In this document: one piece after another, positions 1 through 64,000 of the stretch
Numbering within the stretch: the first letter of the stretch is position 1
Layout of the letters: every line of letters starts with the position of its first letter
Assembly: GCF_002563955.1 (NCBI RefSeq)
Contig: NZ_PDJE01000001.1
Location: 1,488,001-1,552,000 of the forward strand
Length of the DNA stretch: 64,000 nucleotides
DNA from: Paramicrobacterium agarici
Lineage (GTDB): Bacteria > Actinomycetota > Actinomycetes > Actinomycetales > Microbacteriaceae
Direction of reading: 5' to 3'
The notes under the pieces: generated by a model
What the model was told of the DNA's origin: nothing
The model's database searches: none
The model's input: only the letters and a program-made list of their open reading frames with translations
Translations under genes and position numbers: made by a program

Positions 1-1019
1 TCGGACTCGCCGTCGAGGAGCTCCCCGAGGGAACGCGAACCGTCGGACGGCCCTCGCCGCTCGTGCGACCGCATAAGGATGCTGTCGCTTTCGCGGTCAA
101 CCCCGAGGTCGACGCGATCACGGTTGGCGTCGTCGGACTCGACGCCGTCGTGCGCTCGCACGTGCGCCGCGAGGTCGACGCCGCGCCGACGCCGGAAGAG
201 GCTGTGCGCATCACCGCCGGTCTTGTCTCGGAGCTGCGCAGCGAGCTGCCCGATCGCGCCGTGATTCTCGGGCTCGGCGCCGCGGTTCCCGGTCTCGTTC
301 GCAGCTCAGACGGCTGCGTGCGCCTCGCTCCCCACCTGGGCTGGGAGGACGTGCCGTTTTCGGCGATGCTCGCCGAGGCCACGCTGCTGCCGTGCTGGGT
401 CGGCAACGATGCGAGCCTCGGCGCCGTCGCCGAGCGCAACTTCGGCGCAGGTGACGGCGTCTCGGACCTCGTATACCTCAACGGCGGTGCGAGCGGTATC
501 GGTGGCGGAATGATCGTGGGCGGTGAGCTGCTCGGCGGCGTCGGCGGGTTCGCGGGCGAGTTCGGTCACACGCGCGTCGCCGGGGCGGCGGTTCCCGGTG
601 CCACGCTCGAAGACGAAGTGAATCGAGCACGACTGCTCGACGTGCTCAACGTTCCCGCTGTCGACTCCGACCAATTGGAGCAGGCCGTTTTGTCTGCACT
701 TGACGACGACGCCGTCGCCGAGATCGATAGGCAAGTCGACATGCTCTCGACAGCGCTGCGCAACACGATAAACATCCTCAACCCCGCCCTCGTGGTGCTC
801 GGGGGCTTCCTCGGCGCGCTCTACGACGCTCGCACCGACGAGATGACGCGGCTTGTCGGGCTGCAGACGCTCGGCCCCGCCTTCGAAGACGTCGCCATCG
901 CGCGTGCGGCGCTCGGCGACGAGATTCTGCTCATCGGCGCGGCGGAACTCGTCTTCGGCAGCGTGCTCGACGACCCGGCGAGAATCGTGAACGCTGTTCC
1001 ACAGCATCCAGTAGAGTAG
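1..1019 (+). CDS. ROK-family transcriptional regulator, 5'-truncated by window edge
   Basis: The reading frame is open to the left edge (first complete codon at base 3), so the N-terminus lies outside the window. A GTG at 63 is an internal codon, because the residues before it (a GRPSPLVRP segment) are the typical linker between the winged-helix domain and the sugar-kinase-like domain of NagC/XylR-type ROK repressors. The visible part has the ROK core: an acidic ASKHA-type strand, WVGNDASLGAVAE, a glycine-rich LNGGASGIGGG segment and GFAGEFGHTRV. The cysteine-rich zinc motif of sugar-kinase ROK members is not seen (VPGATLEDEVNRARLL in its place), which fits a regulator rather than a kinase. 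The effector is unknown. The drug exporter downstream is 75 bp away in the same direction and may be co-transcribed. Confidence 0.82.
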   Translation, partial: GLAVEELPEGTRTVGRPSPLVRPHKDAVAFAVNPEVDAITVGVVGLDAVVRSHVRREVDAAPTPEEAVRITAGLVSELRSELPDRAVILGLGAAVPGLVRSSDGCVRLAPHLGWEDVPFSAMLAEATLLPCWVGNDASLGAVAERNFGAGDGVSDLVYLNGGASGIGGGMIVGGELLGGVGGFAGEFGHTRVAGAAVPGATLEDEVNRARLLDVLNVPAVDSDQLEQAVLSALDDDAVAEIDRQVDMLSTALRNTINILNPALVVLGGFLGALYDARTDEMTRLVGLQTLGPAFEDVAIARAALGDEILLIGAAELVFGSVLDDPARIVNAVPQHPVE

Positions 1020-1024
1020 TCACT

Positions 1025-1040
1025 CTCGAATCGATTCGAG
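1025..1040. promoter_or_regulatory. Perfect 16-bp palindrome between ROK gene and exporter
   Basis: CTCGAATCGATTCGAG reads identically on both strands. It begins 5 bases after the stop of the ROK gene and 55 bases before the exporter start. It could be an operator for the exporter or a short hairpin (6-bp stem, TCGA loop); no T-run follows it. The arm spacing differs from the actinobacterial LexA box, so it is not called an SOS site. Confidence 0.4.
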
Positions 1041-1094
1041 CGCTGGGCGGCTCGGGACCGCGCTCGACACCTCCATGCTCGGCCAAGGACTTCT

Positions 1095-2321
1095 GTGACT
1101 ACTGTCGTGCACCCCGGAGACTCGCTCTCCGGACGTCAGCGCCTCGTCTACGTGCTCGTGCTCGGTGCCCTCACCGCGCTCGGCCCCTTTACGATCGACC
1201 TGTACCTGCCCGCGTTCCCCGTGCTCACGGAGGAGTTCGCTGTGCCGGACTCGGTGATTCAGCTCACCCTCACCGGAACGACGATCGGCTTCGCTGTGGG
1301 GCAGCTGTTCATGGGCCCGTGGAGCGACAAGGTCGGACGCCGGCTTCCGCTCATCATCGCCACGAGCGTGCACGTGTTCGCGAGCCTCGGGGCATCGGTT
1401 GCGACGGATGTCGTGACGCTCATGGTGTTCCGCGTGCTGCAGGGCGCGGGCGCGGCCGCAGGCGGCGTTGTGGCGATGGCGATGGTGCGCGACCTGTTCG
1501 GCGGCAAGCCTCTCGTGCGGATGCTGTCGCGACTCGCTCTCGTCAACGGGCTCGCACCGATTCTCGCTCCCGTGCTCGGATCGCAGCTTCTGTTGTGGCT
1601 TCCCTGGCGCGGCCTGTTCTGGTTTCTCGCTGTGTACGGGCTCATTGTCGTCGTGTGCGTCGCAGTCTTCATCATCGAGACGCTTCCCAAGGAGCGGCGC
1701 GTTGGCAAGGGACATGGAACGGTCGGTGAGCGCTACAAGAATGTCTTCGGCGACCGCATCTTCGTCGGCGTCGCGCTCATGGGCGCCATGAACTTCTCTG
1801 GACTGTTCTCGTATCTGTCGAGCTCATCGTTTCTGTTTCAGGAGATGTACGCGATGGATGCTCAGCAGTACGGCCTGCTGTTCGGGGCCAACTCCATCGG
1901 CGTGGTGATCGGCGTGCAGATCTCGTCGCGGCTCATGCGCTGGTACGGCCCGCAGTGGGTGCTGGCGACGACGACCATCGTGCAGATGCTGTCGGCCGCG
2001 ACGATGTTCATTCTCGCGTTCACAGGCGCTGGCCTGATCGGCATTCTGATTCCGCTGTTCTTCTACATCATGTCGTGCGGGTTCACGTTTCCCGCTGTGC
2101 AGGTTCTCGGGCTCGTCAACCACGGGCATGAGGCGGGCACCGCAGCATCCCTTCTGGGTGCTCTCAACTTCGGCGTCGCGGGCTTGACCTCTCCGATCGT
2201 CGGTGCCCTCGGCGTGAGCACGCAGTCGATGGCCGGCGTCATGATCGCAACGGCCGCCATCGCGATCACGGCGCTCTGGATCATCGTGCGCCCGCGTTCG
2301 GTCCCTCGATTGAGCGACTGA
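1095..2321 (+). CDS. MFS multidrug exporter, Bcr/CflA family
   Basis: A 408-residue integral membrane transporter of the major facilitator superfamily, DHA1 drug:H+ antiporter branch. The N-terminal segment GPFTIDLYLPAFP matches the Bcr/CflA signature in TM1, and the loop 2-3 motif GPWSDKVGRRLPL is the classical MFS motif A. About 12 hydrophobic segments can be counted, with a basic loop (KERRVGKGHG) in the middle. The start is GTG at 1095, preceded by AAGGA at a suitable distance. Family members export bicyclomycin, chloramphenicol, sulfonamides or amino-acid derivatives; the substrate here cannot be read from sequence. It lies downstream of a ROK regulator and convergent with the ABC permease at 2385. 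Confidence 0.88.
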   Translation: MTTVVHPGDSLSGRQRLVYVLVLGALTALGPFTIDLYLPAFPVLTEEFAVPDSVIQLTLTGTTIGFAVGQLFMGPWSDKVGRRLPLIIATSVHVFASLGASVATDVVTLMVFRVLQGAGAAAGGVVAMAMVRDLFGGKPLVRMLSRLALVNGLAPILAPVLGSQLLLWLPWRGLFWFLAVYGLIVVVCVAVFIIETLPKERRVGKGHGTVGERYKNVFGDRIFVGVALMGAMNFSGLFSYLSSSSFLFQEMYAMDAQQYGLLFGANSIGVVIGVQISSRLMRWYGPQWVLATTTIVQMLSAATMFILAFTGAGLIGILIPLFFYIMSCGFTFPAVQVLGLVNHGHEAGTAASLLGALNFGVAGLTSPIVGALGVSTQSMAGVMIATAAIAITALWIIVRPRSVPRLSD

Positions 2322-2384
2322 CCCGCGCACAGCACGACGCCCCCGCCGCGAGGGTGGCGAAGGCGTCGAGCCGATCGCGACGTG

Positions 2385-3257
2385 TCAGGCGTCGCGACGT
2401 TTGGTGAGAATCGCTCCGGCGATGAGACCGACCACGATCCACGCGGCGAAGATGACGATCGACCAGGTCTGATCGAGAACCAAGAGACCGTCGCCATCGA
2501 AGCCAGGGGCCGGTGCAGGACCGGCACCCTCACCCGTGTACTGGTAGAGAGCAGCCCCGACCGAGCCGGGCAAGATCGTGGCGATGTTCGCCGCCCAGGC
2601 CGCACCCGTGAAGCTGTAGACAATGTTGATGCCGACGGGCAGCACGAACAGCAGACCGACGGCGGCCGCGATTCCTCCCGCGGAGTTGCGCAGGATCGCG
2701 CCGAGCGAGAACGAGAGCAGCGCAATGAGCGCGAGATAGGCAGCCGAGCCGACGAGCGGGATCAGCACGTCCGGGTTGCCGAGCTCTGGAACGATCTTGT
2801 TGGCGGCGAAGATGGGAAGCGACACGGCAAGGGCTGCGGCGATCGAGATGAGACCCACGACGAACGTCACGACCGTGAGCACGAGGCCCTTCGCCGTGTA
2901 CGCGCTGAGACGCTTCGGTGCCGCCGTGTACGTGGTGCGGATCATGCCCGTCGTGTACTCGCCACTGATGATCAGCACGCCGAGCACGGCGGCGATGAGC
3001 CCCGTGAAGTTGCCGCCGATCGTCAGGTACTGGGCGACCATGTTGTTCTGGGCTGTTTGCGGCAGAGCATCGTTTTCGATGTTTGCCGAGAGCGCCATGA
3101 GCACGCCGAACCCGGCCGTTCCGAGAATGATCAGAACATAGCACCAGACGGTCGAACGCAGACTGCGCAGCTTGATCCATTCGGAACGAACGAGTCCGGG
3201 AAATGACAGGCGGATGCTGTCGAGAGCCCGGGGAGCGGGAGCGGTTGCGGTGGTCAT
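2385..3257 (-). CDS. ABC-2 type exporter permease
   Basis: A 290-residue membrane subunit with six hydrophobic segments and the N-terminal phrase SEWIKLRSLRSTVWCY typical of single-domain ABC-2 permeases. It is translationally coupled to the ATPase gene upstream: the ATG at 3257 overlaps the ATPase stop in an ATGA junction. The two proteins should form one exporter of the bacitracin/lantibiotic-resistance or sodium-export type. The cargo is unknown. It is paralogous in layout and in its N-terminal motif to the permease at 14886-15644. Confidence 0.85.
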   Translation of the reverse strand: MTTATAPAPRALDSIRLSFPGLVRSEWIKLRSLRSTVWCYVLIILGTAGFGVLMALSANIENDALPQTAQNNMVAQYLTIGGNFTGLIAAVLGVLIISGEYTTGMIRTTYTAAPKRLSAYTAKGLVLTVVTFVVGLISIAAALAVSLPIFAANKIVPELGNPDVLIPLVGSAAYLALIALLSFSLGAILRNSAGGIAAAVGLLFVLPVGINIVYSFTGAAWAANIATILPGSVGAALYQYTGEGAGPAPAPGFDGDGLLVLDQTWSIVIFAAWIVVGLIAGAILTKRRDA

Positions 3258-4165
3258 CGGACTTCCTCCGTGCGGTACTCGACCGCATCATTCGTGAGTT
3301 GCAGGTAAGCGTCTTCGAGCGACGCGTTGACGGGCGTGAGCTCGTGGAGCACGAGACCGTGGGACGCTGCGGACTCGCCGATCTGCCTTGCGTCGAGACC
3401 GGTCACCTCGAGCAGACCGTTCTCGCGCGATGTCACCGTGACGTCGGGGCCGGCGACGACGCGCGCGAGGTCGGCGGGCTGCGGCGTGCGCACGTGCACG
3501 AGGTTTCCCGTGGACGCGGCGATGATGTCGGTCATCGGAGCGTCGGCGATGATCTTGCCGCGACCGAGCACGATCACGTGATCGGCCGTCTGGGCCATTT
3601 CGCTCATGAGGTGCGACGAGAGAAAGACCGTGCGCCCCTCGTCGGCGAGCTGACGCGTCAGTCGCCGCACCCACAGCACGCCCTCGGGATCGAGACCGTT
3701 GACCGGCTCGTCGAGAATGAGCGTGTGCGGGTCGCCGAGCAGTGCAGCGGCGATACCGAGACGCTGGCCCATGCCGAGCGAGAAGCCTCCGACGCGCTTC
3801 TTGGCGACAGACCCGAGGCCGGTCATCTCGATCACCTCGCCCACGCGCTTCTTCGAGATTCCGTGCGTCGCGGCGAGGGCGAGCAGGTGGTTCTGCGCCG
3901 TTCGCCCGGTGTGCACGGCCTTGGCTTCAAGCAGCGCGCCCACCTCGTGCAGCGGTGCCTTGCTGTCCCGGTACTGGTGGCCGCCGATCGTCACCGACCC
4001 ACTCGTCGGCCGGTCGAGTCCGACCATCATGCGCATCGTCGTTGACTTTCCGGCGCCGTTCGGCCCGAGAAAGCCGGTGACGATGCCGGGCCGGATCGCC
4101 GCCGTGATGTCGTCGACGGCGAGCTTCGTGCCGTAGCGCTTGCTCAGATGCTGTATTTCGATCAT
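3254..4165 (-). CDS. ABC exporter ATP-binding subunit
   Basis: A 303-residue nucleotide-binding domain of the DrrA/CcmA type. Walker A is GPNGAGKST near residue 35, the Q-loop region follows, the signature is FSLGMGQRLGIA, Walker B ends LILDEPVNGLD, and the switch histidine lies in FLSSHLMSEM. The C-terminal 80 residues form the small accessory domain usual in this class. It starts at 4165 and overlaps the permease start by four bases. The signature FSLGMGQ instead of LSGGQ is normal for this subfamily and is shared with the second ATPase at 15641-16570. It energises export by the permease at 2385-3257. Confidence 0.9.
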   Translation of the reverse strand: MIEIQHLSKRYGTKLAVDDITAAIRPGIVTGFLGPNGAGKSTTMRMMVGLDRPTSGSVTIGGHQYRDSKAPLHEVGALLEAKAVHTGRTAQNHLLALAATHGISKKRVGEVIEMTGLGSVAKKRVGGFSLGMGQRLGIAAALLGDPHTLILDEPVNGLDPEGVLWVRRLTRQLADEGRTVFLSSHLMSEMAQTADHVIVLGRGKIIADAPMTDIIAASTGNLVHVRTPQPADLARVVAGPDVTVTSRENGLLEVTGLDARQIGESAASHGLVLHELTPVNASLEDAYLQLTNDAVEYRTEEVR

Positions 4166-4221
4166 GATTCCACGTTAGAGACGCCGGCGCCGTTGCCGCG
4201 TCCCCCTGAAGAATGACGCTT

Positions 4222-4236
4222 TCATCCTCAGGATGA
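4222..4236. promoter_or_regulatory. 15-bp inverted repeat upstream of the ABC exporter operon
   Basis: TCATCCT-C-AGGATGA, two perfect 7-base arms around one base, lies 57 bases upstream of the ATPase start. Its place in the promoter region suggests a regulator-binding site. No regulator is encoded beside this exporter, so the cognate protein is unknown. Confidence 0.45.
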
Positions 4237-4275
4237 TCTTGCTCCCGGCCAGCGGGGCGACGACTCGTGGATGCT

Positions 4276-4292
4276 GCGGACGCAACGTCCGC
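4276..4292 (-). terminator. Hairpin just downstream of the lacI-type gene
   Basis: GCGGACG-caa-CGTCCGC is a perfect 7-bp stem with a 3-base loop, 12 bases beyond the stop of the LacI-type gene (read leftward). There is no strong T-run, which is common in high-GC terminators. It could also simply be a structured spacer. Confidence 0.4.
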
Positions 4293-4304
4293 GGTGAGGT
4301 GTCG

Positions 4305-5312
4305 TTAGCGCGCGTGACGCGGCGGAGCCGTGGTGGCCCGCGGGATCAGCGCCGTCGCGAGGCGAATATGCGCAGCATCCGTCGTCTCGCCGTTCATCAG
4401 CGCGAGCAGCAGCGTGACAGCCTCGGTTCCGAGGCGCTGCATCGACTGCCGCACTGTCGTGAGAGGAGTGCTCAGCCGCGATGCCTCGGGAATGTCGTCG
4501 AATCCGACGATCGAGAGATCGCGCGGCACCGTCAGTCCCATGCTCGTCGCGAGCTCGAGCACGGCGATCGCCGAGATGTCGTTCGCCGCGAAGATCGCGG
4601 TCGGCCGGTTCGCGCTCGCCAGAAGGGATGCTGTCCGCTCGCGCGCCTCGGCCGGTTCGTAGCGTCCGACGCGCACGAGCGCCTGATCGAACGGGATGCC
4701 GGCTTCGCGAAGCGCCTGCCGGTAGCCGGCCTCACGCAGCGTCGAGGAGCGAAGATCGGGACGGCCGGCGACGAAGCCGATGCGCTCATGGCCCAGCTCG
4801 ACCAGATGGCGCGTCGCCTGCAGTGCTCCTCCGAAACTGTCGGACTCGACGGTGGGAAGATCGGCGCGTCCCGTGTGCGGGTCAACGGCGACGATGGGAA
4901 TGTCGGAGCTTGCGCCGACCACCGTCGGGGTCACCATGATCGCACCGTCGATGAGCGTGCCGCTGAGCCGGCTCAGCGACCGGCGCTCCCAGCCCTCGCT
5001 GTCGCGCTGACGTGTGCCGCTGTACGCGAGCAGGTCGAGCTCTGACTCATGGAGGGCCGCGCCGACGCCCTTGAGAATCTCTGCGCTGAAGGGCTCGAAG
5101 TCGGCGACGAGCACGCCGACGACTCCCGTGCGTCGTGATCGCATGCTGCTCGCGACGAGGCTCGACTCGTAGCCGAGCTTGTCGACAGCGTCCAGAACGC
5201 GGCGCACGGTGGGAGGTGCGATGCCGTAGCGGCCGTTCACCGCCTTCGACACAGTGGCGACCGACACGCCGGCCTCTCGGGCCACGTCGTGAATCGTTGC
5301 TCGTCGCGCCAT
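4305..5312 (-). CDS. LacI-family transcriptional repressor of the sugar operon
   Basis: A 335-residue repressor. The N-terminus ATIHDVAREAGVSVATVSKAVNG is the LacI helix-turn-helix plus the start of the hinge helix (first ~50 residues); the rest is the periplasmic-binding-protein-like sensor with an IFAANDISAIAVLE segment and a GFDDIPEASRL segment near the C-terminus, as in sugar-responsive members. The frame is open further upstream, but the start at 5312 (MARRATIHD) fits the family, and the extra upstream codons would be promoter DNA. It is divergent from the binding-protein/permease/GH3 operon, with a LacI-type palindrome in the shared region, so it very probably represses that operon until an oligosaccharide is present. 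Confidence 0.9.
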   Translation of the reverse strand: MARRATIHDVAREAGVSVATVSKAVNGRYGIAPPTVRRVLDAVDKLGYESSLVASSMRSRRTGVVGVLVADFEPFSAEILKGVGAALHESELDLLAYSGTRQRDSEGWERRSLSRLSGTLIDGAIMVTPTVVGASSDIPIVAVDPHTGRADLPTVESDSFGGALQATRHLVELGHERIGFVAGRPDLRSSTLREAGYRQALREAGIPFDQALVRVGRYEPAEARERTASLLASANRPTAIFAANDISAIAVLELATSMGLTVPRDLSIVGFDDIPEASRLSTPLTTVRQSMQRLGTEAVTLLLALMNGETTDAAHIRLATALIPRATTAPPRHAR

Positions 5313-5337
5313 GCGCTGACAGTAGCATGGAAAAGGA

Positions 5338-5378
5338 TTTCGAAAACGTTTGACATCGTTGTGGGGCGTTGTCAGTAT
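5338..5378 (+). promoter_or_regulatory. Promoter with overlapping LacI-type operator
   Basis: A near-consensus -35 TTGACA (5350-5355) and -10 CAGTAT (5373-5378) are separated by 17 bases and point to the sugar-binding-protein gene. The -35 overlaps an AT-rich double palindrome: TTTCGAAA (5338-5345) and AAACGTTT (5344-5351) with a central CG, the form LacI-family operators usually take. Binding there would block RNA polymerase and also cover the region in front of the repressor's own gene, so autoregulation is likely. Confidence 0.7.
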
Positions 5379-5511
5379 CGACCTACTCGAGTCGTGTGAG
5401 CACAGCAGCGATAAGCACGATCCGGGTCGCGACAGCATCCTTTCCGCTGGCGCAGCACCGCGTCCTCCCTTCTCGCGAGGGACGTCGCTCAATGAAGAGA
5501 AAAGGTGAGAC

Positions 5512-6795
5512 ATGAAAACCAAGCGATGGCTCGCCGCGTCCGCGTCGCTCGCTGCAGGGGCACTCCTGCTCAGCGGATGCAGCGGAACCGGCGCGGCAGA
5601 TGATGGCAGCGTCGAGATGACCCTGTGGCACAACTCCACGACGGGCGACGGAAAGCAGTTCTGGGAAGATGCCGCCGCCGCGTTCGAAAAGGACCACGAC
5701 GGCGTCACCATAAGGATCCAGGCGCTTCAGAACGAAGACCTCGACGGCAAGCTCCAGACGGCGCTCAACTCGGGCAATGCTCCCGACATCTTCCTGCAGC
5801 GCGGCGGAGGCAAGATGGCCGCCATGGTGGATGCCGGGCAGCTGATGGACATCACAAACGAGCTCTCGGACACGGCACAAGAACAGATCTCGAAAGAGAC
5901 GTTCGCGGCGGAGACCTATCAGGACAAGATCTGGGCCATGCCGATCGCGGTCCTGCCGGGCGGAATGTTCTACAGCCAGGATCTGTTCGACGAAGCAGGC
6001 ATCTCAGAGAACCCCGAGACCATCGACGACCTCGAAGGTGCCGTCGGTAAGCTGAAAGACGCGGGAATCTCCCCGATCGCGCTCGGTGCCAAGGACGCCT
6101 GGCCTGCGGCGCACTGGTACTACTTCTTTGCGCTTCGCGAGTGCTCGTCCGACGTCATGCTCGAGACGGCTGACACGATGGACTTCAGTGACGGCTGCTG
6201 GCTGAAGGCGGCAGAGGACCTTGAGGACTTCGCCTCGATCGAGCCCTTCAACGAAGGATTCCTCACGACGTCGGCTCAGCAGGGAGCCGGAAGCTCTGCT
6301 GGCCTCATCGCGAACCACCAGGCCGCGATGGAGCTCATGGGCGCATGGGACCCGGGCGTGATCGGTTCGCTCACTCCCGATGAGAAGCCGCTTCCCGACC
6401 TCGCATGGTTCCCGTTCCCCGAGGTTCCGGGTGGCAACGGTGAGCCAGGTTCCATGATGGGCGGCGTCGACGGATACTCGTGCTCCGCATCCGCACCCCC
6501 GGAGTGCGTGGAGTTCCTCAACTACCTGGCGACTGCTGACGTTCAGGAGAACTACTACAAGGCGTTCAACGCACCCCCGGTGAACACCGAGGCGCAGAAG
6601 GCCGTGACCGAGCCGTACCTCAAGCAGATCCTCGAGGCGTACAACGAGGCGCCGTTCGTCTCACAGTGGCTTGACACGGTCTACGGGCTCAACGTCGGCA
6701 ACGCGCTGAACGTTGCGGTCGTCGACCTCCTCGCGGGGCAGGGCACGCCGAAAGACATCATCGATGCCGTGACCGTCGCCGCGAAGAAGGGCTAA
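5512..6795 (+). CDS. Sugar ABC transporter substrate-binding lipoprotein
   Basis: A 427-residue extracellular solute-binding protein, family 1 (MalE-like). It has a lipoprotein signal peptide with lipobox LLSGC, the lipidated cysteine being residue 23. The mature part carries typical family features: an early MTLWHNSTTGDGKQFWEDAAAAFE segment, NSGNAPDIFLQRGGG, and aromatic residues suited to stacking on sugar rings (for example AHWYYFF). An AGGTGAG ribosome site precedes the ATG. It is the first gene of a four-gene operon with two permeases and a GH3 enzyme. No ATPase is encoded here, so the transporter probably uses a shared MsiK-type ATPase located elsewhere, as is common in actinobacteria. 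The likely ligand is a beta-linked oligosaccharide, inferred from the GH3 neighbour. Confidence 0.92.
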   Translation: MKTKRWLAASASLAAGALLLSGCSGTGAADDGSVEMTLWHNSTTGDGKQFWEDAAAAFEKDHDGVTIRIQALQNEDLDGKLQTALNSGNAPDIFLQRGGGKMAAMVDAGQLMDITNELSDTAQEQISKETFAAETYQDKIWAMPIAVLPGGMFYSQDLFDEAGISENPETIDDLEGAVGKLKDAGISPIALGAKDAWPAAHWYYFFALRECSSDVMLETADTMDFSDGCWLKAAEDLEDFASIEPFNEGFLTTSAQQGAGSSAGLIANHQAAMELMGAWDPGVIGSLTPDEKPLPDLAWFPFPEVPGGNGEPGSMMGGVDGYSCSASAPPECVEFLNYLATADVQENYYKAFNAPPVNTEAQKAVTEPYLKQILEAYNEAPFVSQWLDTVYGLNVGNALNVAVVDLLAGQGTPKDIIDAVTVAAKKG

Positions 6796-6807
6796 GGCAC
6801 ACACATA

Positions 6808-7818
6808 ATGTCCGTTCGAACGCACTCACCGTCACCCCGACGCGTGGACGCAATCGACGAGTCGACTGGGGCCGGCGCGGAGGTGCCGGCCCCAGTACGG
6901 CGCCGCCCCACGGGGCAGAGCTGGAGAACCCGGCTCGAGATCACTGTTCTCGTCGGCCCCGCCCTCGTCATGTTCCTGTCCTTCGTGATCTTTCCCGTCG
7001 CGATGGCCGCCTTCTACGGCTTCTTCCAGTGGAAGGGCTATGGGCCGCCGACAGACTTCGTCGGGCTGCAGAACTACCTCACGATCTTTCAGGACTCCGC
7101 CTTTCTCGAGGCGCTGATGCACAACGGCATCATCGTCGTGCTCTCGCTCGTGCTCCAGGGGCCGGCGGCGATCCTTCTCGCTCTGCTGCTCAATCGCCGC
7201 ATGCGCGGGCAGTCGGTCATCCGCGTGCTCATCTTCATTCCCTACGTCATCTCGGAGGTCGTTGTCGGTACGGGGTGGAGCCTGATGCTGCAGACCACCG
7301 GCGCTCTCAACGGCTTTCTCGAGAACATCGGTCTCGGAGCTCTCGCGCAGGACTGGCTGTCTGATCCGGCCATCGCGATGTGGACGCTGATGCTCATCAT
7401 CACGTGGAAGTACATCGGCTTCGCCGTCATCATCTTCCTCGCGGGACTGCAGGGGATCCCAGAAGAGCTCACCGAAGCGGCTCAGATCGACGGAGCATCC
7501 TTCTGGCAGATTCAACGACGCATTACGTTGCCGCTGCTCGGGCCGACGCTGCGCATCTGGGCGTTCCTCTCGATCATCGGCTCCCTGCAATTGTTCGACC
7601 TCGTCTACATCGTCTGGGGCCAGTACGTCGCATCGACGGCGGGCACGTCGACGATGGCCACATACATGGTCGCGAGCGGTCGCAACTCGGGCAACTACGG
7701 CTTCGGAAATGCCGTCGCCGTCGTCATGTTCGTCATCTCGCTGATCATCGCCCTGCTCTACCAGCGGTACGTCATGAGACGAGACACCGAAGGCGCGATC
7801 ACGGAAGGACAGAAGTGA
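6808..7818 (+). CDS. Sugar ABC transporter permease, MalF type
   Basis: A 336-residue membrane protein of the binding-protein-dependent transport permease family. After a hydrophilic ~45-residue N-terminus it has about six membrane segments. The EAA loop that contacts the ATPase is visible as EELTEAAQIDGASFWQ, followed by RRITLPLLGPTL. The start follows the binding-protein stop by 12 bases, and its stop overlaps the next permease start (TGATG), indicating translational coupling. It pairs with the MalG-type permease at 7818-8687 to form the channel for the sugar presented by the lipoprotein at 5512. Confidence 0.92.
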   Translation: MSVRTHSPSPRRVDAIDESTGAGAEVPAPVRRRPTGQSWRTRLEITVLVGPALVMFLSFVIFPVAMAAFYGFFQWKGYGPPTDFVGLQNYLTIFQDSAFLEALMHNGIIVVLSLVLQGPAAILLALLLNRRMRGQSVIRVLIFIPYVISEVVVGTGWSLMLQTTGALNGFLENIGLGALAQDWLSDPAIAMWTLMLIITWKYIGFAVIIFLAGLQGIPEELTEAAQIDGASFWQIQRRITLPLLGPTLRIWAFLSIIGSLQLFDLVYIVWGQYVASTAGTSTMATYMVASGRNSGNYGFGNAVAVVMFVISLIIALLYQRYVMRRDTEGAITEGQK

Positions 7819-8687
7819 TGGCCACCGCAACGATTCGACCTCGACTCGCGCCGCGACGCGCTGGGGAGAAGCTGCGGTGGGGAAACCCCGTCGTGTACTT
7901 CATCGCGCTCGTCGTTATCGCTCTCATGCTCGCGCCGATCGCGTACATCATCCTCGGCGGGTTCCGCACCAACGCGCAGATCACGACGGACCCGGCGGGG
8001 TTCCCTGCCCCATGGAACATCGGCAATTACCTCGACGTTCTGTTCGGATCGATCTTCTGGCAGCAGGTGCTCAACTCGACGATCGCCGCCGTCGCCACCA
8101 CGCTCGGCGCCGTGGTGCTGGGCGTCATGGCGAGTTACGTCATCGCCCGGTATCCGTTCCGCGGCAGGGGAATCCTGTACTCGACGTTCGCTGCAGGGCT
8201 GATGTTTCCGATTACTGTCGCGATCACTCCGCTGTACATCGTCATCAAGAACCTCGGTCTGATGAACTCGCTTGCCGGAGTGATCCTTCCCCAGATCGCG
8301 TTCGCCCTACCCGTGACGATCATCATTCTCGTTCCGTTCCTGCGCGCGATTCCCAAAGAACTCGAGGAGGCGGCATTCATCGATGGATGCTCCCGCATCG
8401 GCTTCTTCTGGCGAATGGTCGTGCCGCTGGCAACGCCCGGCGTCATCACGACCGGCATCCTCGCGTTCATCGGCAGCTGGAACGGCTACATCCTTCCGCT
8501 GTTCATCTTGAACGACGCGTCGACGTTCACGCTCCCGCTCGGGGTGCAGGCTTTCGCCTCGCAGTACGCGGTGGACACGGCGAAGGTTCTCGCTTTCACG
8601 TCCCTGTCGATGATTCCCGCTCTGGTGTTCTTCAGCCTGTTCGAACGCCGCATCGTCGGCGGTCTCACGGGAGCCGTCAAGGGATAG
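7818..8687 (+). CDS. Sugar ABC transporter permease, MalG type
   Basis: A 289-residue permease. The frame is open further upstream inside the previous gene, but the coupled ATG at 7818 gives the expected MalG-like N-terminus (a short basic stretch, then a first membrane segment beginning near VVYFIAL). About six membrane segments and the EAA motif KELEEAAFIDGCSRIGFFW are visible. The substrate is inferred from the operon: a carbohydrate taken up for the GH3 enzyme encoded 52 bases downstream. Confidence 0.93.
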   Translation: MATATIRPRLAPRRAGEKLRWGNPVVYFIALVVIALMLAPIAYIILGGFRTNAQITTDPAGFPAPWNIGNYLDVLFGSIFWQQVLNSTIAAVATTLGAVVLGVMASYVIARYPFRGRGILYSTFAAGLMFPITVAITPLYIVIKNLGLMNSLAGVILPQIAFALPVTIIILVPFLRAIPKELEEAAFIDGCSRIGFFWRMVVPLATPGVITTGILAFIGSWNGYILPLFILNDASTFTLPLGVQAFASQYAVDTAKVLAFTSLSMIPALVFFSLFERRIVGGLTGAVKG

Positions 8688-8739
8688 CCGTTCAGGCGCA
8701 CCGATTTACGCATCACACGCAGAGAAGAGAAGAAGAACT

Positions 8740-11043
8740 ATGGTCATCTCCGGTATGCCGGAGCCGTCAGACCGCGTGCGCGAGCTGCACGCGCGCATGA
8801 CGCTCGAAGAGAAGCTTGCGCAGCTCGTCGGATTCTGGGTCGACCAGGGCGGCGAGGTCGTCGCCCCCATGGCCGACGAGATGGCGACGTCGAACAAGTA
8901 TGAGGAGGCGACTCGGCACGGCATCGGTCATTTGACGCGGGTGTATGGCACCAGGCCCGTGGATGCTGCGGAGCGCGCCGCCTGGCTTGCCGGCGAACAG
9001 CATCGCCTGCGCACGCAGACTCGCCTCGGCATCCCGGCTCTGGTTCATGAGGAATGCCTCACGGGGCTTGCCGCGTGGAAGGCGGCGACCTTCCCGACGC
9101 CTCTCGCGTGGGGCGCTGCCTTCGATGAGGGCCTCGTCGAGCAGATGGGACGTGTGATCGGAGAATCGATGCGCTCCCTCGGCATCCACCAGGGTCTCGC
9201 TCCTGTGCTCGATGTCGTGCGCGATCCGCGCTGGGGCCGTGTCGACGAGTGCATCTCAGAAGACCCGTACGTCGTGGGCATGCTCGGCACCGCGTACGTG
9301 CGCGGGCTGCAGTCGGCCGGGGTGCATGCGACGCTCAAGCACTTCGTCGGCTACTCGGCGTCGCAAGCGGGGCGCAACCACGCGCCTGTGCACGCGGGTC
9401 CGCGGGAGATCGCCGATGTGCTGCTGCCCCCGTTCGAGATGGCGGTTCGCGACGGCGGGGTGCGCTCTGTTATGAACTCCTACGCCGAGATCGACGGCGT
9501 TCCCGTTGCCGCCGACCCGTCGTACTTCGAGCAGCTGCTGAGACAGGAGTGGGGTTTTGACGGCGTCGTCGTCTCGGACTACTTCGCCGTGGCTTTTCTC
9601 CACCGTATGCACGGCGTCGCCGCGAGCAAGGGGCAGGCCGCCGAGCTCGCGCTGACCGCCGGGATCGACGTCGAGCTGCCAACGGGCGACGCGTACCTCG
9701 AACCGCTCGAGGAGCGGGTTCGGGCGGGAGTCACCGACGAGCAGATTGTGGACCGCGCCGTGCTGCGCGTCCTCGCGCAGAAGGAGGAGCTTGGTCTGCT
9801 GGAGGAGGACTTCGTGTTCGTTCCTGAGCCGGTCGACCTCGACTCTCCCGCGCACCGCGACGTTGCCCGGCGGCTCGCGGAGAAGTCCGTCGTGCTGCTG
9901 GCAAACGATGGCACGCTGCCGCTCACCGCGCCTGCGGAGCGCCGCATCGCCGTGATCGGACCGAACGCTGAGTCCGCCGAAGCGCTCATGGGCTGCTATT
10001 CGTTCGCGAATCACGTGCTCGCGAACCACCCGGGCACGCCCCTGGGGTTCGAGATCCCGTCGGTCGCTGAGGCGTTGCGTGGCGAGCTGCGGTCGGCGCG
10101 CATCACGACAGTGCGGGGCAGCGATGTCGACGGCGACGATCGCTCGGGAATCGCCGACGCCGTGGCGGCAGCCGGAGACGCCGAGGTGGCGATCGTCGTC
10201 GCCGGCGATCGAGCCGGCCTCTTCGGACGCGGAACGGTGGGTGAGGGCAACGACAGCGAAACGCTCGAGCTTCCCGGTGTGCAGCGTGAGCTCGTCGAGA
10301 GGGTCGTGGCGACCGGCACGCCGGTCGTGCTCGTGCTGCTGACCGGCCGGCCGTATGCGATCGACTGGGCCGTCTCGGGCGACTTCGCTCCCGCTGCCGT
10401 GGTTCAGGCATTCTTTCCCGGCGAAGAGGGCGGTGCAGCGATCGCGGGCGTTCTGTCGGGCCGCGTGAATCCCTCGGGTCGCCTGCCCGTGTCGCTTCCG
10501 CGCTCAGCCGGTGCGCAGCCGTACAGCTACCTCCACCCGCGGCTCGGCGGCACGACGGACATCACGTCGGCGGCGAGCGACCCCGTGCTGCCGTTCGGGC
10601 ACGGCCTGTCGTACACGACGTTCGAGCACAGTGCCCTTTCGGTCGACGACGCGGTGGTCATGTCAGACGCCCCGTTCACGGCGCGCGTCATGGTGCGCAA
10701 TACGGGCAGCGTTCGCGGCAGCGACGTCGTGCAGCTGTATGCGCACGACGAGCACGCGAGCGTGACGCGGCCCGTCGCGCAGCTTGTCGCGTACGCTCGC
10801 GTCGACCTCGACCCGGGCGAGGCCGTGGAGGTCTCGTTCCGCGTGCCGCCGACACGACTCGCGTTCAGCGACAGGCAGCTGCGCAAGGTCGTCGAACCCG
10901 GACGGATTCACCTGTGGGTCGGGGCCTCATGCGCGGATCGAGAGACCGAGGCGAGCATCGAGCTCACGGGGGAGACGTACGAGATCACATCGGACGACGA
11001 ACGCGTCGTGCGCACGGAGGTGACAAGCGGCGCCGTCGTGTAG
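8740..11043 (+). CDS. Glycoside hydrolase family 3 beta-glycosidase
   Basis: A 767-residue enzyme that hydrolyses terminal beta-linked sugars with retention of configuration. Domain order is a (beta/alpha)8-like domain (to about residue 300), an alpha/beta sandwich (about 380-590) and a C-terminal fibronectin-III-like domain (about 650-720). The predicted nucleophile is Asp280 in FDGVVVSDYF; LKHFVGYS (199-206) and DPRWGR (162-167) are substrate-binding motifs of the family. No signal peptide is visible, so the enzyme is probably cytoplasmic and acts on imported oligosaccharide. Beta-glucosidase and beta-xylosidase activities cannot be separated from sequence alone. An in-frame ATG at 8755 is an alternative start. 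It closes the LacI-controlled operon. Confidence 0.92.
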   Translation: MVISGMPEPSDRVRELHARMTLEEKLAQLVGFWVDQGGEVVAPMADEMATSNKYEEATRHGIGHLTRVYGTRPVDAAERAAWLAGEQHRLRTQTRLGIPALVHEECLTGLAAWKAATFPTPLAWGAAFDEGLVEQMGRVIGESMRSLGIHQGLAPVLDVVRDPRWGRVDECISEDPYVVGMLGTAYVRGLQSAGVHATLKHFVGYSASQAGRNHAPVHAGPREIADVLLPPFEMAVRDGGVRSVMNSYAEIDGVPVAADPSYFEQLLRQEWGFDGVVVSDYFAVAFLHRMHGVAASKGQAAELALTAGIDVELPTGDAYLEPLEERVRAGVTDEQIVDRAVLRVLAQKEELGLLEEDFVFVPEPVDLDSPAHRDVARRLAEKSVVLLANDGTLPLTAPAERRIAVIGPNAESAEALMGCYSFANHVLANHPGTPLGFEIPSVAEALRGELRSARITTVRGSDVDGDDRSGIADAVAAAGDAEVAIVVAGDRAGLFGRGTVGEGNDSETLELPGVQRELVERVVATGTPVVLVLLTGRPYAIDWAVSGDFAPAAVVQAFFPGEEGGAAIAGVLSGRVNPSGRLPVSLPRSAGAQPYSYLHPRLGGTTDITSAASDPVLPFGHGLSYTTFEHSALSVDDAVVMSDAPFTARVMVRNTGSVRGSDVVQLYAHDEHASVTRPVAQLVAYARVDLDPGEAVEVSFRVPPTRLAFSDRQLRKVVEPGRIHLWVGASCADRETEASIELTGETYEITSDDERVVRTEVTSGAVV

Positions 11044-11089
11044 CGGCCGGCTGCGCGGCAGCATCCGCCACCGATGGCAAGATGGGGCT

Positions 11090-11749
11090 ATGCACCGAAC
11101 GCGCGATGACGCTCTGCTCGCACGCGCACGAGTCGCACGACTGTGGCCGCTGACGGCTGCCGGGGTCGCTGCACTGCTCGTCGCCGCGCTCGCTGTGCTC
11201 GTGCTGCTCGTCGACACGCCATTCGAGACCGATACCGAGTGGATGGCGACAGTGCGTGAAGACCCGAACGCCGTGCTCATGTACGTGAGCTTCGTGATGG
11301 ACGTGATCGGGGGAGGCGTGATCGCCTGGGCGATCATTCCTCTCGGCGGCGCCGTCGCATTTCTGCTGGCCCGCCGGCCGATCGCGGCAAGCTACTGGCT
11401 CGTCTCGCTCGCCGCGAGCGCCGCTGTCGTGCAGGGCGTGAAGCAGCTGGTGGGCCGCGAGCGGCCGCTCGAGATGCTTGTGGTCTCGGACCACGGATCG
11501 TTCCCCTCGGGGCACACAGCGAACGCTGCCACGATTGCTATCGTTCTCGGCATCGTGCTGCAGCGCGCGTGGGTCTGGGTCGTCGGGGTGCTCGGCATCG
11601 TCGTCATGGCGCTCTCGCGCACCTACCTCGGGGCGCACTGGCTCACCGACACGCTCGGCGGCGCCCTGATCGGAGTGTGCATTGCCATCATCGTCTGGGC
11701 GCCGCTCGGGGTTCCGCTGCTGAAAGAGCGTCTCCGCCCGCGACAGTGA
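11090..11749 (+). CDS. PAP2-family membrane phosphatase
   Basis: A 219-residue membrane protein with the three phosphatase-superfamily motifs: KQLVGRERP (motif 1), PSGHT (motif 2) and SRTYLGAHWLTD (motif 3), whose histidines form the catalytic centre. Six hydrophobic segments place the active site at the outer membrane face. Family members dephosphorylate phosphatidic acid, undecaprenyl pyrophosphate or related lipids; which one applies here is not determinable. It starts 46 bases after the GH3 stop and could be transcribed with it by read-through, though no functional link is evident. Confidence 0.88.
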   Translation: MHRTRDDALLARARVARLWPLTAAGVAALLVAALAVLVLLVDTPFETDTEWMATVREDPNAVLMYVSFVMDVIGGGVIAWAIIPLGGAVAFLLARRPIAASYWLVSLAASAAVVQGVKQLVGRERPLEMLVVSDHGSFPSGHTANAATIAIVLGIVLQRAWVWVVGVLGIVVMALSRTYLGAHWLTDTLGGALIGVCIAIIVWAPLGVPLLKERLRPRQ

Positions 11750-11794
11750 CGAGCTCGCGCCGTCACATCAACTCATCGAACGACAGGAAGCACG

Positions 11795-13054
11795 ATGCCA
11801 CTCGAAATCGGAACAAACTGGGCCGGAAACCTCACGTATGGTGCCGAGCGCATCGTCGCACCGACGACGGTCGACGAGGTGCGTGAGGCACTCGCGGGAG
11901 CATCCCAGGTGCGCGCCGTCGGATCGCGGCACTCGTTTAATACGATCGCCGACACGTCCGGGCTGCTGCTGGCCACGTCGGGTCTCGCGGCCGCTCCCGT
12001 GATCGACGAGCGCGCAGGAACGGTGACGGTCGGTGCGGGAATGCGGTACGGCGAATTGGGGGCGGCGCTGCAGCAGAAGGGCTGGGCGCTGGCGAACCTC
12101 GCCTCGCTGCCACACATCTCGGTCGCGGGCGCGATTGCGACGGGCACGCACGGATCAGGCGATCGCGTGCCGTCACTCGCGGCGGCTGTTGCCGGACTCG
12201 AGCTCGTCACGGCGAACGGCGACGTCGTCACGCTGCGTCGCGGCGACATCGACTTCAACGCTGCCGTCGTGTCGCTGGGCGCACTCGGCATCGTCACGAG
12301 CGTGACGCTCGACATCGAGCCGACGTTCGAGGTGTCGCAGCACGTCTACGAATCGCTCGCGCTCGAGCGCGTTCTCGACAGCTTCGATGCGATCACGAGC
12401 CTCGGGTACAGCGTCAGCATGTTCACGACCTGGCGTGACCCTCAGACGATCGACCAGGTGTGGGTCAAGAGGCGAACGGATGCTGACGCGCCAGCACCTG
12501 CCGAGCTGCTCGGAGCCCGGCCGGCGACCGTGGCCCGTCATCCGCTACCGGGCATCTCCGCGGAGTTCTGCACGGCGCAGCTCGGTGAACCCGGCGCGTG
12601 GGTCGACAGGCTGCCGCATTTTCGCCTCGACTTCACGCCGTCGAACGGCGACGAGCTGCAGACCGAGTACCTCGTGCCGCGAGCACGTATCGGGGAGGCG
12701 CTCGATGTCATGCGCGAGATGGCACCGCGCGTCGCACCACTGTTGCAGGTGAATGAGATCCGCACCGTGCCCGCAGATGAACTCTGGCTGAGCCCGTCGA
12801 ACGGTCACGACGTCGTCGGCCTTCACCTGACATGGCTTCCGGCGCAGAGCGAGGTGGAGCGGCTGCTCGTCGAGCTGGAGGAGCGACTGCTGCCGCTCGG
12901 CGCACGACCGCACTGGGGCAAGCTCTTCGCCGCCGACTCGCCGGCGCTGCACGAGGCATACCCCAAGCTCGCCGACTTTCGCGGCGTCGCCGAGCGCTAT
13001 GACCCGAGGGGCGTGTTTCGCAACGACTTCCTGCGCCGTGTCTTCGGCGGCTGA
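11795..13054 (+). CDS. Alditol (xylitol) oxidase, FAD-dependent
   Basis: A 419-residue flavoprotein that closely resembles actinobacterial alditol oxidase (AldO, EC 1.1.3.41) in length and sequence. The VAO/PCMH-type FAD domain is N-terminal: GSRHSFN contains His46, the position of covalent flavin attachment in AldO, and SLPHISVAGAIATGTHGSGD is the pyrophosphate-binding stretch. The C-terminal substrate domain ends with RPHWGKLF and DPRGVFRNDF, both characteristic of the family. AldO oxidises the terminal hydroxyl of xylitol, sorbitol or glycerol using O2 and yields H2O2. The plant-type L-gulonolactone/arabinonolactone oxidases are relatives, but the match to AldO is better. Its place after the oligosaccharide operon suggests polyol or pentose use. 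Confidence 0.88.
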   Translation: MPLEIGTNWAGNLTYGAERIVAPTTVDEVREALAGASQVRAVGSRHSFNTIADTSGLLLATSGLAAAPVIDERAGTVTVGAGMRYGELGAALQQKGWALANLASLPHISVAGAIATGTHGSGDRVPSLAAAVAGLELVTANGDVVTLRRGDIDFNAAVVSLGALGIVTSVTLDIEPTFEVSQHVYESLALERVLDSFDAITSLGYSVSMFTTWRDPQTIDQVWVKRRTDADAPAPAELLGARPATVARHPLPGISAEFCTAQLGEPGAWVDRLPHFRLDFTPSNGDELQTEYLVPRARIGEALDVMREMAPRVAPLLQVNEIRTVPADELWLSPSNGHDVVGLHLTWLPAQSEVERLLVELEERLLPLGARPHWGKLFAADSPALHEAYPKLADFRGVAERYDPRGVFRNDFLRRVFGG

Positions 13055-13136
13055 ACACACCCCTGCGAACTCATATGTCACAGATGGCACGAAGCAGCGC
13101 CGATAACGACGGACTTTGCCACATGAACAGCAGCAG

Positions 13137-13559
13137 TCACGCAGTACCCGGCGAGAGCACCTGCCACATCACCCCGAAGTGGTCGCGAACCTCGCCATAA
13201 GTGTCGCCCCACGGTGCGGGTAAGAACGGCATCTCGATCGTGCCGCCCGCGTCGGTGAAGCGCGCGATGAGATCGTCGCCGTCACTCGCGGTGTCGACCA
13301 TCGCGAGGATCGAGTACACGCTCGAGCGAGGCGAAGGCAGATCGTCGCCGATACTGTCGCCGGCACGCAGGTCGAGGGCGCCACCGGTAAGGCTCGCGTG
13401 TGCGACAGCATCCGGACCCGGCTTGACGGGAAAACCCTCCGTCGGCATGCCCTCGTAGCTCAGTACCTCCAGCTCGCCGCCGAAGATCGACTGGTAAAAG
13501 GCCATGGCCTCGGACGTGGTGCCGGGAAACGAAATGTACGGCGCGGTCGTCAGTGACAT
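13137..13559 (-). CDS. VOC-superfamily PhnB-like protein
   Basis: A 140-residue protein of the vicinal-oxygen-chelate fold, PhnB/3-demethylubiquinone-methyltransferase-like subfamily: the start AAYxxFPGT-like (TTAPYISFPG), MAFYQSIFGGEL, and near the C-terminus WGDTYGEVRDHFGVMWQV are typical. The start at 13559 is chosen over an upstream ATG because AGAGGA lies 6 bases before it. Members of this branch are mostly uncharacterised; some are resistance or metal-dependent enzymes. It is divergent from the acetyltransferase gene at 13640. Confidence 0.8.
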   Translation of the reverse strand: MSLTTAPYISFPGTTSEAMAFYQSIFGGELEVLSYEGMPTEGFPVKPGPDAVAHASLTGGALDLRAGDSIGDDLPSPRSSVYSILAMVDTASDGDDLIARFTDAGGTIEMPFLPAPWGDTYGEVRDHFGVMWQVLSPGTA

Positions 13560-13639
13560 GAGGAATCCTCTTTTCGCATGTGGCAACATCGTCGCACAAC
13601 GCGTCTCTGTGCGAAAGAGAATGTCCGTAGACTCGCTGT

Positions 13640-14233
13640 GTGAGCAGCATCCGCCCCTATCGTCCCGCCGACCTCGACGACGTGTACGACATCTGTCTGC
13701 GCACGGGTGACAGCGGTGCCGATGCGACAGGCAAGTTCTCGCGCGACACGCTGCTCGCCGACATTTACGCGGCGCCCTATGTGCGCCACGACCCGAGCCT
13801 CGCGTGGGTCGTCGATGATGGGCGCCGGGCGATCGGGTACATCATCGCGACAGATGACACACGCGCGTTCACGCGCTGGTTCAGGGAGCAGTGGTGGCCG
13901 GCGCTCGCCGACCAGTACGCGCCGGCTCCGAACGAGAAACCGGGGGAGCGAGAGCTCATCGCATCAGCGGCACGTCCAGAGCGGATGCTGAACGACGATG
14001 TCGACGCGTACCCCGCTCACCTGCACATCGATCTTCTTCCCGAGACTCAAGGTCAGGGGGTGGGGCGTCAGCTTGTCGAGACGCTCGTCGCTGAGCTGAG
14101 GCGGCGAGGTGTCGCGGGTCTTCAGCTGACGGCGGGTGCGGCGAATGCGGGCGCGATCGCATTCTATGAGCGCGTCGGCTTCGACGTGCTGCATCGCGAC
14201 GAAGGCGGCGTCACCTTCGGCATGGCGCTCTGA
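13640..14233 (+). CDS. GNAT-family N-acetyltransferase
   Basis: A 197-residue protein of the GCN5-related acetyltransferase fold. The acetyl-CoA pyrophosphate-binding motif is ETQGQGVGRQLVETL (about residues 135-150), preceded by the strand AHLHIDLLP and followed by GANAGAIAFYERVGFDVL, the usual motif-A/B arrangement. The N-terminus IRPYRPADLDDVYDICLRTG and the long central segment resemble the acetyltransferase-like domain related to eukaryotic OGA. GTG at 13640 is the start. The acceptor substrate is unknown. Confidence 0.83.
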   Translation: MSSIRPYRPADLDDVYDICLRTGDSGADATGKFSRDTLLADIYAAPYVRHDPSLAWVVDDGRRAIGYIIATDDTRAFTRWFREQWWPALADQYAPAPNEKPGERELIASAARPERMLNDDVDAYPAHLHIDLLPETQGQGVGRQLVETLVAELRRRGVAGLQLTAGAANAGAIAFYERVGFDVLHRDEGGVTFGMAL

Positions 14234-14248
14234 GGCGGCGCGGCCCGG

Positions 14249-14800
14249 TCACCGGCTGCGCTGGGGGCGACGTTCGAACCACGTGAGCATGTCGGGGTTC
14301 GAGCGCTGCAGCTCGTCGAGCGTCACCGCGTTCTGCACGTGCTCGACGGGTGCCGTCACCAGCCTCGAGGCGATCGTGTTGATGGCGTCGTCTTCCCAGA
14401 ACTCCCCGCGCATACGCAGCAGCAGCGCACCGTCTGCATCGAGAACGAACATCTGGGTGACCGGGTCCGTGCCACCCGTGCGCCGCAGACGCAGAACGAT
14501 TGCGCGTGCGACATCGGCGAGTTCGACGTTGCGCGACCCTGACAGGAACGGCACGATCATGAGCTCGGCGGCCGAAACCGTAACGCGCATCGACGCATAG
14601 CGCACGCCGGCGACGACGAGCGCGATCATGAGCAGCGCTTGTGCGCCGAGGACCCACCATCCGGCACCGACGGGAATCGCAAGCCAGTAGAGCGTCAGCA
14701 GAAGGGGCAGGGCGATCGCGCACACGACGAGCAGCCCCTGCCACAGCAGTGACCGCCGCACACGCACAACTGTCGTGTCCATCAGTGCAGCTTCCCCCAT
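14249..14800 (-). CDS. Membrane protein with PH-like domain, unknown function
   Basis: A 183-residue protein (173-177 if an internal start such as 14782 is used). Two hydrophobic segments (about residues 16-60: LLVVCAIALPLLLTLYWLAI and VLGAQALLMIALVV) are followed by a soluble domain with alternating strands (MRVTVSAAELMIVPF, RNVELADVARAIVLRL, FVLDADGALLLRMRGEFW) that resembles bacterial PH-like domains. GGGGAGG lies just before 14800. It is convergent with the acetyltransferase gene. The role is unknown. Confidence 0.6.
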   Translation of the reverse strand: MGEAALMDTTVVRVRRSLLWQGLLVVCAIALPLLLTLYWLAIPVGAGWWVLGAQALLMIALVVAGVRYASMRVTVSAAELMIVPFLSGSRNVELADVARAIVLRLRRTGGTDPVTQMFVLDADGALLLRMRGEFWEDDAINTIASRLVTAPVEHVQNAVTLDELQRSNPDMLTWFERRPQRSR

Positions 14801-14843
14801 CGATCCTCCCCGTCCATCTTGGTACGGATCGACCCGCTTGTCG

Positions 14844-14863
14844 TGTCCTCCTTTTGGAGGACA
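14844..14863 (-). terminator. Terminator hairpin after the second ABC exporter
   Basis: TGTCCTCC-tttt-GGAGGACA forms a perfect 8-bp stem with a 4-base loop, 23 bases beyond the stop of the ABC permease read leftward. It separates the exporter operon from the PH-like membrane protein gene. Confidence 0.6.
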
Positions 14864-14885
14864 GGCGCTGCCTTGTGGTTCGTGA

Positions 14886-15644
14886 TTACACGTCGCGGAC
14901 GCGGAACGCGACATGGCCGACGGTATACATGCTCAGAGCGGCGAGAGCGAGAATGCCGAGCCCTGCCGTGGGCGGAAGGGCTCCGTCGACGGGGATTACC
15001 GAGTATGCAGCCTGTCCTGCCGTGATCGGCCAGAACTGCTCGAACCAGTCTCCCAGAACGCCGGGGAGACCGGGTGCCAGGGCTGGAACGAGCAATAGGA
15101 CACCGACGAGCACGGCGAGGCTCGCGGTGGACGATCGCGTAACAACGCCGATCGCGACGCCGATCAAGGCGACGAGTGCCAAGTAGAGCACGGCGCGGAT
15201 GAGGGCGCCGAGAACGCCTGGCGAGAGGATGCTTGCAGCGGGGAGTCCCTCAGACAGGAGCGATGCCTGTCCTGCGGCAAAGCCGAATCCTACGGCGATC
15301 TCGCTCGTCAACAGCGAGAACTCAGTGGCAACCAATGTCTTTGCGGCCAGCAGCCGGCCGCGTGCCGGCACCATGGAGAGTGATGTTCCGATCGTGCCTG
15401 TGTCGTACTCCGACGTGACGCTGAGCGCGCCCAGCATCCCTATCAGCAGCTGCACGAAGAGGATGCCCTTCATGCTCAGCGCTGTCGGATCCCAGGGTTG
15501 GGGGAGATCGGTGGGAGGCGCGCCACGTACATCGGACGTGCCGAGGACGCCAAGTGCGGTGCTCGCGACGATGGTGCCCGCGGCGATCACCCAGGTGCTC
15601 CGGATGCTGCGGAGTTTCGTCCATTCCGCTCGGATGACGCTCAC
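14886..15644 (-). CDS. ABC-2 type exporter permease (second system)
   Basis: A 252-residue permease with about six hydrophobic segments and the N-terminal phrase RAEWTKLRSIRSTWVIAAG, the same lead-in as the permease at 2385-3257. Translation starts at GTG 15644, overlapping the stop of the ATPase gene in a GTGA junction. With that ATPase it should form an exporter of the antibiotic/lantibiotic-resistance type. Codon choice here and in the two genes upstream looks less GC-biased than in neighbouring operons. Confidence 0.85.
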   Translation of the reverse strand: MSVIRAEWTKLRSIRSTWVIAAGTIVASTALGVLGTSDVRGAPPTDLPQPWDPTALSMKGILFVQLLIGMLGALSVTSEYDTGTIGTSLSMVPARGRLLAAKTLVATEFSLLTSEIAVGFGFAAGQASLLSEGLPAASILSPGVLGALIRAVLYLALVALIGVAIGVVTRSSTASLAVLVGVLLLVPALAPGLPGVLGDWFEQFWPITAGQAAYSVIPVDGALPPTAGLGILALAALSMYTVGHVAFRVRDV

Positions 15645-16570
15645 GCTGTCACCTCCAGCGGTGCGCTCTCACGTGTCAGCGTGAGAAACACATCCTCCAG
15701 GGAGCTGCGGTGTGTCGAAAGCGCAGTCAGTGCGATGCCGCGCTCGCTCGCGACGGCACCCACGTGTCGGGTATCGGCGTCGTGCACGATCACGGTGCGG
15801 TTTTCATCGATGTCCGCGCTCAGGCCGCCGCGTCGTAACGCGCGAACGAGATCGGACGCGCGATCCGAGCGGGCAGTGACGGTGAGGGACGTGTGGGTAC
15901 GTACGAAGGTGTCGAGTGAGGATGCTGCGAGCAAGCGTCCGTGATGGATCACGATGAGGTCATGCGCGGTCAATTCCATTTCGGACATTAGATGGCTCGA
16001 GAACAGAACAGTGCGACCGTCAGCGGCAAGTTCGCGCATGAGTAGCCGCATCCAGCGGATCCCTTCGGGATCGAGGCCGTTGAGCGGCTCGTCAAGAACG
16101 AGCACCGCTGGGTCCCCGAGAAGAGCGGTTGCAATGCCCAATCGCTGGTGCATGCCGAGCGAGAAGTCGCCCGCGCAGCGAGTCCCTGCGTGAGAAAGGC
16201 CCACGAGATCGAGCACCTCGTCAACGCGTCTTGAGCGGAGGTTCATCGCTTGCGCGTATGACCTTAGATGGTCGACGGCACGACGACGCGGGTGAATTGC
16301 GCGCGCGTCGAGTAACGCGCCGATGACGCGTGCCGGTTCTCGCAGCCGAGAGACTGGTGCTCCCCCGACTGTGATCGAGCCGGCCGTCGGTGCGGCGAGG
16401 CCCAGTAGCATCCGCATCGTCGTCGATTTGCCGGCGCCGTTGGGGCCGAGGAAGCCCGTTACGCGGCCCGGCTTCGCGGTCATTGTGAGATTGTCGACGA
16501 CCGTCGCCTGTGCGTAGCGCTTCGTGAGATTGCGGGATTCGATCGCGCGGCCTGCAAAGGGTGGAACCAT
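15641..16570 (-). CDS. ABC exporter ATP-binding subunit (second system)
   Basis: A 309-residue ATPase with Walker A GPNGAGKST, signature FSLGMHQRLGIA, Walker B LVLDEPLNGLD and switch region LFSSHLMSEM. It shares GFLGPNGAGKSTTMRM with the ATPase at 3254-4165, so the two are paralogues. A good ribosome site (GAGAGGAGA) precedes the ATG at 16570. The gene is divergent from a TetR regulator only 80 bases away, which very likely controls it in response to the exported compound. Confidence 0.9.
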   Translation of the reverse strand: MVPPFAGRAIESRNLTKRYAQATVVDNLTMTAKPGRVTGFLGPNGAGKSTTMRMLLGLAAPTAGSITVGGAPVSRLREPARVIGALLDARAIHPRRRAVDHLRSYAQAMNLRSRRVDEVLDLVGLSHAGTRCAGDFSLGMHQRLGIATALLGDPAVLVLDEPLNGLDPEGIRWMRLLMRELAADGRTVLFSSHLMSEMELTAHDLIVIHHGRLLAASSLDTFVRTHTSLTVTARSDRASDLVRALRRGGLSADIDENRTVIVHDADTRHVGAVASERGIALTALSTHRSSLEDVFLTLTRESAPLEVTA

Positions 16571-16650
16571 TCGGGTCTCCTCTCTTGGAAAAAGTAAACT
16601 ATCGAGTGTGGTTTTAAATCCGCTTGGCGTAGTCTATGAAAGTGGTCAGA

Positions 16651-17265
16651 ATGACGGAGCAGACCCCGGGCCGCAGACGCCGTTCCGAGCAGAAGCGCGC
16701 GGTTATTCTCGAGGCAGCTGAATCTCTCTTCGCCTCGGAGGGTTTCGACCGAGTGAGCGTCGATGCGATTGCGGATCGTGCCGGCGTGTCGAAGCGCACG
16801 GTCTACGATCACTTCGCCGATAAGCGAGCGCTGTGGGAGAGGGCTTACACCCGAGTCGCCGACGCTCTCGCGCGAGATGTAGGCGAGGCAATCGACCAAG
16901 AGCTGGTTTCAGGACGTGAGATTCGCGAGGCGTTGATCGGATTCGCTGAGCGAGTCACGACGCGGACGCTCCCGTCAAACAGCTATTCAACGTTCCGGCG
17001 GCTCGACGAGCAGGCGAGCGGGGTCGCATTCTCCGGCGAGGAAGAGCGGAAGGTCCCCGATCGCCTTTTGGCGCGGCGCTTTAGCGAGATGACAGCTGCC
17101 GGACAACTCCATGCGGATGACGCCGAACTCGCGGCTTTGCAGTATTCCGCTCTCACAATCAGATTGGTGCTCAACGAGCTCCGTCGCGACGAAGATGTGG
17201 GTGGCGCTGAGCGACACAGGCTCATCGCCGCTGGCGTCGACGTATTTCTCAGCGCCTATGCGTGA
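16651..17265 (+). CDS. TetR-family regulator, divergent from ABC exporter
   Basis: A 204-residue repressor. The N-terminal helix-turn-helix spans RAVILEAAESLFASEGF through VSVDAIADRAGVSKRTVYDHFADKRALWE; the C-terminal ligand domain is variable, with a TetR_C-like helical pattern. An ATG at 16636 would add five residues, but a -10-like TAGTCT at 16630-16635 makes 16651 the more probable start on a short-leader mRNA. Divergent placement against the exporter suggests local repression relieved by a toxic ligand. Its stop lies only 10 bases from the 3' end of tRNA-Ser. Confidence 0.87.
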   Translation: MTEQTPGRRRRSEQKRAVILEAAESLFASEGFDRVSVDAIADRAGVSKRTVYDHFADKRALWERAYTRVADALARDVGEAIDQELVSGREIREALIGFAERVTTRTLPSNSYSTFRRLDEQASGVAFSGEEERKVPDRLLARRFSEMTAAGQLHADDAELAALQYSALTIRLVLNELRRDEDVGGAERHRLIAAGVDVFLSAYA

Positions 17266-17275
17266 GCTGGAAAAT

Positions 17276-17363
17276 TGGCGGAGAATGGGGGATTCGAACC
17301 CCCGAGGGCGTTAACCCAACACGCTTTCCAAGCGTGCGCCATAGGCCACTAGGCGAATTCTCC
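17276..17363 (-). tRNA. tRNA-Ser (anticodon GGA)
   Basis: Read on the minus strand, the 7-bp acceptor stem is GGAGAAT (17363-17357) with ATTCTCC (17286-17280). The anticodon loop TTGGAAA sits on an ACGC/GCGT-type stem and gives anticodon GGA (serine UCC/UCU). A long variable arm, as expected for class II tRNA-Ser, precedes the T arm GGGGGTTCGAATCCCCC. Discriminator G and a genomically encoded CCA (17278-17276) end the gene; total 88 nt. Confidence 0.95.
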
Positions 17364-17462
17364 ATGGCCGCGAAAAGCGGCCTTGGTCATCTTACCCGAG
17401 ACCAGGAGGTGCTGCTGACCACGACTGCTCCGTTGCTGGTACGCCGCCTCATTCTGAGTCTG

Positions 17463-17468
17463 TACAAT
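17463..17468 (+). promoter_or_regulatory. -10 box of the SRP RNA gene
   Basis: TACAAT lies 8 bases before the first base of the paired SRP RNA 5' end, the right distance for a transcription start. No convincing -35 was seen at 16-18 bases upstream. Confidence 0.55.
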
Positions 17469-17475
17469 GGATGCT

Positions 17476-17563
17476 GGCTCCTCGCGTGGCGCCATCCAGG
17501 CCAACTCCCCCAGGACGGAAACGTAGCAAGGGTAACCGGGCTCTGGCGGGTGCGCGGGGGGTC
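17476..17563 (+). ncRNA. ffs: Signal recognition particle RNA, bacterial small type (4.5S)
   Basis: The conserved apical core GACGGAAACGTAGCAAGG (with the GGAA loop that binds Ffh) lies at about 17513-17531, followed by GGGCTCTGGCGGGTGCG. The termini pair as an 11-bp helix: GGCTCCTCGCG at 17476-17486 with CGCGGGGGGTC at 17553-17563, allowing G-U pairs. Length 88 nt fits the small SRP RNA without Alu domain. The T-rich tract ATTTTCTTTT immediately after the closing helix acts as its terminator and runs into the end of convergent narI. The RNA binds Ffh to target membrane proteins to FtsY and SecYEG. Confidence 0.9.
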
Positions 17564-17573
17564 ATTTTCTTTT

Positions 17574-18335
17574 CTAGAAGCGCTTCTGCTGCGGCGTCTT
17601 CGGCGGCAGGTTCGATCCCTCCCAGCCACGCCGGATCGAGCGGGACCCGCGATGCTCGTCGCGCGACCGATACACGATGTACGGCCGGAACAGGTAGCCG
17701 ACCGGTGCTGAGAACACGTGAACGAGACGCGTGAACGGCCAGAGGATGAACAGCAGCGTCGCTGTGAGAGCGTGCAGCTGAAACAGCAGAGGAGCGTCGA
17801 TCATGAGCGCGGGGTCCGGCTGGAAGAGCAGGATGCTGCGCACCCACGGTGAGATCGTCTCGCGATAGTTGTACCCTCCGCCGATGATTTGGTGCGCAAT
17901 CGTCGCCGCTGTTCCGATCAGGATCGTGAGCCCGAGGAACACGTACATGATCTTGTCCATCACGGTCGTCGCGAGAAAGACCGGACCGTTCGAACGCCTG
18001 CGGTAGATGAGAATCCCGAGCCCCGCGACGAGCATCGCCGCGGCTGCCGTGCCCAGCACGGTCGCGCCCCAGTGATACATGTGCTCATCGATGCCGATCG
18101 CGTAGAGCCATTCAGCGGGAATGAGCAGCCCCGCGACATGGCCGGCAAGCACCATGAGGATGCCGAAATGGAACATCGGCGACCCGAGCCGCAGCAGCCT
18201 GCTCTCGTATACCTCGCTCGATCGGCTCGTCCACCCGAACTGGTCGTAGCGGTATCGCCAGATGTGCCCGACGATGAACACCGCCATGCCCGCGTACGGC
18301 AACGCGATCCACAGAATGAAGTCGAGGGCGTTCAC
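17574..18335 (-). CDS. narI: Respiratory nitrate reductase gamma subunit (cytochrome b)
   Basis: A 253-residue membrane cytochrome that takes electrons from menaquinol at the outer face and passes them through two b hemes to NarH. Five hydrophobic segments are visible. Candidate heme-ligand histidines are in GSPMFHFGILMVLAGHVAG (second helix) and in LLFQLHALTATLLFI with FTRLVHVFS (last helix), matching the E. coli NarI arrangement. The start is GTG at 18335, in a GTGA overlap with narJ. A hydrophilic C-terminal tail of about 30 residues extends past the last helix. It is the last gene of narGHJI; its stop sits at the end of the convergent SRP RNA terminator tract. Confidence 0.94.
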   Translation of the reverse strand: MNALDFILWIALPYAGMAVFIVGHIWRYRYDQFGWTSRSSEVYESRLLRLGSPMFHFGILMVLAGHVAGLLIPAEWLYAIGIDEHMYHWGATVLGTAAAAMLVAGLGILIYRRRSNGPVFLATTVMDKIMYVFLGLTILIGTAATIAHQIIGGGYNYRETISPWVRSILLFQPDPALMIDAPLLFQLHALTATLLFILWPFTRLVHVFSAPVGYLFRPYIVYRSRDEHRGSRSIRRGWEGSNLPPKTPQQKRF

Positions 18336-19012
18336 GCGCCCACCTCCTCGCGAGCGGAATACGGTTTGAGGTTGCCGAGAAACGTCAGCCCGACCGTCTC
18401 GGTCGGCGGTCCCTCGTTCACGAGACTGAGATAGCGTTCGCGCGTTGCTGCGTCGATCTCGGGCAGCGACGCGGCGACAGCCTCGATGAGGTGCACGTAT
18501 GGACTCTGAAGTCCGGCAAGCGCCGCGCGCAGCACCTCGATGCCGTCGCGGTGCGCGGCAAGAAGATCGACGGCAACGGGTGACGCGCTCGCCGCGGAGA
18601 ACTCGAGTACCGCGGGCAGATAATCCGGCAGCTCCTCATCGCCCGGCTCCCAGCCTGCCGCTCGGTAGGCCTCGATGAATCGCACGAGCGCCATTCCCCT
18701 GCGGCGTGTATCGCCGGCTGCGTAGTACGTGAGGTACATGGCGGACTTGCGTTTGAGATCGAAGGTGGCGACGTAATTCTGCTCCAGCGCTGCCGCGTCA
18801 GCATCCGCCATCTCTGTCAGAAAGCGCCGAAAACGCTGCTCGAGCGCGACCGGAAGGCTCGACACCGCATCGGCAACAGCAGGCCAGGCGGAACGCCGCT
18901 CTTCGTCGGGGTAGTCGAGAAGAATGGATGCTGCCATGTGGGCGATGCGCCGCTGATCCGCCGTGAGCTCCAGCGGCGGCACCGGCTCGGGCAGAGGCTT
19001 CACGGGGCTCAT
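18332..19012 (-). CDS. narJ: Nitrate reductase assembly chaperone (delta subunit)
   Basis: A 226-residue cytoplasmic chaperone of the NarJ/TorD family that holds apo-NarGH and helps insert the molybdenum cofactor and iron-sulfur centre before membrane docking. Family hallmarks visible are YPDEERRSAWPAV, the YVATFDLKRKSAMYLTYYAAGDTRRRG stretch and the ELPDYLPAVLEF segment. The frame is open further upstream, but the ATG at 19012 overlaps the narH stop (ATGA) and gives the normal length. Overlap at both ends indicates translational coupling through narHJI. Confidence 0.92.
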   Translation of the reverse strand: MSPVKPLPEPVPPLELTADQRRIAHMAASILLDYPDEERRSAWPAVADAVSSLPVALEQRFRRFLTEMADADAAALEQNYVATFDLKRKSAMYLTYYAAGDTRRRGMALVRFIEAYRAAGWEPGDEELPDYLPAVLEFSAASASPVAVDLLAAHRDGIEVLRAALAGLQSPYVHLIEAVAASLPEIDAATRERYLSLVNEGPPTETVGLTFLGNLKPYSAREEVGA

Positions 19013-20658
19013 GACTCGTCTTTCTGTTTGTCTGGCGGGAACATGCCGGTCGGCCTGCCATTGCCGTCCCAATTGAGCAGGTTCATGCGACCGGGCGTCG
19101 ACGGTCGATCTGCGGTCTGGCGATCCTTCAGAACGTGGAAGTTCTCGACAGCGACGGGTTCGGGGCCGTGCCCACTCGAGAGACCGAAGGGTCCGGCTCC
19201 GCCCATTCCGGGTCCGCCCTCGTAGTCGAGCGAGCACGCAAGCTCGTCGAGCTCGCGCGCCTGCTCCGAGTGCGCCTGCGGGATCACGTAGCGCTCTTCG
19301 TACTTTGCGATCGCGAGCAGGCGGTACATCTGCTCGACTTCGTCGCCCGTCATTCCCACGGCTTCGGCGATCGACTCGTCGCGCCCCTCATCGAGGTTGA
19401 TGCCGCGCATGTAGGAGCGCATCGCCGCGAGCTTCTGCAGCGATTCGGTCACGGGCCCCAGGTCTCCGGCGCTGAACAGCCCCGCGAGGTACTCCATCGG
19501 AATGCGCAGCTTGTCGATCGCGGCGAACAGGTTGTTGGCGTCTTCGCCATCGTTACCGCTCGATGCGACGACGTCGACGACGGGCGACAGCGGCGGGATG
19601 TACCAGACCATCGGCATGGTGCGGTACTCCGGATGCAGCGGAAGCGCGACGCGGTACTCGTTGATGAGCTTGTAGATCGGGCTCGACTGCGCGGCCTCGA
19701 TCCAGTCTTCGGGGATGTTCTCGGCGCGCGCAGCTTCGATGACGGCTGGGTCGTGCGGGTCGAGGATGATGTCGCGCTGAGCGTCGAGGAGTTCTTTCTC
19801 GTCTTCGACGGATGCCGCCTCGAGAACCCGGTCGGCATCGTAGAGCACGAGCCCGAGGTAGCGCAGCCGCCCGACGCAGGTCTCGGAGCACACGGTGGGC
19901 AGGCCGACCTCGATCCGCGGGTAGCAGAGCGTGCACTTCTCGGCCTTGCCCGTCTTGTGGTTGAAGTACACCTTCTTGTAGGGGCACCCCGAGACGCACA
20001 TGCGCCAGCCGCGGCACTGGTCCTGGTCGACGAGCACGATGCCGTCTTCAGCGCGCTTGTACATGGCGCCTGAGGGGCACGACGCGACGCACGAGGGGTT
20101 GAGGCAGTGCTCGCAGATGCGCGGCAGGTAGAACATGAACGACTGCTCGAACTCCATGGCGACGTGGTCGCTCATGTGTTTGAGAATCGGGTCCTCCTGC
20201 ACGGTCTCGGTCGAGCCGCCGAGGTTGTCATCCCAGTTCGCCGACCAGCCGATTTTCATGTCGTCGCCCGTGAGCAGCGACTTCGGGCGCGCGACCGGAG
20301 TGTGCTCGCTCTGCGGCGCGTTGAGCAGCATGTCGTAGTCGTACGTCCACGGCTCGTAGTAGTCCTCGATCTCGGGAAGCTTCGGGTTGTAGAAGATGTT
20401 CGCGAGCTTCTGAAGACGTCCTCCCGAGCGCAGCTTGAGCCGGCCGCGCTTGGTGCGCACCCAGCCGCCGCCCCACTTCTCCTGGTCTTCGTAGCTGCGC
20501 GGGTACCCCACGCCCGGCTTGGTCTCGACGTTGTTGAACCACACGTACTCGACGCCCGTGCGATTCGTCCACGCCTGCTTACACGTGACTGAGCACGTGT
20601 GGCAGCCGATGCATTTGTCGATGTTCATCACCATGGACATCTGAGCCATGACGCGCAT
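19009..20658 (-). CDS. narH: Respiratory nitrate reductase beta subunit (iron-sulfur)
   Basis: A 549-residue electron-transfer subunit with four ferredoxin-like cysteine clusters: CIGCHTCSVTC (16-26), CEHCLNPSCVASCP, CRGWRMCVSGCP, and CTLCYPRIEVGLPTVCSETC. The tryptophan replacing one cysteine in CRGWRMC is the known signature of the [3Fe-4S] centre; the other sites hold [4Fe-4S]. The start at 20658 (MRVMAQM) overlaps the narG stop by one base; the longer open frame upstream is inside narG and not coding. NarH carries electrons from NarI to the NarG molybdenum site on the cytoplasmic side. Confidence 0.95.
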   Translation of the reverse strand: MRVMAQMSMVMNIDKCIGCHTCSVTCKQAWTNRTGVEYVWFNNVETKPGVGYPRSYEDQEKWGGGWVRTKRGRLKLRSGGRLQKLANIFYNPKLPEIEDYYEPWTYDYDMLLNAPQSEHTPVARPKSLLTGDDMKIGWSANWDDNLGGSTETVQEDPILKHMSDHVAMEFEQSFMFYLPRICEHCLNPSCVASCPSGAMYKRAEDGIVLVDQDQCRGWRMCVSGCPYKKVYFNHKTGKAEKCTLCYPRIEVGLPTVCSETCVGRLRYLGLVLYDADRVLEAASVEDEKELLDAQRDIILDPHDPAVIEAARAENIPEDWIEAAQSSPIYKLINEYRVALPLHPEYRTMPMVWYIPPLSPVVDVVASSGNDGEDANNLFAAIDKLRIPMEYLAGLFSAGDLGPVTESLQKLAAMRSYMRGINLDEGRDESIAEAVGMTGDEVEQMYRLLAIAKYEERYVIPQAHSEQARELDELACSLDYEGGPGMGGAGPFGLSSGHGPEPVAVENFHVLKDRQTADRPSTPGRMNLLNWDGNGRPTGMFPPDKQKDES

Positions 20659-23600
20659 CAGTAATCGACCTCCTGACTGCGACGGCGAATCACCGTCACC
20701 TCGTCTCGCTGATTTCCTGTCGGACCGAGATAGTTGAACGCGAACGAGAGCTGGGCGTAGCCGCCGATGAGGTGGCTCGGCTTCAGCAGCACGCGCGTGA
20801 GGGAATTGTGGATGCCGCCGCGCAGACCGCTCGTCTCGGACTTCGGCACGTCGACCGTTCTGTCCTTCGCGTGGTACATGAACACGGTGCCCTCCGGCAT
20901 GCGATGCGACACGTTCGCGCGCGCGACGACGACGCCATTGCGGTTGTACGCCTCGATCCATTCGTTGTCGCGAACGCCGATCTTCGCGGCGTCCTGCGGA
21001 GACATCCAGATGGTGGGGCCGCCTCGGCTGAGCGAGAGCATGAAGAGGTTGTCCTGATACTCCGAGTGAATCGACCACTTCGAGTGCGGCGTGAGGTAGC
21101 GAACGGCGACCTCTGCCTTTCCGGCGGAGCCGGGAGAGCCGGTTGCTGCCGTCGAGCCGACCTGCGCGTCGCCGAACAGCCGGTAGAGGTCGAGCGGCGG
21201 ACGGTAGATCGGCAGGGCCTCGCCGAGCTCCAGCATCCAGTCGTGGTCGAGGTAGAAGTGCATGCGTCCCGTGAGCGTGTGCCACGGCTTGGAGTGCTCG
21301 ACGTTGACGGCGAACGCCGTGTAGCGCCGGCCGCCGTGCTCAGAGCCCGACCACTCGGGGGAGGTCACGACGGGCACGGGCCGCGACTGCACGTCGGGGA
21401 AGGTGATGCGCGTCTCTTCGTTTCCCGCCGCGAGCTCTTGAACCCCGGGCTGGCCGGTGTGCGCACCGAGCTTCTCGAAGCCCTGTAGCGCGAGCCGCCC
21501 ATTCGTGGTGCCCGAGAACGCGAGGATCATCTCGCACGCTCGAACGTCGCTGTCGAGGCGCACACTGCCGGCGTATGATCCGGTCTGCACAATGCCGTTC
21601 ACGCGGCCGAGCTTCTCGATCTCGGGCGTCGGGTCGTACGTGATGCCCTTCGTCTGCATGCCGAGCTTCGCCGTGAGCGGCCCGAGCGTCGCCATCTGCT
21701 CGGCGAGCTTCGTGTAGTCGCGTTCGACGACGACGAGCTTCGGCATCGTCACCCCGGGAACGAGCGGGGCGTCGTCGGTGACCGTGCCGTTCGGCGTCGA
21801 CATGGCGTCTGCCGTGTCGTGCATGAGCGGCGCAGCGACGAGGTCTTCGCGTACGCCGAGGTGCGTCGTCGCCATGTCGCTGACCTTCTTGGCGAGCGTG
21901 TGGAAGATGTCGAAGTCGGTGCGTGTCTGCCACGGCGGCTGGATCGCGGGGTTGAAGGAGTGCACGAACGGGTGCATGTCTGTCGACGACAGGTCGTACT
22001 TCTCGTACCATGTCGCCGCGGGCAGCACGACGTCGGAGAACAGGGTCGTGCTCGTCATGCGGAAGTCCGCGGTGAAGAGCAGATCGAGCTTGCCCTCTGG
22101 CGCGTCGTCGTGCCACTCCATCGTGCGCGGCCTGCGGTCGCCTTCCGCTTCGGGAGCGCGTACCGCAGCATCCGTTCCCAGCAGATGCTTGAGGAAGTAC
22201 TCGTTTCCCTTTCCCGACGAGCCGAGAATGTTCCCGCGCCAGATGCTGAGTACGCGCGGGAAGTTCTCGGGGGAATCCGGGTCTTCGCACGCGAACCGCA
22301 GCCTGCCGTCTTTCAAGCTGTCGACCACGTACTGCTGCGGCTCGACGCCGGCCGCCCGCGCCTCGTCGACGATGTCGAGCGGGTTGCGATCGAAGGTCGG
22401 GTAGCTCGGCATCCACCCGCGCTTCGCCGACTCGACCATGCAGTCGGCCGTCGTGCGATCGGCGAACTGGCCCTTCGCGAGGGGAGAGGCGAGCTGGTCG
22501 GCCGGCAGCCCGTCATAGCGCCACTGGTCTGTCGCGAGGTACCAGAACGCCGTGCCGATCATGTTGCGCGCGGGGCGCACCCAGTCGGCGGCGAGCTGGT
22601 ACTGGTTGTACCCGGTGAGCGGGCGCACCTTCTCTTGCCCCACGTAGTGTGCCCAGCCGCCTCCGTTGACGCCCTGGCATCCCGTGATCGTCGTGAGCGT
22701 GAGGAATGTGCGGTAGATCGTGTCTGAATGGAACCAGTGGTTCGCGCCAGCGCCCATGATGATCATCGAGCGGCCGCCGCTGCGCTCGGCGTTGTCGGCG
22801 AACTCGCGGCCGATGCGCGCCACCTGCTCGGCGGGCACCGACGTGATCTCCTCTTGCCATGCGGGCGTTCCCGGTGTCGACGGGTCGTCGTAGCCGGTGG
22901 GCCATCGCCCGGGCAGCCCGTCGCGACCCACGCCGTATTGCGCGAGCAGCAGATCGAACACGGTCGTCACGGTCTGACCGGCGACGGATGCTGTCGGCAC
23001 GCCGCGGCGCACGACGCCGGAGCCGCCCGTGTGCGCGTCACTTCCGCTGTCGCCGTCGTCGGCCTCGGCATCCGGGGTGATGTCAAAGCGCGGCAGGTCG
23101 ATCGCCGCGGCGTCGCCTGCCCAGGTGGGGGAGTCCATGATGGACAGCAGCGGATCGACGTCGCCGAGATCGAGGTTCCACGATCCCGTGTCGGCATCGC
23201 TGAAGCGGTGCCCGAGTGAGCCGTTCGGCACGACCGGCGCGCCACTCTGATCGAGAAGAACCGTCTTGAACGCCGGGTTCGCCGTCGCGGCATCCTGACC
23301 CCCGAGGTCCTCGGCGGTGATGAACTTGCCCGGCACCCAAGCATCGCCTCGCTTCTGCAGAGCGACGAGGTACGGGGCGTCGGCGAAGCGCTTGAGGTAG
23401 TCGCGAAAGTACGGCGTTGTGCGGTCGACGAAGAACTCTTTAAGAATCACGTGGCCCATCGCCATGGCCAGCGCGCCGTCGGTACCGGGGTGCGGCGCGA
23501 GCCACTCGTCGGCGAACTTCGAGTTGTCGGCATAGTCGGGCGAGACCGTGATGACCTTCTGGCCGCGATACCGCGCCTCTGTCATGAAGTGCGCGTCGGG

Positions 23601-24449
23601 CGTGCGGGTGACGGGGACGTTCGAGCCCCACATCATGAGGTACGACGCATTGAACCAGTCGGCGGACTCCGGAACGTCGGTCTGGTCGCCGAACACCTGC
23701 GGACTCGCCACCGGAAGGTCGGCGTACCAGTCGTAGAACGACTGCATCGTTCCGCCGATCAGGTTGACGAAGCGGGCGCCGACACCGTGCGACACCATGG
23801 ACATGGCGGGAATCGGCGAGAACCCGGCGACGCGGTCTGGGCCGTACTGCTTGATGGTGTGCACGTGGGCAGCGGCGACGATCTCGGCGGCTTCGTCCCA
23901 GTTCGCACGCACGAGACCGCCCTTGCCGCGGGCGCGCTTGTACGCTTTTGCCTTCTCGGGATCTGAGGTGATCTCTGCCCACGCCGCGACGGGATCGCCG
24001 AGGCGCTGCTTCGCCTCGCGATACATCTGCAGCAGAACGCCGCGCACGTACGGATACCGCACGCGCGTCGGAGAGTACGTGTACCAGCTGAACGCGGCGC
24101 CTCGGGGGCATCCTCTCGGTTCGTACTCGGGCGAGTCAGGGCCCACCGAGGGGTAATCGGTCTGCTGCGTCTCCCACGTGATGATGCCGTCTTTCACGTA
24201 CACCTTCCACGAGCACGAGCCCGTGCAGTTGACGCCGTGCGTCGAGCGCACAACTTTGTCGTGCGACCAGCGGTCGCGATAGAACGCGTCGCCCGCACGG
24301 CCGCCCTTCAGATACACCGAGCGCAGATCTTCCGAGACCTCTCCCGGGCGCAGGTATCGCCCCAGATTCACGAGCGAATCGGCGAGCGGTCCGTCGGTCC
24401 TCGCTCCGCTGTCGACTCGCTCGGGTGCGGTACGTGTGCGCTTCGCCAT
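20658..24449 (-). CDS. narG: Respiratory nitrate reductase alpha subunit (molybdopterin)
   Basis: A 1263-residue catalytic subunit that reduces nitrate to nitrite at a Mo-bis-MGD centre. The FS0 [4Fe-4S] ligands His71, Cys75, Cys79 and Cys114 appear as HGVNCTGSCSW and EPRGCPRG; histidine in first place is diagnostic of NarG. The segment YDWYADLPVASPQ (about 239-251), followed by DQTDVPESADW, contains the aspartate ligand of molybdenum. Length matches family members. It has no Tat signal, as expected for the cytoplasm-facing enzyme. An insertion of acidic and glycine-rich sequence lies around residues 455-485. It heads the narGHJI operon and is 62 bases downstream of narK in the same direction. 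Confidence 0.97.
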   Translation of the reverse strand: MAKRTRTAPERVDSGARTDGPLADSLVNLGRYLRPGEVSEDLRSVYLKGGRAGDAFYRDRWSHDKVVRSTHGVNCTGSCSWKVYVKDGIITWETQQTDYPSVGPDSPEYEPRGCPRGAAFSWYTYSPTRVRYPYVRGVLLQMYREAKQRLGDPVAAWAEITSDPEKAKAYKRARGKGGLVRANWDEAAEIVAAAHVHTIKQYGPDRVAGFSPIPAMSMVSHGVGARFVNLIGGTMQSFYDWYADLPVASPQVFGDQTDVPESADWFNASYLMMWGSNVPVTRTPDAHFMTEARYRGQKVITVSPDYADNSKFADEWLAPHPGTDGALAMAMGHVILKEFFVDRTTPYFRDYLKRFADAPYLVALQKRGDAWVPGKFITAEDLGGQDAATANPAFKTVLLDQSGAPVVPNGSLGHRFSDADTGSWNLDLGDVDPLLSIMDSPTWAGDAAAIDLPRFDITPDAEADDGDSGSDAHTGGSGVVRRGVPTASVAGQTVTTVFDLLLAQYGVGRDGLPGRWPTGYDDPSTPGTPAWQEEITSVPAEQVARIGREFADNAERSGGRSMIIMGAGANHWFHSDTIYRTFLTLTTITGCQGVNGGGWAHYVGQEKVRPLTGYNQYQLAADWVRPARNMIGTAFWYLATDQWRYDGLPADQLASPLAKGQFADRTTADCMVESAKRGWMPSYPTFDRNPLDIVDEARAAGVEPQQYVVDSLKDGRLRFACEDPDSPENFPRVLSIWRGNILGSSGKGNEYFLKHLLGTDAAVRAPEAEGDRRPRTMEWHDDAPEGKLDLLFTADFRMTSTTLFSDVVLPAATWYEKYDLSSTDMHPFVHSFNPAIQPPWQTRTDFDIFHTLAKKVSDMATTHLGVREDLVAAPLMHDTADAMSTPNGTVTDDAPLVPGVTMPKLVVVERDYTKLAEQMATLGPLTAKLGMQTKGITYDPTPEIEKLGRVNGIVQTGSYAGSVRLDSDVRACEMILAFSGTTNGRLALQGFEKLGAHTGQPGVQELAAGNEETRITFPDVQSRPVPVVTSPEWSGSEHGGRRYTAFAVNVEHSKPWHTLTGRMHFYLDHDWMLELGEALPIYRPPLDLYRLFGDAQVGSTAATGSPGSAGKAEVAVRYLTPHSKWSIHSEYQDNLFMLSLSRGGPTIWMSPQDAAKIGVRDNEWIEAYNRNGVVVARANVSHRMPEGTVFMYHAKDRTVDVPKSETSGLRGGIHNSLTRVLLKPSHLIGGYAQLSFAFNYLGPTGNQRDEVTVIRRRSQEVDY

Positions 24450-24511
24450 GGAAATCCGTGCCTTTCGTCTCGTCTAGGTCTGCTCGCGGTGTGTCACAGC
24501 ATCCGCGCCCG

Positions 24512-25840
24512 TCAGCTGGGCTTCTCTGCGCCGGGCCTGGCGTAGTACCACCAGGCCAGCCACGAGCAGAAGCCGCACCAGACGGCGCAGATGATGAAGA
24601 ACGTGGTCGGGCTCATGACCGAGAGAGCCATGCCGACGAGAAAGGGGCCGAAGGAGCCGATGGATGCTGTCCAGCCGATCGTTCCGCCCGCCTGCACCTT
24701 GGTGAAGATCATGGGCATCTGCTTGAACGTGCCCGCGTTCGCGAAGCCGGAGAAGAAGAAGATGACCATCATTCCGGTGAGGAAGCCCCAGAACTCGGTG
24801 ACGCTCGACGGCGACAGGAAGAACAGCGTGATGACGGTGCCCGCTGTCATGCCGAGGCCGCCGACGAGCGTGAACTTCGCGCCGCCCCACTTGTCGCACA
24901 AGGGCCCGCACGCTGCACGGATTCCGGCGCCTAGTAGCGGACCGATCCACGCCCACGCGAGAGGATTCGGAGCGTTGTCGAAGTCACCGTAGACGTGGCC
25001 GATGATGAGGCCGGTCTGTGCAGCGAGGCCCGAGAACGCGCCGAACGACATGAGGTACAGCGCCGACATGATCCACGTGTGCTTGAGGCCGAAGATGTTC
25101 ATCTGCTGCCGGAAGTTCGCTTTCACGGGCACGCGGCGCAAGAAGACGATGGCGGCGATCGCCGCGAGCAGCACCCACGGCACCATGACGAGGCCGCCGT
25201 TGTGCAGCCAGACGAGCGTGCCATCGGTCTGCGATTGCGGGGTCAGCGCGGCGGTGCCGAGCAGGCCGAACCCCACGACCCACGGCACGAGAAATTGCAC
25301 GATGCCGATGCCGAAGTTGCCGATGCCCGCCTGCAGGCCGAGCGCCGTGCCCGAGAGGCGCTTGGGAAAGAAGTAGCTCGTCGAGGCCATGAGCCCGCTG
25401 AAGCTGCCCCCGCCGACGCCGGCGCTGAACGACAGCAGCATGAGAAACCAGAATGGAATGGTGGGATCGCGAACGACGAACGTCCACCCGAGAAGGGGAA
25501 TGAGCAGCAGCATCGCGGCGAGGGCGACGAGCGTGCGTGTGCCGAGCAGCGGCGGAAGAAACATGAAGATCAGGCGGATGAGACCGCCCGCGAGCCCTGG
25601 CAGAGCGACGAGCCAGTAGAGCTCTTGATCGGAGAGTGAATAGCCGATGTCGTTGAGGCGAGGCGCAATGGCGCTCACGAGATACCACGTGGCGAACGCC
25701 AGGATCATCGTGTAGGTCGTGATCCAGAGAGTGCGCCACGCGAGCGCTTTGTCCCAGGTTTCGTCGTGCTCGGGATCCCAATTGGACAAGTCAGGCTTCA
25801 GAGGGATTCTCTCGTCTCCCGTGCCTGTCGTCGCGCTCAC
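24512..25840 (-). CDS. narK: Nitrate/nitrite transporter, NarK family
   Basis: A 442-residue MFS transporter. Two nitrate-signature glycine-rich helices are visible: LQAGIGNFGIGIVQF (TM5) and SGFANAGTFKQMPMIF (TM11), and a conserved arginine lies in GLIRLIFMF. About 12 membrane segments are present. Translation starts with GTG at 25840 preceded by AAGGGGGAAG. It imports nitrate for NarGHI and/or exchanges it for nitrite. It lies upstream of and co-directional with narGHJI, 62 bases away, and probably leads the operon. A -10-like TAGGCT occurs about 60 bases upstream; no clear FNR/Crp-type palindrome was recognised. Confidence 0.94.
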   Translation of the reverse strand: MSATTGTGDERIPLKPDLSNWDPEHDETWDKALAWRTLWITTYTMILAFATWYLVSAIAPRLNDIGYSLSDQELYWLVALPGLAGGLIRLIFMFLPPLLGTRTLVALAAMLLLIPLLGWTFVVRDPTIPFWFLMLLSFSAGVGGGSFSGLMASTSYFFPKRLSGTALGLQAGIGNFGIGIVQFLVPWVVGFGLLGTAALTPQSQTDGTLVWLHNGGLVMVPWVLLAAIAAIVFLRRVPVKANFRQQMNIFGLKHTWIMSALYLMSFGAFSGLAAQTGLIIGHVYGDFDNAPNPLAWAWIGPLLGAGIRAACGPLCDKWGGAKFTLVGGLGMTAGTVITLFFLSPSSVTEFWGFLTGMMVIFFFSGFANAGTFKQMPMIFTKVQAGGTIGWTASIGSFGPFLVGMALSVMSPTTFFIICAVWCGFCSWLAWWYYARPGAEKPS

Positions 25841-25934
25841 GCTTCCCCCTTCAATCGTGAAAGGTCGCGGCCGAAATCGGCATCTGCTTCTTGCGCTGAG
25901 CCTATCGGCACTTCTCTGAGTTAGGACAGACTTA

Positions 25935-25949
25935 CTGCTGCTGCTGCTG
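25935..25949. repeat. (CTG)5 microsatellite in the narK-mog divergent promoter region
   Basis: Five perfect tandem CTG units occur in the 139-bp divergent region between narK and mog. They cover roughly the -35 position expected for the mog promoter, so slippage would change promoter spacing. Confidence 0.6.
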
Positions 25950-25967
25950 CTCGTGGTGGACGTTGCC

Positions 25968-25973
25968 TACACT
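25968..25973 (+). promoter_or_regulatory. -10 box giving a leaderless mog transcript
   Basis: TACACT ends seven bases before the ATG at 25980, so transcription would begin at or next to the start codon. A -35 consensus is not obvious. Confidence 0.45.
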
Positions 25974-25979
25974 GGCGGT

Positions 25980-26471
25980 ATGCAGAATGATTCGCCGAGC
26001 AAGGTGGCCCGGGTCATCACGGTGTCCGATCGCGCGTTCTCCGGTCAGCGCGACGACGTGTCGGGGCCTCTCGCGGTCTCGATGCTCGAAGAGGCCGGAT
26101 GGAGCGCCGACGTGAAGGTCGTGCCCGACGACATCGATGCGGTGGCCGGCAACATCCGCTCTGCCGTTGACGATGGTGCGCGGCTCGTCGTCACCACGGG
26201 CGGAACGGGTATCACTGAGCGCGATGTGACTCCGCAGGCGACGGCGCCGCTGCTGCGTTTGGACCTTGCGGGCGTTGCCGAGCAGATTCGCCGCGTCGGC
26301 GCCGAGAACGTGCCCACGGCTCTGCTCTCGCGCGGGCTCGCGGGCGTGAGCGGAAATGCTCTGGTCGTGAATCTCGCCGGTTCTCCTGGTGCCGTGCGCG
26401 ACGGCATTCCCGTTGTCGTCTCGGTCGCCGGACACGTGCTGTCGCAGCTCGACGGAGCAGACCACTCATGA
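25980..26471 (+). CDS. mog: Molybdopterin adenylyltransferase, MogA/MoaB family
   Basis: A 163-residue protein of the MoCF-binding fold that adenylylates molybdopterin before metal insertion. The motif TTGGTGITERDVTPQAT (about residues 62-78) is the family's MPT/ATP-binding site, and LVVNLAGSPGAVRD is the second glycine loop. The ATG at 25980 is preferred to a GTG at 25953 because a -10 box lies between them. Its stop overlaps moaE in an ATGA junction. It is divergent from narK, tying cofactor synthesis to nitrate respiration. Confidence 0.9.
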   Translation: MQNDSPSKVARVITVSDRAFSGQRDDVSGPLAVSMLEEAGWSADVKVVPDDIDAVAGNIRSAVDDGARLVVTTGGTGITERDVTPQATAPLLRLDLAGVAEQIRRVGAENVPTALLSRGLAGVSGNALVVNLAGSPGAVRDGIPVVVSVAGHVLSQLDGADHS

Positions 26472-26902
26472 TCGTGACCACGAGTGTGTCGGAGCGTCCG
26501 CTCGACGTGATTGAGCACATGGATGCTGTCGCGCACGACGCGCAGGGAGCAACGGCGCTGTTCGTGGGCACGGTGCGCGACAACGATCCCGACGCGAACG
26601 GACGCGTCGTGCGACTGGAGTACAGCGCGCACCCCGACGCCGAAGCGGTGCTGACAGAGCTGGCCGCGGCCGCGGATGCTGAGAGGCTGCGCCTCGCGGT
26701 GAGCCACCGCGTTGGAACATTGGGCATCGGTGACGCCGCGATCGTGTGTGCCGTGTCGAGCGTGCATCGCGCGGAGGCCTTCGACGTGTGCCGCGCGCTC
26801 GTTGAATCGGTGAAGGCCGAGCTTCCGGTCTGGAAGAAGCAGATCGAGGCGGACGGCAGCTATTCGTGGGTGGGCCTCGGCCGGCTCGGTTCTGCTCAGT
26901 AG
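26468..26902 (+). CDS. moaE: Molybdopterin synthase large subunit
   Basis: A 144-residue catalytic subunit that, with thiocarboxylated MoaD, turns cyclic pyranopterin monophosphate into molybdopterin. Recognisable motifs are ALFVGTVRDND, the HRVGTLGIGDAAIVCAVSS strand, HRAEAFDVCRALVE, and the active-site lysine region VKAELPVWKKQ. It is translationally coupled to mog. The partner MoaD is encoded separately at 34563-34802. Confidence 0.95.
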   Translation: MIVTTSVSERPLDVIEHMDAVAHDAQGATALFVGTVRDNDPDANGRVVRLEYSAHPDAEAVLTELAAAADAERLRLAVSHRVGTLGIGDAAIVCAVSSVHRAEAFDVCRALVESVKAELPVWKKQIEADGSYSWVGLGRLGSAQ

Positions 26903-26924
26903 CGAGGCCTACGACGACTGAATC

Positions 26925-27803
26925 CTACGACGACAGTGTGTCGGCGAGGCGCCGCGCCTGATCCGCGAGGTCGCGTGCCATCGTGGCGACGTCGCCCGTG
27001 GGTGTCTGCGCCGCGCGCGCCCCTGACCGCGGCTGAGCGGAGAGAGGCGCTTCCGTGGCGTCAGAGTTGGCGTCGACATCGAAGACGACGCGGTCGGCGC
27101 GGTGCCATGTGCAGAAGTACTCGATCGTCGTCCCGTTCTCGTCACAGCTGGTGCCCTCCAGAACGAGCAGGGGAGCGCCCGGTGACAGCGCGAGATCGTG
27201 AGCAAGGGTCTCTGACGCGGCGATAGCGCGCACTTGTCTGTGCCCGGCCGAGACCGGCACGCCGTAGCGCGTGCCGAGCGTCTCGTGGAGCGAAGCGTTC
27301 GTGAGATCGGCCGGTTCAAGGCCGGGAACGAGAGCCCGCGGAATCCAGGTGTGGATGATCGCGATCGCCTCGCCGTTGATGCTGCGTCGTCGAACGAGGG
27401 CGATCAGGTCGCTCGTGCCGAGTGCCTGTTCTGCTCGGGGGTCCGACGACCGCGCGAAATCGAGAACGTCGGTGGTGACGACATCGTCAGGAGTCGAGAT
27501 CTGCGACGACAGTCCCGACATTTTCTGAACGGCGCGGTGATGTTCGTGATGAGGCGCGACCACGCTTCCGCGCCCGCGCCCCCGCTGAATGAGGCCGTCG
27601 TTCGCCAGTGCAGACATGGCCTGCCGAACGACGGATCGGGATACTCCGAATCGCGCTTGAACGTCGGCTTCGGTCGGCAGTTGTGAGCCGGGAGGCAGGC
27701 TGCCTTCGGCAATGGCCTGCCGGATCACGGAGCTCAGCTGATGATGAAGGGGCCCGTCATTGCGCGCATCGACCGTGGACGGTGCGACACTGTCGATCCA
27801 CAT
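26925..27803 (-). CDS. GntR/HutC-type regulator of the acid-sugar operon
   Basis: A 292-residue regulator with an N-terminal winged helix (PLHHQLSSVIRQAIAEGSLPPGSQLPTEADVQARFGVSRSVVRQAMSALANDGLIQRGRGRGSVV, about residues 18-82) and a UTRA ligand domain, as in HutC-type GntR members. It also carries a roughly 40-residue C-terminal extension after the UTRA domain. AGAGGAG lies 5 bases before the ATG at 27803. It is the last gene of the permease/kinase/dehydrogenase operon, 46 bases after the dehydrogenase stop, and most likely autoregulates it with an acid-sugar or phosphorylated intermediate as effector. Confidence 0.88.
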   Translation of the reverse strand: MWIDSVAPSTVDARNDGPLHHQLSSVIRQAIAEGSLPPGSQLPTEADVQARFGVSRSVVRQAMSALANDGLIQRGRGRGSVVAPHHEHHRAVQKMSGLSSQISTPDDVVTTDVLDFARSSDPRAEQALGTSDLIALVRRRSINGEAIAIIHTWIPRALVPGLEPADLTNASLHETLGTRYGVPVSAGHRQVRAIAASETLAHDLALSPGAPLLVLEGTSCDENGTTIEYFCTWHRADRVVFDVDANSDATEAPLSAQPRSGARAAQTPTGDVATMARDLADQARRLADTLSS

Positions 27804-27849
27804 GACAGCTCCTCTCGGTCGTCAGCTTCCAGCGTACTGGCCGGTTCCG

Positions 27850-28875
27850 CTACATCGCCTGAGCTGCCTCCCACACGACGTCCCACTTCGGTGCGAGGTC
27901 CGCTGCCCGCTCGATCGACAGCACGAGACTGGCCTCGCGGGCAATCCCCTTGCCGGCGATGTCGAACGCGGTGCCATGATCAACCGAGACGCGCACGACG
28001 GGCAGGCCAACGGTGATGTTGACGCCGTCGTCGCCGTAGACGGCTTTGAAGGGGGCGTGACCCTGGTCGTGGTAGCAGGCGACAACGAGGTTGTATTTTC
28101 CCTTGACCGCGGCGGGAATCAGCGCGTCGCCGGGCAGCGGACCGACGGCGTTCAGCCCCTCTTCGCGAGCAGCTTCGACGGCAGGCGTGAGAATGTCGGC
28201 ATCCTCGTCACCAAAGAGCCGGTTCTCACCCGCGTGAGGATTGAGACCCGCGAGGCCGATGAGCTCGTCTGGCTTGCCCATGGACTCGGCGAATGCGCCC
28301 GCAAGTTTGAGGACGCTCAGCGTGCGGTCGAACGTGATGTTCTCAATGGCCTGCCGCATGGAGACGTGCGTCGTGAGGTGGAAGAAGTAGAGATCGCCCG
28401 CAGACAGAACGAGCGAGTAGTCCGTGACGCCGAACTCGTGCGCGAGGAGCTCCGTGTGCCCGGGAAAGTTGTGTCCGCCCGCGTGCATGGCCGCCTTGTT
28501 GAGCGGAGCCGTGACGATTCCCGCGACGTCGCCGTTCTTGGCCAGCCGGCACGCCTCGACGACAAAGCGGTACGATCCATCGCCGGCTGCAGCGCTGAGC
28601 TCGCCGACGGCAACGTGCTCAAGAGAGGGTCCGACCTGAATGACCTCAATCGTTCCCGGCGCGTTCTGGGCCTCCGCCGGGCTCGCGATCTGCCGAACGG
28701 CGGCCGCGTCGCCTCCAACGCTTTCAACGCCGCGCCTGACCGATGCCACATCGCCAATCACGATCGGAATGCACTTCTCACGAAGCTCGTCGTGCGCGAG
28801 CAGTGACTTTGCCGTGATCTCTGGGCCGATGCCGGCGACATCGCCCAGGGTGATTGCCAGTGCGGGTTTGGTCAT
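27850..28875 (-). CDS. pdxA2: PdxA2-type four-carbon acid-sugar phosphate dehydrogenase
   Basis: A 341-residue member of the PdxA family. N-terminal LGDVAGIGPEI and the metal-binding stretches GGHNFPGHTELLAHEFG and ACYHDQGHAPFK are family signatures, as is GLAGLNPHAGENRLFGDED. In biosynthesis PdxA oxidises 4-phosphohydroxythreonine for vitamin B6, but next to a DUF1537 kinase the PdxA2 subgroup oxidatively decarboxylates D-threonate or D-erythronate 4-phosphate to dihydroxyacetone phosphate. Actinobacteria usually make PLP by PdxST, which also favours the catabolic role. It overlaps the kinase gene (ATGA). Confidence 0.87.
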   Translation of the reverse strand: MTKPALAITLGDVAGIGPEITAKSLLAHDELREKCIPIVIGDVASVRRGVESVGGDAAAVRQIASPAEAQNAPGTIEVIQVGPSLEHVAVGELSAAAGDGSYRFVVEACRLAKNGDVAGIVTAPLNKAAMHAGGHNFPGHTELLAHEFGVTDYSLVLSAGDLYFFHLTTHVSMRQAIENITFDRTLSVLKLAGAFAESMGKPDELIGLAGLNPHAGENRLFGDEDADILTPAVEAAREEGLNAVGPLPGDALIPAAVKGKYNLVVACYHDQGHAPFKAVYGDDGVNITVGLPVVRVSVDHGTAFDIAGKGIAREASLVLSIERAADLAPKWDVVWEAAQAM

Positions 28876-30179
28876 AACGGTGTTCCTACGCTTTCGTTGT
28901 CGAGAAGTTCCGAGACGATGTCGGAGATGTCAGTGCGGGCCCCGAAGCCGCCGGCCTTCGTGACGACGGTGGCGCCGTTCGCCACGCCGCCCTCGATCGT
29001 TCCGATCGGCATGCCCTCGCGGATCGCCCGATGAATGTGCACGCGTTCGGTGCCGAGCGTCTCGAGCACGGCGCGCGCGCCCTCGCCGCCCATGAGCACG
29101 AGGCTCGCGCCAGGCTCGCCGGCGACCAGCGAGTGTGCGGCCTGGGCAAGACCGTCGGCGACGCGGCCGGATGCGTCTGAGCGCGACGACGCGAGTGTCT
29201 CCCGTCGCTCTGTTGGTGCTGCGATGACCGTGACCGGAGCCGTGCGGGCGCTGGCCGCCGACACCGCGTCGTGCCACTGCGAGCGAGCGCCGCTATTGAG
29301 GAGCTGTTGTAGCGACGGCCGGAGCACCACGACGTCGGACCGGGCGTCTGAGAGCGCGTCGACTTGCTCGAGCGTGACATCGTGAAGCGAACTGGCGACG
29401 AGCACCACACGCGATGCCTGCGCGCTCGGAGGAGTGGCTGCGACGAGGCCGTCGCCCCATGCGGCCGCCAGCGCCAGTGCGAGTCCCGCCGAGCCGACCG
29501 GAATCGCGCGATGTCCGAGAGAGGTGATGGCCTCGGCGAGCTCGGCGATGTCGGCTTCCGTCGAGGCGTCGACGGTGAGAACCGACGACGCGGCACTCGC
29601 AGCCTCGAGTGCGTCGCGCAGCGAGACGTTCGCGGAGCGCGCCACTCGAGTGCTGCCCGCAAGCAGATCAGCGATAGCGCTGGTCGCGACGGGCGTGACG
29701 GGGTCGCGGCCGATCGGCGTCTCGTGCACGGGCACGTTGTTGACGAGAAGGCGGCCGTCGACGACCGTTCGACCCATCGGCGGGTACGCCGAGCAGACGA
29801 CGGCGACGGCAGACGGATGCTTCTCGCGCCAGACGTCGAGAGCTCCGCTGATCTGATCCATGACCGTGCCGCGGAGCGTCGAGTCAATCTTGAGGAAGAG
29901 GTGCGAGGCGTGTCCTGCTCCAGCAGCGACAGCCTCTCGCGTGCGGCTGCGGGCCTCGGCGGAACCGAGTGCACGAGCATCCGTCACTCGTGCGGTGACC
30001 GAGCCCGGCTTGCCACCCGCCTCAGCGCGGGAGTCGAGGACCAGCTGTGTGTGCCAGCCGGCCCTCGCGAACTGCACGGCCGAATCCGTTGCGCCCGTCA
30101 GGTCATCGGCGACGATCATCGCCGAAGGCGCCTGGGAAGTCGACACGTCGTTCATTGTCCTCTCTGTGGGCTCCGTCAT
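28872..30179 (-). CDS. Four-carbon acid-sugar kinase (DUF1537 family)
   Basis: A 435-residue kinase of the DUF1537 family (DtnK/DenK/OtnK). The N-terminal domain begins IVADDLTGATDSAVQFARAG, holding the conserved aspartates, then KIDSTLRGTV; the C-terminal nucleotide-binding domain shows LMGGEGARAVLETLG and VTKAGGFGA. It should phosphorylate D-threonate, D-erythronate or a related C4 acid with ATP, feeding PdxA2. The ATG at 30179 overlaps the permease stop; an internal ATG at 30155 with AGAGAGG just before it is an alternative start. The long open frame beyond it overlaps the permease and is not coding. Confidence 0.88.
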   Translation of the reverse strand: MTEPTERTMNDVSTSQAPSAMIVADDLTGATDSAVQFARAGWHTQLVLDSRAEAGGKPGSVTARVTDARALGSAEARSRTREAVAAGAGHASHLFLKIDSTLRGTVMDQISGALDVWREKHPSAVAVVCSAYPPMGRTVVDGRLLVNNVPVHETPIGRDPVTPVATSAIADLLAGSTRVARSANVSLRDALEAASAASSVLTVDASTEADIAELAEAITSLGHRAIPVGSAGLALALAAAWGDGLVAATPPSAQASRVVLVASSLHDVTLEQVDALSDARSDVVVLRPSLQQLLNSGARSQWHDAVSAASARTAPVTVIAAPTERRETLASSRSDASGRVADGLAQAAHSLVAGEPGASLVLMGGEGARAVLETLGTERVHIHRAIREGMPIGTIEGGVANGATVVTKAGGFGARTDISDIVSELLDNESVGTPL

Positions 30180-31189
30180 TCGGCCGCGTGAACGGGTTCT
30201 GCTTCTGTGTCGAGTTCTGCCATTCCGCCCTGACGCTTGAGCACCCACGCCGCGAGGAGCGGCGCGAGAACCGCCGAGACGAGAACCGCGGAGGCAACCT
30301 GGGCCGTCGCGACCTCCATGTAGGGCTCGAACGCGGGGTCGGCGGCGGCGATGATCGCGGGAGTGGCGATCGCGTTGCCCGCTGTGGTCGCCGAGGCGAT
30401 GCCGATTCCCGATTGCTTGCCGCGGCGCAGGATCCAACGGTATCCAAAGTAGGCGAGCGTTCCCGTGATCAGGGTGGCGATGGCACCGACGAGCAGTCCA
30501 GAGAGGCCGCCGCTGACGACGTTGCCCAGGTTGATGCCGGTTCCGAGCGCGAAGGCGAAGAAGGGGATGACGATGTTCGGGATCGGGCGCATGATCTCGG
30601 TCCACCGTTCGTCGAGGTTGCCGACGATGACGCCCAGCAGGAGCGGAATGACCGCGGCGAGAAGGAGGGTGTAGGGGATGTCGGCGAGTCCTGCCGCTCC
30701 GAGGAACAGCATCGAGAAGAACGGTCCGTCGTTGATGGCCGACGCCATGTACGCGCCGCGGTCGCGGGCGTCGCCGTAGCGTCCCGTGAACGCGAGCCAG
30801 AGTCCGCCGTTGCTGTTGTCCATGGTGACGATCAGCGCCAGGATCGAGACGCCAAGGATGCCGTCGAGGCCGGTGAACTGGCCCAGAAGCACGACGAGCC
30901 CTGCCGGAATGAGTGACTTCGTCAGCAGGATCGTACCTGTCGTCGCGAGCACAGGGCCCGACGTCTTGAGGGTGATCTGCATTCCCGTCGCGAAGATGAG
31001 GATGCCGATGAGGGGGAGTGCGCTGTCGCGGAACAGCGCAGACGTGAAGTTTCCGAGATCGAGGAACGCGGGAAAGAAGGTTCCGACGATCGACCCGAGA
31101 ATGAGCGGAATGAGCATGAGCCCGCCGGGGATCTTGTTCATTCCGTCGAACAATGGAACGCGACTGGTGATGCGTGATTCGGCTGCCAT
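30176..31189 (-). CDS. KdgT-type acid-sugar permease
   Basis: A 337-residue transporter of the 2-keto-3-deoxygluconate permease family. About ten hydrophobic segments are visible, with family-like phrases GGLMLIPLILGSIVGTFFP, IFATGMQITLK, MDNSNGGLWLAFTG and FFAFALGTGINL. AGAGGAG precedes the ATG at 31189 by 7 bases. As first gene of the kinase/PdxA2/GntR operon it probably imports a four-carbon acid sugar (threonate or erythronate) by cation symport rather than KDG itself; that specificity is inferred from context. Confidence 0.88.
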   Translation of the reverse strand: MAAESRITSRVPLFDGMNKIPGGLMLIPLILGSIVGTFFPAFLDLGNFTSALFRDSALPLIGILIFATGMQITLKTSGPVLATTGTILLTKSLIPAGLVVLLGQFTGLDGILGVSILALIVTMDNSNGGLWLAFTGRYGDARDRGAYMASAINDGPFFSMLFLGAAGLADIPYTLLLAAVIPLLLGVIVGNLDERWTEIMRPIPNIVIPFFAFALGTGINLGNVVSGGLSGLLVGAIATLITGTLAYFGYRWILRRGKQSGIGIASATTAGNAIATPAIIAAADPAFEPYMEVATAQVASAVLVSAVLAPLLAAWVLKRQGGMAELDTEAEPVHAAE

Positions 31190-31233
31190 GGCGAATCTCC
31201 TCTGATAAAGGGGTGGGGCACTTGTAGGTACTC

Positions 31234-31261
31234 AGTGTACGTACATATGGACTGAATGCAA
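31234..31261 (-). promoter_or_regulatory. Promoter and palindromic operator of the acid-sugar operon
   Basis: On the minus strand TTGCAT (31261-31256) and TACACT (31239-31234) form a -35/-10 pair with a 16-base spacer. The perfect 10-bp palindrome TGTACGTACA (31236-31245) overlaps the -10 element. The size and symmetry suit the GntR-type regulator encoded at the end of the operon. Confidence 0.55.
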
Positions 31262-31351
31262 GTGCGTGTCCTAGCAGCATCCGTGTCATATTTCACGCTG
31301 TGCGCGTAACACTCGTGACAAAAAGTGGTTGTCGGTGCAAGTATTTATTTC

Positions 31352-32359
31352 ATGATCACTTCACTTCCCATTCTCGACATGTCACGCCTTGACGCCGGAG
31401 CCGACGAGGCAGCCGCCTTCCGCGACGAGCTGCGCGAGGTCACCCACGACGTCGGATTCTTCTACCTCGTGGGGCACGGCGTTCCGCAAGAGCTCATCGA
31501 CGAGGTCGTCGCGGTGTCTCGGCGGTTCTTCGACCTTCCCGCCGAGCAGAAGCTCGCGATCGAGAACGTGAATAGCCCGCAGTTTCGCGGGTACACACGT
31601 ATGGGCGGCGAGCTCACGGCGGGCGAGGTGGACTGGCGCGAGCAGATCGACGTGGGTCCCGAGCGTCCCGCGGCTGAGGACGGGAAAGAGGACTACTGGC
31701 GGCTCGAAGGACCGAACCAGTGGCCGGACGCCCTGCCCGAGCTGCAGAAGACGGTGACCGAGTGGACCGACCGCTTGAATGAGGTCGCGCTGCGACTGTT
31801 GCGCACGTGGGCGCTGTCGCTCGGCGCTCCCGAAAACGCCTTCGACGAGGCGTTTGCCCACGACCCGTTCTCGGTGCTCAAGATTGTGCGCTACCCGGGC
31901 GAATCAGACCCCGAGCCCAAGCAGGGCGTCGGCCACCACCGCGACGGGGGCGTGCTCACGCTGCTGCTCGTCGAAGAGGGAAAGGGCGGCCTGCAGGTCG
32001 AGCACGAGGGCGAATGGATTGACGCGCCCAGCGTTCCCGGTGCGTTCGTCGTGAACATCGGTGAGATGCTCGAGCTGGCGACCGGCGGTTACCTCAAGGC
32101 CACGCTTCACCGCGTGATCTCGCCGCTCAAGGGCACCGACCGCATTTCACTTCCGTTCTTCTTCAACCCGCACCTCGACACCCGAATGCCGCAGCTTGAG
32201 CTCAGCCCAGAGCTCGCGGCGAAGGCGCGTGGCCTGTCTGTCGACCCGACGAACAGCCCGATTCTCGAGACGTACGGAGACAACGCGCTGCGCTATCGGC
32301 TGCGTGCGCACCCGAACGTGGCGGAGGCGCACCACAGCGACCTGCTCGCTCGCGCGTAG
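31352..32359 (+). CDS. 2-oxoglutarate/Fe(II)-type oxygenase, isopenicillin-N-synthase-like
   Basis: A 335-residue non-heme iron oxygenase. The N-terminal DIOX_N-like domain includes THDVGFFYLVGHGVP and RRFFDLPAEQKLAI. The C-terminal jelly roll carries the metal triad H-x-D in GHHRDGGVLTLLL and the distal histidine in ATLHRVISP, with the co-substrate arginine/serine pair in RISLPFFFNP. The ATG at 31352 is the natural start; nine upstream codons are in a promoter-like AT-rich stretch. It is divergent from the acid-sugar permease. The substrate is unknown; relatives include desaturases, gibberellin-type and antibiotic-biosynthesis enzymes. Confidence 0.88.
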   Translation: MITSLPILDMSRLDAGADEAAAFRDELREVTHDVGFFYLVGHGVPQELIDEVVAVSRRFFDLPAEQKLAIENVNSPQFRGYTRMGGELTAGEVDWREQIDVGPERPAAEDGKEDYWRLEGPNQWPDALPELQKTVTEWTDRLNEVALRLLRTWALSLGAPENAFDEAFAHDPFSVLKIVRYPGESDPEPKQGVGHHRDGGVLTLLLVEEGKGGLQVEHEGEWIDAPSVPGAFVVNIGEMLELATGGYLKATLHRVISPLKGTDRISLPFFFNPHLDTRMPQLELSPELAAKARGLSVDPTNSPILETYGDNALRYRLRAHPNVAEAHHSDLLARA

Positions 32360-32386
32360 CCATCGATCAGCGACGCACAAAGTAGA

Positions 32387-32416
32387 AGGCGCGGGATGCC
32401 GGAGCATCCCGCGCCT
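32387..32416. terminator. Strong bidirectional terminator hairpin
   Basis: AGGCGCGGGATGC-cgga-GCATCCCGCGCCT is a perfect 13-bp stem with a 4-base loop between convergent genes (oxygenase and BCCT transporter), 27 and 15 bases from their stops. It can terminate transcription from both sides. Confidence 0.85.
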
Positions 32417-32431
32417 CGTTCGCGGATTGAC

Positions 32432-34372
32432 TTAATTTTCACGCCGTCGTCTCGGAGGCTTCTTCTCGGAGTTTTCCGCTGGCCTCTGAGAGCCATCTGC
32501 AGCGCCGGGGACGCGCGGCTTCTGAACGGGGCGTGACCGAGAAATGCGGTAGTCGATGCGGTCATCGATGTAGCTGCGAAGCTCGGGAATCTCAGGGATC
32601 GACTCCGTCATTCGTCCCGTGACGTGCGTGGTCACGCGATCAAGGCGCGCCAGCCGCTCCGCGTAATCCATCACGCGTCGTTCATATCGGAGACCGCGCA
32701 CCGTCGCAACGCACATGATCACGAGGATCACGCTGAACGGCAGCGCAGTGATCAGAGAGCCGGCCTGCAGCGATTCGAGTCCGCCGGCGATGAGCAGCGC
32801 AATTGCCACGGCACCCTCAAGCACCGCCCAGAGAATGCGTGACCACGTGGGCGGGTTTGGATGCCCGCCCGAGGCCAGCATGTCGACAACGAGTGAGCCC
32901 GAGTCCGAGGAGGTGATGAAGAAGATCGCAACAAGAAGAATGGCGATTACAGAGAGCACCTGGCCGAGGGGAAGCCCGCTGAGTACCTGGAACAACGACC
33001 CCTCCGCCGACACTTCGCCATCTTCGACGAGGTCCCCGGCGCCGAAGAACTGCCGAAACAATCCTGATCCGCCCAGAACCGAGAACCAGATCATTCCGAC
33101 AATGGTGGGGACGAGAAGGACTCCCGCGATGAACTGGCGAACGGTTCGGCCGCGCGAGATGCGGGCGATGAACACGCCGACGAATGGCGCCCAGGCGATC
33201 CACCAGCCCCAGTAGAAGATCGTCCACGACGCGAGCCATTCCTGGCCCTCGGCGCCTGTGTACGCGCCGACGTCAAACGTCATGCTGAGGACATTGGCCA
33301 AGTACACGCCGAGAGACTCGACAAGGTTGCGCAAGAGGAAGAGCGTTGGACCAAAGATCAGCATGGTGATCATGAGGAGGCCGGCAAGGCTCAGGTTGAT
33401 GTTCGACAGCCACTTGATACCTGCGCCGACCCCGCTGACGACCGACAGTGTCGCGAGGAACGTGATCACGATGATGAGAATGACCAGGACTGTTGTATTG
33501 ACCTCACCGATGACGCCGATCGCCTGCATTCCCGCGGAGATCTGCTGGACACCGAGGCCGAGTGATGTAGCGATACCGAAGACCGTGCCGAAGATCGCCA
33601 GGATGTCGATGACGTCGCCCGGCCACGATTTCACCTTGTCGCCGAAGAGCGGCTCGAGGGCCCATCTGATGGACACCGGGCGGCCGCGACGGTGGATGGC
33701 GTAGGCCAGCGCGAGGCCGATGACCGCGTAGACAGCCCACGGGTGCAGGCCCCAATGCACAAACGTCTGTGCCATGGCAAGACCAGTGATATCGCTCTGA
33801 TCGCCGTCCCAGCCCGGCTTCGGAGAGACCGTCGCGTAGGTGAGTGGCTCGCCGACTCCGTAGAACACCAGACCGATGCCCATTCCCGCCGCAAAGAGCA
33901 TGGCGAACCATGAAAGAACGCCGAATTCGGGCTCGTCATCTTCCCGGCCAAGCTTGACCGCGCCGAGACGAGAGAATGCGAGCACGATCATGAAGGCGAC
34001 AAACCCGCCAATCACGAGCATGTAGTACCAGCCGACGTTCTCGACGATCCACCCTTGAACATTGCTGAATACGTCAGCGGTGCCCGCCGGGAAAGCGATG
34101 GCGAGAACAACGACGGCAAGGATGATGATGAGCGCTGGCCAGAACACTCGAGGGGCGATGAGCCCTTTGCCCAGTCGCACTCCCTGCCGTTTCAGTTTGG
34201 CCGTGATCTCGTCGTCGGAGTCGTTCTCGGCGATATGCATGTGCGTGGGGACCGGCGTTACAGCCAGGTTGACCTCCGGGGCTCCGGGGAGGGTCGGGGT
34301 GCTCGCCTCAGTGGCCGATTCTGGTGGTGTCGTTCCTTCGTCAGCTTCGGGCGAGTCGTTGTCTGCGCTCAT
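32432..34372 (-). CDS. BCCT-family compatible-solute transporter
   Basis: A 646-residue betaine/carnitine/choline transporter with about 12 membrane segments. The glycine motif AAGMGIGLVFYG (TM3) and the aromatic WTIFYWGWWIAWAPFVGVFIARISRGRTVRQF (TM8 and following loop) are the family signatures; GMGIG indicates Na+-coupled members such as BetP. The acidic N-terminal ~65 residues and the basic C-terminal tail of ~70 residues (ending KKPPRRRREN) resemble the osmosensing tails of BetP. Glycine betaine, ectoine or proline are likely substrates. It stands alone, ending at a strong terminator. Confidence 0.93.
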   Translation of the reverse strand: MSADNDSPEADEGTTPPESATEASTPTLPGAPEVNLAVTPVPTHMHIAENDSDDEITAKLKRQGVRLGKGLIAPRVFWPALIIILAVVVLAIAFPAGTADVFSNVQGWIVENVGWYYMLVIGGFVAFMIVLAFSRLGAVKLGREDDEPEFGVLSWFAMLFAAGMGIGLVFYGVGEPLTYATVSPKPGWDGDQSDITGLAMAQTFVHWGLHPWAVYAVIGLALAYAIHRRGRPVSIRWALEPLFGDKVKSWPGDVIDILAIFGTVFGIATSLGLGVQQISAGMQAIGVIGEVNTTVLVILIIVITFLATLSVVSGVGAGIKWLSNINLSLAGLLMITMLIFGPTLFLLRNLVESLGVYLANVLSMTFDVGAYTGAEGQEWLASWTIFYWGWWIAWAPFVGVFIARISRGRTVRQFIAGVLLVPTIVGMIWFSVLGGSGLFRQFFGAGDLVEDGEVSAEGSLFQVLSGLPLGQVLSVIAILLVAIFFITSSDSGSLVVDMLASGGHPNPPTWSRILWAVLEGAVAIALLIAGGLESLQAGSLITALPFSVILVIMCVATVRGLRYERRVMDYAERLARLDRVTTHVTGRMTESIPEIPELRSYIDDRIDYRISRSRPVQKPRVPGAADGSQRPAENSEKKPPRRRREN

Positions 34373-34481
34373 TGTCTTCCGTTCCGTCGATTTCGACTAG
34401 CGGGTATTCATCCTGGTGCCCGAGCCGCGGAGATTCAACCGGGTTGCGCGCGGCGAGCAATCCGAATGTCGATTCTTCGCT

Positions 34482-34500
34482 CTCGCGTTGCCGGCGCGAG
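34482..34500 (-). terminator. Possible hairpin downstream of moaD
   Basis: CTCGCG-ttgccgg-CGCGAG is a 6-bp stem 63 bases past the moaD stop (read leftward), in the 190-base gap before the BCCT gene. No T-run follows; weak candidate. Nothing else was recognised in that gap apart from the BCCT promoter region. Confidence 0.3.
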
Positions 34501-34562
34501 TGCCGTGTCTGTACGCGTTACTGTGCCTGCGTGTGATGGCGGAGTATTGCAGCCCCCGTCGA

Positions 34563-34802
34563 TCACCCGCCGGCGAAGGGTGGCAGAACGTCGACCGTTG
34601 CGGCATCCGGAATCGCCGCATCGTCGCCGAGCCGCGATCCGTTCACCATGAGCGAGCAGCGCTCGAGAACGCCGGCGAACTCGGGGCCGTGCGCGTCAGC
34701 GAGGTGCTGCTTGAGTGCACCCACCGTCGTTGCAGTGTCGAGCTGTGCCTCGTCGCGGCCTGCAGCATCCGCCGCCCCGGCAAAGTAGCGAACACGAATC
34801 AC
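34563..34802 (-). CDS. moaD: Molybdopterin synthase small subunit (sulfur carrier)
   Basis: A 79-residue beta-grasp protein ending in the essential Gly-Gly (PPFAGG) that is adenylylated by MoeB and converted to a thiocarboxylate, then donates sulfur in the MoaE reaction. The strand MIRVRYFAGAADAAG and LMVNGSRLGDDAAIPDAATVDVLPP match the ThiS/MoaD fold. It overlaps the DUF6457 gene by four bases. It is the last gene of the mobA transcription unit. Confidence 0.92.
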   Translation of the reverse strand: MIRVRYFAGAADAAGRDEAQLDTATTVGALKQHLADAHGPEFAGVLERCSLMVNGSRLGDDAAIPDAATVDVLPPFAGG

Positions 34803-35041
34803 GCCGTCCTCCGTTCGACGAGTGACTGGGCCGTCGCGATCGCGGCGTCGATGTCGGTTCCGCGAGCCGTGGCCATGCCGACGAGAAAGGTCGTGAGCGG
34901 GCCGGCCGGGCGCGTGACGCCGTGAGCGACGTCGCGCGTGAGATCAAGCAGTGCACCCGTGGGCACCTCGGTCACGTCGATGCCGAGCTCTGATGCCAGC
35001 TCGGCGACCCAGGTGTCGAGCTCCTCGGGTGTGTCAGCCAT
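34799..35041 (-). CDS. DUF6457 small protein linked to molybdenum cofactor genes
   Basis: An 80-residue acidic helical protein (MADTPEELDTWVAELASELG, then a GPLTTFLVGMATARG segment). Proteins of this type occur next to, or fused to, MobA in actinobacteria, so a role in cofactor maturation is plausible but unproven. It overlaps mobA by eight bases and moaD by four, so the three are probably translated together. The frame is open upstream inside mobA, but the ATG at 35041 gives the family length. Confidence 0.75.
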   Translation of the reverse strand: MADTPEELDTWVAELASELGIDVTEVPTGALLDLTRDVAHGVTRPAGPLTTFLVGMATARGTDIDAAIATAQSLVERRTA

Positions 35042-35630
35042 CGTGTTCCTCCTCGCTGCTTCGATAGTGGTTGATTGCCGCCCAAGTATCAAGGTCGCAG
35101 CTCGCGCCGAGGCGGTCGGGCACGAGGTGCAGGCGGATGCTGCTGAGAAGCTGCCGCATCGATGCACCGGAGAGCTGGGGCACGGCGTCGACCGCGGACC
35201 GCAGCGCCGGAACGCGGTAGCGCCCCGCGAGCCACTGCTCTCGGCCATCCGCGTCGACGAGGGCTACGGCGTCGGCGTTCGGCGGTATCGGGGCGCTCAG
35301 CTGCGCCACGATGTCGCCTGCCCGCGGAAGGTCGCACGCGAGCAGCCACGTTTCGGGCGAGTCGGCGTCGGGCAGGGCGTCGAGCGCAGCGGCAAGCGCG
35401 GCGACGGGGCCCGTGAACGGCGGGTCCTCCCGCACGAGTGTCACCTCGGGGTAGGGGCGCAGCACCGTCTGCGCGAGGTGCGGCGGACCGACGACGATGA
35501 TGGGCGCGCAGCCGGCTACCGCCGCGAGCACGTGCTCGAGAAGCATCCGCCCGCCCACGTCGACGCTCGCCTTGTCTGTGCCGCCGAGGCGCGACGCGCG
35601 GCCTCCGGCAAGTATGATCGCGGCGTTCAC
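35034..35630 (-). CDS. mobA: Molybdenum cofactor guanylyltransferase, MobA-like
   Basis: A 198-residue nucleotidyltransferase with the signature LAGGRASRLGGTDKASVDVGG, PFTGPVAALAAAL and the metal-binding LLACDLPRAG. It attaches GMP to molybdopterin to form the bis-MGD cofactor that NarG requires. MocA-type cytidylyltransferases share this fold, but presence of narG favours MobA. It overlaps the DUF6457 gene. An 87-base gap separates it from moaC upstream. Confidence 0.88.
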   Translation of the reverse strand: MNAAIILAGGRASRLGGTDKASVDVGGRMLLEHVLAAVAGCAPIIVVGPPHLAQTVLRPYPEVTLVREDPPFTGPVAALAAALDALPDADSPETWLLACDLPRAGDIVAQLSAPIPPNADAVALVDADGREQWLAGRYRVPALRSAVDAVPQLSGASMRQLLSSIRLHLVPDRLGASCDLDTWAAINHYRSSEEEHDG

Positions 35631-35717
35631 GACTCGGCACCCTGCCTGCCCGAGGTCGACCTCACATGAGGGGTGCGTGCCGCAGCATCCACTCGCGCTC
35701 GTGGTGCGTGCCGGATG

Positions 35718-36242
35718 TCACGCATGGCGATGCCAGTCTCCGCTCTTGCCGCCGGTCTTGTGGATGAGTTCGACGCTCTGGATCGACGTCGACTTGTCGA
35801 GACCCTTCACCATGTCGACGATGGTCAGCGCGGCGACGCTCACGGCCGTGAGGGCCTCCATCTCGACGCCCGTGCGATCTGCCGTGCGCACCGTGGCCTT
35901 GATGCCAACGCCGTCGTCGCGCACCTCGAGGTCGAGCGTCGCGCCGTGCACGCCGATCACGTGGGCAAGCGGAAGCAGCTCAGGAGTGCGCTTTGCCGCC
36001 TGAATGCCGGCGATGCGCGCAACCGCCAGCACATCGCCCTTCGGCGCGGTTCCGTCGCGCAACGCCGCAACGATGTGGGGCGCGCAGCTCACAAATCCGC
36101 GCGCCGTCGCACTGCGCACCGTCGGCGTCTTCTCGGTCACATCGACCATGCGGGCCTGGCCGCGCTCATCGAGATGCGTGAACGGCTGGTCCGTTGTTGC
36201 GCGAGAGCCCTCTCCGGCGGGGTTCGAAGTATCGCCGGTCAC
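35718..36242 (-). CDS. moaC: Cyclic pyranopterin monophosphate synthase
   Basis: A 174-residue enzyme that cyclises the MoaA product into cPMP. Conserved motifs: HLDERGQARMVDVTEK near the N-terminus, KRTPELLPLAHVIGVHG and EMEALTAVSVAALTIVDMVKG, with a KTGGKSGDWHR end. It overlaps moeA by four bases (ATGA). The expected partner MoaA is not encoded in this window. Confidence 0.95.
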   Translation of the reverse strand: MTGDTSNPAGEGSRATTDQPFTHLDERGQARMVDVTEKTPTVRSATARGFVSCAPHIVAALRDGTAPKGDVLAVARIAGIQAAKRTPELLPLAHVIGVHGATLDLEVRDDGVGIKATVRTADRTGVEMEALTAVSVAALTIVDMVKGLDKSTSIQSVELIHKTGGKSGDWHRHA

Positions 36243-37483
36243 GACAGCACCATCACCGTCACGGCGTCCCCCTCGTGCACCTGGTCGACGTCGGCGGGCA
36301 CGATCGCCAGGCCCTCGGCGTCTGCGAGCGAACTCACCAGGTGTGAGCCGCTTCCACCGTGTGACGCCGGCTGCACGATCTGCTCGTTGAAGATCACCGG
36401 AAGAACCTGCGTGCGTCCGCGCGGAGTGCGCCAGCCGGTTGCCGCGGTGCGGGTGACGCGCGGTCTGTCGATGTCGGCATGTCCGGCCATGGTGCGCAGC
36501 GCCGGTCGCACGAACATCTCGAACGAGACGGCGACGCTCACCGGGTTGCCGGGCAGACAGAACACGAGGGTGTCGTCGATGCGCCCGAAGCCCTGCGGTT
36601 TGCCCGGCTGCATGGCAACACAGTCAAAGCGAATGGATGCTGTGCCATTCAGCACCGACTTCACAACGTCGAATGCTCCGACGCTCGCCCCGCCCGTGAG
36701 CACGACAGCGTCGCTCACCGCACGTGCGTCGACCATGGCTGTGCGCAGCGCAGCGTTGTCGTCGGGGACGGTCGACACCAGAGTGACGTCGACGCCTGCC
36801 GCGCGCAGAGCGGCGCGCAGCAGCACGGAGTTGGACTCGGGAATCTGCCCGCGACTGGGTGTCGCGCCGGGCTCGATCAGCTCAGAACCCGTTGAGATCA
36901 CCGAGACGCGGGGGCGTCGATGCGCTGTGACCGATGCATGACCGGCAGCGGCGATCGCCGACAGTTGCCACGCGCCGAGCTCGGTGCCCGCGCCCACGGC
37001 GATGCTGCCCGATTCGGCGTCGCTCCCTGCACGCCGAATGTGCGCGGACGGAGCCGGCTGCTCGGTGACGGTGATGACCTCGGGCGGCGTCTCGTCGATC
37101 GCCGTCCCCAGATCGGTATGTTCGAGCGGAACCACCGCATCGGCATCCTTAGGCATCGGCGCTCCGGTCATGATGCGCGCCGCCTCGCCCGGCCCGATCG
37201 CGGGGTCATCGGGAGACCCCGCGGCGACGTCGGCGACGATCCGCAGTCGGGCTCCCGCGACAGCATCCGCTCGGTGTGCGGCGTAGCCGTCCATCGCCGA
37301 ATTGTCGAACAGCGGCACGGGCCAGCGGTTCTCCACGTCATCGGCGAGCACGAGCCCCAGCGCGTCGCGCAGAGCAACGGACTCGGCCGGCAGCACCTGT
37401 GTCGCGCCGAGAATGCGTGCCCGGTGCTCGTCGATCGTGATCATGGGCGCGCCGCTTGCGGGGGAGTGCGTGTGCTCGCTCAT
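36239..37483 (-). CDS. moeA: Molybdopterin molybdenumtransferase
   Basis: A 414-residue enzyme that inserts molybdate into adenylylated molybdopterin. Visible motifs: PLFDNSAMDGYA (residues near 60), GEAARIMTGAPMPKDADAVVP, ISTGSELIEPG and SVGAFDVVK in the MoCF domain, LPGNPVSVAVSFEMFV, and a C-terminal beta domain. The start at 37483 overlaps the moeB stop. Mog (25980) supplies its substrate. It is translationally coupled between moeB and moaC. Confidence 0.94.
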   Translation of the reverse strand: MSEHTHSPASGAPMITIDEHRARILGATQVLPAESVALRDALGLVLADDVENRWPVPLFDNSAMDGYAAHRADAVAGARLRIVADVAAGSPDDPAIGPGEAARIMTGAPMPKDADAVVPLEHTDLGTAIDETPPEVITVTEQPAPSAHIRRAGSDAESGSIAVGAGTELGAWQLSAIAAAGHASVTAHRRPRVSVISTGSELIEPGATPSRGQIPESNSVLLRAALRAAGVDVTLVSTVPDDNAALRTAMVDARAVSDAVVLTGGASVGAFDVVKSVLNGTASIRFDCVAMQPGKPQGFGRIDDTLVFCLPGNPVSVAVSFEMFVRPALRTMAGHADIDRPRVTRTAATGWRTPRGRTQVLPVIFNEQIVQPASHGGSGSHLVSSLADAEGLAIVPADVDQVHEGDAVTVMVLS

Positions 37484-38586
37484 ACTCTGCTCCTCTGCTC
37501 CCATGCCGCATAGCCGCCATCGAGCAGCCGGATGTCGGCCTCGGGGTGCGCGGCTGTGAGGGCTCGTGCGGCTGATCGCGCGCGCGGGCCCTGCTGGCAG
37601 AACACGACGACGGTGTCGTGAAGATCGATGGATGCTGCGTCGCCGAGCACGCGCGCCAGCGGAACGGACTCGGCGCCGGGGATGCTGCCGCGGGCGAACT
37701 CCTCGGGCTCGCGCACGTCGAGCAGCGTCGCCCCCACGAGGCCGTCAAGATCCTCGAGGGAGATGTGTGCCGGGCGGCGCTCGGCGGTTGATGTCGTTTC
37801 CGCGGGAGTGTGTGCGGCAGCATCCGGGGCGAGTGGCACCTCGCGAACGCGCTGGCCGAGGGCGTCGAGCACGAGCATCCGTCCAATCAGGCTGTCGCCG
37901 ATGCCGCAGATCAGCTTGACCGCCTCGGTGACGAGGATGCCGCCGAGCTGACCGCACAGCGCGCCGAGCACACCGGCCTCGGCGCACGATGGAACATCGC
38001 CTGGCGCAGGCGCTGCGGGAAAGACGTCGCGAAGCGTCACCGCCGGGCCCGAGGGCGGGCGCGACCAGAACACGGTCGCTTGCGCGTCGAAACGCAGCAC
38101 GGATCCCCAGACGAGCGGGATCCCGAGCGCGGCGCACGCGTCGGCGACGGCGTAGCGGGTGTCGAACGAGTCGCTGCCGTCGATGATGAGGTCGTAATCG
38201 GCGAAGATGCGCTCAGCGTTGTCGGGCGTGAGGTGCTCGCGGTGCTCGATCACGTGCGTGTGCGGCGAGAGGGAGCGGATGCGGTCGGCGGCGACGCCCG
38301 CCTTGGGCTGGCCCACATCGGCGGACGAGAAGATCACCTGACGCTGCAGGTTGCTCGCGTCGACAACGTCGTCGTCGACGATGCCGATCGTGCCGACGCC
38401 CGCCGAGGCGAGGTACAGCAGCACGGGTGAGCCGAGGCCACCCGCTCCCAGAACGCCGACGCGCGCGGCGAAAAGGCGACGCTGACCGGGCTCGCCTAAT
38501 TCGGGCAGGCGCAGCTGACGTGCAGCGCGCTCGCGTTCGTCAGCGGGCAGCTGCTCTGCTGGCGCGACGAGAGGGGGAAGAGCCAT
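37480..38586 (-). CDS. moeB: MoaD-adenylating enzyme with C-terminal rhodanese domain
   Basis: A 368-residue E1-like protein. The adenylation domain (about 1-245) has GAGGLGSPVLLYLASAGVG for ATP, NLQRQVIFSSADVG, and DGSDSFDTRY. A rhodanese domain (about 270-368) has candidate cysteine in VVFCQQGPRARSA. MoeB activates the MoaD C-terminus; the rhodanese domain can supply sulfur. The CxxC zinc pairs of E. coli MoeB are not present (PSCAEAGV and no later pair), as in many actinobacterial homologues. It is the first gene of the moeB-moeA-moaC unit. Confidence 0.92.
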   Translation of the reverse strand: MALPPLVAPAEQLPADERERAARQLRLPELGEPGQRRLFAARVGVLGAGGLGSPVLLYLASAGVGTIGIVDDDVVDASNLQRQVIFSSADVGQPKAGVAADRIRSLSPHTHVIEHREHLTPDNAERIFADYDLIIDGSDSFDTRYAVADACAALGIPLVWGSVLRFDAQATVFWSRPPSGPAVTLRDVFPAAPAPGDVPSCAEAGVLGALCGQLGGILVTEAVKLICGIGDSLIGRMLVLDALGQRVREVPLAPDAAAHTPAETTSTAERRPAHISLEDLDGLVGATLLDVREPEEFARGSIPGAESVPLARVLGDAASIDLHDTVVVFCQQGPRARSAARALTAAHPEADIRLLDGGYAAWEQRSRV

Positions 38587-38708
38587 GGCTCAACGCTAGC
38601 GTGAACGGTCGCAGAAATCGTGGGGCGATCGTGTGGGAATCGTTCCGAACGCATCACGGTTTGTCTCGCTGTGTGAAAACGTAATTCCATGAGCGCGGGC
38701 TACATCGA

Positions 38709-38737
38709 GTTATCGAACCGCAGATGCGGTGTTATCT
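38709..38737 (+). promoter_or_regulatory. Repeat-rich promoter of the TOBE regulator gene
   Basis: ACCGC-AGAT-GCGGT (38717-38730) is an inverted repeat flanked by direct copies of GTTATC at 38709-38714 and 38731-38736, 22 bases apart (about two helical turns). TTATCT (38732-38737) looks like a -10 box seven bases before the ATG at 38745, implying a leaderless mRNA with the repeats over the promoter. Confidence 0.5.
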
Positions 38738-38744
38738 TCGCTGT

Positions 38745-39146
38745 ATGACCGCATTTCGCATCAGTGAGGCTGCGCCGCTTCTCGGCGTCAGCGACGACAC
38801 CCTGCGCCGCTGGATCGACTCGGGGCAATTGCGGTCATCGCGCGACGCCGCGGGGCGCATCGTCGTCGAGGGCGCCGACCTCGCCGCTCGGCTGCGAGGC
38901 TCCGCGCGCGGGCCGTCTGATCCCGTGCATCGAGCATCGAGTGCGCGCAACCGCTTCGTCGGCATCGTCACCGACGTGATCTCCGACACCGTCATGGCGC
39001 AGGTCGAGCTGCAGTGCGGGCCGCATCGCGTCGTCTCGCTCATGTCGAGTGAGGCGGTGCGCGACCTCGGTCTCGAGGTGGGCTCGCTCGCGACAGCGGT
39101 GGTCAAGTCGACGACCGTCATCGTCGAGACTCCCAAAGAAGACTGA
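38745..39146 (+). CDS. Molybdate-binding regulator with MerR-like HTH and TOBE domain
   Basis: A 133-residue protein: an excisionase/MerR-like helix-turn-helix (FRISEAAPLLGVSDDTLRRWIDSGQLRSSRD, residues 4-34) followed by a mono-TOBE domain (NRFVGIVTDVISDTVMAQVELQ to TAVVKSTTVIVE, about 70-130) of the molbindin type. It stands directly before modABC and most likely senses molybdate and controls its uptake, an arrangement widespread in actinobacteria instead of ModE. The ATG at 38745 is chosen because of the -10 box just upstream. Confidence 0.87.
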   Translation: MTAFRISEAAPLLGVSDDTLRRWIDSGQLRSSRDAAGRIVVEGADLAARLRGSARGPSDPVHRASSARNRFVGIVTDVISDTVMAQVELQCGPHRVVSLMSSEAVRDLGLEVGSLATAVVKSTTVIVETPKED

Positions 39147-39180
39147 CGCGGCGAAAGCCAGCGCAACCCGATACAGAGAA

Positions 39181-39978
39181 ATGAGAATCGTGGCACAGAC
39201 TTCGCGCCGCGTCGCCGCGGTGCTTTCCGCGGCGGCCGCAACAGCGCTGCTTCTCGCGGGATGCGCCAACACGACTACGCCAGAAGAAGACAGCGCAACA
39301 GCATCCTCGCCCCTCATCATCTTCGCCGCTGCTTCGCTGCAGGGATCGCTCGACGAACTCGCTGAGGAGTTTGAGACGCAGCATCCGGAGTTCGCCATCG
39401 CCCCGATCGTGTACGACGGTTCGCAGGCACTGGCGACGCAGATCGTCGACGGCGCCGATGTCGACGTCGTCGCGTTCGCAAACGAGCCGAGTCTCGCGCC
39501 GGTGACCGACGCCGGCGTGGTGGGCGAGAGCACGATCTTCGCCACGAATACGCTGCAGATCGCCGTTGCGCCAGGCAATCCGAAAGGCATCGACGATCTC
39601 GACGACCTCGCGAACGACGACCTTGCGGTGGTGCTGTGCGCGCCGGAGGTGCCGTGCGGCATGGCGTCGCACACGCTTCTCGACGACGCAGGTGTCGCGG
39701 TGACGCCCGTGAGCGAAGAGACGAACGTCACGAGCGTCGTGACACGCGTGACGAACGGAGAGGCCGACGCGGGGCTCGTCTACGCAACTGACGTGGCGGC
39801 AGCGGGCGATGATCTTGAGGGGATCACGCCGGCGAACGCCGATGCCGCGGTCAACCGATACCCGATCGCCGTGTCACGGTCGGCGCCGGCGCCCGAGGCC
39901 GCGCGCGCATTCGTCGACTTCGTGCTCTCTGATTCGGGGCAGAAGGTGCTCGCGGAGTACGGGTTCGGGGCGCCATGA
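39181..39978 (+). CDS. modA: Molybdate-binding lipoprotein
   Basis: A 265-residue substrate-binding protein with lipobox LLLAGC (lipidated Cys28). The mature start LIIFAAASLQGSLDELAEEFE and the later ATNTLQIAVAPGNPKGIDDL, EADAGLVYATDVAAAG match the ModA family; the first serine pair supplies oxyanion contacts. ATG at 39181 follows the regulator stop by 34 bases; an in-frame GTG at 39190 is possible. Translation is coupled to modB through ATGA. Confidence 0.94.
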   Translation: MRIVAQTSRRVAAVLSAAAATALLLAGCANTTTPEEDSATASSPLIIFAAASLQGSLDELAEEFETQHPEFAIAPIVYDGSQALATQIVDGADVDVVAFANEPSLAPVTDAGVVGESTIFATNTLQIAVAPGNPKGIDDLDDLANDDLAVVLCAPEVPCGMASHTLLDDAGVAVTPVSEETNVTSVVTRVTNGEADAGLVYATDVAAAGDDLEGITPANADAAVNRYPIAVSRSAPAPEAARAFVDFVLSDSGQKVLAEYGFGAP

Positions 39979-40763
39979 CGCTGCCGCGCGGGTTGTATAT
40001 TCCGGCGGTCGCCGCGCTGGCGCTTCTGGTGCTGCCGATCGTCGGGCTCGTCTCGCGCGTGCGGTGGGAGACGCTCTGGAGCGACCTCTTCTCGGCAGAA
40101 GCGCTCACGGCACTGTGGCTCTCGGTGTCGACGGGCGCTGTCGCGACGGTCGTGTGCCTCGTGATCGGCGCACCGCTCGCGGTGATCATCGCCCGTTCCA
40201 GCATCCGTACCGCCGCCGTTCTGCGCACGATCGTGCTGATTCCCCTCGTGCTGCCGCCGCTCGTCGGCGGCCTCGCCCTCATCGCGCTGCTGGGCCGCTC
40301 GGGGCTCATCGGACAGCCGATCTACGAGGCGACGGGCTTCAGCCTGCCGTACACGACGGCGGCCGTCGTCGTCGCGCAGGCGTTCGTCGCGATGCCGTTT
40401 CTCGTGATCACGCTCGAGGGCGCCATCCGCACGTCCGGTGTCTCGCACGAGCAGATCGCCGCGACGCTCGGTGCGGGGCGCTGGCGCGTGCTCAGCCGTG
40501 TGACGCTGCCGCTCATCATGCCGGGCCTCGTCGGCGGCACAGTGCTGTGCTTCGCTCGGGCGATCGGCGAGTTCGGCGCGACGGCACTGTTCGCGGGCAA
40601 CGCCGAGGGTGTCACGCGAACGATGCCGCTCGCGATCTACACGGCGTTCAATGGCGTCGGCGTCTCGCAGGAGTCGGCGGTGGCGCTTTCGCTGCTGCTG
40701 CTGGTCTGCGCCATCGTGATCGTGGGCGGAATGCGCTCGTGGCGAGAGGATGCTGTGCGATGA
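39975..40763 (+). CDS. modB: Molybdate ABC transporter permease
   Basis: A 262-residue permease with about five to six membrane segments. The EAA loop reads HEQIAATLGAGRWRVLSRVTLPLIMPGL, and the FARAIGEFGATALFAGN segment is characteristic of ModB/CysT permeases. It overlaps modA and modC by four bases each, forming a tightly coupled operon. Confidence 0.95.
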   Translation: MTLPRGLYIPAVAALALLVLPIVGLVSRVRWETLWSDLFSAEALTALWLSVSTGAVATVVCLVIGAPLAVIIARSSIRTAAVLRTIVLIPLVLPPLVGGLALIALLGRSGLIGQPIYEATGFSLPYTTAAVVVAQAFVAMPFLVITLEGAIRTSGVSHEQIAATLGAGRWRVLSRVTLPLIMPGLVGGTVLCFARAIGEFGATALFAGNAEGVTRTMPLAIYTAFNGVGVSQESAVALSLLLLVCAIVIVGGMRSWREDAVR

Positions 40764-41959
40764 ACGCCGCTGCGCCTGGTTTCGAGGATGCTGAGGGTCG
40801 CCCTTCTGCCGTGGACTCCGGCGTGCACAGATTCGGAAATCCTGAGCGACATGCCGACAATTCGGTGCGACACGCCGCAGATGGCCGCGGAATTCCGAAT
40901 TCATGCAGGCCCCACCATCTCGACGCGCACGTTGTTGTGCAGCGTGCCGACTTCGCCGTCGATGTCGAGCTGAACGTGCCCGCGGGCTCACGTCTCGCGG
41001 TTCTGGGGCACAACGGGGCAGGGAAGACGACTCTTCTGCACGCGCTCGCCGGGCTGCAGCCGCTCACTGACGGGCACGTGCGGCTGGGCGATGTCGAGCT
41101 CGAGCGCCCTGGCAGCATCCGGATACCCTCCCATCTGCGGCGCATCGGGCTGCTCGACCAGAAGCCGCGGCTGTTTCCGCACCTCTCTGCACTGCGCAAC
41201 ATCGCGTTCGGCCCCCGTTCCCTTGGGCACGGCAGGCACGCGTCGCGGCAGATCGCTCTGCAGTGGCTGGAGCGCATCGGCCTCGCGCATCGCGCCTCGG
41301 CAAAGCCGCACGAGTTGTCGGGAGGGCAGCAGCAGCGCGTTGCGATCGCGCGCGCCCTCGCGGCCAGTCCCGAGGTGCTGCTGCTCGACGAACCTCTGGC
41401 CTCGCTCGACGCCGAGAGCACCCCGGGGGTGAGGCGGATGCTGGTCGACGAACTCGCCCGCACGGCGACGACGAGCGTCCTCGTCACCCACGACCTCGCT
41501 GACGCGTGGCAGCTCGCCGACGAGTGCGTCGTGCTGTCGGAGGGGCAGGTTGTCGACAGCGGCGTTCCCGATGAGCTCGCGACCGCGCCACGGCATCCGT
41601 TCACGGCCGCGCTCGCCGGGTTCGCCGTTGTGCGGGGAACCTGGAGCGCTGGCGGGCTCCGGGTTGGCGACAACGTGCTGCCGGGCACGCCGGGCGCGGC
41701 GATCGCCGAGGGTGCCGACGCGATCGCGATCGTCGCGCCGGCGAGCGTTGCACTCTCGGCGACAAGCGGCACATGGAGGGCGACGATCACGGAGGTGACG
41801 TCGCGCGGGGGCAGCGTGCGTGTCGACGACGCGGCGGGCCTCGCGGCGGAGCTGCCACTCGACGATGCGCGTGCGCTCGCGGGCGGGCGCCTGCCAGCAT
41901 CCGGTGACCGTCTCTGGTTCACGCCGGACCCTGCGCACGTTCGGATCGTGCCCGCGTAG
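40760..41959 (+). CDS. modC: Molybdate ABC transporter ATPase with TOBE domain
   Basis: A 399-residue ATPase: Walker A GHNGAGKTT, signature LSGGQQQRVAIA, Walker B LLLDEPLASLD, switch LVTHDLADAW, then a C-terminal TOBE-like domain (about 330-399). Starting at the ATGA overlap with modB gives an unusual N-terminal extension of about 55 residues, rich in His, Arg, Asn and Pro, before recognisable ATPase sequence at DAHVVVQRADFAVDVEL. A downstream start is possible, though no good ATG or ribosome site is seen. The long open frame further upstream overlaps modB and is not coding. Confidence 0.9.
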   Translation: MNAAAPGFEDAEGRPSAVDSGVHRFGNPERHADNSVRHAADGRGIPNSCRPHHLDAHVVVQRADFAVDVELNVPAGSRLAVLGHNGAGKTTLLHALAGLQPLTDGHVRLGDVELERPGSIRIPSHLRRIGLLDQKPRLFPHLSALRNIAFGPRSLGHGRHASRQIALQWLERIGLAHRASAKPHELSGGQQQRVAIARALAASPEVLLLDEPLASLDAESTPGVRRMLVDELARTATTSVLVTHDLADAWQLADECVVLSEGQVVDSGVPDELATAPRHPFTAALAGFAVVRGTWSAGGLRVGDNVLPGTPGAAIAEGADAIAIVAPASVALSATSGTWRATITEVTSRGGSVRVDDAAGLAAELPLDDARALAGGRLPASGDRLWFTPDPAHVRIVPA

Positions 41960-42073
41960 CGGGCCCTGCGATCGGGCTCAGGGTCTCGAGAGTTTCGGGG
42001 ACCCAGACGGGTACTGCCGTCACGCCCGCCGGCGCTCTGGACAGCAGGCGTGAGCCATGGCACGATTTGTGAC

Positions 42074-42517
42074 GTGACCAGCGCCTCCGACGAAGCACAG
42101 CAGCGGGCACGAGACCTCGCATCGTTGCGCCGTGTTCGAGACCGCATCGACCGCGAGTACGCCGATCCGCTCGACCTGGAGGCGCTTGCCCACGGCATCA
42201 ACATCTCGTCTGGGCACCTCAGCCGGCAGTTCAAGCTCGCGTATGGCGAGTCCCCGTATTCGTACCTGATGACGCGGCGGGTTGAGCGGGCAATGGCGCT
42301 GCTGCGCCGCGGCGACATCAGCGTGACCGATGCGTGTTTCGCGGTCGGCTTCTCATCGCTCGGCACCTTCAGCACGCGGTTCACCGAACTCGTCGGCCTG
42401 TCGCCGCGCGAGTTCAAGAGCCGCGCCGACAAGCACGAAGGTGTGCCGTCATGCATCGTGAAGCAAGTATCGCGACCGATCAGGAATCAAGAAGTCCCTG
42501 GTCGGCGACCGCTCTAA
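42074..42517 (+). CDS. AraC-family regulator (DNA-binding domain only)
   Basis: A 147-residue protein made almost entirely of the AraC double helix-turn-helix: LRRVRDRIDREYADPLDLEALAHGINISSGHLSRQFKLAYGESPYSYLMTRRVERAMALL and DACFAVGFSSLGTFSTRFTELVGLSPREFK. No sensor domain is present; a SoxS/Rob-like architecture. GTG at 42074 or 42050 could start it. It is followed 10 bases later by a VOC gene and then a UvrA-like ABC gene, an arrangement suggesting a damage or antibiotic response unit. Confidence 0.85.
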   Translation: MTSASDEAQQRARDLASLRRVRDRIDREYADPLDLEALAHGINISSGHLSRQFKLAYGESPYSYLMTRRVERAMALLRRGDISVTDACFAVGFSSLGTFSTRFTELVGLSPREFKSRADKHEGVPSCIVKQVSRPIRNQEVPGRRPL

Positions 42518-42527
42518 GCTCACACAT

Positions 42528-42938
42528 ATGAAGATCACCATCGATACAACGGTTCTGCCCCACACTGACCCTGATGCCTCGCTCGCGTTCTACCGCGACG
42601 TGCTCGGCTTCGAGGTGCGCAACGACGTCGGAAAGGACGCGATGCGCTGGATCTCAGTCGGCCCGGCCGGGCAGCCAGACGTTACGCTGCTGCTGTCGCC
42701 GGCCGCCGTCGACCCTGGCATTACCGACGACGAGCGCCGCACGATCACCGAGATGATGGCGAAAGGCACATACGGGTGGCTGCTGCTGGCCTCCGACGAT
42801 CTCGACGGCCTATTCGAGCGCGTGCAGGCGACAGACACCGAGGTCGTGCAGGAGCCTACCGACCAGCCGTACGGCGAACGGGACTGCGCCTTCCGTGATC
42901 CCGCGGGCAACCTCATTCGCATCAAGCAGGCGCGCTGA
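42528..42938 (+). CDS. VOC-superfamily glyoxalase-like protein
   Basis: A 136-residue single-domain vicinal-oxygen-chelate protein: DPDASLAFYRDVLGFEVRNDVG at the start, and QPYGERDCAFRDPAGNLIRIKQ at the end, the usual betaalphabetabetabeta repeats. Such proteins are dioxygenases, glyoxalases or drug-binding resistance proteins. Being between an AraC activator and a UvrA-like ABC protein favours a resistance role, by inference only. Confidence 0.85.
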   Translation: MKITIDTTVLPHTDPDASLAFYRDVLGFEVRNDVGKDAMRWISVGPAGQPDVTLLLSPAAVDPGITDDERRTITEMMAKGTYGWLLLASDDLDGLFERVQATDTEVVQEPTDQPYGERDCAFRDPAGNLIRIKQAR

Positions 42939-42966
42939 CAGCATCCGAGAGAAGAGAACGAGCACG

Positions 42967-45345
42967 ATGAGCACAACGGCCCCGATTTCTGAAGCCACCG
43001 CAGCCGACAGCCACGACGTGATCCGCGTTGTCGGTGCACGCGAGAACAACCTCAAGGAGATCTCTGTCGAGATTCCGAAGCGCCGTCTCACGGTGTTCAC
43101 CGGAGTGTCGGGATCGGGCAAATCATCACTCGTGTTCTCGACGATCGCCGCCGAGTCGCAGCGCATGATCAACGAGACCTACAGCGCCTTCGTTCAGGGA
43201 TTCATGCCGAACCTGGCGCGGCCCGACGTCGACGTGCTCGACGGACTGACGACGGCGATCATCGTCGATCAGGAGCGCATCGGCTCTGATCCGCGATCGA
43301 CCGTGGGCACCGCAACCGACACCGGCACCATGCTGCGCATTCTGTTCAGCCGGCTCGGCAAGCCGCACATCGGATCACCGCAGGCGTTCTCGTTCAACGT
43401 CGCGTCGATCAGCGGGGCTGGCGCTGTCGCTTTCGAGCGCGGCGGCAAGACCGTCAAGGAGCGTCGCGACTTCAACATCGTCGGCGGCATGTGCCCGCGA
43501 TGCGAGGGACGCGGGCAAGTGAGCGACTTCGACCTCACGGCGCTGTTCGACGAGACGAAGTCGCTCAACGACGGCGCTCTGCTGGTGCCCGGGTACACGG
43601 CAGACAGCTGGTACGGGCGCATCTATCGCGGCAGCGGCTACTTCAACAACGACAAGCCCATCAAGGACTTCACGACGAAGCAGATGGACGATCTGCTGCA
43701 CAAGCCGGCGACGCGCATCAAGGTTGAGGGCATCAACGTCACCTACGAAGGGCTCATCCCCAAGATTCAGAACTCGATGCTGTCGAAGGACCGCGAGGCG
43801 ATGCAGCCGCACATTCGTCGCTTCGTCGACAAGGCGATCACGTTCGACACCTGCCCGGAGTGCGACGGTACGCGCCTGAGTGAGAAAGCACGGTCGTCCA
43901 AGATCGATGGCCTCAGCATCGCCGACGTCAACGCCATGCAGATCAGCGACCTCGCGGAGTGGATCCGCGGCATCGATGACCCTTCGGTGGCGCCGCTCGT
44001 CACGGCGCTGAGCGAGACGCTCGACGCATTCGTGACCATTGGGCTCGGCTACCTCTCGCTCAACCGCCCCGCGGGAACGCTCTCGGGCGGCGAGGCGCAG
44101 CGCACCAAGATGATCCGCCACCTCGGGTCGAGCCTCACCGACGTGACCTATGTGTTCGACGAGCCGTCGATCGGTCTCCACCCGCATGACGTCGAACGCA
44201 TGAACACTCTGCTGCTGCAGCTGCGCGACAAGGGAAACACGGTTCTCGTCGTCGAGCACAAGCCCGAGCTCATCGGCATCGCCGACCACGCCATCGACCT
44301 CGGACCGCTCGCAGGCACCGAGGGCGGCCAGATCATGTTCGAGGGGACCGTCGATGGCCTGAAAGCCAGTGACACCGTCACGGGTCGCCACCTCGATGAT
44401 CGTGCGCAGCTGAAGAGCGAAGTCAGAACATCGACGGATGCTCTCAAGATCCGCGGTGCCAGCACGAACAACCTGCAGAACGTCGACGTCGACATTCCGC
44501 TCGGCGTGCTGTGCGTGCTCACGGGAGTCGCGGGGTCGGGCAAGAGTTCGCTCGTGACCGGATCTCTTGCGAAGCACGACGACGTGGTGCTCGTCGATCA
44601 GCAGCCCATCAAGGGGTCTCGTCGCAGCAACCCGGCGACGTACTCGGGCCTGCTCGAGCCCATCCGCAAGGCGTTCGCCAAGGCTAACGGCGTCAAGCCC
44701 GGCCTCTTCTCGGCGAACTCCGACGGCGCATGCCCCATGTGCAACGGCGCGGGGGTGATCTTCACCGACCTCGGCGTCATGGCGAGCGTGGAGTCGCCGT
44801 GTGAGCTCTGCGAGGGCAAGAGGTTTCAGCCCGAGGTTCTCGAGTTCACCTTCGGCGGCAAGAACATCAGCGAGGTTCTCGAAATGTCGGTCGCGCAGGC
44901 GGCGGAGTTCTTTGCCGATGGTGAGGCGAAGCTGCCTGCCGCGCACAAGATTCTCACGCGCATGGTCGATGTTGGGCTCGGCTACCTGACGATCGGGCAG
45001 CCGCTCACGACGCTGTCCGGCGGTGAACGTCAGAGACTCAAGCTTGCGATCCAGCTCGGTGAGTCCGGCGGCATCCTGGTTCTCGATGAGCCGACGACAG
45101 GCCTGCACCTCGCCGATGTCGAGAATATGCTCGCGCTGCTCGATCGGCTCGTCGACTCGGGCAAATCGGTCATTGTGATCGAGCACCACCAGGCCGTCAT
45201 GGCGCATGCCGATTGGATCATCGACCTCGGGCCCGGTGCGGGGCATGACGGCGGACGTGTGGTCTTCGAGGGAACGCCCGCGGATCTCGTGGCGCAGAAG
45301 TCGACGCTCACGGGCCAGCATCTGGCCGAATACGTGGGCGCCTGA
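42967..45345 (+). CDS. UvrA-like ABC ATPase (short, drug-resistance-type)
   Basis: A 792-residue twin-ABC protein related to excinuclease UvrA. Each half has a Walker A ([10 protein letters not shown] and [10 protein letters not shown]) and a signature ([11 protein letters not shown] and [11 protein letters not shown]), with zinc-finger cysteine pairs [24 protein letters not shown] and CELCEGKR. At about 790 residues it is much shorter than housekeeping UvrA (~950), consistent with loss or reduction of the UvrB-binding region. Relatives such as DrrC and UvrA2 protect DNA against drugs. ATG at 42967 is chosen over earlier codons inside the VOC gene. Confidence 0.87.
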
Positions 45346-45357
45346 GCATCCGCAGAA

Positions 45358-45385
45358 TTCTACGTGGCGTAGAAGCGTGTAGATT
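45358..45385 (+). promoter_or_regulatory. Inverted repeat and -10 box upstream of pta
   Basis: TTCTACG-tgg-CGTAGAA (45358-45374) is a perfect 7-base inverted repeat. TAGATT (45380-45385) fits a -10 element for pta, so the repeat would occupy the -35/spacer region as an operator. It could also be a short terminator for the UvrA-like gene, whose stop is 13 bases upstream. Confidence 0.45.
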
Positions 45386-45416
45386 TAAAAGAGACCACGC
45401 GCATTCTTGAGGGGTG

Positions 45417-47522
45417 ATGGTGTCTCGATCGATCTACATCACGTCAGCCGAGGGCTACTCGGGAAAGTCGACGGTTGCCCTGGGCATGCTCGACACCCTG
45501 ACGCACCAAGTGAAGCGCGTCGGTGTCTTTCGCCCGATCGCCCGCTCGACGGACCAGCGCGACTACGTGCTCGAGCTTCTGCTCGGTCACGAGGGCGTTG
45601 ACCTCAGCTACGACGAGTGCATCGGTGTCACCTACGACGACGTGCACGCTGATCCCGAGGCCGCGCTCTCGAACATCGTGCACCGCTACAAGGCCGTGGA
45701 GGCCAAATGCGACGCCGTGGTGATCGTCGGAAGCGACTTCACCGACGTCGGAAGCCCGACGGAGCTCGGGTACAACGCTCGCATCGCGGCGAATCTCGGG
45801 GCTCCGGTTCTGCTCGTGCTCGGCGGCCGCGAGGGGCAGGGGCACGGTGAGCGCCTCGGTCAGGCCGAGGGGCGCACGGCAAGCGAGATGCGCCAGATCG
45901 CCGACCTTGCTCTCGTCGAGCTGCACGATGCTCACGCCACGCTGCTCGCGATCGTCGCCAACCGTGCCGACCCCGAGCACCTCGACGAGATCACGCGTGC
46001 GATCGGCGAGGTGACGAACGGTGCGCCGGTGTGGGCGCTTCCCGAAGAGCCGTACCTGGTGGCGCCGACAATCGGGCTGATCAAGGATGCTGTCGCGGGA
46101 ACGCTCATCAAGGGCGAAGAAGAGCTGCTCACGCGCGAGGCGCTCGGCGTCGTGATCGCCGGGATGAGCCTGGAGAACGTGCTGCCGCGGCTCACAGAAG
46201 GCGCTGTCGTCGTTGTCGCGGGCGACCGCACAGAGACCCTGCTCGCTGTGCTGCTCTCGCAGCAGTCGGCGGCGTTCCCGTCGATCTCGGGCGTCGTGCT
46301 CAACGGCGGTTTCGAGCTGCCTGCCTCGATCAACAGCCTCATCGAAGGTCTGACGGTGAAGCTCCCGATCATCGCGACCGAGTGGGGCACCTACGACACC
46401 GTCATGCGCATCACGCACACCCGCGGGCGGCTTGCAGCGGAGTCGCAGCGCAAATTCGACTCGGCCCTCTCGCTCTTCGAGAAGCACATCGACAAAGAGA
46501 CGCTCGTCAGCCTGCTCGATGTCGCGAAGACCGACGTCGTCACGCCGCTCATGTTCGAATACGGCATCCTCGATCAGGCGCGTCGCAACCCCCGGCACAT
46601 CGTCTTGCCCGAGGGTGACGACGATCGTGTTCTGAGGGCCGCGCACACGCTTCTGGCGCGCGATGTCGCGCAGCTCACGATCCTCGGCGAGAAGTTCGAA
46701 GTCATGTCGCGTGCGATCGAGCTCGGGCTCGACATCTCCGCCGCCGAGGTGCTCTCGCCGCACGACCCCGTGCTCAGCATGAAGTTCGCGCACGAATACC
46801 ACCGACTGCGCGAGCACAAGGGCGTCACCCTCGAGCAGGCGCGTGAGGTCGTCACCGATGTCTCGTACTTCGGCACGATGATGGTGCACACCGGCCTTGC
46901 CGACGGGATGGTGTCGGGGGCCGCACACACGACGGCACACACGATTCGCCCCGGGTTCGAGATCATCAAGACGAAGCCCGGAACCGCCGTTGTCTCGAGC
47001 GTGTTCCTCATGGCCCTTGAAGATCGCGTGCTCGTCTACGGCGACTGCGCCGTCATTCCCGACCCCACGGCCGACCAGCTGTGTGACATCGCGATCTCGT
47101 CGACCGCCACGGCAGAGCGCTTCGGCATCGACCCGCGCGTCGCCATGCTCTCGTACTCCACGGGGGAGTCCGGTACGGGCGCCGAGGTCGACAAGGTTCG
47201 CGAGGCGACGGCCCTCGTGCGCCAGCGCATGCCTGAGATCCTCGTTGAGGGCCCGATTCAGTACGACGCGGCAGCCGACGCCGCCGTCGCGGCAACGAAG
47301 CTGCCGCAATCCGACGTGGCCGGGCGGGCTACGGTGTTCATCTTCCCCGACCTCAACACCGGCAACAACACCTACAAGGCCGTGCAGCGCTCCGCCGGAG
47401 CCGTCGCGATCGGACCCGTGCTGCAGGGGCTCAACAAACCCATCAACGATCTTTCTCGAGGAGCTCTCGTGCAAGACATCGTCAACACGGTCGCCATCAC
47501 GGCGATCCAGGCGGCATCATGA
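45417..47522 (+). CDS. pta: Phosphate acetyltransferase (long, N-terminal P-loop domain)
   Basis: A 701-residue enzyme that interconverts acetyl-CoA and acetyl phosphate. The N-terminal ~350 residues are the BioD-like/DRTGG regulatory part (ITSAEGYSGKSTVALGML P-loop; RADPEHLDEI). The C-terminal ~330 residues are the catalytic PTA_PTB domain (ILPEGDDDRVLRAAH-like start at HIVLPEGDDD, GDCAVIPDPTADQLCDIAISS, MLSYSTGESGTG, FPDLNTGNNTYKAVQRSAGAVAIGPVLQG). GAGGGG precedes the start; GTG at 45414 or 45420 are alternatives. It overlaps ackA by four bases. Confidence 0.95.
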   Translation: MVSRSIYITSAEGYSGKSTVALGMLDTLTHQVKRVGVFRPIARSTDQRDYVLELLLGHEGVDLSYDECIGVTYDDVHADPEAALSNIVHRYKAVEAKCDAVVIVGSDFTDVGSPTELGYNARIAANLGAPVLLVLGGREGQGHGERLGQAEGRTASEMRQIADLALVELHDAHATLLAIVANRADPEHLDEITRAIGEVTNGAPVWALPEEPYLVAPTIGLIKDAVAGTLIKGEEELLTREALGVVIAGMSLENVLPRLTEGAVVVVAGDRTETLLAVLLSQQSAAFPSISGVVLNGGFELPASINSLIEGLTVKLPIIATEWGTYDTVMRITHTRGRLAAESQRKFDSALSLFEKHIDKETLVSLLDVAKTDVVTPLMFEYGILDQARRNPRHIVLPEGDDDRVLRAAHTLLARDVAQLTILGEKFEVMSRAIELGLDISAAEVLSPHDPVLSMKFAHEYHRLREHKGVTLEQAREVVTDVSYFGTMMVHTGLADGMVSGAAHTTAHTIRPGFEIIKTKPGTAVVSSVFLMALEDRVLVYGDCAVIPDPTADQLCDIAISSTATAERFGIDPRVAMLSYSTGESGTGAEVDKVREATALVRQRMPEILVEGPIQYDAAADAAVAATKLPQSDVAGRATVFIFPDLNTGNNTYKAVQRSAGAVAIGPVLQGLNKPINDLSRGALVQDIVNTVAITAIQAAS

Positions 47523-48715
47523 CCGCCGTGCTCGTCATCAACTCGGGATCCTCGTCGTTCAAGTACCAGCTGATCGAGATGGATGCTGAGACCACGCTCG
47601 CCCGCGGACTCGTGGAGCGCATCGGCGCCGACGAGTCTCACGTGACCCACGAGGTCGTCTCGCAGAACGGCTCCGAGGAGTACGAGCAGGCGCGCAGCAT
47701 CCGCAACCATACCGAGGGGTTCGCTGTGATGCTCGACGCGTTCCGCGAGCACGGCCCGAGCCTTGACGAGCACGCGCCCGTCGCGGTCGGCCATCGCGTC
47801 GTGCACGGCGGTAAACGCTTCTTCGAGCCCACGATCATCACAGACCTCGTGCGCATCAATATCGAAGATCTCGCCGAGATCGCTCCGCTGCACAACCCGG
47901 CGAACGTGCAGGGCATCGAAGCAGCGCAGAAGTCGTTCCCCGACATTCCCCACGTCGCCGTCTTCGATACCGCTTTTCACCAGACGCTTCCCCCGGCCGC
48001 GTACACGTACGCGATCGACAAAGACGTCGCCGAGAAGCACAGAATCCGCAAGTACGGCTTTCACGGAACCAGTCACAAGTTCGTCTCCGAGGAAGCCGCG
48101 CGTTTTCTCGAGCGTGACATCGCCGACCTCAATCAGATCGTGCTGCACCTGGGAAACGGCGCGTCGATGACCGCGGTGCGCGGCGGCGAGTCTGTCGAGA
48201 CGTCCATGGGGTTCACGCCGCTCGAAGGTCTCGTCATGGGCACGCGCTCGGGCGACATCGATCCAGCTGTGCTCGTGCACCTGCACCACAAGGCCAACCT
48301 GAGCGTCGACGAGCTCGATGACCTGCTCAATCGGCAGAGCGGTATCTACGGGCTCTCGGGGCTGAAAGACATGCGTGACCTCACAGACGAGGCGAACGAG
48401 GGCAACGACACGGCACGGGCGGCGCTCGATGTCTATGTGCACCGGCTCAAGCAGTACCTCGGCGGGTACTTCTTTCAGCTCGGTCGTGTCGACGTCATCG
48501 CGTTTACGGCCGGAATTGGCGAGAACAGTGCGCAGGTGCGTGCCGAGGCGCTCGCCGGTCTCGAGAACTTTGGCGTGAAAGTGGATGCTGCTCGCAACGA
48601 GCAGCGCTCACACGACACCCGTGTCATCTCCGCCGACGACTCTGACGTGACGGTCCTCGTCGTTCCGACCAACGAAGAACTCGAGATCGCGAGGCAGACG
48701 CTCTCTGTCGTCTGA
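47519..48715 (+). CDS. ackA: Acetate kinase
   Basis: A 398-residue ASKHA-fold kinase that converts acetyl phosphate and ADP into acetate and ATP. Signatures: VLVINSGSSSFKYQLI at the N-terminus, GHRVVHGGKRFFEP, FDTAFHQTLP, YGFHGTSHKFVS, LHLGNGASMTAV, MGFTPLEGLVMGTRSGDIDP and FTAGIGENSAQVR. Length is standard. It is translationally coupled to pta (ATGA at 47519-47522), giving the Pta-AckA pathway for overflow acetate and substrate-level ATP. Confidence 0.97.
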   Translation: MTAVLVINSGSSSFKYQLIEMDAETTLARGLVERIGADESHVTHEVVSQNGSEEYEQARSIRNHTEGFAVMLDAFREHGPSLDEHAPVAVGHRVVHGGKRFFEPTIITDLVRINIEDLAEIAPLHNPANVQGIEAAQKSFPDIPHVAVFDTAFHQTLPPAAYTYAIDKDVAEKHRIRKYGFHGTSHKFVSEEAARFLERDIADLNQIVLHLGNGASMTAVRGGESVETSMGFTPLEGLVMGTRSGDIDPAVLVHLHHKANLSVDELDDLLNRQSGIYGLSGLKDMRDLTDEANEGNDTARAALDVYVHRLKQYLGGYFFQLGRVDVIAFTAGIGENSAQVRAEALAGLENFGVKVDAARNEQRSHDTRVISADDSDVTVLVVPTNEELEIARQTLSVV

Positions 48716-48717
48716 GC

Positions 48718-49185
48718 TCACGCGCGCTCGCCGAAGCTCGGGGGAAGCTTGCACAGGTCGTAATAGTGCTCCTGCGGAAACGCGGGATCTGTCGCGTCCA
48801 CGATGAAGTTCGCTTTGCCATGGGGCAGAGTGCCGTCGGAGAACGTCCACACCGTGTAGTGCCAGACGCCGATGACGGCGGCATTGAGCAATCGTTCGCC
48901 GTCGACAAGCAGAATCACATCATCGCCGTTAGCGAGATCTCCGGCGCGAAAGGGCTCGACGGTGTCAGAGCGAAGCGTGGCCTCATCCACAGAGCCGAGC
49001 GACATCCGTGTCACGTGTTGGCCGCGTTCCCGCAGCGCCTGCGCGGCATCGTCGGCGAAGGCGGCTGCTGCGGCAGCATCCGTGCCCTCAACGGCAACGA
49101 GGCGACGTCCCCGCGCATTGTTGTGCAGAATTTGCTCGACGATGCGCGAGACGAGAGCGTCGCGACGTTCCGGGTGATCGGTCAT
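48718..49185 (-). CDS. Uridine-kinase-like protein lacking the P-loop
   Basis: A 155-residue protein with the layout of actinobacterial uridine-kinase-like P-loop proteins: a strand RRLVAVEG, a helix FADDAAQALRERGQHVTRMSL, then RAGDLANGDDVILLVDGERLL and WHYTVWTF. Where Walker A (GxxGxGKT/S) should be, the sequence is EGTDAAAAAAF, with no glycine-lysine-serine. It therefore probably cannot bind ATP in the normal way. It is convergent with ackA, with only two bases between stops. Function unknown. Confidence 0.6.
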   Translation of the reverse strand: MTDHPERRDALVSRIVEQILHNNARGRRLVAVEGTDAAAAAAFADDAAQALRERGQHVTRMSLGSVDEATLRSDTVEPFRAGDLANGDDVILLVDGERLLNAAVIGVWHYTVWTFSDGTLPHGKANFIVDATDPAFPQEHYYDLCKLPPSFGERA

Positions 49186-49391
49186 GCATCCAGGGTACGC
49201 GCAGCGTCAACGCGATTCTGTCTGGGGAGCCGCGGCCATACGGAATAAGGATACTTTCCGAACAAAATACGCAATCTTGAGGAATTCTTTGGATATTGCT
49301 GACATCGACCGCCTAATGTGAGTGTGTCATGTCCCCCACATGGCCGACAAGATCCTGTCGATGAACCCGTATTTGTACCCGGAGTGTCCCT
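49186..49391 (+). promoter_or_regulatory. Promoter and leader region of the SipW cassette
   Basis: This 206-base gap is visibly more AT-rich than its surroundings (AT-rich stretches around 49240-49315). A possible -10 TAATGT occurs at about 49314-49319, and CGGAG sits 9 bases before the ATG at 49392. No clear operator was identified. The long leader may carry regulation. Confidence 0.4.
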
Positions 49392-49811
49392 ATGTCCTCG
49401 TCTGCTACAAAGACCAAACCTTCAACCCGCAAGATCGCCGCGTTCGTTCTCGCGGCACTCGGCATCGCCGGCCTTTCCGCCGCGTCGGCCGCTAATCTTG
49501 CACTCGGCTCGTCAACCCTTGGCGCCGGCCAGCAGGTTGTTGCGTCGTGCCAAGAGAGCGATGCAGACCCGATCGACCTGTCGTTCAGCACCGCGCTCTC
49601 GGCTGGCAGCTACCAGGCGCAGGCGCTCACGTTGTCGAACATCAGCGACGCGTGCTCCGGACTTGACTACAAGGTCGCCGTGAATGGCGCGGAGGTGGCG
49701 ACGGGATCCCTTGACCCGATTACGGCCGGCACTCGCGGCGTGCTCGAGATTCCGCTGACGTCGACGGCTGCCGCCGATGTCGAGTCCGTCTCTGTCGTGA
49801 TCTTCAACTAA
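49392..49811 (+). CDS. Small secreted protein with SipW-type signal peptide
   Basis: A 139-residue protein: basic N-terminus (KTKPSTRK), hydrophobic core IAAFVLAALGIAGLSAASA and cleavage expected near ASA-AN. The mature ~105 residues are Thr/Ser/Ala-rich, with beta-strand character and two cysteines (VVASCQES and SDACSGLDY) that could form a disulfide. A TasA/camelysin-like role as a fibre or surface subunit is inferred because a SipW-type signal peptidase follows 11 bases later. No enzymatic motif is visible. Confidence 0.78.
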   Translation: MSSSATKTKPSTRKIAAFVLAALGIAGLSAASAANLALGSSTLGAGQQVVASCQESDADPIDLSFSTALSAGSYQAQALTLSNISDACSGLDYKVAVNGAEVATGSLDPITAGTRGVLEIPLTSTAAADVESVSVVIFN

Positions 49812-49822
49812 CGATCCACGGC

Positions 49823-50416
49823 ATGCTCCGCAATCGCACGCACGTCAGATCCCGTGAGGATGCTCCTCACGGGATCTGGCGTCGCGTGCGCGGGGCGGTG
49901 ACAACGTGCCTGTTCGCTGCTGTGGTGCTGCTCTTCTGGCCCGCGTCCCTCGGCGGATGCAGCACACTCACGATCGTCTCCGGTCACTCGATGGATCCGA
50001 CCTACCACACAGGCGACATCGTCTGGGCGCGCTGCGGAGTGCCGCAGATCGGCGACATCGTCGTCTATCAGCCCGATGGAGTCGAGGGCGCTCGCGTCAT
50101 TCATCGCATTATCGATGGCTCGTCCGTCGGGTGGACGATGAAGGGCGACAACAACGACGCCATCGATCCGTGGTCGCCGAGCCAGGCGGACATCATCGGC
50201 GTGGCCCAGGGTCACATCCCGGGAGTCGGCAAAGTATTGCTCGCCTTCGGTCATCCTCTCGTCTGGATCTCGTTGCTCGTGCTCGCGGCCGCACTTCTCG
50301 TGTGGCCGCAGAAGAAGTTCGATGGCGAGGCTGCTGACCACGCTGCGGAGAGTCTCTCCGTCAACGGGCCGGCGCAAACGCAGCAGCTTCAGGATGCTTC
50401 GAAGGTGACGTCGTGA
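49823..50416 (+). CDS. sipW: Signal peptidase I, SipW/ER type
   Basis: A 197-residue membrane peptidase. One N-terminal membrane segment (about 24-45) precedes box B SGHSMDPTYHTGD with catalytic Ser56; the general base is His94 in GARVIHRIID rather than lysine, the mark of SipW/archaeal/ER-type enzymes. GDNNDAID (108-115) is the box E-type motif. A second membrane segment (about 138-160) anchors the C-terminus. It lies between two secreted-protein genes that it presumably processes. The downstream gene starts inside its stop (GTGA). Confidence 0.9.
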   Translation: MLRNRTHVRSREDAPHGIWRRVRGAVTTCLFAAVVLLFWPASLGGCSTLTIVSGHSMDPTYHTGDIVWARCGVPQIGDIVVYQPDGVEGARVIHRIIDGSSVGWTMKGDNNDAIDPWSPSQADIIGVAQGHIPGVGKVLLAFGHPLVWISLLVLAAALLVWPQKKFDGEAADHAAESLSVNGPAQTQQLQDASKVTS

Positions 50417-51237
50417 AGACGGTTCGACGTGTCGCACTGATGAGTTGCGTGCTGATTGCCGCTGCATCACTGGTGTCGTCGAACGCGTCGAATCTGGCGA
50501 TGACCGGTGCCCTTCTCAGCTCGCATTCCGAGGTGCGGTGCGCCGACGCGGCAGAGGTCCAGCCGGCATCAGCAGATGCTGCTGCAACGGCGGTATCCGT
50601 GACGCTCGCAGATGCTACGCCGGAGTGCGCTGGCGCTGACGTGTCCATCGCGCTGATCGGCATGGATGGAACCTTGCTCAGTAGCGTTCAGACGACGCTT
50701 CCGGAATCAATAGCCGCATCGATGTCGCTGAGGGTTCCGGAGTTCAAGCCATTCGCTGTGCGAACCGCGGCGATGACCATTGCGTCATGGGCTCTGCCGA
50801 CGACGTGGACGTTCGACGGTACCGGCGCATCGTGTGAGGTGTTCGACGTGCGGACCGAGCAACCGATGCCCGGTGCGTCGTGCTCGCTCGGAGAACCCCT
50901 CATCGAATGGGCAAGTGCAGACTGGAAGAACCTTCGCGTTTCCTTTATTCCCGTCACGAAGTCTCTGCCTACGATCGACGGCGTCTATCCTGCCTCTTAC
51001 TACGCCTACTACGCGTTCTCATTCACAGTGAAACCCGATAGTCCGGAGTGGTGGAGCTGGGGTGCATCCGGATTCCGCGACTCGAGAAACAACTGGTGTT
51101 CTGCCTCGCTCGAGCCGCTTTCTGACGGACTCTGGGTGACCGGACGCACGGGCGACAATATTGCCGCCGAGAATACCTGGGGCATCCTCTTCGATATCGG
51201 GCAGAACGGCATCACAGACATACAGCTCGAATGCTGA
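50413..51237 (+). CDS. Larger secreted protein of the SipW cassette
   Basis: A 274-residue protein with signal peptide MKTVRRVALMSCVLIAAASL and a cleavage region SSNAS-NLAM that resembles the ASAANLAL of the first cassette protein; both mature ends carry (A/S)NLA. The mature chain has several cysteines (RCADA, PECAG, SCEVF, SCSLG, WCSAS and a C-terminal LEC) and many aromatic residues near YYAYYAFSF and EWWSWG, suggesting a compact extracellular fold. No family was recognised. Coupling by GTGA to sipW makes it a probable dedicated substrate. Confidence 0.75.
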   Translation: MKTVRRVALMSCVLIAAASLVSSNASNLAMTGALLSSHSEVRCADAAEVQPASADAAATAVSVTLADATPECAGADVSIALIGMDGTLLSSVQTTLPESIAASMSLRVPEFKPFAVRTAAMTIASWALPTTWTFDGTGASCEVFDVRTEQPMPGASCSLGEPLIEWASADWKNLRVSFIPVTKSLPTIDGVYPASYYAYYAFSFTVKPDSPEWWSWGASGFRDSRNNWCSASLEPLSDGLWVTGRTGDNIAAENTWGILFDIGQNGITDIQLEC

Positions 51238-51303
51238 GAACGTTGGCCGCATCATCATTCGTGTGCCCGGCACGTGGCGCCGCGTCGCGCGAGACAGGTG
51301 TGA

Positions 51304-51555
51304 TCAGGAGGAAGAATTACGGGTCCGGCGGCCGACCATGTCTTTGAGCGCGTTCTCGGCGTTCTGATCCGCCTGCTGTGCCGCGTCGACGTTCTCTTTG
51401 CTGACAGCATCCACGAGCTCGGCGCGTTGAATGCGCGTATCGCGGGGCGCTTGAACGCCGATGCGCACGGTATCGCCCTTGACGTCGAGGACGGTCAGTT
51501 CGACATCGTCTCCGATCAGGACGCGTTCGCCGATCCGCCTCGTCAACACCAGCAC
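51304..51555 (-). CDS. csrA: Carbon storage regulator CsrA
   Basis: An 83-residue RNA-binding translational repressor: LVLTRRIGERVLIGDDVELTVLDVKGDTVRIGVQAPRDTRIQRAEL is the CsrA beta-strand core, and the C-terminal ~30 residues are an Ala/Gln/Asn-rich helix. GTG at 51555 starts it, four bases after the FlhF-like stop. In flagellated Gram-positives CsrA controls flagellin translation and is held by FliW; neither flagellin nor fliW is in the window. Last gene of the flagellar unit. Confidence 0.93.
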   Translation of the reverse strand: MLVLTRRIGERVLIGDDVELTVLDVKGDTVRIGVQAPRDTRIQRAELVDAVSKENVDAAQQADQNAENALKDMVGRRTRNSSS

Positions 51556-51559
51556 GTGT

Positions 51560-52492
51560 TCACCCTACCGTCTCTGCGCTCTCGTCTTCGTCTGCGTCGG
51601 TCACGCGGGCAAGCGATGGCGACGTCACACGGCCGCGCGGGATGCCGAGGCGCGCGACCGTCTCGGGGGTTGTCGTCTCGTCCTCGGCCACGGCCAAGAC
51701 GGCGTCTACGCGCACGCTTTGAGCGACAACGCCGACCCAGCGGGCCGTGTCCTCTGGTTTATGACGAGCATCGACGACCACCCAGACCTGGTCGGGTTGC
51801 AGGTCGGCGAGACCCGAGAGCTCGTCGTCTGAGGCAACGGCACTGCTGAGACGCCACGCGAGAACGACGGGAACGTTGTCTGCGACAGCATCCGCTCGAG
51901 CCAGATAAGCCGATCTCCGGTCAAATACGGGACGGATGCCGCGAGGACGGCCGTGCCCGGCGACCGCAAGGAGCCCGCGCGTCGTGCGAGACACGTCAAG
52001 AGGATCCGAACCGAGCCCGATGAACACGACGAGGGAGCCTGGAGAGGACAGGAGTGTGATGTCTGGCTCGGCGTGTTCGGCCGCGGGCAAGGCGAGGCTG
52101 TGTCGGGCTCGAGGCGGAGACAACTCGGATGCTGTCACGAGAGGCGTCGCGTTCCATTCGGGCTCCGGTGCCGTCGGCTCTCGCGTCTGCGCTTCGAGGC
52201 TCTGCATGACGGCGTCGAATCGCGTGCCGCTTGTCGACACCTCGTAGCCCAGGTTCTGCTCGGCCTCCTCGGCGTCGGCGATCAGGGCGGCGATGCCAGC
52301 CTGCGGCACGTTATCGGGTTCGTCGACCTCGATTGTCGCTTCGTAGCTGTGGCGCGCGAGATAGCCCGCGATGCCGCCCTTCGTCACCTTTTCGAGCGAG
52401 ACGATGCGTGCGCTCGAACCGTGCTCCCGCCGGATCTTCTCGCGCAAGGCGTCGACGGACGGGCCGTCAAGCTGAAAGCGTCTGGTTGTCAC
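51560..52492 (-). CDS. FlhF-like protein without recognisable GTPase motifs
   Basis: A 310-residue protein starting at GTG 52492, overlapping the flhA end by 26 bases. Its N-terminus (FQLDGPSVDALREKIRREHGSSARIVSLEKVTKGGIAGYLARHSYEATIEV) resembles the FlhF B-domain. The later part follows the SRP-GTPase pattern in spacing, but the P-loop region reads SSPGSLVVFIGLGSDP, with no GKT/S, and no DTAG or TKxD motif is seen. It may be a non-hydrolysing FlhF variant that acts as a scaffold. Position beside flhA supports a flagellar role. Confidence 0.68.
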   Translation of the reverse strand: MTTRRFQLDGPSVDALREKIRREHGSSARIVSLEKVTKGGIAGYLARHSYEATIEVDEPDNVPQAGIAALIADAEEAEQNLGYEVSTSGTRFDAVMQSLEAQTREPTAPEPEWNATPLVTASELSPPRARHSLALPAAEHAEPDITLLSSPGSLVVFIGLGSDPLDVSRTTRGLLAVAGHGRPRGIRPVFDRRSAYLARADAVADNVPVVLAWRLSSAVASDDELSGLADLQPDQVWVVVDARHKPEDTARWVGVVAQSVRVDAVLAVAEDETTTPETVARLGIPRGRVTSPSLARVTDADEDESAETVG

Positions 52493-54506
52493 GCACAACT
52501 CCCACGGTGTCGATTGCGAGACCCGCGACCGTGGCCTCGGTGTACGAGAGTATGGGCAGCCCGTCGGTCTGCGCCGACACCAGGCGGCGCATCGCAGGAC
52601 GCAACGACGGCGCACAGACGAGCACGAGTTCGCCGAGTGAGGTGTCGGCCTCGGCAACTAGCTGCTTCACCGAGCCGATTACCGACTCGAGCCGGTCAGG
52701 ATCGAGAACGATCTGAGGCCCGTCGTCTGTTGGCCGGAGTCCCTCGAGCATCGACTGCTCGAGAAGCGGATCAATCATGATCACACGCAGGTGGCCGTTC
52801 TCAGCGAAGCGAGCGGAGATCGCCGGACCAAGTGCTCCCCGTGCGGCCTCGACGAGTCCCTCGGCGTCCGTTGACACCTTGGCGCGAAGCGACAGAGCTT
52901 CGTAGATTCGAGCGAGGTCGTTGATCGGGATGCGCTCGGAGAGAAGGTGCTGCAGAACCCGTTGCACTTCGGCGAGCGAGAGCAGAGCGGGCGTCAGCTC
53001 GTCGACCGCCGACGGGTTCACCTGCTTGAGACCATCGGTCAGCTGGCGAACGTCTTCGCGCGTGAGGAGCCGTGCGGCGTTCGCCTGCACGATGCTCGAC
53101 AGGTGGGTCACGAGAACGCTCGCGCGGTCGATGACGGTCGCGCCTGTCAGCTCGGCGCTGTGCCGCATCTCCCCGGGAATCCACTTGCCCGGCAGGCCGA
53201 AGACCGGGTCGACGACGCTCTGGCCCGGCAGAGCATCGAGCTCGTCGCCGAGGGCGAGCACGGAGCCGGGCGGCGCGACGCCGCGCCCGGCTTCGACTCC
53301 CGCAATGCGGATCGAATACGTCGCCGGGGGCAGCTCGATGCTATCGCGCGTGCGCACCGGCGGCACGACAAAGCCGTTCTCGAGAGCGATCTTGCGCCGC
53401 AGCGCCTTCACTCGTGCCAGCAGGTCATCGGGGCCGCCGGACACCAGATCGACGAGGTTGGGGGCCAGCAGAATCTCCAGCGCGTGCACGCGCATGCGTT
53501 CCATAAGCTCTTCCGTGGGATCGGCTGCGGGCGCTTCCGGAGCGTCGGCCGCCTCGGCATCCTTTCGTGCCTGGCTCGCCTTGATGCGCTGCGCGGCAAA
53601 GAGAAGAAGCGCGCCGATGGCGACGAATGGAATCTTCGGCATGCCGGGAATGAGCGCCATGACGATGGCTGCGGCTCCCGCGATGGTCAGGGCGCCGCGC
53701 GACTGCGTCAGCTGGGCCGAGGCAGCGCTGCCCATCTCGGACTCGGCGTTCGACCGGGTCACGATCATTCCCGTCGACACGGCCATGAGCAGCGCGGGGA
53801 TCTGCGTGACCAGACCGTCGCCGATCGTCAGCAGGCTGTATGTGCTGACGGCATCCTCAATGGTCATGCCGTGCGAGATCATGCCGATGGCGATGCCGCC
53901 GACGATGTTGATGATGATGATCACGATGCCGGCGATGGCGTCGCCCTTGACGAACTTCGAGGCGCCGTCCATCGCACCGTAGAAGTCGGCTTCGGCGGCG
54001 ACCTCCGCGCGGCGCTTGCGGGCCTCGGCGTCGGTGATCAGACCGGCATTCAGATCGGCGTCGATGGCCATCTGCTTTCCCGGCATGGCGTCGAGCGTGA
54101 ATCGCGCGCCGACCTCGGCGACACGTTCGGCACCCTTCGTGACGACGACGAACTGAATCACCACCAGAATCAGAAAGACGACGGCGCCGATGATGAGTGA
54201 GCCGCCAACCGCGATCGTTCCGAACGCCTCGATGACCTGCCCCGCGTATGCCTCGCCGAGCACAAGGCGTGTCGATGCGACGTTGAGACCGAGGCGGAAG
54301 AGCGTCGCAACCAGCAGCAGCGAGGGGAACACCGAGAAGTCGAGCGGCTTCTTGACGAACATGGTCGTCAGCAGGATCACGAGGGCGAACATGATGTTCG
54401 TGATGATGAGCGTGTCGAGCAGCACGGGTGGCACAGGTACGACGAGCAGCATGATGATGCCGACGACGCCGACCGGAACGGCCAGTTTGCTCAGGGAGAT
54501 GTTCAT
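52467..54506 (-). CDS. flhA: Flagellar export apparatus protein FlhA
   Basis: A 679-residue component of the type III export gate. About eight membrane segments fill the first ~300 residues, including the FHIPEP-type stretch (seen as LGARFTLDAMPGKQMAIDADLNAGLITDAEARKRR). The C-terminal cytoplasmic domain (from ~330) binds chaperone-substrate complexes. It forms the FlhA nonamer ring under the gate. ATGA overlap with flhB. Confidence 0.95.
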   Translation of the reverse strand: MNISLSKLAVPVGVVGIIMLLVVPVPPVLLDTLIITNIMFALVILLTTMFVKKPLDFSVFPSLLLVATLFRLGLNVASTRLVLGEAYAGQVIEAFGTIAVGGSLIIGAVVFLILVVIQFVVVTKGAERVAEVGARFTLDAMPGKQMAIDADLNAGLITDAEARKRRAEVAAEADFYGAMDGASKFVKGDAIAGIVIIIINIVGGIAIGMISHGMTIEDAVSTYSLLTIGDGLVTQIPALLMAVSTGMIVTRSNAESEMGSAASAQLTQSRGALTIAGAAAIVMALIPGMPKIPFVAIGALLLFAAQRIKASQARKDAEAADAPEAPAADPTEELMERMRVHALEILLAPNLVDLVSGGPDDLLARVKALRRKIALENGFVVPPVRTRDSIELPPATYSIRIAGVEAGRGVAPPGSVLALGDELDALPGQSVVDPVFGLPGKWIPGEMRHSAELTGATVIDRASVLVTHLSSIVQANAARLLTREDVRQLTDGLKQVNPSAVDELTPALLSLAEVQRVLQHLLSERIPINDLARIYEALSLRAKVSTDAEGLVEAARGALGPAISARFAENGHLRVIMIDPLLEQSMLEGLRPTDDGPQIVLDPDRLESVIGSVKQLVAEADTSLGELVLVCAPSLRPAMRRLVSAQTDGLPILSYTEATVAGLAIDTVGVVRDNQTLSA

Positions 54507-55597
54507 GCTTTCCTCCTCGGGGGAAGCGAATGGATGCCGCGGGCGGCGCCGCGCTTCTTGAGGGACATGACAAAGACGAGCACCCGGGCGACGGCGTTAT
54601 AGAGTTCGGCGGGAATCTCCTGCCCCAACTGGCACGCGGCGTGAATCGCGCGGGTGAGGGGGACGTCCTGCACCATGGGCACGCCGTCTTCGTCTGCCTT
54701 CTCGCGAATGCGCGCGGCGACGACGCCAGCGCCCTTCGCCACGACCCGGGGCGCTGCCTTTCCGGGCTCGTACTTCAGCGCAACGGCGACGTGCGTGGGA
54801 TTGACCATGACGACGTCTGCGTCGGTGACGGCGGCGATCATGCGATTTCGGCTCATGGCGAGCTGCCGCGAACGGCGCTGTTGCCTGATCAGCGGATCGC
54901 CGTCCGAGTTCTTGTTCTCATCTTTCACTTCACGCTTCGTCATGCGGGTGTGCTTGCGGTTGCGCTTCATGACGACGAAGAGATCGATCACGGCAAGCCC
55001 AATTCCGACGGCGATCGCCGCTTGCAGCATCCCCGCGGTTCCTCCGGCCGCTGACTGCAGCAGCTGAGTGACCGAGTGGGAACCGCTCGACATCAGCACC
55101 GGCATGAGACCGGCGATCACGATCCACAGTGCGCCCCCGATGGCCGCGGTCTTGAGCAGAGCCTTCGCGCCTTCCCACAGGGAGCGAAGCCCGAAGACGC
55201 GTTTTGCACCGGAGACAAGATTGAACTGCTCAAACCTGCCGGTCATCTTCTTGAGGTGAACACCGCCTTGCGCGACGGCCGCGATCAGGATCGCGACGGC
55301 GACCACCGCAAACATGGGCCCGAGCACGCTCGCGACGTCGGCGAAGCCCTCGGTGAGTGCGGCAAGCGCCTTCTGCGGATCGGGGTCGCTGGCGATGCCG
55401 GCGACGGTGATCATCTGCTCGGTGCCCGTCGAGGCGCCTGCTGCGATGGCGACGGGCATCATGACCGCTGCGGCGGCGATGCCGACCCACGCGGTGAGAT
55501 CTTGGCTGCGTGAGAGCTGGCCTTTCTGCCTGGCCTCGCGCAGATGCTTCTCTGTTGCCTTCTCGGAGCGTTCTCCGCTGTCGGACTCGGCCATCAC
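54503..55597 (-). CDS. flhB: Flagellar export switch protein FlhB
   Basis: A 364-residue membrane protein with four hydrophobic segments and a cytoplasmic domain with the autocleavage site NPTH (residues 266-269, in VVMVNPTHVAVALKY). The N-terminus EKATEKHLREARQKGQLSRSQDL is characteristic. Cleavage switches export from rod/hook to filament substrates with FliK. It overlaps fliR upstream and flhA downstream by four bases each. Confidence 0.96.
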   Translation of the reverse strand: MMAESDSGERSEKATEKHLREARQKGQLSRSQDLTAWVGIAAAAVMMPVAIAAGASTGTEQMITVAGIASDPDPQKALAALTEGFADVASVLGPMFAVVAVAILIAAVAQGGVHLKKMTGRFEQFNLVSGAKRVFGLRSLWEGAKALLKTAAIGGALWIVIAGLMPVLMSSGSHSVTQLLQSAAGGTAGMLQAAIAVGIGLAVIDLFVVMKRNRKHTRMTKREVKDENKNSDGDPLIRQQRRSRQLAMSRNRMIAAVTDADVVMVNPTHVAVALKYEPGKAAPRVVAKGAGVVAARIREKADEDGVPMVQDVPLTRAIHAACQLGQEIPAELYNAVARVLVFVMSLKKRGAARGIHSLPPRRKA

Positions 55598-56352
55598 CTC
55601 ACCCCCGTCATGAGGTTCAGCGCGCTGTCGGTCAGAGCGTTCACGACGCCGGGAAGCACGAGATAGACGGTGCCGACGAGAAACAGCGTGAGGATGATCT
55701 TGAGCGGAAAGCCCATCGCGAAGGCGTTGAGCGCAGGGGCGACACGGGTGATGAGGCCGAGCCCGGCGTCGGCGAGGAACAGCACGATTACCAGGGGCCC
55801 GGCGATCTGCACGGCCGAGAGGAACATCTGGCTGACAGCATCCACGAGCATTTCTGCCGGTGCCGAAATCGCGAAGATTCCATCGACGGGGACAGCCCTG
55901 AAGCTGCCGATGAGCCCTGCGAAAATGATCTGGTACGCGCCGGACGCGAACAGCAGGGCAAGCGCCGTCATCTGGAAGAGGCGGGTGAACTGCGCGCCGT
56001 TGACCATCGACTGCGGGTCAAACGCCTGTGCGAGCTGGAATCCCCCGAACACGTCGATGAGGTTGCCCGCCGCGGTGACGGCCGAGAAGCACACGAGCAC
56101 GAGAAAGCCGAGCAGCGCCCCCGTGACGAGCTGAAGCACGAGAGAGCCGAAGAACTGTCCGGTGCTGAGCGGCTCATAGCCGACGGAGACCGAGGCACCG
56201 ACGGCGAGTGAGAGACCGACGCCGAGCATCGCCTTGATGCGCGTTGGAATCGCCCCGTATGAGAACGGTGGCGCGATCACGAGGAAGGCCGTGATGCGCA
56301 CGGCGGCGAGCATTGTCGCTTCGAGCCACCCGAAGTTGATCGCCAGCGTCAT
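55594..56352 (-). CDS. fliR: Flagellar export apparatus protein FliR
   Basis: A 252-residue hydrophobic protein of the export gate core, with about six membrane segments and family-like phrases PTRIKAMLGVGLSLAVG and PSFVI-like RAVPVDGIFA. FliP, FliQ and FliR assemble the helical export pore, which FlhB wraps. The start is one base past the fliQ stop (read leftward) and its stop overlaps flhB. Confidence 0.93.
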   Translation of the reverse strand: MTLAINFGWLEATMLAAVRITAFLVIAPPFSYGAIPTRIKAMLGVGLSLAVGASVSVGYEPLSTGQFFGSLVLQLVTGALLGFLVLVCFSAVTAAGNLIDVFGGFQLAQAFDPQSMVNGAQFTRLFQMTALALLFASGAYQIIFAGLIGSFRAVPVDGIFAISAPAEMLVDAVSQMFLSAVQIAGPLVIVLFLADAGLGLITRVAPALNAFAMGFPLKIILTLFLVGTVYLVLPGVVNALTDSALNLMTGVR

Positions 56353-56353
56353 C

Positions 56354-56629
56354 TCAGCCGCCCGCCAGGAGCTGCGGAATGCGGTCGAAGAGTTCGTTCG
56401 TGAACGCGATCATCTCGGTGATCATCCAGTTTCCCGCGATGACGAGGGCGACGGCCACCGCGACAGCCTTCGGAACGAACGACAACGTCACCTCCTGCAC
56501 CTGCGTGATCGACTGAAGCAGCGAGATCGCGAACCCGACGACCAGAGCCGTGACGAGCAGGGGAGCGGCGAGCTTTGCGGCGATGATGAGGCCCTGCATG
56601 CCGATGTCGAGGACCGCTTCTGGCGTCAT
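56354..56629 (-). CDS. fliQ: Flagellar export apparatus protein FliQ
   Basis: A 91-residue protein with two hydrophobic hairpin helices (LIIAAKLAAPLLVTALVVGFAI and VAVAVALVIAGNWM). The segment SLLQSITQVQEVTLSFVPK between them is the family signature. It overlaps fliP by four bases. Confidence 0.95.
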   Translation of the reverse strand: MTPEAVLDIGMQGLIIAAKLAAPLLVTALVVGFAISLLQSITQVQEVTLSFVPKAVAVAVALVIAGNWMITEMIAFTNELFDRIPQLLAGG

Positions 56630-57471
56630 CCGACACCTCCGTAGCTCTCGAGCAGCGCTCGGATGATGAGGCCCCAGCCGTCGACGAGGATGAACAGAAG
56701 AATCTTGAACGGAAGCGAGATCATCACGGGCGGAAGCATCATCATTCCCATCGACATGAGCGCAGCTGCGACAACGAGGTCGATGATGAGGAACGGAACG
56801 AAGATGACGAATCCGATGATGAATGCCGCGCGCAGCTCAGAGATCATGAACGCGGGAATGAGCGTGTACATCGGCACGCTCGCGGGGTCGAGAGGGTTCG
56901 GCTGATCGGCGGCGCGCGTCATCAGCGCAAGGTCTTGATCGCGGGTGTACGCGAGCATCCACTCGCGCAGCGGCTGCTGCCCGACGTCGACGGCCTGCGT
57001 GAACGTGATCGTGCCGTCGAGGTAGGGCTGGACGGCGACATTGTTGATGTCGGCGAGCACCGGCCACATGATGAACAGCGACAGAAACAGGGCGAGCCCC
57101 GCGAGTACCTGATTCGGCGGAATCGACGGCAGCGAGAGGGCGTTGCGCGTCATGGCCAGCACCACGAAGATCTTCGTGAATGACGACATCATCAGCAGCA
57201 GAGCGGGCGCGACAGAGAGCAACGTGATGCCGAGCAGTGTGACGATCGACGCCGAGGGCGAGCCGTTGATGCCGTTGATGTCGACGGTGATTCCGCCGGA
57301 GGGGGCGTCTTCGGGATCGGCAGGCGGCGTGGGATCTGTGGGGTCGAGCGGATCGGCGTGCGCGGCAGTCGCCGAGAACAGCACGAAGGCGCACACGAGC
57401 AGTGCGACGCCCAGCACGACGACAGCGACGCGCAGGAGCCGTCGCCGTTGAGTGGAGTCTGCCGCTGTCAT
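56626..57471 (-). CDS. fliP: Flagellar export apparatus protein FliP
   Basis: A 281-residue protein with an N-terminal signal segment, a low-complexity Pro/Asp linker (DPLDPTDPTPPADPEDAP) and the FliP core: LLMMSSFTKIFVVLAMTRNALSLPSIPPNQVLAGLALFLSLFIMWP, then PFLIIDLVVAAALMSMGMMMLPPVMISLPFKILLFILVDGW. Four membrane segments in the core form the export pore. It overlaps fliO and fliQ. Confidence 0.95.
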   Translation of the reverse strand: MTAADSTQRRRLLRVAVVVLGVALLVCAFVLFSATAAHADPLDPTDPTPPADPEDAPSGGITVDINGINGSPSASIVTLLGITLLSVAPALLLMMSSFTKIFVVLAMTRNALSLPSIPPNQVLAGLALFLSLFIMWPVLADINNVAVQPYLDGTITFTQAVDVGQQPLREWMLAYTRDQDLALMTRAADQPNPLDPASVPMYTLIPAFMISELRAAFIIGFVIFVPFLIIDLVVAAALMSMGMMMLPPVMISLPFKILLFILVDGWGLIIRALLESYGGVG

Positions 57472-57938
57472 CTCACGTTGCGCAGAGCATCGGCGGTCTG
57501 CCGCCAGGTCATCGGGGAGAGTATCGACCCCGCGATTGGACTTGATTTCGTGTGGTTGCGTGGACGGCGAAGCGGCGCGGGCTCAGGCGATGCGGATGCT
57601 GCGAGGACGCGATCGAACTCGGTCGGCTCTGCGCCGGGCACCGACGCGTCAGCCGACGCTTTCGGACGCTCGACCGCCGTGAGTCGAGGACGGCCAGGGG
57701 TCGAGTCGATCACGGAGACGCCGTGCTCGGTGACCCCGAGCACGTACCGGGTGTCGTCGACCTGAGCGATGACGAGGTGCGCTTTCTGCCCGAGACTCTG
57801 CCTGCCGAGGACCGTGATCGCCTCGGGGGCACGGCGGCGGCCTGAGCCGCGGTTCAGCCGTCGATGCACGTACCAGAGCACGCCGAGTACTGCGGCGAGC
57901 GAGACGAGAACGCGCAGCGCGAGCATCAACCCGTCCAT
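57468..57938 (-). CDS. fliO: Flagellar biosynthesis protein FliO
   Basis: A 156-residue membrane protein with one N-terminal segment (LALRVLVSLAAVLGVLWYV) followed by a basic stretch and the FliO-type small domain (ITVLGRQSLGQKAHLVIAQVDDTRYVLGVTEHGVSVI). FliO assists FliP assembly. Sequence conservation in this family is low; position between fliN and fliP is the main support. Confidence 0.85.
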   Translation of the reverse strand: MDGLMLALRVLVSLAAVLGVLWYVHRRLNRGSGRRRAPEAITVLGRQSLGQKAHLVIAQVDDTRYVLGVTEHGVSVIDSTPGRPRLTAVERPKASADASVPGAEPTEFDRVLAASASPEPAPLRRPRNHTKSSPIAGSILSPMTWRQTADALRNVR

Positions 57939-57939
57939 G

Positions 57940-58593
57940 CTAAGACTCGGTGTTCTCGAGAATGCGAGTGATGCGCACGGCGTAGTCCTGATCGACGACG
58001 ACGACCTCGCCGTGCGCGATCAGGCGGCCGTTGAGCTTGATGTCGGCGGGAGCACCGGCGGAGCGATCGAGCTCGACAATGCGTCCGGGCTCGAGATCGA
58101 GAACGTCTCGAACCGGCATCCGAGCCCGCCCGATTTCGACGGTCAGATCCATCTCGACGCCCGCGATTCGACGAAGGCGACCCGACGGCGCCGTCGTTCC
58201 CGTGCGCGTGATCTGCACGGCGATGCGACCGAGTGTTGCTCCGGCAGCGTCGTGAAGGTCGAAGACCTGAGCCTGCGGGCTCGAGAAGATCGCGCTTGCG
58301 TCTCCCGGGGCGGGCTCGTCGAGAACACCGGCGCCGAGAACGCTCACCGCGGCCCTCAGCGCATCGTGAATGCGGTCGGCAATCGGCGCGTCGGCGAGAC
58401 CGTCGGCGAACGTGGCGTCATCGATGATCTGCACGGCGAGATGCGCGCTGGCATCGCCGACGAACGACGCGATGACGGCATCCCCCGTGTCGCCTGAGGA
58501 ATCCGAAGCTCGCGCGGACACCGGCTCCGTGGTCGGCAGCTTCGCGGCAAAGGCCGCTGCGATCGCGGATTCATGGGTCATGGTGCTGGTCAC
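57940..58593 (-). CDS. fliN: Flagellar motor switch protein FliN
   Basis: A 217-residue switch-complex protein. The C-terminal ~75 residues are the SpoA domain (VEIGRARMPVRDVLDLEPGRIVELDRSAGAPADIKLNGRLIAHGEVVVVDQDYAVRITRI). The N-terminal ~130 residues form a CheC/FliY-like region, making it longer than Escherichia FliN (~137). GTG at 58593 overlaps the fliM stop (GTGA). With FliM it forms the C-ring that binds CheY-P. Confidence 0.92.
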   Translation of the reverse strand: MTSTMTHESAIAAAFAAKLPTTEPVSARASDSSGDTGDAVIASFVGDASAHLAVQIIDDATFADGLADAPIADRIHDALRAAVSVLGAGVLDEPAPGDASAIFSSPQAQVFDLHDAAGATLGRIAVQITRTGTTAPSGRLRRIAGVEMDLTVEIGRARMPVRDVLDLEPGRIVELDRSAGAPADIKLNGRLIAHGEVVVVDQDYAVRITRILENTES

Positions 58594-59498
58594 GAAGACT
58601 CCTCGGTGGTGGTGGGACCCGTTACGACGCACGCGAGACGCGATCCGTTCGAGCCGACTGCTGCTGCGGCGACGACCTGGCCGTCGACGACAAGCTCGAG
58701 CGGCTTGTCGTGGGAATGGGGAAGGGTGATGACATCGCCGACCGAGAAGTCGAGAACCTCGCGAGGCGTCAGGGTGACGGGACTCAAGCGAAGTGCGAGC
58801 TCGACCGGTGTGTGCTGCACTTGCCGGCGCATCAGATCGGGAGCATTGTCAACAGGCGTTGTCGGATTGACGCTGCTGAGTCGAGGCACCACAAGCTCAG
58901 ACGGAAGCATGATGCTTGCGGGCGAAACAAGGTCGCCGACGCGAATGGAGAACCATGAGACGATCACGAGGTCGCTGGAGGCCGCTGCCTGCGCGAACTG
59001 CGAGTTGTAGTGCATCGCCGACACCGCGATGCCGTCGGGAAGGAGCCTGTTGAACGAGTACTCGAGATCTTCGAGGGCATCGCTCATGAGCCGGCGCACG
59101 AGAGCCTGCTCGATGGGCGTGAACGTGCGCTCGTCGTCAATGGTGACGGGGCGTCCGCCGAGCATCTGGATGATCCACGACAAGGCGGCCGAGAGCGGAA
59201 ATTGCACAACGGCCTTGTGATCCGTGTCGGGGAACGTGCAGATCACCATCGCGGTCGTCGACGGAAGCGATGCCGCGTACTCGTCGTACGTCAACATCGA
59301 CAGCTGCTCGCTCGTAACGTGCGACCTGACGCGGATCTTCGCCGTGAGCTGTGTCGCCCACTGCCGAGCGAAGGTCTCGAACGCCAGCTCGAGCACACGC
59401 GAGTGCTCGCGCGCGAGCGTCGCTGGCCTGCCGAAGTCGTAAACCTCGGCAAAAGCGCGCGCGGGCGCGACAGTTGTGCTGTGTTCCTGGACCGTCAC
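58590..59498 (-). CDS. fliM: Flagellar motor switch protein FliM
   Basis: A 302-residue C-ring protein. The N-terminal part (YDFGRPATLAREHSRVLELAFETFARQW), the middle CheC-like domain (about 60-220, with FTPIEQALVRRLMSDALEDLEYSF) and the C-terminal SpoA domain are visible. The start is GTG at 59498. The canonical EIDALL CheY-binding peptide is not seen at the N-terminus, as in some Gram-positives. A 50-base gap separates it from motB. Confidence 0.92.
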   Translation of the reverse strand: MTVQEHSTTVAPARAFAEVYDFGRPATLAREHSRVLELAFETFARQWATQLTAKIRVRSHVTSEQLSMLTYDEYAASLPSTTAMVICTFPDTDHKAVVQFPLSAALSWIIQMLGGRPVTIDDERTFTPIEQALVRRLMSDALEDLEYSFNRLLPDGIAVSAMHYNSQFAQAAASSDLVIVSWFSIRVGDLVSPASIMLPSELVVPRLSSVNPTTPVDNAPDLMRRQVQHTPVELALRLSPVTLTPREVLDFSVGDVITLPHSHDKPLELVVDGQVVAAAAVGSNGSRLACVVTGPTTTEESS

Positions 59499-59548
59499 GA
59501 CCGTGACTATCGGATGCCGCAGGGAACACGTTAGGTGCGGGTATCAGG

Positions 59549-60361
59549 TCAGCTGGTCGGCCTCGCCTCCATCAGCCGTGCCATGAGATCGCGGACCGCT
59601 TCGCTTTCGTCAGAGAGCACGACGATGTCGACGCGGCGATTGAGCGCGAGATCGGAGTCGCTCTTTCCCTCGGCAATCGGCCGCGTAGCTCCGTATCCCA
59701 CTGACTTCACGCGGGCTCCCGGCACCTGGCAGTCCTCGACGAGATGCCGGAGAACTTCGGTGGCGCGCCCCGACGAGAGTTCCCAGTTGGTCGGGAACGG
59801 GGCGACGGACTTGCGGTAATCCGCGTGCCCTTCGACCGAAACCTGATTCGGAACATCGACGATGACCGTTCCCAATGTATCCAGCACCCGCACCGCCATT
59901 GTGCTGAGCTCTGCACTATTCGTAGTGAAGAACGTCTCGCCGCCGACGAGCCGCACCGTCAGGCCTCGCTCATCGATCGTGAAGCTGACCGTGTCGCGCA
60001 GCCCCTGCGCTTCGAGCGCAGCCACCATGCGATCGCGCAGATCCTCGAGGTTCTGCAGCTCCGTCTCCGCGCGCACCGTGTTGGCGTCGGGGACGAATCC
60101 CTCTCCCTTCTCGTCCATCAGCTCCTCCGGAACGATCAACCCCTCGGAGACATCGGTGGTGTCGGAGACCGTCTGGCCGAACCCCGTCGCGAGCGATTCG
60201 CGCAGAGCGGCGAATTTCTTCTGGTCGACCGTCGACATGGCGAACAGAACGATGAACATGCACATCAGCACCGTCACCATGTCGAGATACGACGCCATCC
60301 ACCGTTCGTCGACGTGGTTCTCGTCTGTGCGCGGCACACGCCTGCGCTGACGAACGCTCAT
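59549..60361 (-). CDS. motB: Flagellar stator protein MotB
   Basis: A 270-residue stator subunit. After a basic N-terminus comes a single membrane helix with the proton-binding aspartate Asp27 in MASYLDMVTVLMCMFIVLFAM. The C-terminal OmpA-like peptidoglycan-binding domain (about 140-255) has VEGHADYRKS and NWELSSGRATEVLRHLVE, GYGATRPIAEG, NRRVDIVV. The start one base from the motA stop is chosen over upstream codons inside motA. Confidence 0.94.
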   Translation of the reverse strand: MSVRQRRRVPRTDENHVDERWMASYLDMVTVLMCMFIVLFAMSTVDQKKFAALRESLATGFGQTVSDTTDVSEGLIVPEELMDEKGEGFVPDANTVRAETELQNLEDLRDRMVAALEAQGLRDTVSFTIDERGLTVRLVGGETFFTTNSAELSTMAVRVLDTLGTVIVDVPNQVSVEGHADYRKSVAPFPTNWELSSGRATEVLRHLVEDCQVPGARVKSVGYGATRPIAEGKSDSDLALNRRVDIVVLSDESEAVRDLMARLMEARPTS

Positions 60362-60362
60362 G

Positions 60363-61160
60363 TCACGCTGCCTCGCGCGACGACTCGTCTGCGCTCGATC
60401 GAGCGGCTCGGGAGGGACGCTCCGCGACCAGCGCCCGCAGCCTCTCATCGACGAGACGAGGCTGGCTTCCCGCCTGCACGGCAAGCATTCCCTCCATGAG
60501 GAGAGTCTTGCGCTCGACATCGAGCTCTCCCAGACGTGCGAGCCGCATGCCGATCGGCAGCCAGATGAAGTTTGCCGAGAGCAGACCCCACAGGGTGGCG
60601 ACGAAGGCCGTGGCAATCATCGGACCGAGCGTCGACGGGCTGTCGAGTCGTTCGAGAACGTGCGTGAGCGACACCACGGTTCCGATGATCCCGATCGTCG
60701 GGGCGAAGCCGCCCATCATCGAGTAGAAGCGAGCCGCAACGCGGTTGGAGCTTGCCGTTGTCGCGATCTCGTCTTCGAGCATGATGCGCAGATCTTCGGC
60801 GTCGGTCCCGTCGGCGATATTCTGCAGCGCACTCTTGACGAAGGGGTCGGATGCTTCGTTCGCGTCGTTCTCGAGCGAGAGCAGCCCGTCGCGTCGCGCA
60901 CGCTCGGCGTATCCGACGACATCATCGATCGTCGCGTTGAGTGAGGGGGACTTGCCTCGGATGACCCGTGGCAGGGCTTTGAGCGCGAGAACGGCATCCT
61001 TCAGGGTTGAACTCGCGATGCCGACGGCGATCGTGGCGCCGAAGACGAGAACCATCGGAGCGGGCAGCAGCAGCGCTGAGACGTGCGCGCCCTCGATCGA
61101 GATCATCGCCAGCAGTGCGCCGAACGCGAGAACGAGCCCGATGATGAATGCGGGATCCAT
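60363..61160 (-). CDS. motA: Flagellar stator protein MotA
   Basis: A 265-residue stator subunit with four membrane helices and a large cytoplasmic loop (about 60-150). The segment ARFYSMMGGFAPTIGIIGTVVSLTHVLERL carries the proline-rich TM3 region of MotA, and the N-terminal FIIGLVLAFGALLAMISIEG matches the family. The ATG at 61160 has GGAGG 6 bases upstream, so it is preferred over GTG at 61163. It overlaps the flbD stop. Confidence 0.95.
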   Translation of the reverse strand: MDPAFIIGLVLAFGALLAMISIEGAHVSALLLPAPMVLVFGATIAVGIASSTLKDAVLALKALPRVIRGKSPSLNATIDDVVGYAERARRDGLLSLENDANEASDPFVKSALQNIADGTDAEDLRIMLEDEIATTASSNRVAARFYSMMGGFAPTIGIIGTVVSLTHVLERLDSPSTLGPMIATAFVATLWGLLSANFIWLPIGMRLARLGELDVERKTLLMEGMLAVQAGSQPRLVDERLRALVAERPSRAARSSADESSREAA

Positions 61161-61432
61161 CACTTGCCTCCGTCAGAGATCGAGTCGGTGAGCGGGGCGA
61201 CGAGGCCAAGAGTCGTCGCCCTGTTTGCCGACTGTGGGTAGACGTTGGCTTCGGCGAGTACGCGGGCGCGGAACGCCGCGATCTTGTCGATCACCTCGGT
61301 GATCGCCTCAGTGACGACGAACTTCGCGCCGTCGACCATGACGAGTGTGGTGTCGGGAGAAGCGTGAACCCGCTCGATCAAGTCGGGGTTCACTGCAAAT
61401 TGGCTGCCGTTCAGCCGAGTGACAACGATCAT
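61160..61432 (-). CDS. flbD: FlbD-family small flagellar protein
   Basis: A 90-residue protein; the core MIVVTRLNGSQFAVNPDLIERVHASPDTTLVMVDGAKFVVTEAITEVIDKI is the FlbD/SwrD family seen between flgE and motA in Gram-positive flagellar clusters. In Bacillus SwrD raises motor power by supporting stator expression. ATG at 61432 is preceded by AAGGAT. It begins the unit downstream of a strong terminator. Confidence 0.88.
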   Translation of the reverse strand: MIVVTRLNGSQFAVNPDLIERVHASPDTTLVMVDGAKFVVTEAITEVIDKIAAFRARVLAEANVYPQSANRATTLGLVAPLTDSISDGGK

Positions 61433-61530
61433 CGGTCCATCCTTGGAAGATCTCGACGGCCCATCCTGGTCCGTCACACGTCACTGTCGGCACTCTCCAC
61501 GAACAGGTAAGGGCTGCGGCAGGCAGAGGA

Positions 61531-61570
61531 GTGCCCCACCCGGCTGACACAGAACAGCCGGGTGGGGCAC
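61531..61570 (-). terminator. Strong terminator hairpin inside the flagellar cluster
   Basis: GTGCCCCACCCGGCTG (61531-61546) pairs perfectly with CAGCCGGGTGGGGCAC (61555-61570) around an 8-base loop, a 16-bp GC-rich stem 7 bases past the flgE stop. It separates fliK-flgD-flgE from flbD onward. Confidence 0.82.
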
Positions 61571-61577
61571 GGGTCGA

Positions 61578-62735
61578 TCAGCGCTTGAGGTTCGTCAGCT
61601 CCTGCAGCACCTCGTCGCTCGTCGTGATGATGCGCGCATTCGCCTGGAAGCCGCGCTGGGCGACGATGAGGTTCGTGAACTCCTGCGAGAGGTCCACGTT
61701 CGACATCTCGAGGGCACCGCTGATGATCTCACCCATGCCATCGACGCCCGCGGTTCCGATCGCCGCATCTCCCGAGTTGACCGTCGGGCGGTACTGTGAC
61801 GAGCCGGCCTTCTCGAGACCCGTCGGGTTGACGAATGTGGCAAGGGCGACACGCGCCAGCACCGCCGTCTCGCCGTTGCTGAACGTGCCGATCAGGCTGC
61901 CGTCGTCGCTGAGCGCGTATGACTGCAGCGTGCCGGCGGCGTGGCCGTCCTGATCGGTGACGGCGACCGTCGAAAGCTCAGCGAAGCCGGTCACAGACGT
62001 GAGGTCAACGGTGACCGGTCCGATGGAGAGGGTCCCGCCCGCGGTCACTTCGCCGTCGGTGAACTCGAGGCTTGTTGTCGAGGTTCCGCTTGAGACGTCC
62101 CATCCGGTTCCCGTGCGCACGAACGTGAGCGCGACGTCCGATGCATTTCCGTTCGCGTCGTAGACCGTCACGTCGAGCACCAGTTCGTCGTCGACATCCG
62201 CGTCCGACGGCAGATTCCCCGTGACCGTCGCTGCCGTTGTGGCTGCCGGGGCCGAAACGGCGTCGACGGGAAGCGTGATGTTTCCGACCGCGCTTCCCGG
62301 GCGGATTGCGCCGTCTTGCGCGGTCCAGCCCTGCACGAATGCGCCGTCGGCGCTCACCATGCGACCTTGCGAGTCGAACGAGAACCCTCCGTTGCGCGTG
62401 TAGAGAGTTTCAGCCCCCGAGCGCACGATGAAGAAGCCGTCGCCCGCGATCATGAGGTCGGTGGGAACGCCCGTCGACTGAGCAGCGCCCTGAGCGAAGT
62501 TTGTCGAAATGCCGGCCACCTGCACGCCGAGACCGACTTGAGCGGGGTTCGAGCCGCCGGTGTCCTGCTGCGGCAGCGTCGAGTTCTTGACGAGCTGCGA
62601 GAGCGTGTCCTGAAACTGCACGGATGACGCCTTGAAGGCTGTCGTGTTGACGTTGGCGATGTTGTTTCCGGTGACGTCGAGCATGGTCTGATGCGACCGG
62701 AGGCCAGAGATGCCGGAGTACAGGGAGCGGAGCAT
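61578..62735 (-). CDS. flgE: Flagellar hook protein FlgE
   Basis: A 385-residue hook subunit. The N-terminal LRSLYSGISGLRSHQTMLDVTGNNIANVNTTAFKASSVQFQDTLSQ and the C-terminal SGALEMSNVDLSQEFTNLIVAQRGFQANARIITTSDEVLQELTNLKR are the flagellar rod/hook family helices that form the inner core. The middle is a beta-rich surface domain. It is the last gene before the internal terminator. Confidence 0.95.
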   Translation of the reverse strand: MLRSLYSGISGLRSHQTMLDVTGNNIANVNTTAFKASSVQFQDTLSQLVKNSTLPQQDTGGSNPAQVGLGVQVAGISTNFAQGAAQSTGVPTDLMIAGDGFFIVRSGAETLYTRNGGFSFDSQGRMVSADGAFVQGWTAQDGAIRPGSAVGNITLPVDAVSAPAATTAATVTGNLPSDADVDDELVLDVTVYDANGNASDVALTFVRTGTGWDVSSGTSTTSLEFTDGEVTAGGTLSIGPVTVDLTSVTGFAELSTVAVTDQDGHAAGTLQSYALSDDGSLIGTFSNGETAVLARVALATFVNPTGLEKAGSSQYRPTVNSGDAAIGTAGVDGMGEIISGALEMSNVDLSQEFTNLIVAQRGFQANARIITTSDEVLQELTNLKR

Positions 62736-62756
62736 GATGCTGCCTTTCTGTGGGTG

Positions 62757-63176
62757 TCAGGATGCGGTGCTGATGCCCGACACGGCGTCGAGCGGAACGG
62801 TTGTGTCGCCGATGGTGACCTGGGGCACCGATTCGGCGAAGGAGACAGACGAGACGAGTCCCGAAACCTCGTTGCCGTCGGCGTCGAGGTAGCTCGCCTG
62901 CTGGCCCACCAGCGCGGCGGCGGTCTGCCGCATGCTGAGGGCGAAGTTCTCGTTCGATGTCGTCGCCATGGCGGTGAGCTGCTCCATCATGGCCAGCTGC
63001 GTCGTCTGCGAGATCATCTCGTTCGTGTTCATGGGAGAACTCGGGTCTTGGTTCTTGAGCTGCGTGACGAGCAGCTGCATGAACACTTCGGAGTCGAGGG
63101 TCTGCTTGCGATCCTGCGCGGGCGTGACCGTGCTGGTGTACAGGCCCGTGGAGGCGACCGGTTCGACAGTGGGCAT
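62757..63176 (-). CDS. flgD: Flagellar hook capping protein FlgD
   Basis: A 139-residue scaffold for hook assembly. Its N-terminal KQTLDSEVFMQLLVTQLKNQDPSSPMNTNEMISQTTQLAMMEQL is the FlgD signature; ASYLDADGNEVSGLVSSV follows. The C-terminal Ig/Tudor part of the Escherichia protein is absent, as in the short Bacillus FlgD. It lies 21 bases upstream of flgE in the direction of transcription and 15 bases past fliK. Confidence 0.93.
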   Translation of the reverse strand: MPTVEPVASTGLYTSTVTPAQDRKQTLDSEVFMQLLVTQLKNQDPSSPMNTNEMISQTTQLAMMEQLTAMATTSNENFALSMRQTAAALVGQQASYLDADGNEVSGLVSSVSFAESVPQVTIGDTTVPLDAVSGISTAS

Positions 63177-63191
63177 GAGAATTCCTTTCGG

Positions 63192-64000
63192 TCAGGCGAA
63201 GACGTCGATCGTGGTGTGAGGGGACGGATGCTGCTGCGCAGGCGTGTGCGCGGCGGCATCGGCGTCGGGGGTTTCCGTGCCGCCGTTCGGCTGGCCACCG
63301 CTGTGGCGACCAGTCCCTTGCGACCCTGCGCGCTGGTCGAGGGGGTTCTGCTGGCCCCCGAGCAGTCCGCTGCCGTTCGAATTTCCGCCAGCGGTGGTTC
63401 CCGAACTCTGGCCCGCGTCGCCGGACGCGAGCGTGAGCGCGGCGTGCGGGGCGACGCCCGCGAGGTCGCGCCGCAAGTCGGTCATGATGTGCCGAATGGC
63501 GTCGCGGCCGGCATCTGTCGGCGAGAACAGTTCGATCTGCATGGTGCTTCCGGTGATGTGCGCGCGCACCGTGACGGGGCCGAGGTTCTCGGGCGATACG
63601 GTGAGGGTGAGCTGGTGCGTGCCGTCACCGGCTTGTGCGAGGGAGACGAGCGCTGGGGCCAGCTGCGGCGCGAGCGTCGGTCGCGGAACGGCTGCGGTCG
63701 AGGGTGCAGCCGAGACAGCGGCGGGCGGTGCCGGTGTGGGAGACGTCGCGCTCGCCGGTGTGTCGAGCGTTGCTGTCGTGTCGGTCAAGACGGCCGACGG
63801 TCCCGCGACGCGCGCGGTTTCGCCGTTGGTCGTCGCCGGTTCGGCGGACGGGGCGGCTGGGCGCACCGCGGTGGGATCGGCGGGTGTTGCCGGCACATTC
63901 GTCGGTGTCGCTGCCTGGGAATTCGAGGGGGCGGAGACGGACGCCACGGGAGGTGGCGCGGCCTGGTTCACGGCGGGACCGGCGGGCACCAGGGCCGAGG
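63192..64000 (-). CDS. fliK: Flagellar hook-length control protein, N-terminus outside window
   Basis: The frame is open to the right edge. The visible ~269 residues have a Pro/Ala/Thr-rich region and then the Flg_hook domain (HQLTLTVSPENLGPVTVRAHITGSTMQIELFSPTDAGRDAIRHIMTDLRRDL), ending in a Gly/Asn/Gln-rich tail. FliK measures hook length and triggers the FlhB switch. A GTG at 63989 is internal, as coding continues upstream of it. Confidence 0.88.
   Translation of the reverse strand, partial: SALVPAGPAVNQAAPPPVASVSAPSNSQAATPTNVPATPADPTAVRPAAPSAEPATTNGETARVAGPSAVLTDTTATLDTPASATSPTPAPPAAVSAAPSTAAVPRPTLAPQLAPALVSLAQAGDGTHQLTLTVSPENLGPVTVRAHITGSTMQIELFSPTDAGRDAIRHIMTDLRRDLAGVAPHAALTLASGDAGQSSGTTAGGNSNGSGLLGGQQNPLDQRAGSQGTGRHSGGQPNGGTETPDADAAAHTPAQQHPSPHTTIDVFA

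Follow-up and report, generated by a model that had tools for sequence, protein, structure and literature searches.

A conserved cassette with an ER-type signal peptidase between two secreted proteins of an unnamed family, similar to sipW-tasA in layout

Introduction

Signal peptidases I of the ER type, archaeal or eukaryotic-like, use a Ser-His dyad and not a Ser-Lys one. In the tapA-sipW-tasA operon of Bacillus subtilis, the signal peptidase gene is located between two genes for secreted proteins, and TasA uses an N-terminal donor strand (PMC9674648). Resistance of TasA to LepB was found to depend on residues around the cleavage site, including an aromatic residue at P2' (PMC10269814).

A trio with a comparable layout, P1-PEP-P3, is described here from the window, the whole 64,000-nucleotide stretch of Paramicrobacterium agarici DNA that was analysed. 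P1 and P3 belong to a family that recurs in tens of species, yet a search for a Pfam or NCBIfam model of it gave none. If the interpretation proposed below is true, actinobacteria would possess a second, unnamed surface-protein route with a dedicated eukaryote-like signal peptidase, and peptidase recognition could be tested in a single three-gene operon carrying candidate substrates and a short common junction.

Operon layout and the peptidase

The trio had been described as three co-directional genes with the last two coupled by GTGA in a sequence-only reading, and both points are confirmed, as all three genes lie on the plus strand and PEP and P3 overlap by four bases (Table 1). On one side the trio is flanked by ackA and a small divergent gene (48718-49185, minus strand), and on the other by csrA and flagellar genes, as named from their translations. 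The gap at 49186-49391 holds no cassette gene, and a search for promoter-like and terminator-like sites found none.

Table 1. Features of the P1-PEP-P3 cassette in the window
Feature	Position	Strand	Remark
P1, small secreted protein, 139 aa	49392..49811	+	ORF
PEP, ER-type signal peptidase, 197 aa	49823..50416	+	ORF, TIGR02228
P3, secreted two-domain protein, 274 aa	50413..51237	+	start overlaps PEP stop (GTGA)
P1 junction A-S-A-A-N-L, residues 31-36	49482..49499	+	conserved proposed cleavage region
P3 junction S-N-A-S-N-L, residues 23-28	50479..50496	+	P1 consensus
Perfect 19-bp hairpin	49842..49882	+	starts 31 nt past P1 stop, overlaps first PEP codons as called
P3 N-terminal domain	50488..50814	+	homologous to mature P1
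P3 C-terminal domain, four Cys	50818..51234	+	no assigned family, weak CBM2-like sandwich hint

PEP passes TIGR02228 at 54.3 bits against a cut-off of 51.85 (54.6 bits in the genome search). Ser56 and His94 are invariant among six aligned trio peptidases and fall opposite the Ser-His pair in alignments to SEC11A (E 4.3e-12) and SEC11C (E 6.9e-12), which bears out the ER-type dyad originally noticed at these residues, and a GDNN motif lies at residues 108-111. Against the SipW equivalog NF046067, PEP fails with 30.8 bits for a cut-off of 190. Because TIGR02228 is passed and the SipW equivalog is far off, the ER half of the initial label "SipW/ER type" is right, while a strict SipW assignment is not.

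Conservation and distribution of the trio

A P1 search of 398 genomes of the family gave matches in 11, own genome included, and a P1 profile search across the class matched 16 of 394 genomes; in the four other members of the genus neither P1 nor P3 was found at E 0.001. The order P1-PEP-P3 is repeated around the P1 matches and in a Demequina locus. Among the loci found by P1 similarity, the peptidase adjoins P1 in 10 of 12; the two misses are L028, cut by a contig end, and L021, an orphan P1. This orphan is a second P1 copy in genome G080, without an adjoining peptidase.

Searching named genomes with the peptidase alignment gave 173 confirmed relatives, of which 79 loci were kept, carried by Cellulomonas, Actinotalea, Sanguibacter, Arthrobacter, Demequina, Flavimobilis and others, and then by Chloroflexota and Dormibacterota. 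Within 1500 bp of the peptidase, a P1-type gene was found upstream in 76/79 loci and on both sides in 59/79, these matches coming from an iterated profile and being weakest in Chloroflexota. Seventeen loci have the upstream gene only, among them L071 and L072, which end soon after the peptidase, and three have no P1-type gene (L094, which begins near a contig end, L095 and L108). The base rate is low: a clear P1-type neighbour occurs in 2 of 30 TIGR02228 loci kept from relatives (L144 and L147), the peptidases of both of which fall in the trio clade, and a third locus, L122, gave a P1-type match of E 0.0026 only, on the other strand. A rough SipW-junction pattern is present in 11 of these 30. 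The four-base overlap of PEP and P3 is kept in 40/52 loci, counted over 52 of the 58 P3 loci with six left out for over-long peptidase ORFs. The neighbourhood search advised at the outset thus finds the trio conserved beyond this genome, and its recurrence in tens of genomes is, on sequence comparison, more than chance. In many of the loci L090-L104, mostly of Chloroflexota, the open frame that contains the peptidase extends over about 500-900 codons, and may represent a fusion to a large secreted part.

The peptidase tree separates all 88 trio-side sequences from 26 others with an SH-like support of 96. The control peptidases L123, L125, L139 and L146 have no row in this tree, L094, L095 and L108 are included without a P1 neighbour, and two sequences appear in duplicate, one as L018/L147 and one as L118/L129. 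The split is support and not proof, because FastTree warned of long branches, and the clade of 79 loci exists partly by construction, since these were chosen by similarity to trio peptidases; L144, L022 and L024-L027, found without a trio peptidase query, also fall on the trio side. PEP of the window groups with Sanguibacter, Flavimobilis, Arthrobacter and an uncultured Cellulomonadaceae (support 88) and not with the other Microbacteriaceae trios. This grouping and the lack of P1 and P3 in the other genus members together suggest that the operon arrived by transfer.

The P1/P3 protein family and its signal-peptide junction

The mature parts of the outer proteins contain cysteines, as stated at first inspection: two in P1 (53, 88) and six in P3 (43, 72, 141, 157, 229, 274), of which 141, 157 and 274, in the second domain of P3, are nearly invariant. 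Mature P1 aligned in hhalign with the N-terminal domain of P3 at 97.7% (E 2.3e-12) and with the C-terminal head of collagen-like proteins from four small-genome loci at 97.4% (E 1.2e-11), and the P1 profile alone recovered P3 in its own genome (E 1.9e-5). These profile comparisons unite P1, the P3 N-terminal domain and the collagen-like protein heads in one homologous family, for which Pfam and NCBIfam have no model. Neither the homology of P1 and P3 nor the hairpin at 49842-49882 had been mentioned in the sequence-only reading.

Neither P1 nor P3 matched a Pfam or NCBIfam family above cut-off, and their relatives (38 P1 and 26 P3 members) gave none apart from scattered matches. The first impression that the larger protein has no family to be named agrees with this and extends to P1; an unrelated known family, which would have spoken against the initial proposal, was matched by neither. 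Most family links depend on iterated profiles, similarity between single sequences being low: single-sequence tblastn matched P1 in 15 and P3 in 7 of 91 loci, and at E 0.001 the single P3 sequence recovered no relative when searched against 58 other genomes. The 91-locus set leaves out L021 and L028, which lack a peptidase, and includes four duplicates, L062, L069, L078 and L080, which share their contigs with L019, L020, L029 and L023.

The junction reads SAANLA in P1 and NASNLA in P3, and the similarity of the (A/S)NLA junctions that had been pointed out corresponds to a consensus common to both families, A-S-A-[A/S]-x-L-x-[L/V], with one invariant Ala (38 P1, 26 P3). The signal region of P1 is more conserved than its mature part (2.97 versus 2.38 bits per column). 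Aromatic residues around the junction are found in 1/38 P1 and 0/26 P3 sequences, so that the TasA-style reason for a dedicated enzyme is not applicable here. Their scarcity makes the case that PEP processes P1 and P3 weaker without overturning it; the junctions are A-x-A sites of an ordinary kind, and cleavage by a general signal peptidase might also occur.

A hairpin after P1

The perfect stem is contained in the RNA of 49805-49905, for which a folding energy of -63.7 kcal/mol (z -9.5) was computed. A hairpin of z>3 against dinucleotide shuffles follows P1 in 48/66 loci (73 minus seven near-copies) and is weak or absent in the other 18. Controls at the same threshold gave 1/66 inside P1, 8/65 upstream, 3/132 at random places, 1/43 after PEP, 1/43 inside PEP and 6/53 after P3. 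Strong hairpins, at a score cut of 35, were kept in 44 of the 73 loci, and one of the 44 has a T-rich tail (five or more T in 12 nt). From genus to genus the stem sequence varies; in 12 Cellulomonas stems, chosen for likeness out of the 44, 5 of 17 pairs are changed on both sides, a number reached in 0/500 shuffles. The hairpin lies wholly before any PEP start in 6/43 loci, and the PEP frame is open through it in 37/43. Presence of the hairpin after P1 in 48/66 loci suggests that P1 is made in excess, and the hairpin would then serve to hold PEP and P3 below the level of P1.

Proposed working of the operon and alternative readings

The explanation that we favour, with modest confidence, is that the trio constitutes a dedicated, self-contained processing-and-display operon, like sipW-tasA in its working and with unrelated substrates. 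PEP, from a clade that travels with the P1/P3 family, would remove the signal peptides of P1 and P3 at A-S-A-[A/S]-x-L. P1, modelled as a single beta-sandwich with one likely disulphide, would be the abundant subunit, and the hairpin would lower expression of PEP and P3 relative to P1 through termination, protection of the mRNA end or slowed PEP initiation. P3, in which a P1-like domain is joined to a second Cys-rich domain, would serve as a minor, larger partner, perhaps as tip, anchor or ligand-binding protein, so that P1 and P3 together would coat or project from the cell surface. Operon layout, homology, conservation and the hairpin are computed results; cleavage by PEP, surface location, stoichiometry and any polymer are inferences. 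As far as genes alone can tell, the operon may build or decorate the cell surface.

With lower confidence, P1 and P3 may instead be binding proteins, secreted or attached to the surface and not polymeric, such as polysaccharide binders or surface adhesins, with a common export peptidase. Cellulomonas and its relatives are numerous among the carriers, and a CshA-like adhesin is located in the same interval in the sister species G001. Among PDB profiles, the second domain of P3 is weakly similar to the CBM2-type domain of xylanase D (E 0.08-0.12), with a Cna-type protein at 0.011. The direct comparison of this domain with CBM2 (PF00553) in hhalign reached 6% over 84 columns only, and no CBM2 match was found in Pfam; at the level of sequence, the likeness is a weak hint. 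Furthermore, in L018, L019, L020 and L023 P3 is a short protein that does not extend beyond the first domain, so that binding cannot depend on the second domain everywhere.

A sharper form of the favoured reading is that P1 and P3 polymerise through donor-strand exchange and form a surface fibre, in which P1 would be the main subunit and P3 the nucleator or tip, in the manner of TasA and TapA; this seems somewhat unlikely to us. In its favour, both proteins keep the L-x-[L/V] behind the junction, which would be expected of an N-terminal donor strand; collagen-like proteins, too, are capped by the P1 domain; and the hairpin fits an excess of P1. The structure prediction proposed earlier for P1 gave a beta-sandwich in the model without a clear fold match. 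This model has seven strands, with pLDDT of 83-92 by blocks from residue 51 and below 50 over residues 11-36; in that of P3 the first domain is confident and confidence is below 60 from residue 201 on. No fold match reached E 0.001. Against a fibre of this kind, the seven strands of the P1 model stand without a partner while its N-terminal segment is of low confidence, the L-x-L may simply be the first strand, and no fibre protein stands out among the fold matches. A broader extrapolation, speculative and held with still less confidence, is a new surface-assembly class across Actinomycetota, Dormibacterota and perhaps Chloroflexota, in which small Ig-like subunits freed by a dedicated ER-type peptidase would form filaments via the conserved L-x-L laid bare by cleavage and be used alone, P3-tipped or on collagen stalks, in a ratio set by the hairpin.

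Membership of the trio in the SipW/TasA/camelysin system as a divergent branch is very improbable. It would be suggested by an ER-type peptidase that passes TIGR02228 and is placed between two secreted genes as in tapA-sipW-tasA (PMC9674648). The comparison with TasA and SipW-dependent families, put forward as a check by the sequence-only reading, gave no membership by any route. P1, P3 and the 38 P1 and 26 P3 members match neither the SipW-type signal (TIGR04088/TIGR04089) at E 0.01 nor TasA/camelysin PF12389, and PEP falls far short of NF046067 as described above. As a positive control, a classical SipW substrate elsewhere in the same genome scored 28.4 for a cut-off of 19; the sole PF12389 match of the genome, 21.7 against a cut-off of 22.5, is at 315 kb, outside the window. 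Profiles of mature P1 and P3 compared with a rough set of 29 SipW-type sequences gave 0.13% or less, and when the signal peptide was retained, P1 reached 11% over 14 columns and P3 5% over 4. The genome has a separate classical SipW cassette (L030; G000:C1, about 313-315 kb) with a TIGR04088-type substrate, and no P1-type gene neighbours it.

The csrA and flagellar neighbourhood

The proximity of csrA and the flagellar genes had been linked with a switch between motility and adhesion. This link does not hold across the family: pta, ackA, the small divergent gene, csrA, flhF, flhA and flhB gave no tblastn match in any of the 91 related loci, examined with flanks of up to 6 kb, and a link to motility is therefore not a property of the cassette. 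That CsrA binds the hairpin and switches the cassette against motility is the least credible reading, for although csrA ends 66 bases from P3 on the opposite strand and the hairpin in the window has AGGATG near its tip, csrA and flagellar genes are beside 0/91 related loci, GGA occurs at the tip in 8/44 loci against 131/880 background 14-mers, and GGA in the window is paired and not in the loop.

The stretch beside ackA (48716-51303 in the window; L115-L118) differs among all five genus members and holds secreted or surface-type genes in at least four of them. Between ackA and csrA, G001 has a classical SipW cassette as well as its CshA-like adhesin; near ackA, G002 and G003 encode SipW-type proteins together with an ER-type peptidase, and G004 has other genes, csrA being inside the examined stretch for G001 and G004 only. 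Near ackA in G003 (L115:7006-9966), a 987-aa protein without a Pfam match is encoded, and an opposite frame shows a long run of short repeats.

Comparison with known systems

The catalytic subunits SEC11A and SEC11C of the eukaryotic signal peptidase complex have the SM-P, H-R and GDNN motifs in common with PEP. Unlike them, PEP has no recognised partner subunit in the operon and adjoins its presumed substrates.

With bacterial collagen-like proteins (PF01391), the family shares a P1-like head, carried on a G-X-Y protein in L022, L024, L025 and L026 of small-genome Microbacteriaceae. Each of these adjoins a P1-type gene and an ER-type peptidase; the one collagen-like protein compared with PF01391 scored 22.4 against a cut-off of 27.2. 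Unlike these loci, the operon of the window has no collagen-like gene. In L022, L024, L026 and L027, translations also revealed adjoining proteins, about 220-280 aa long, that share a motif, the one of L024 having no Pfam match.

Actinobacterial classical SipW cassettes, which combine TIGR02228 with TIGR04088/TIGR04089 substrates, have a peptidase of the same superfamily as PEP, and such a cassette occupies the ackA-csrA interval in G001. They differ in that trio peptidases lie across the split of support 96 and that the substrates are not detectably related.

The tapA-sipW-tasA operon of Bacillus subtilis differs from the trio in its substrates, as P1 and P3 have no detected homology to PF12389 or to the TIGR04088 signal and a junction nearly without aromatics. 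Common to both are the layout, with an ER-type peptidase between two secreted proteins, and, as proposed here, one abundant and one accessory protein and a role at the surface. In conclusion, the cassette is real, conserved and unnamed; by the tests made it is not a member of the SipW/TasA family, and in layout it is like sipW-tasA.
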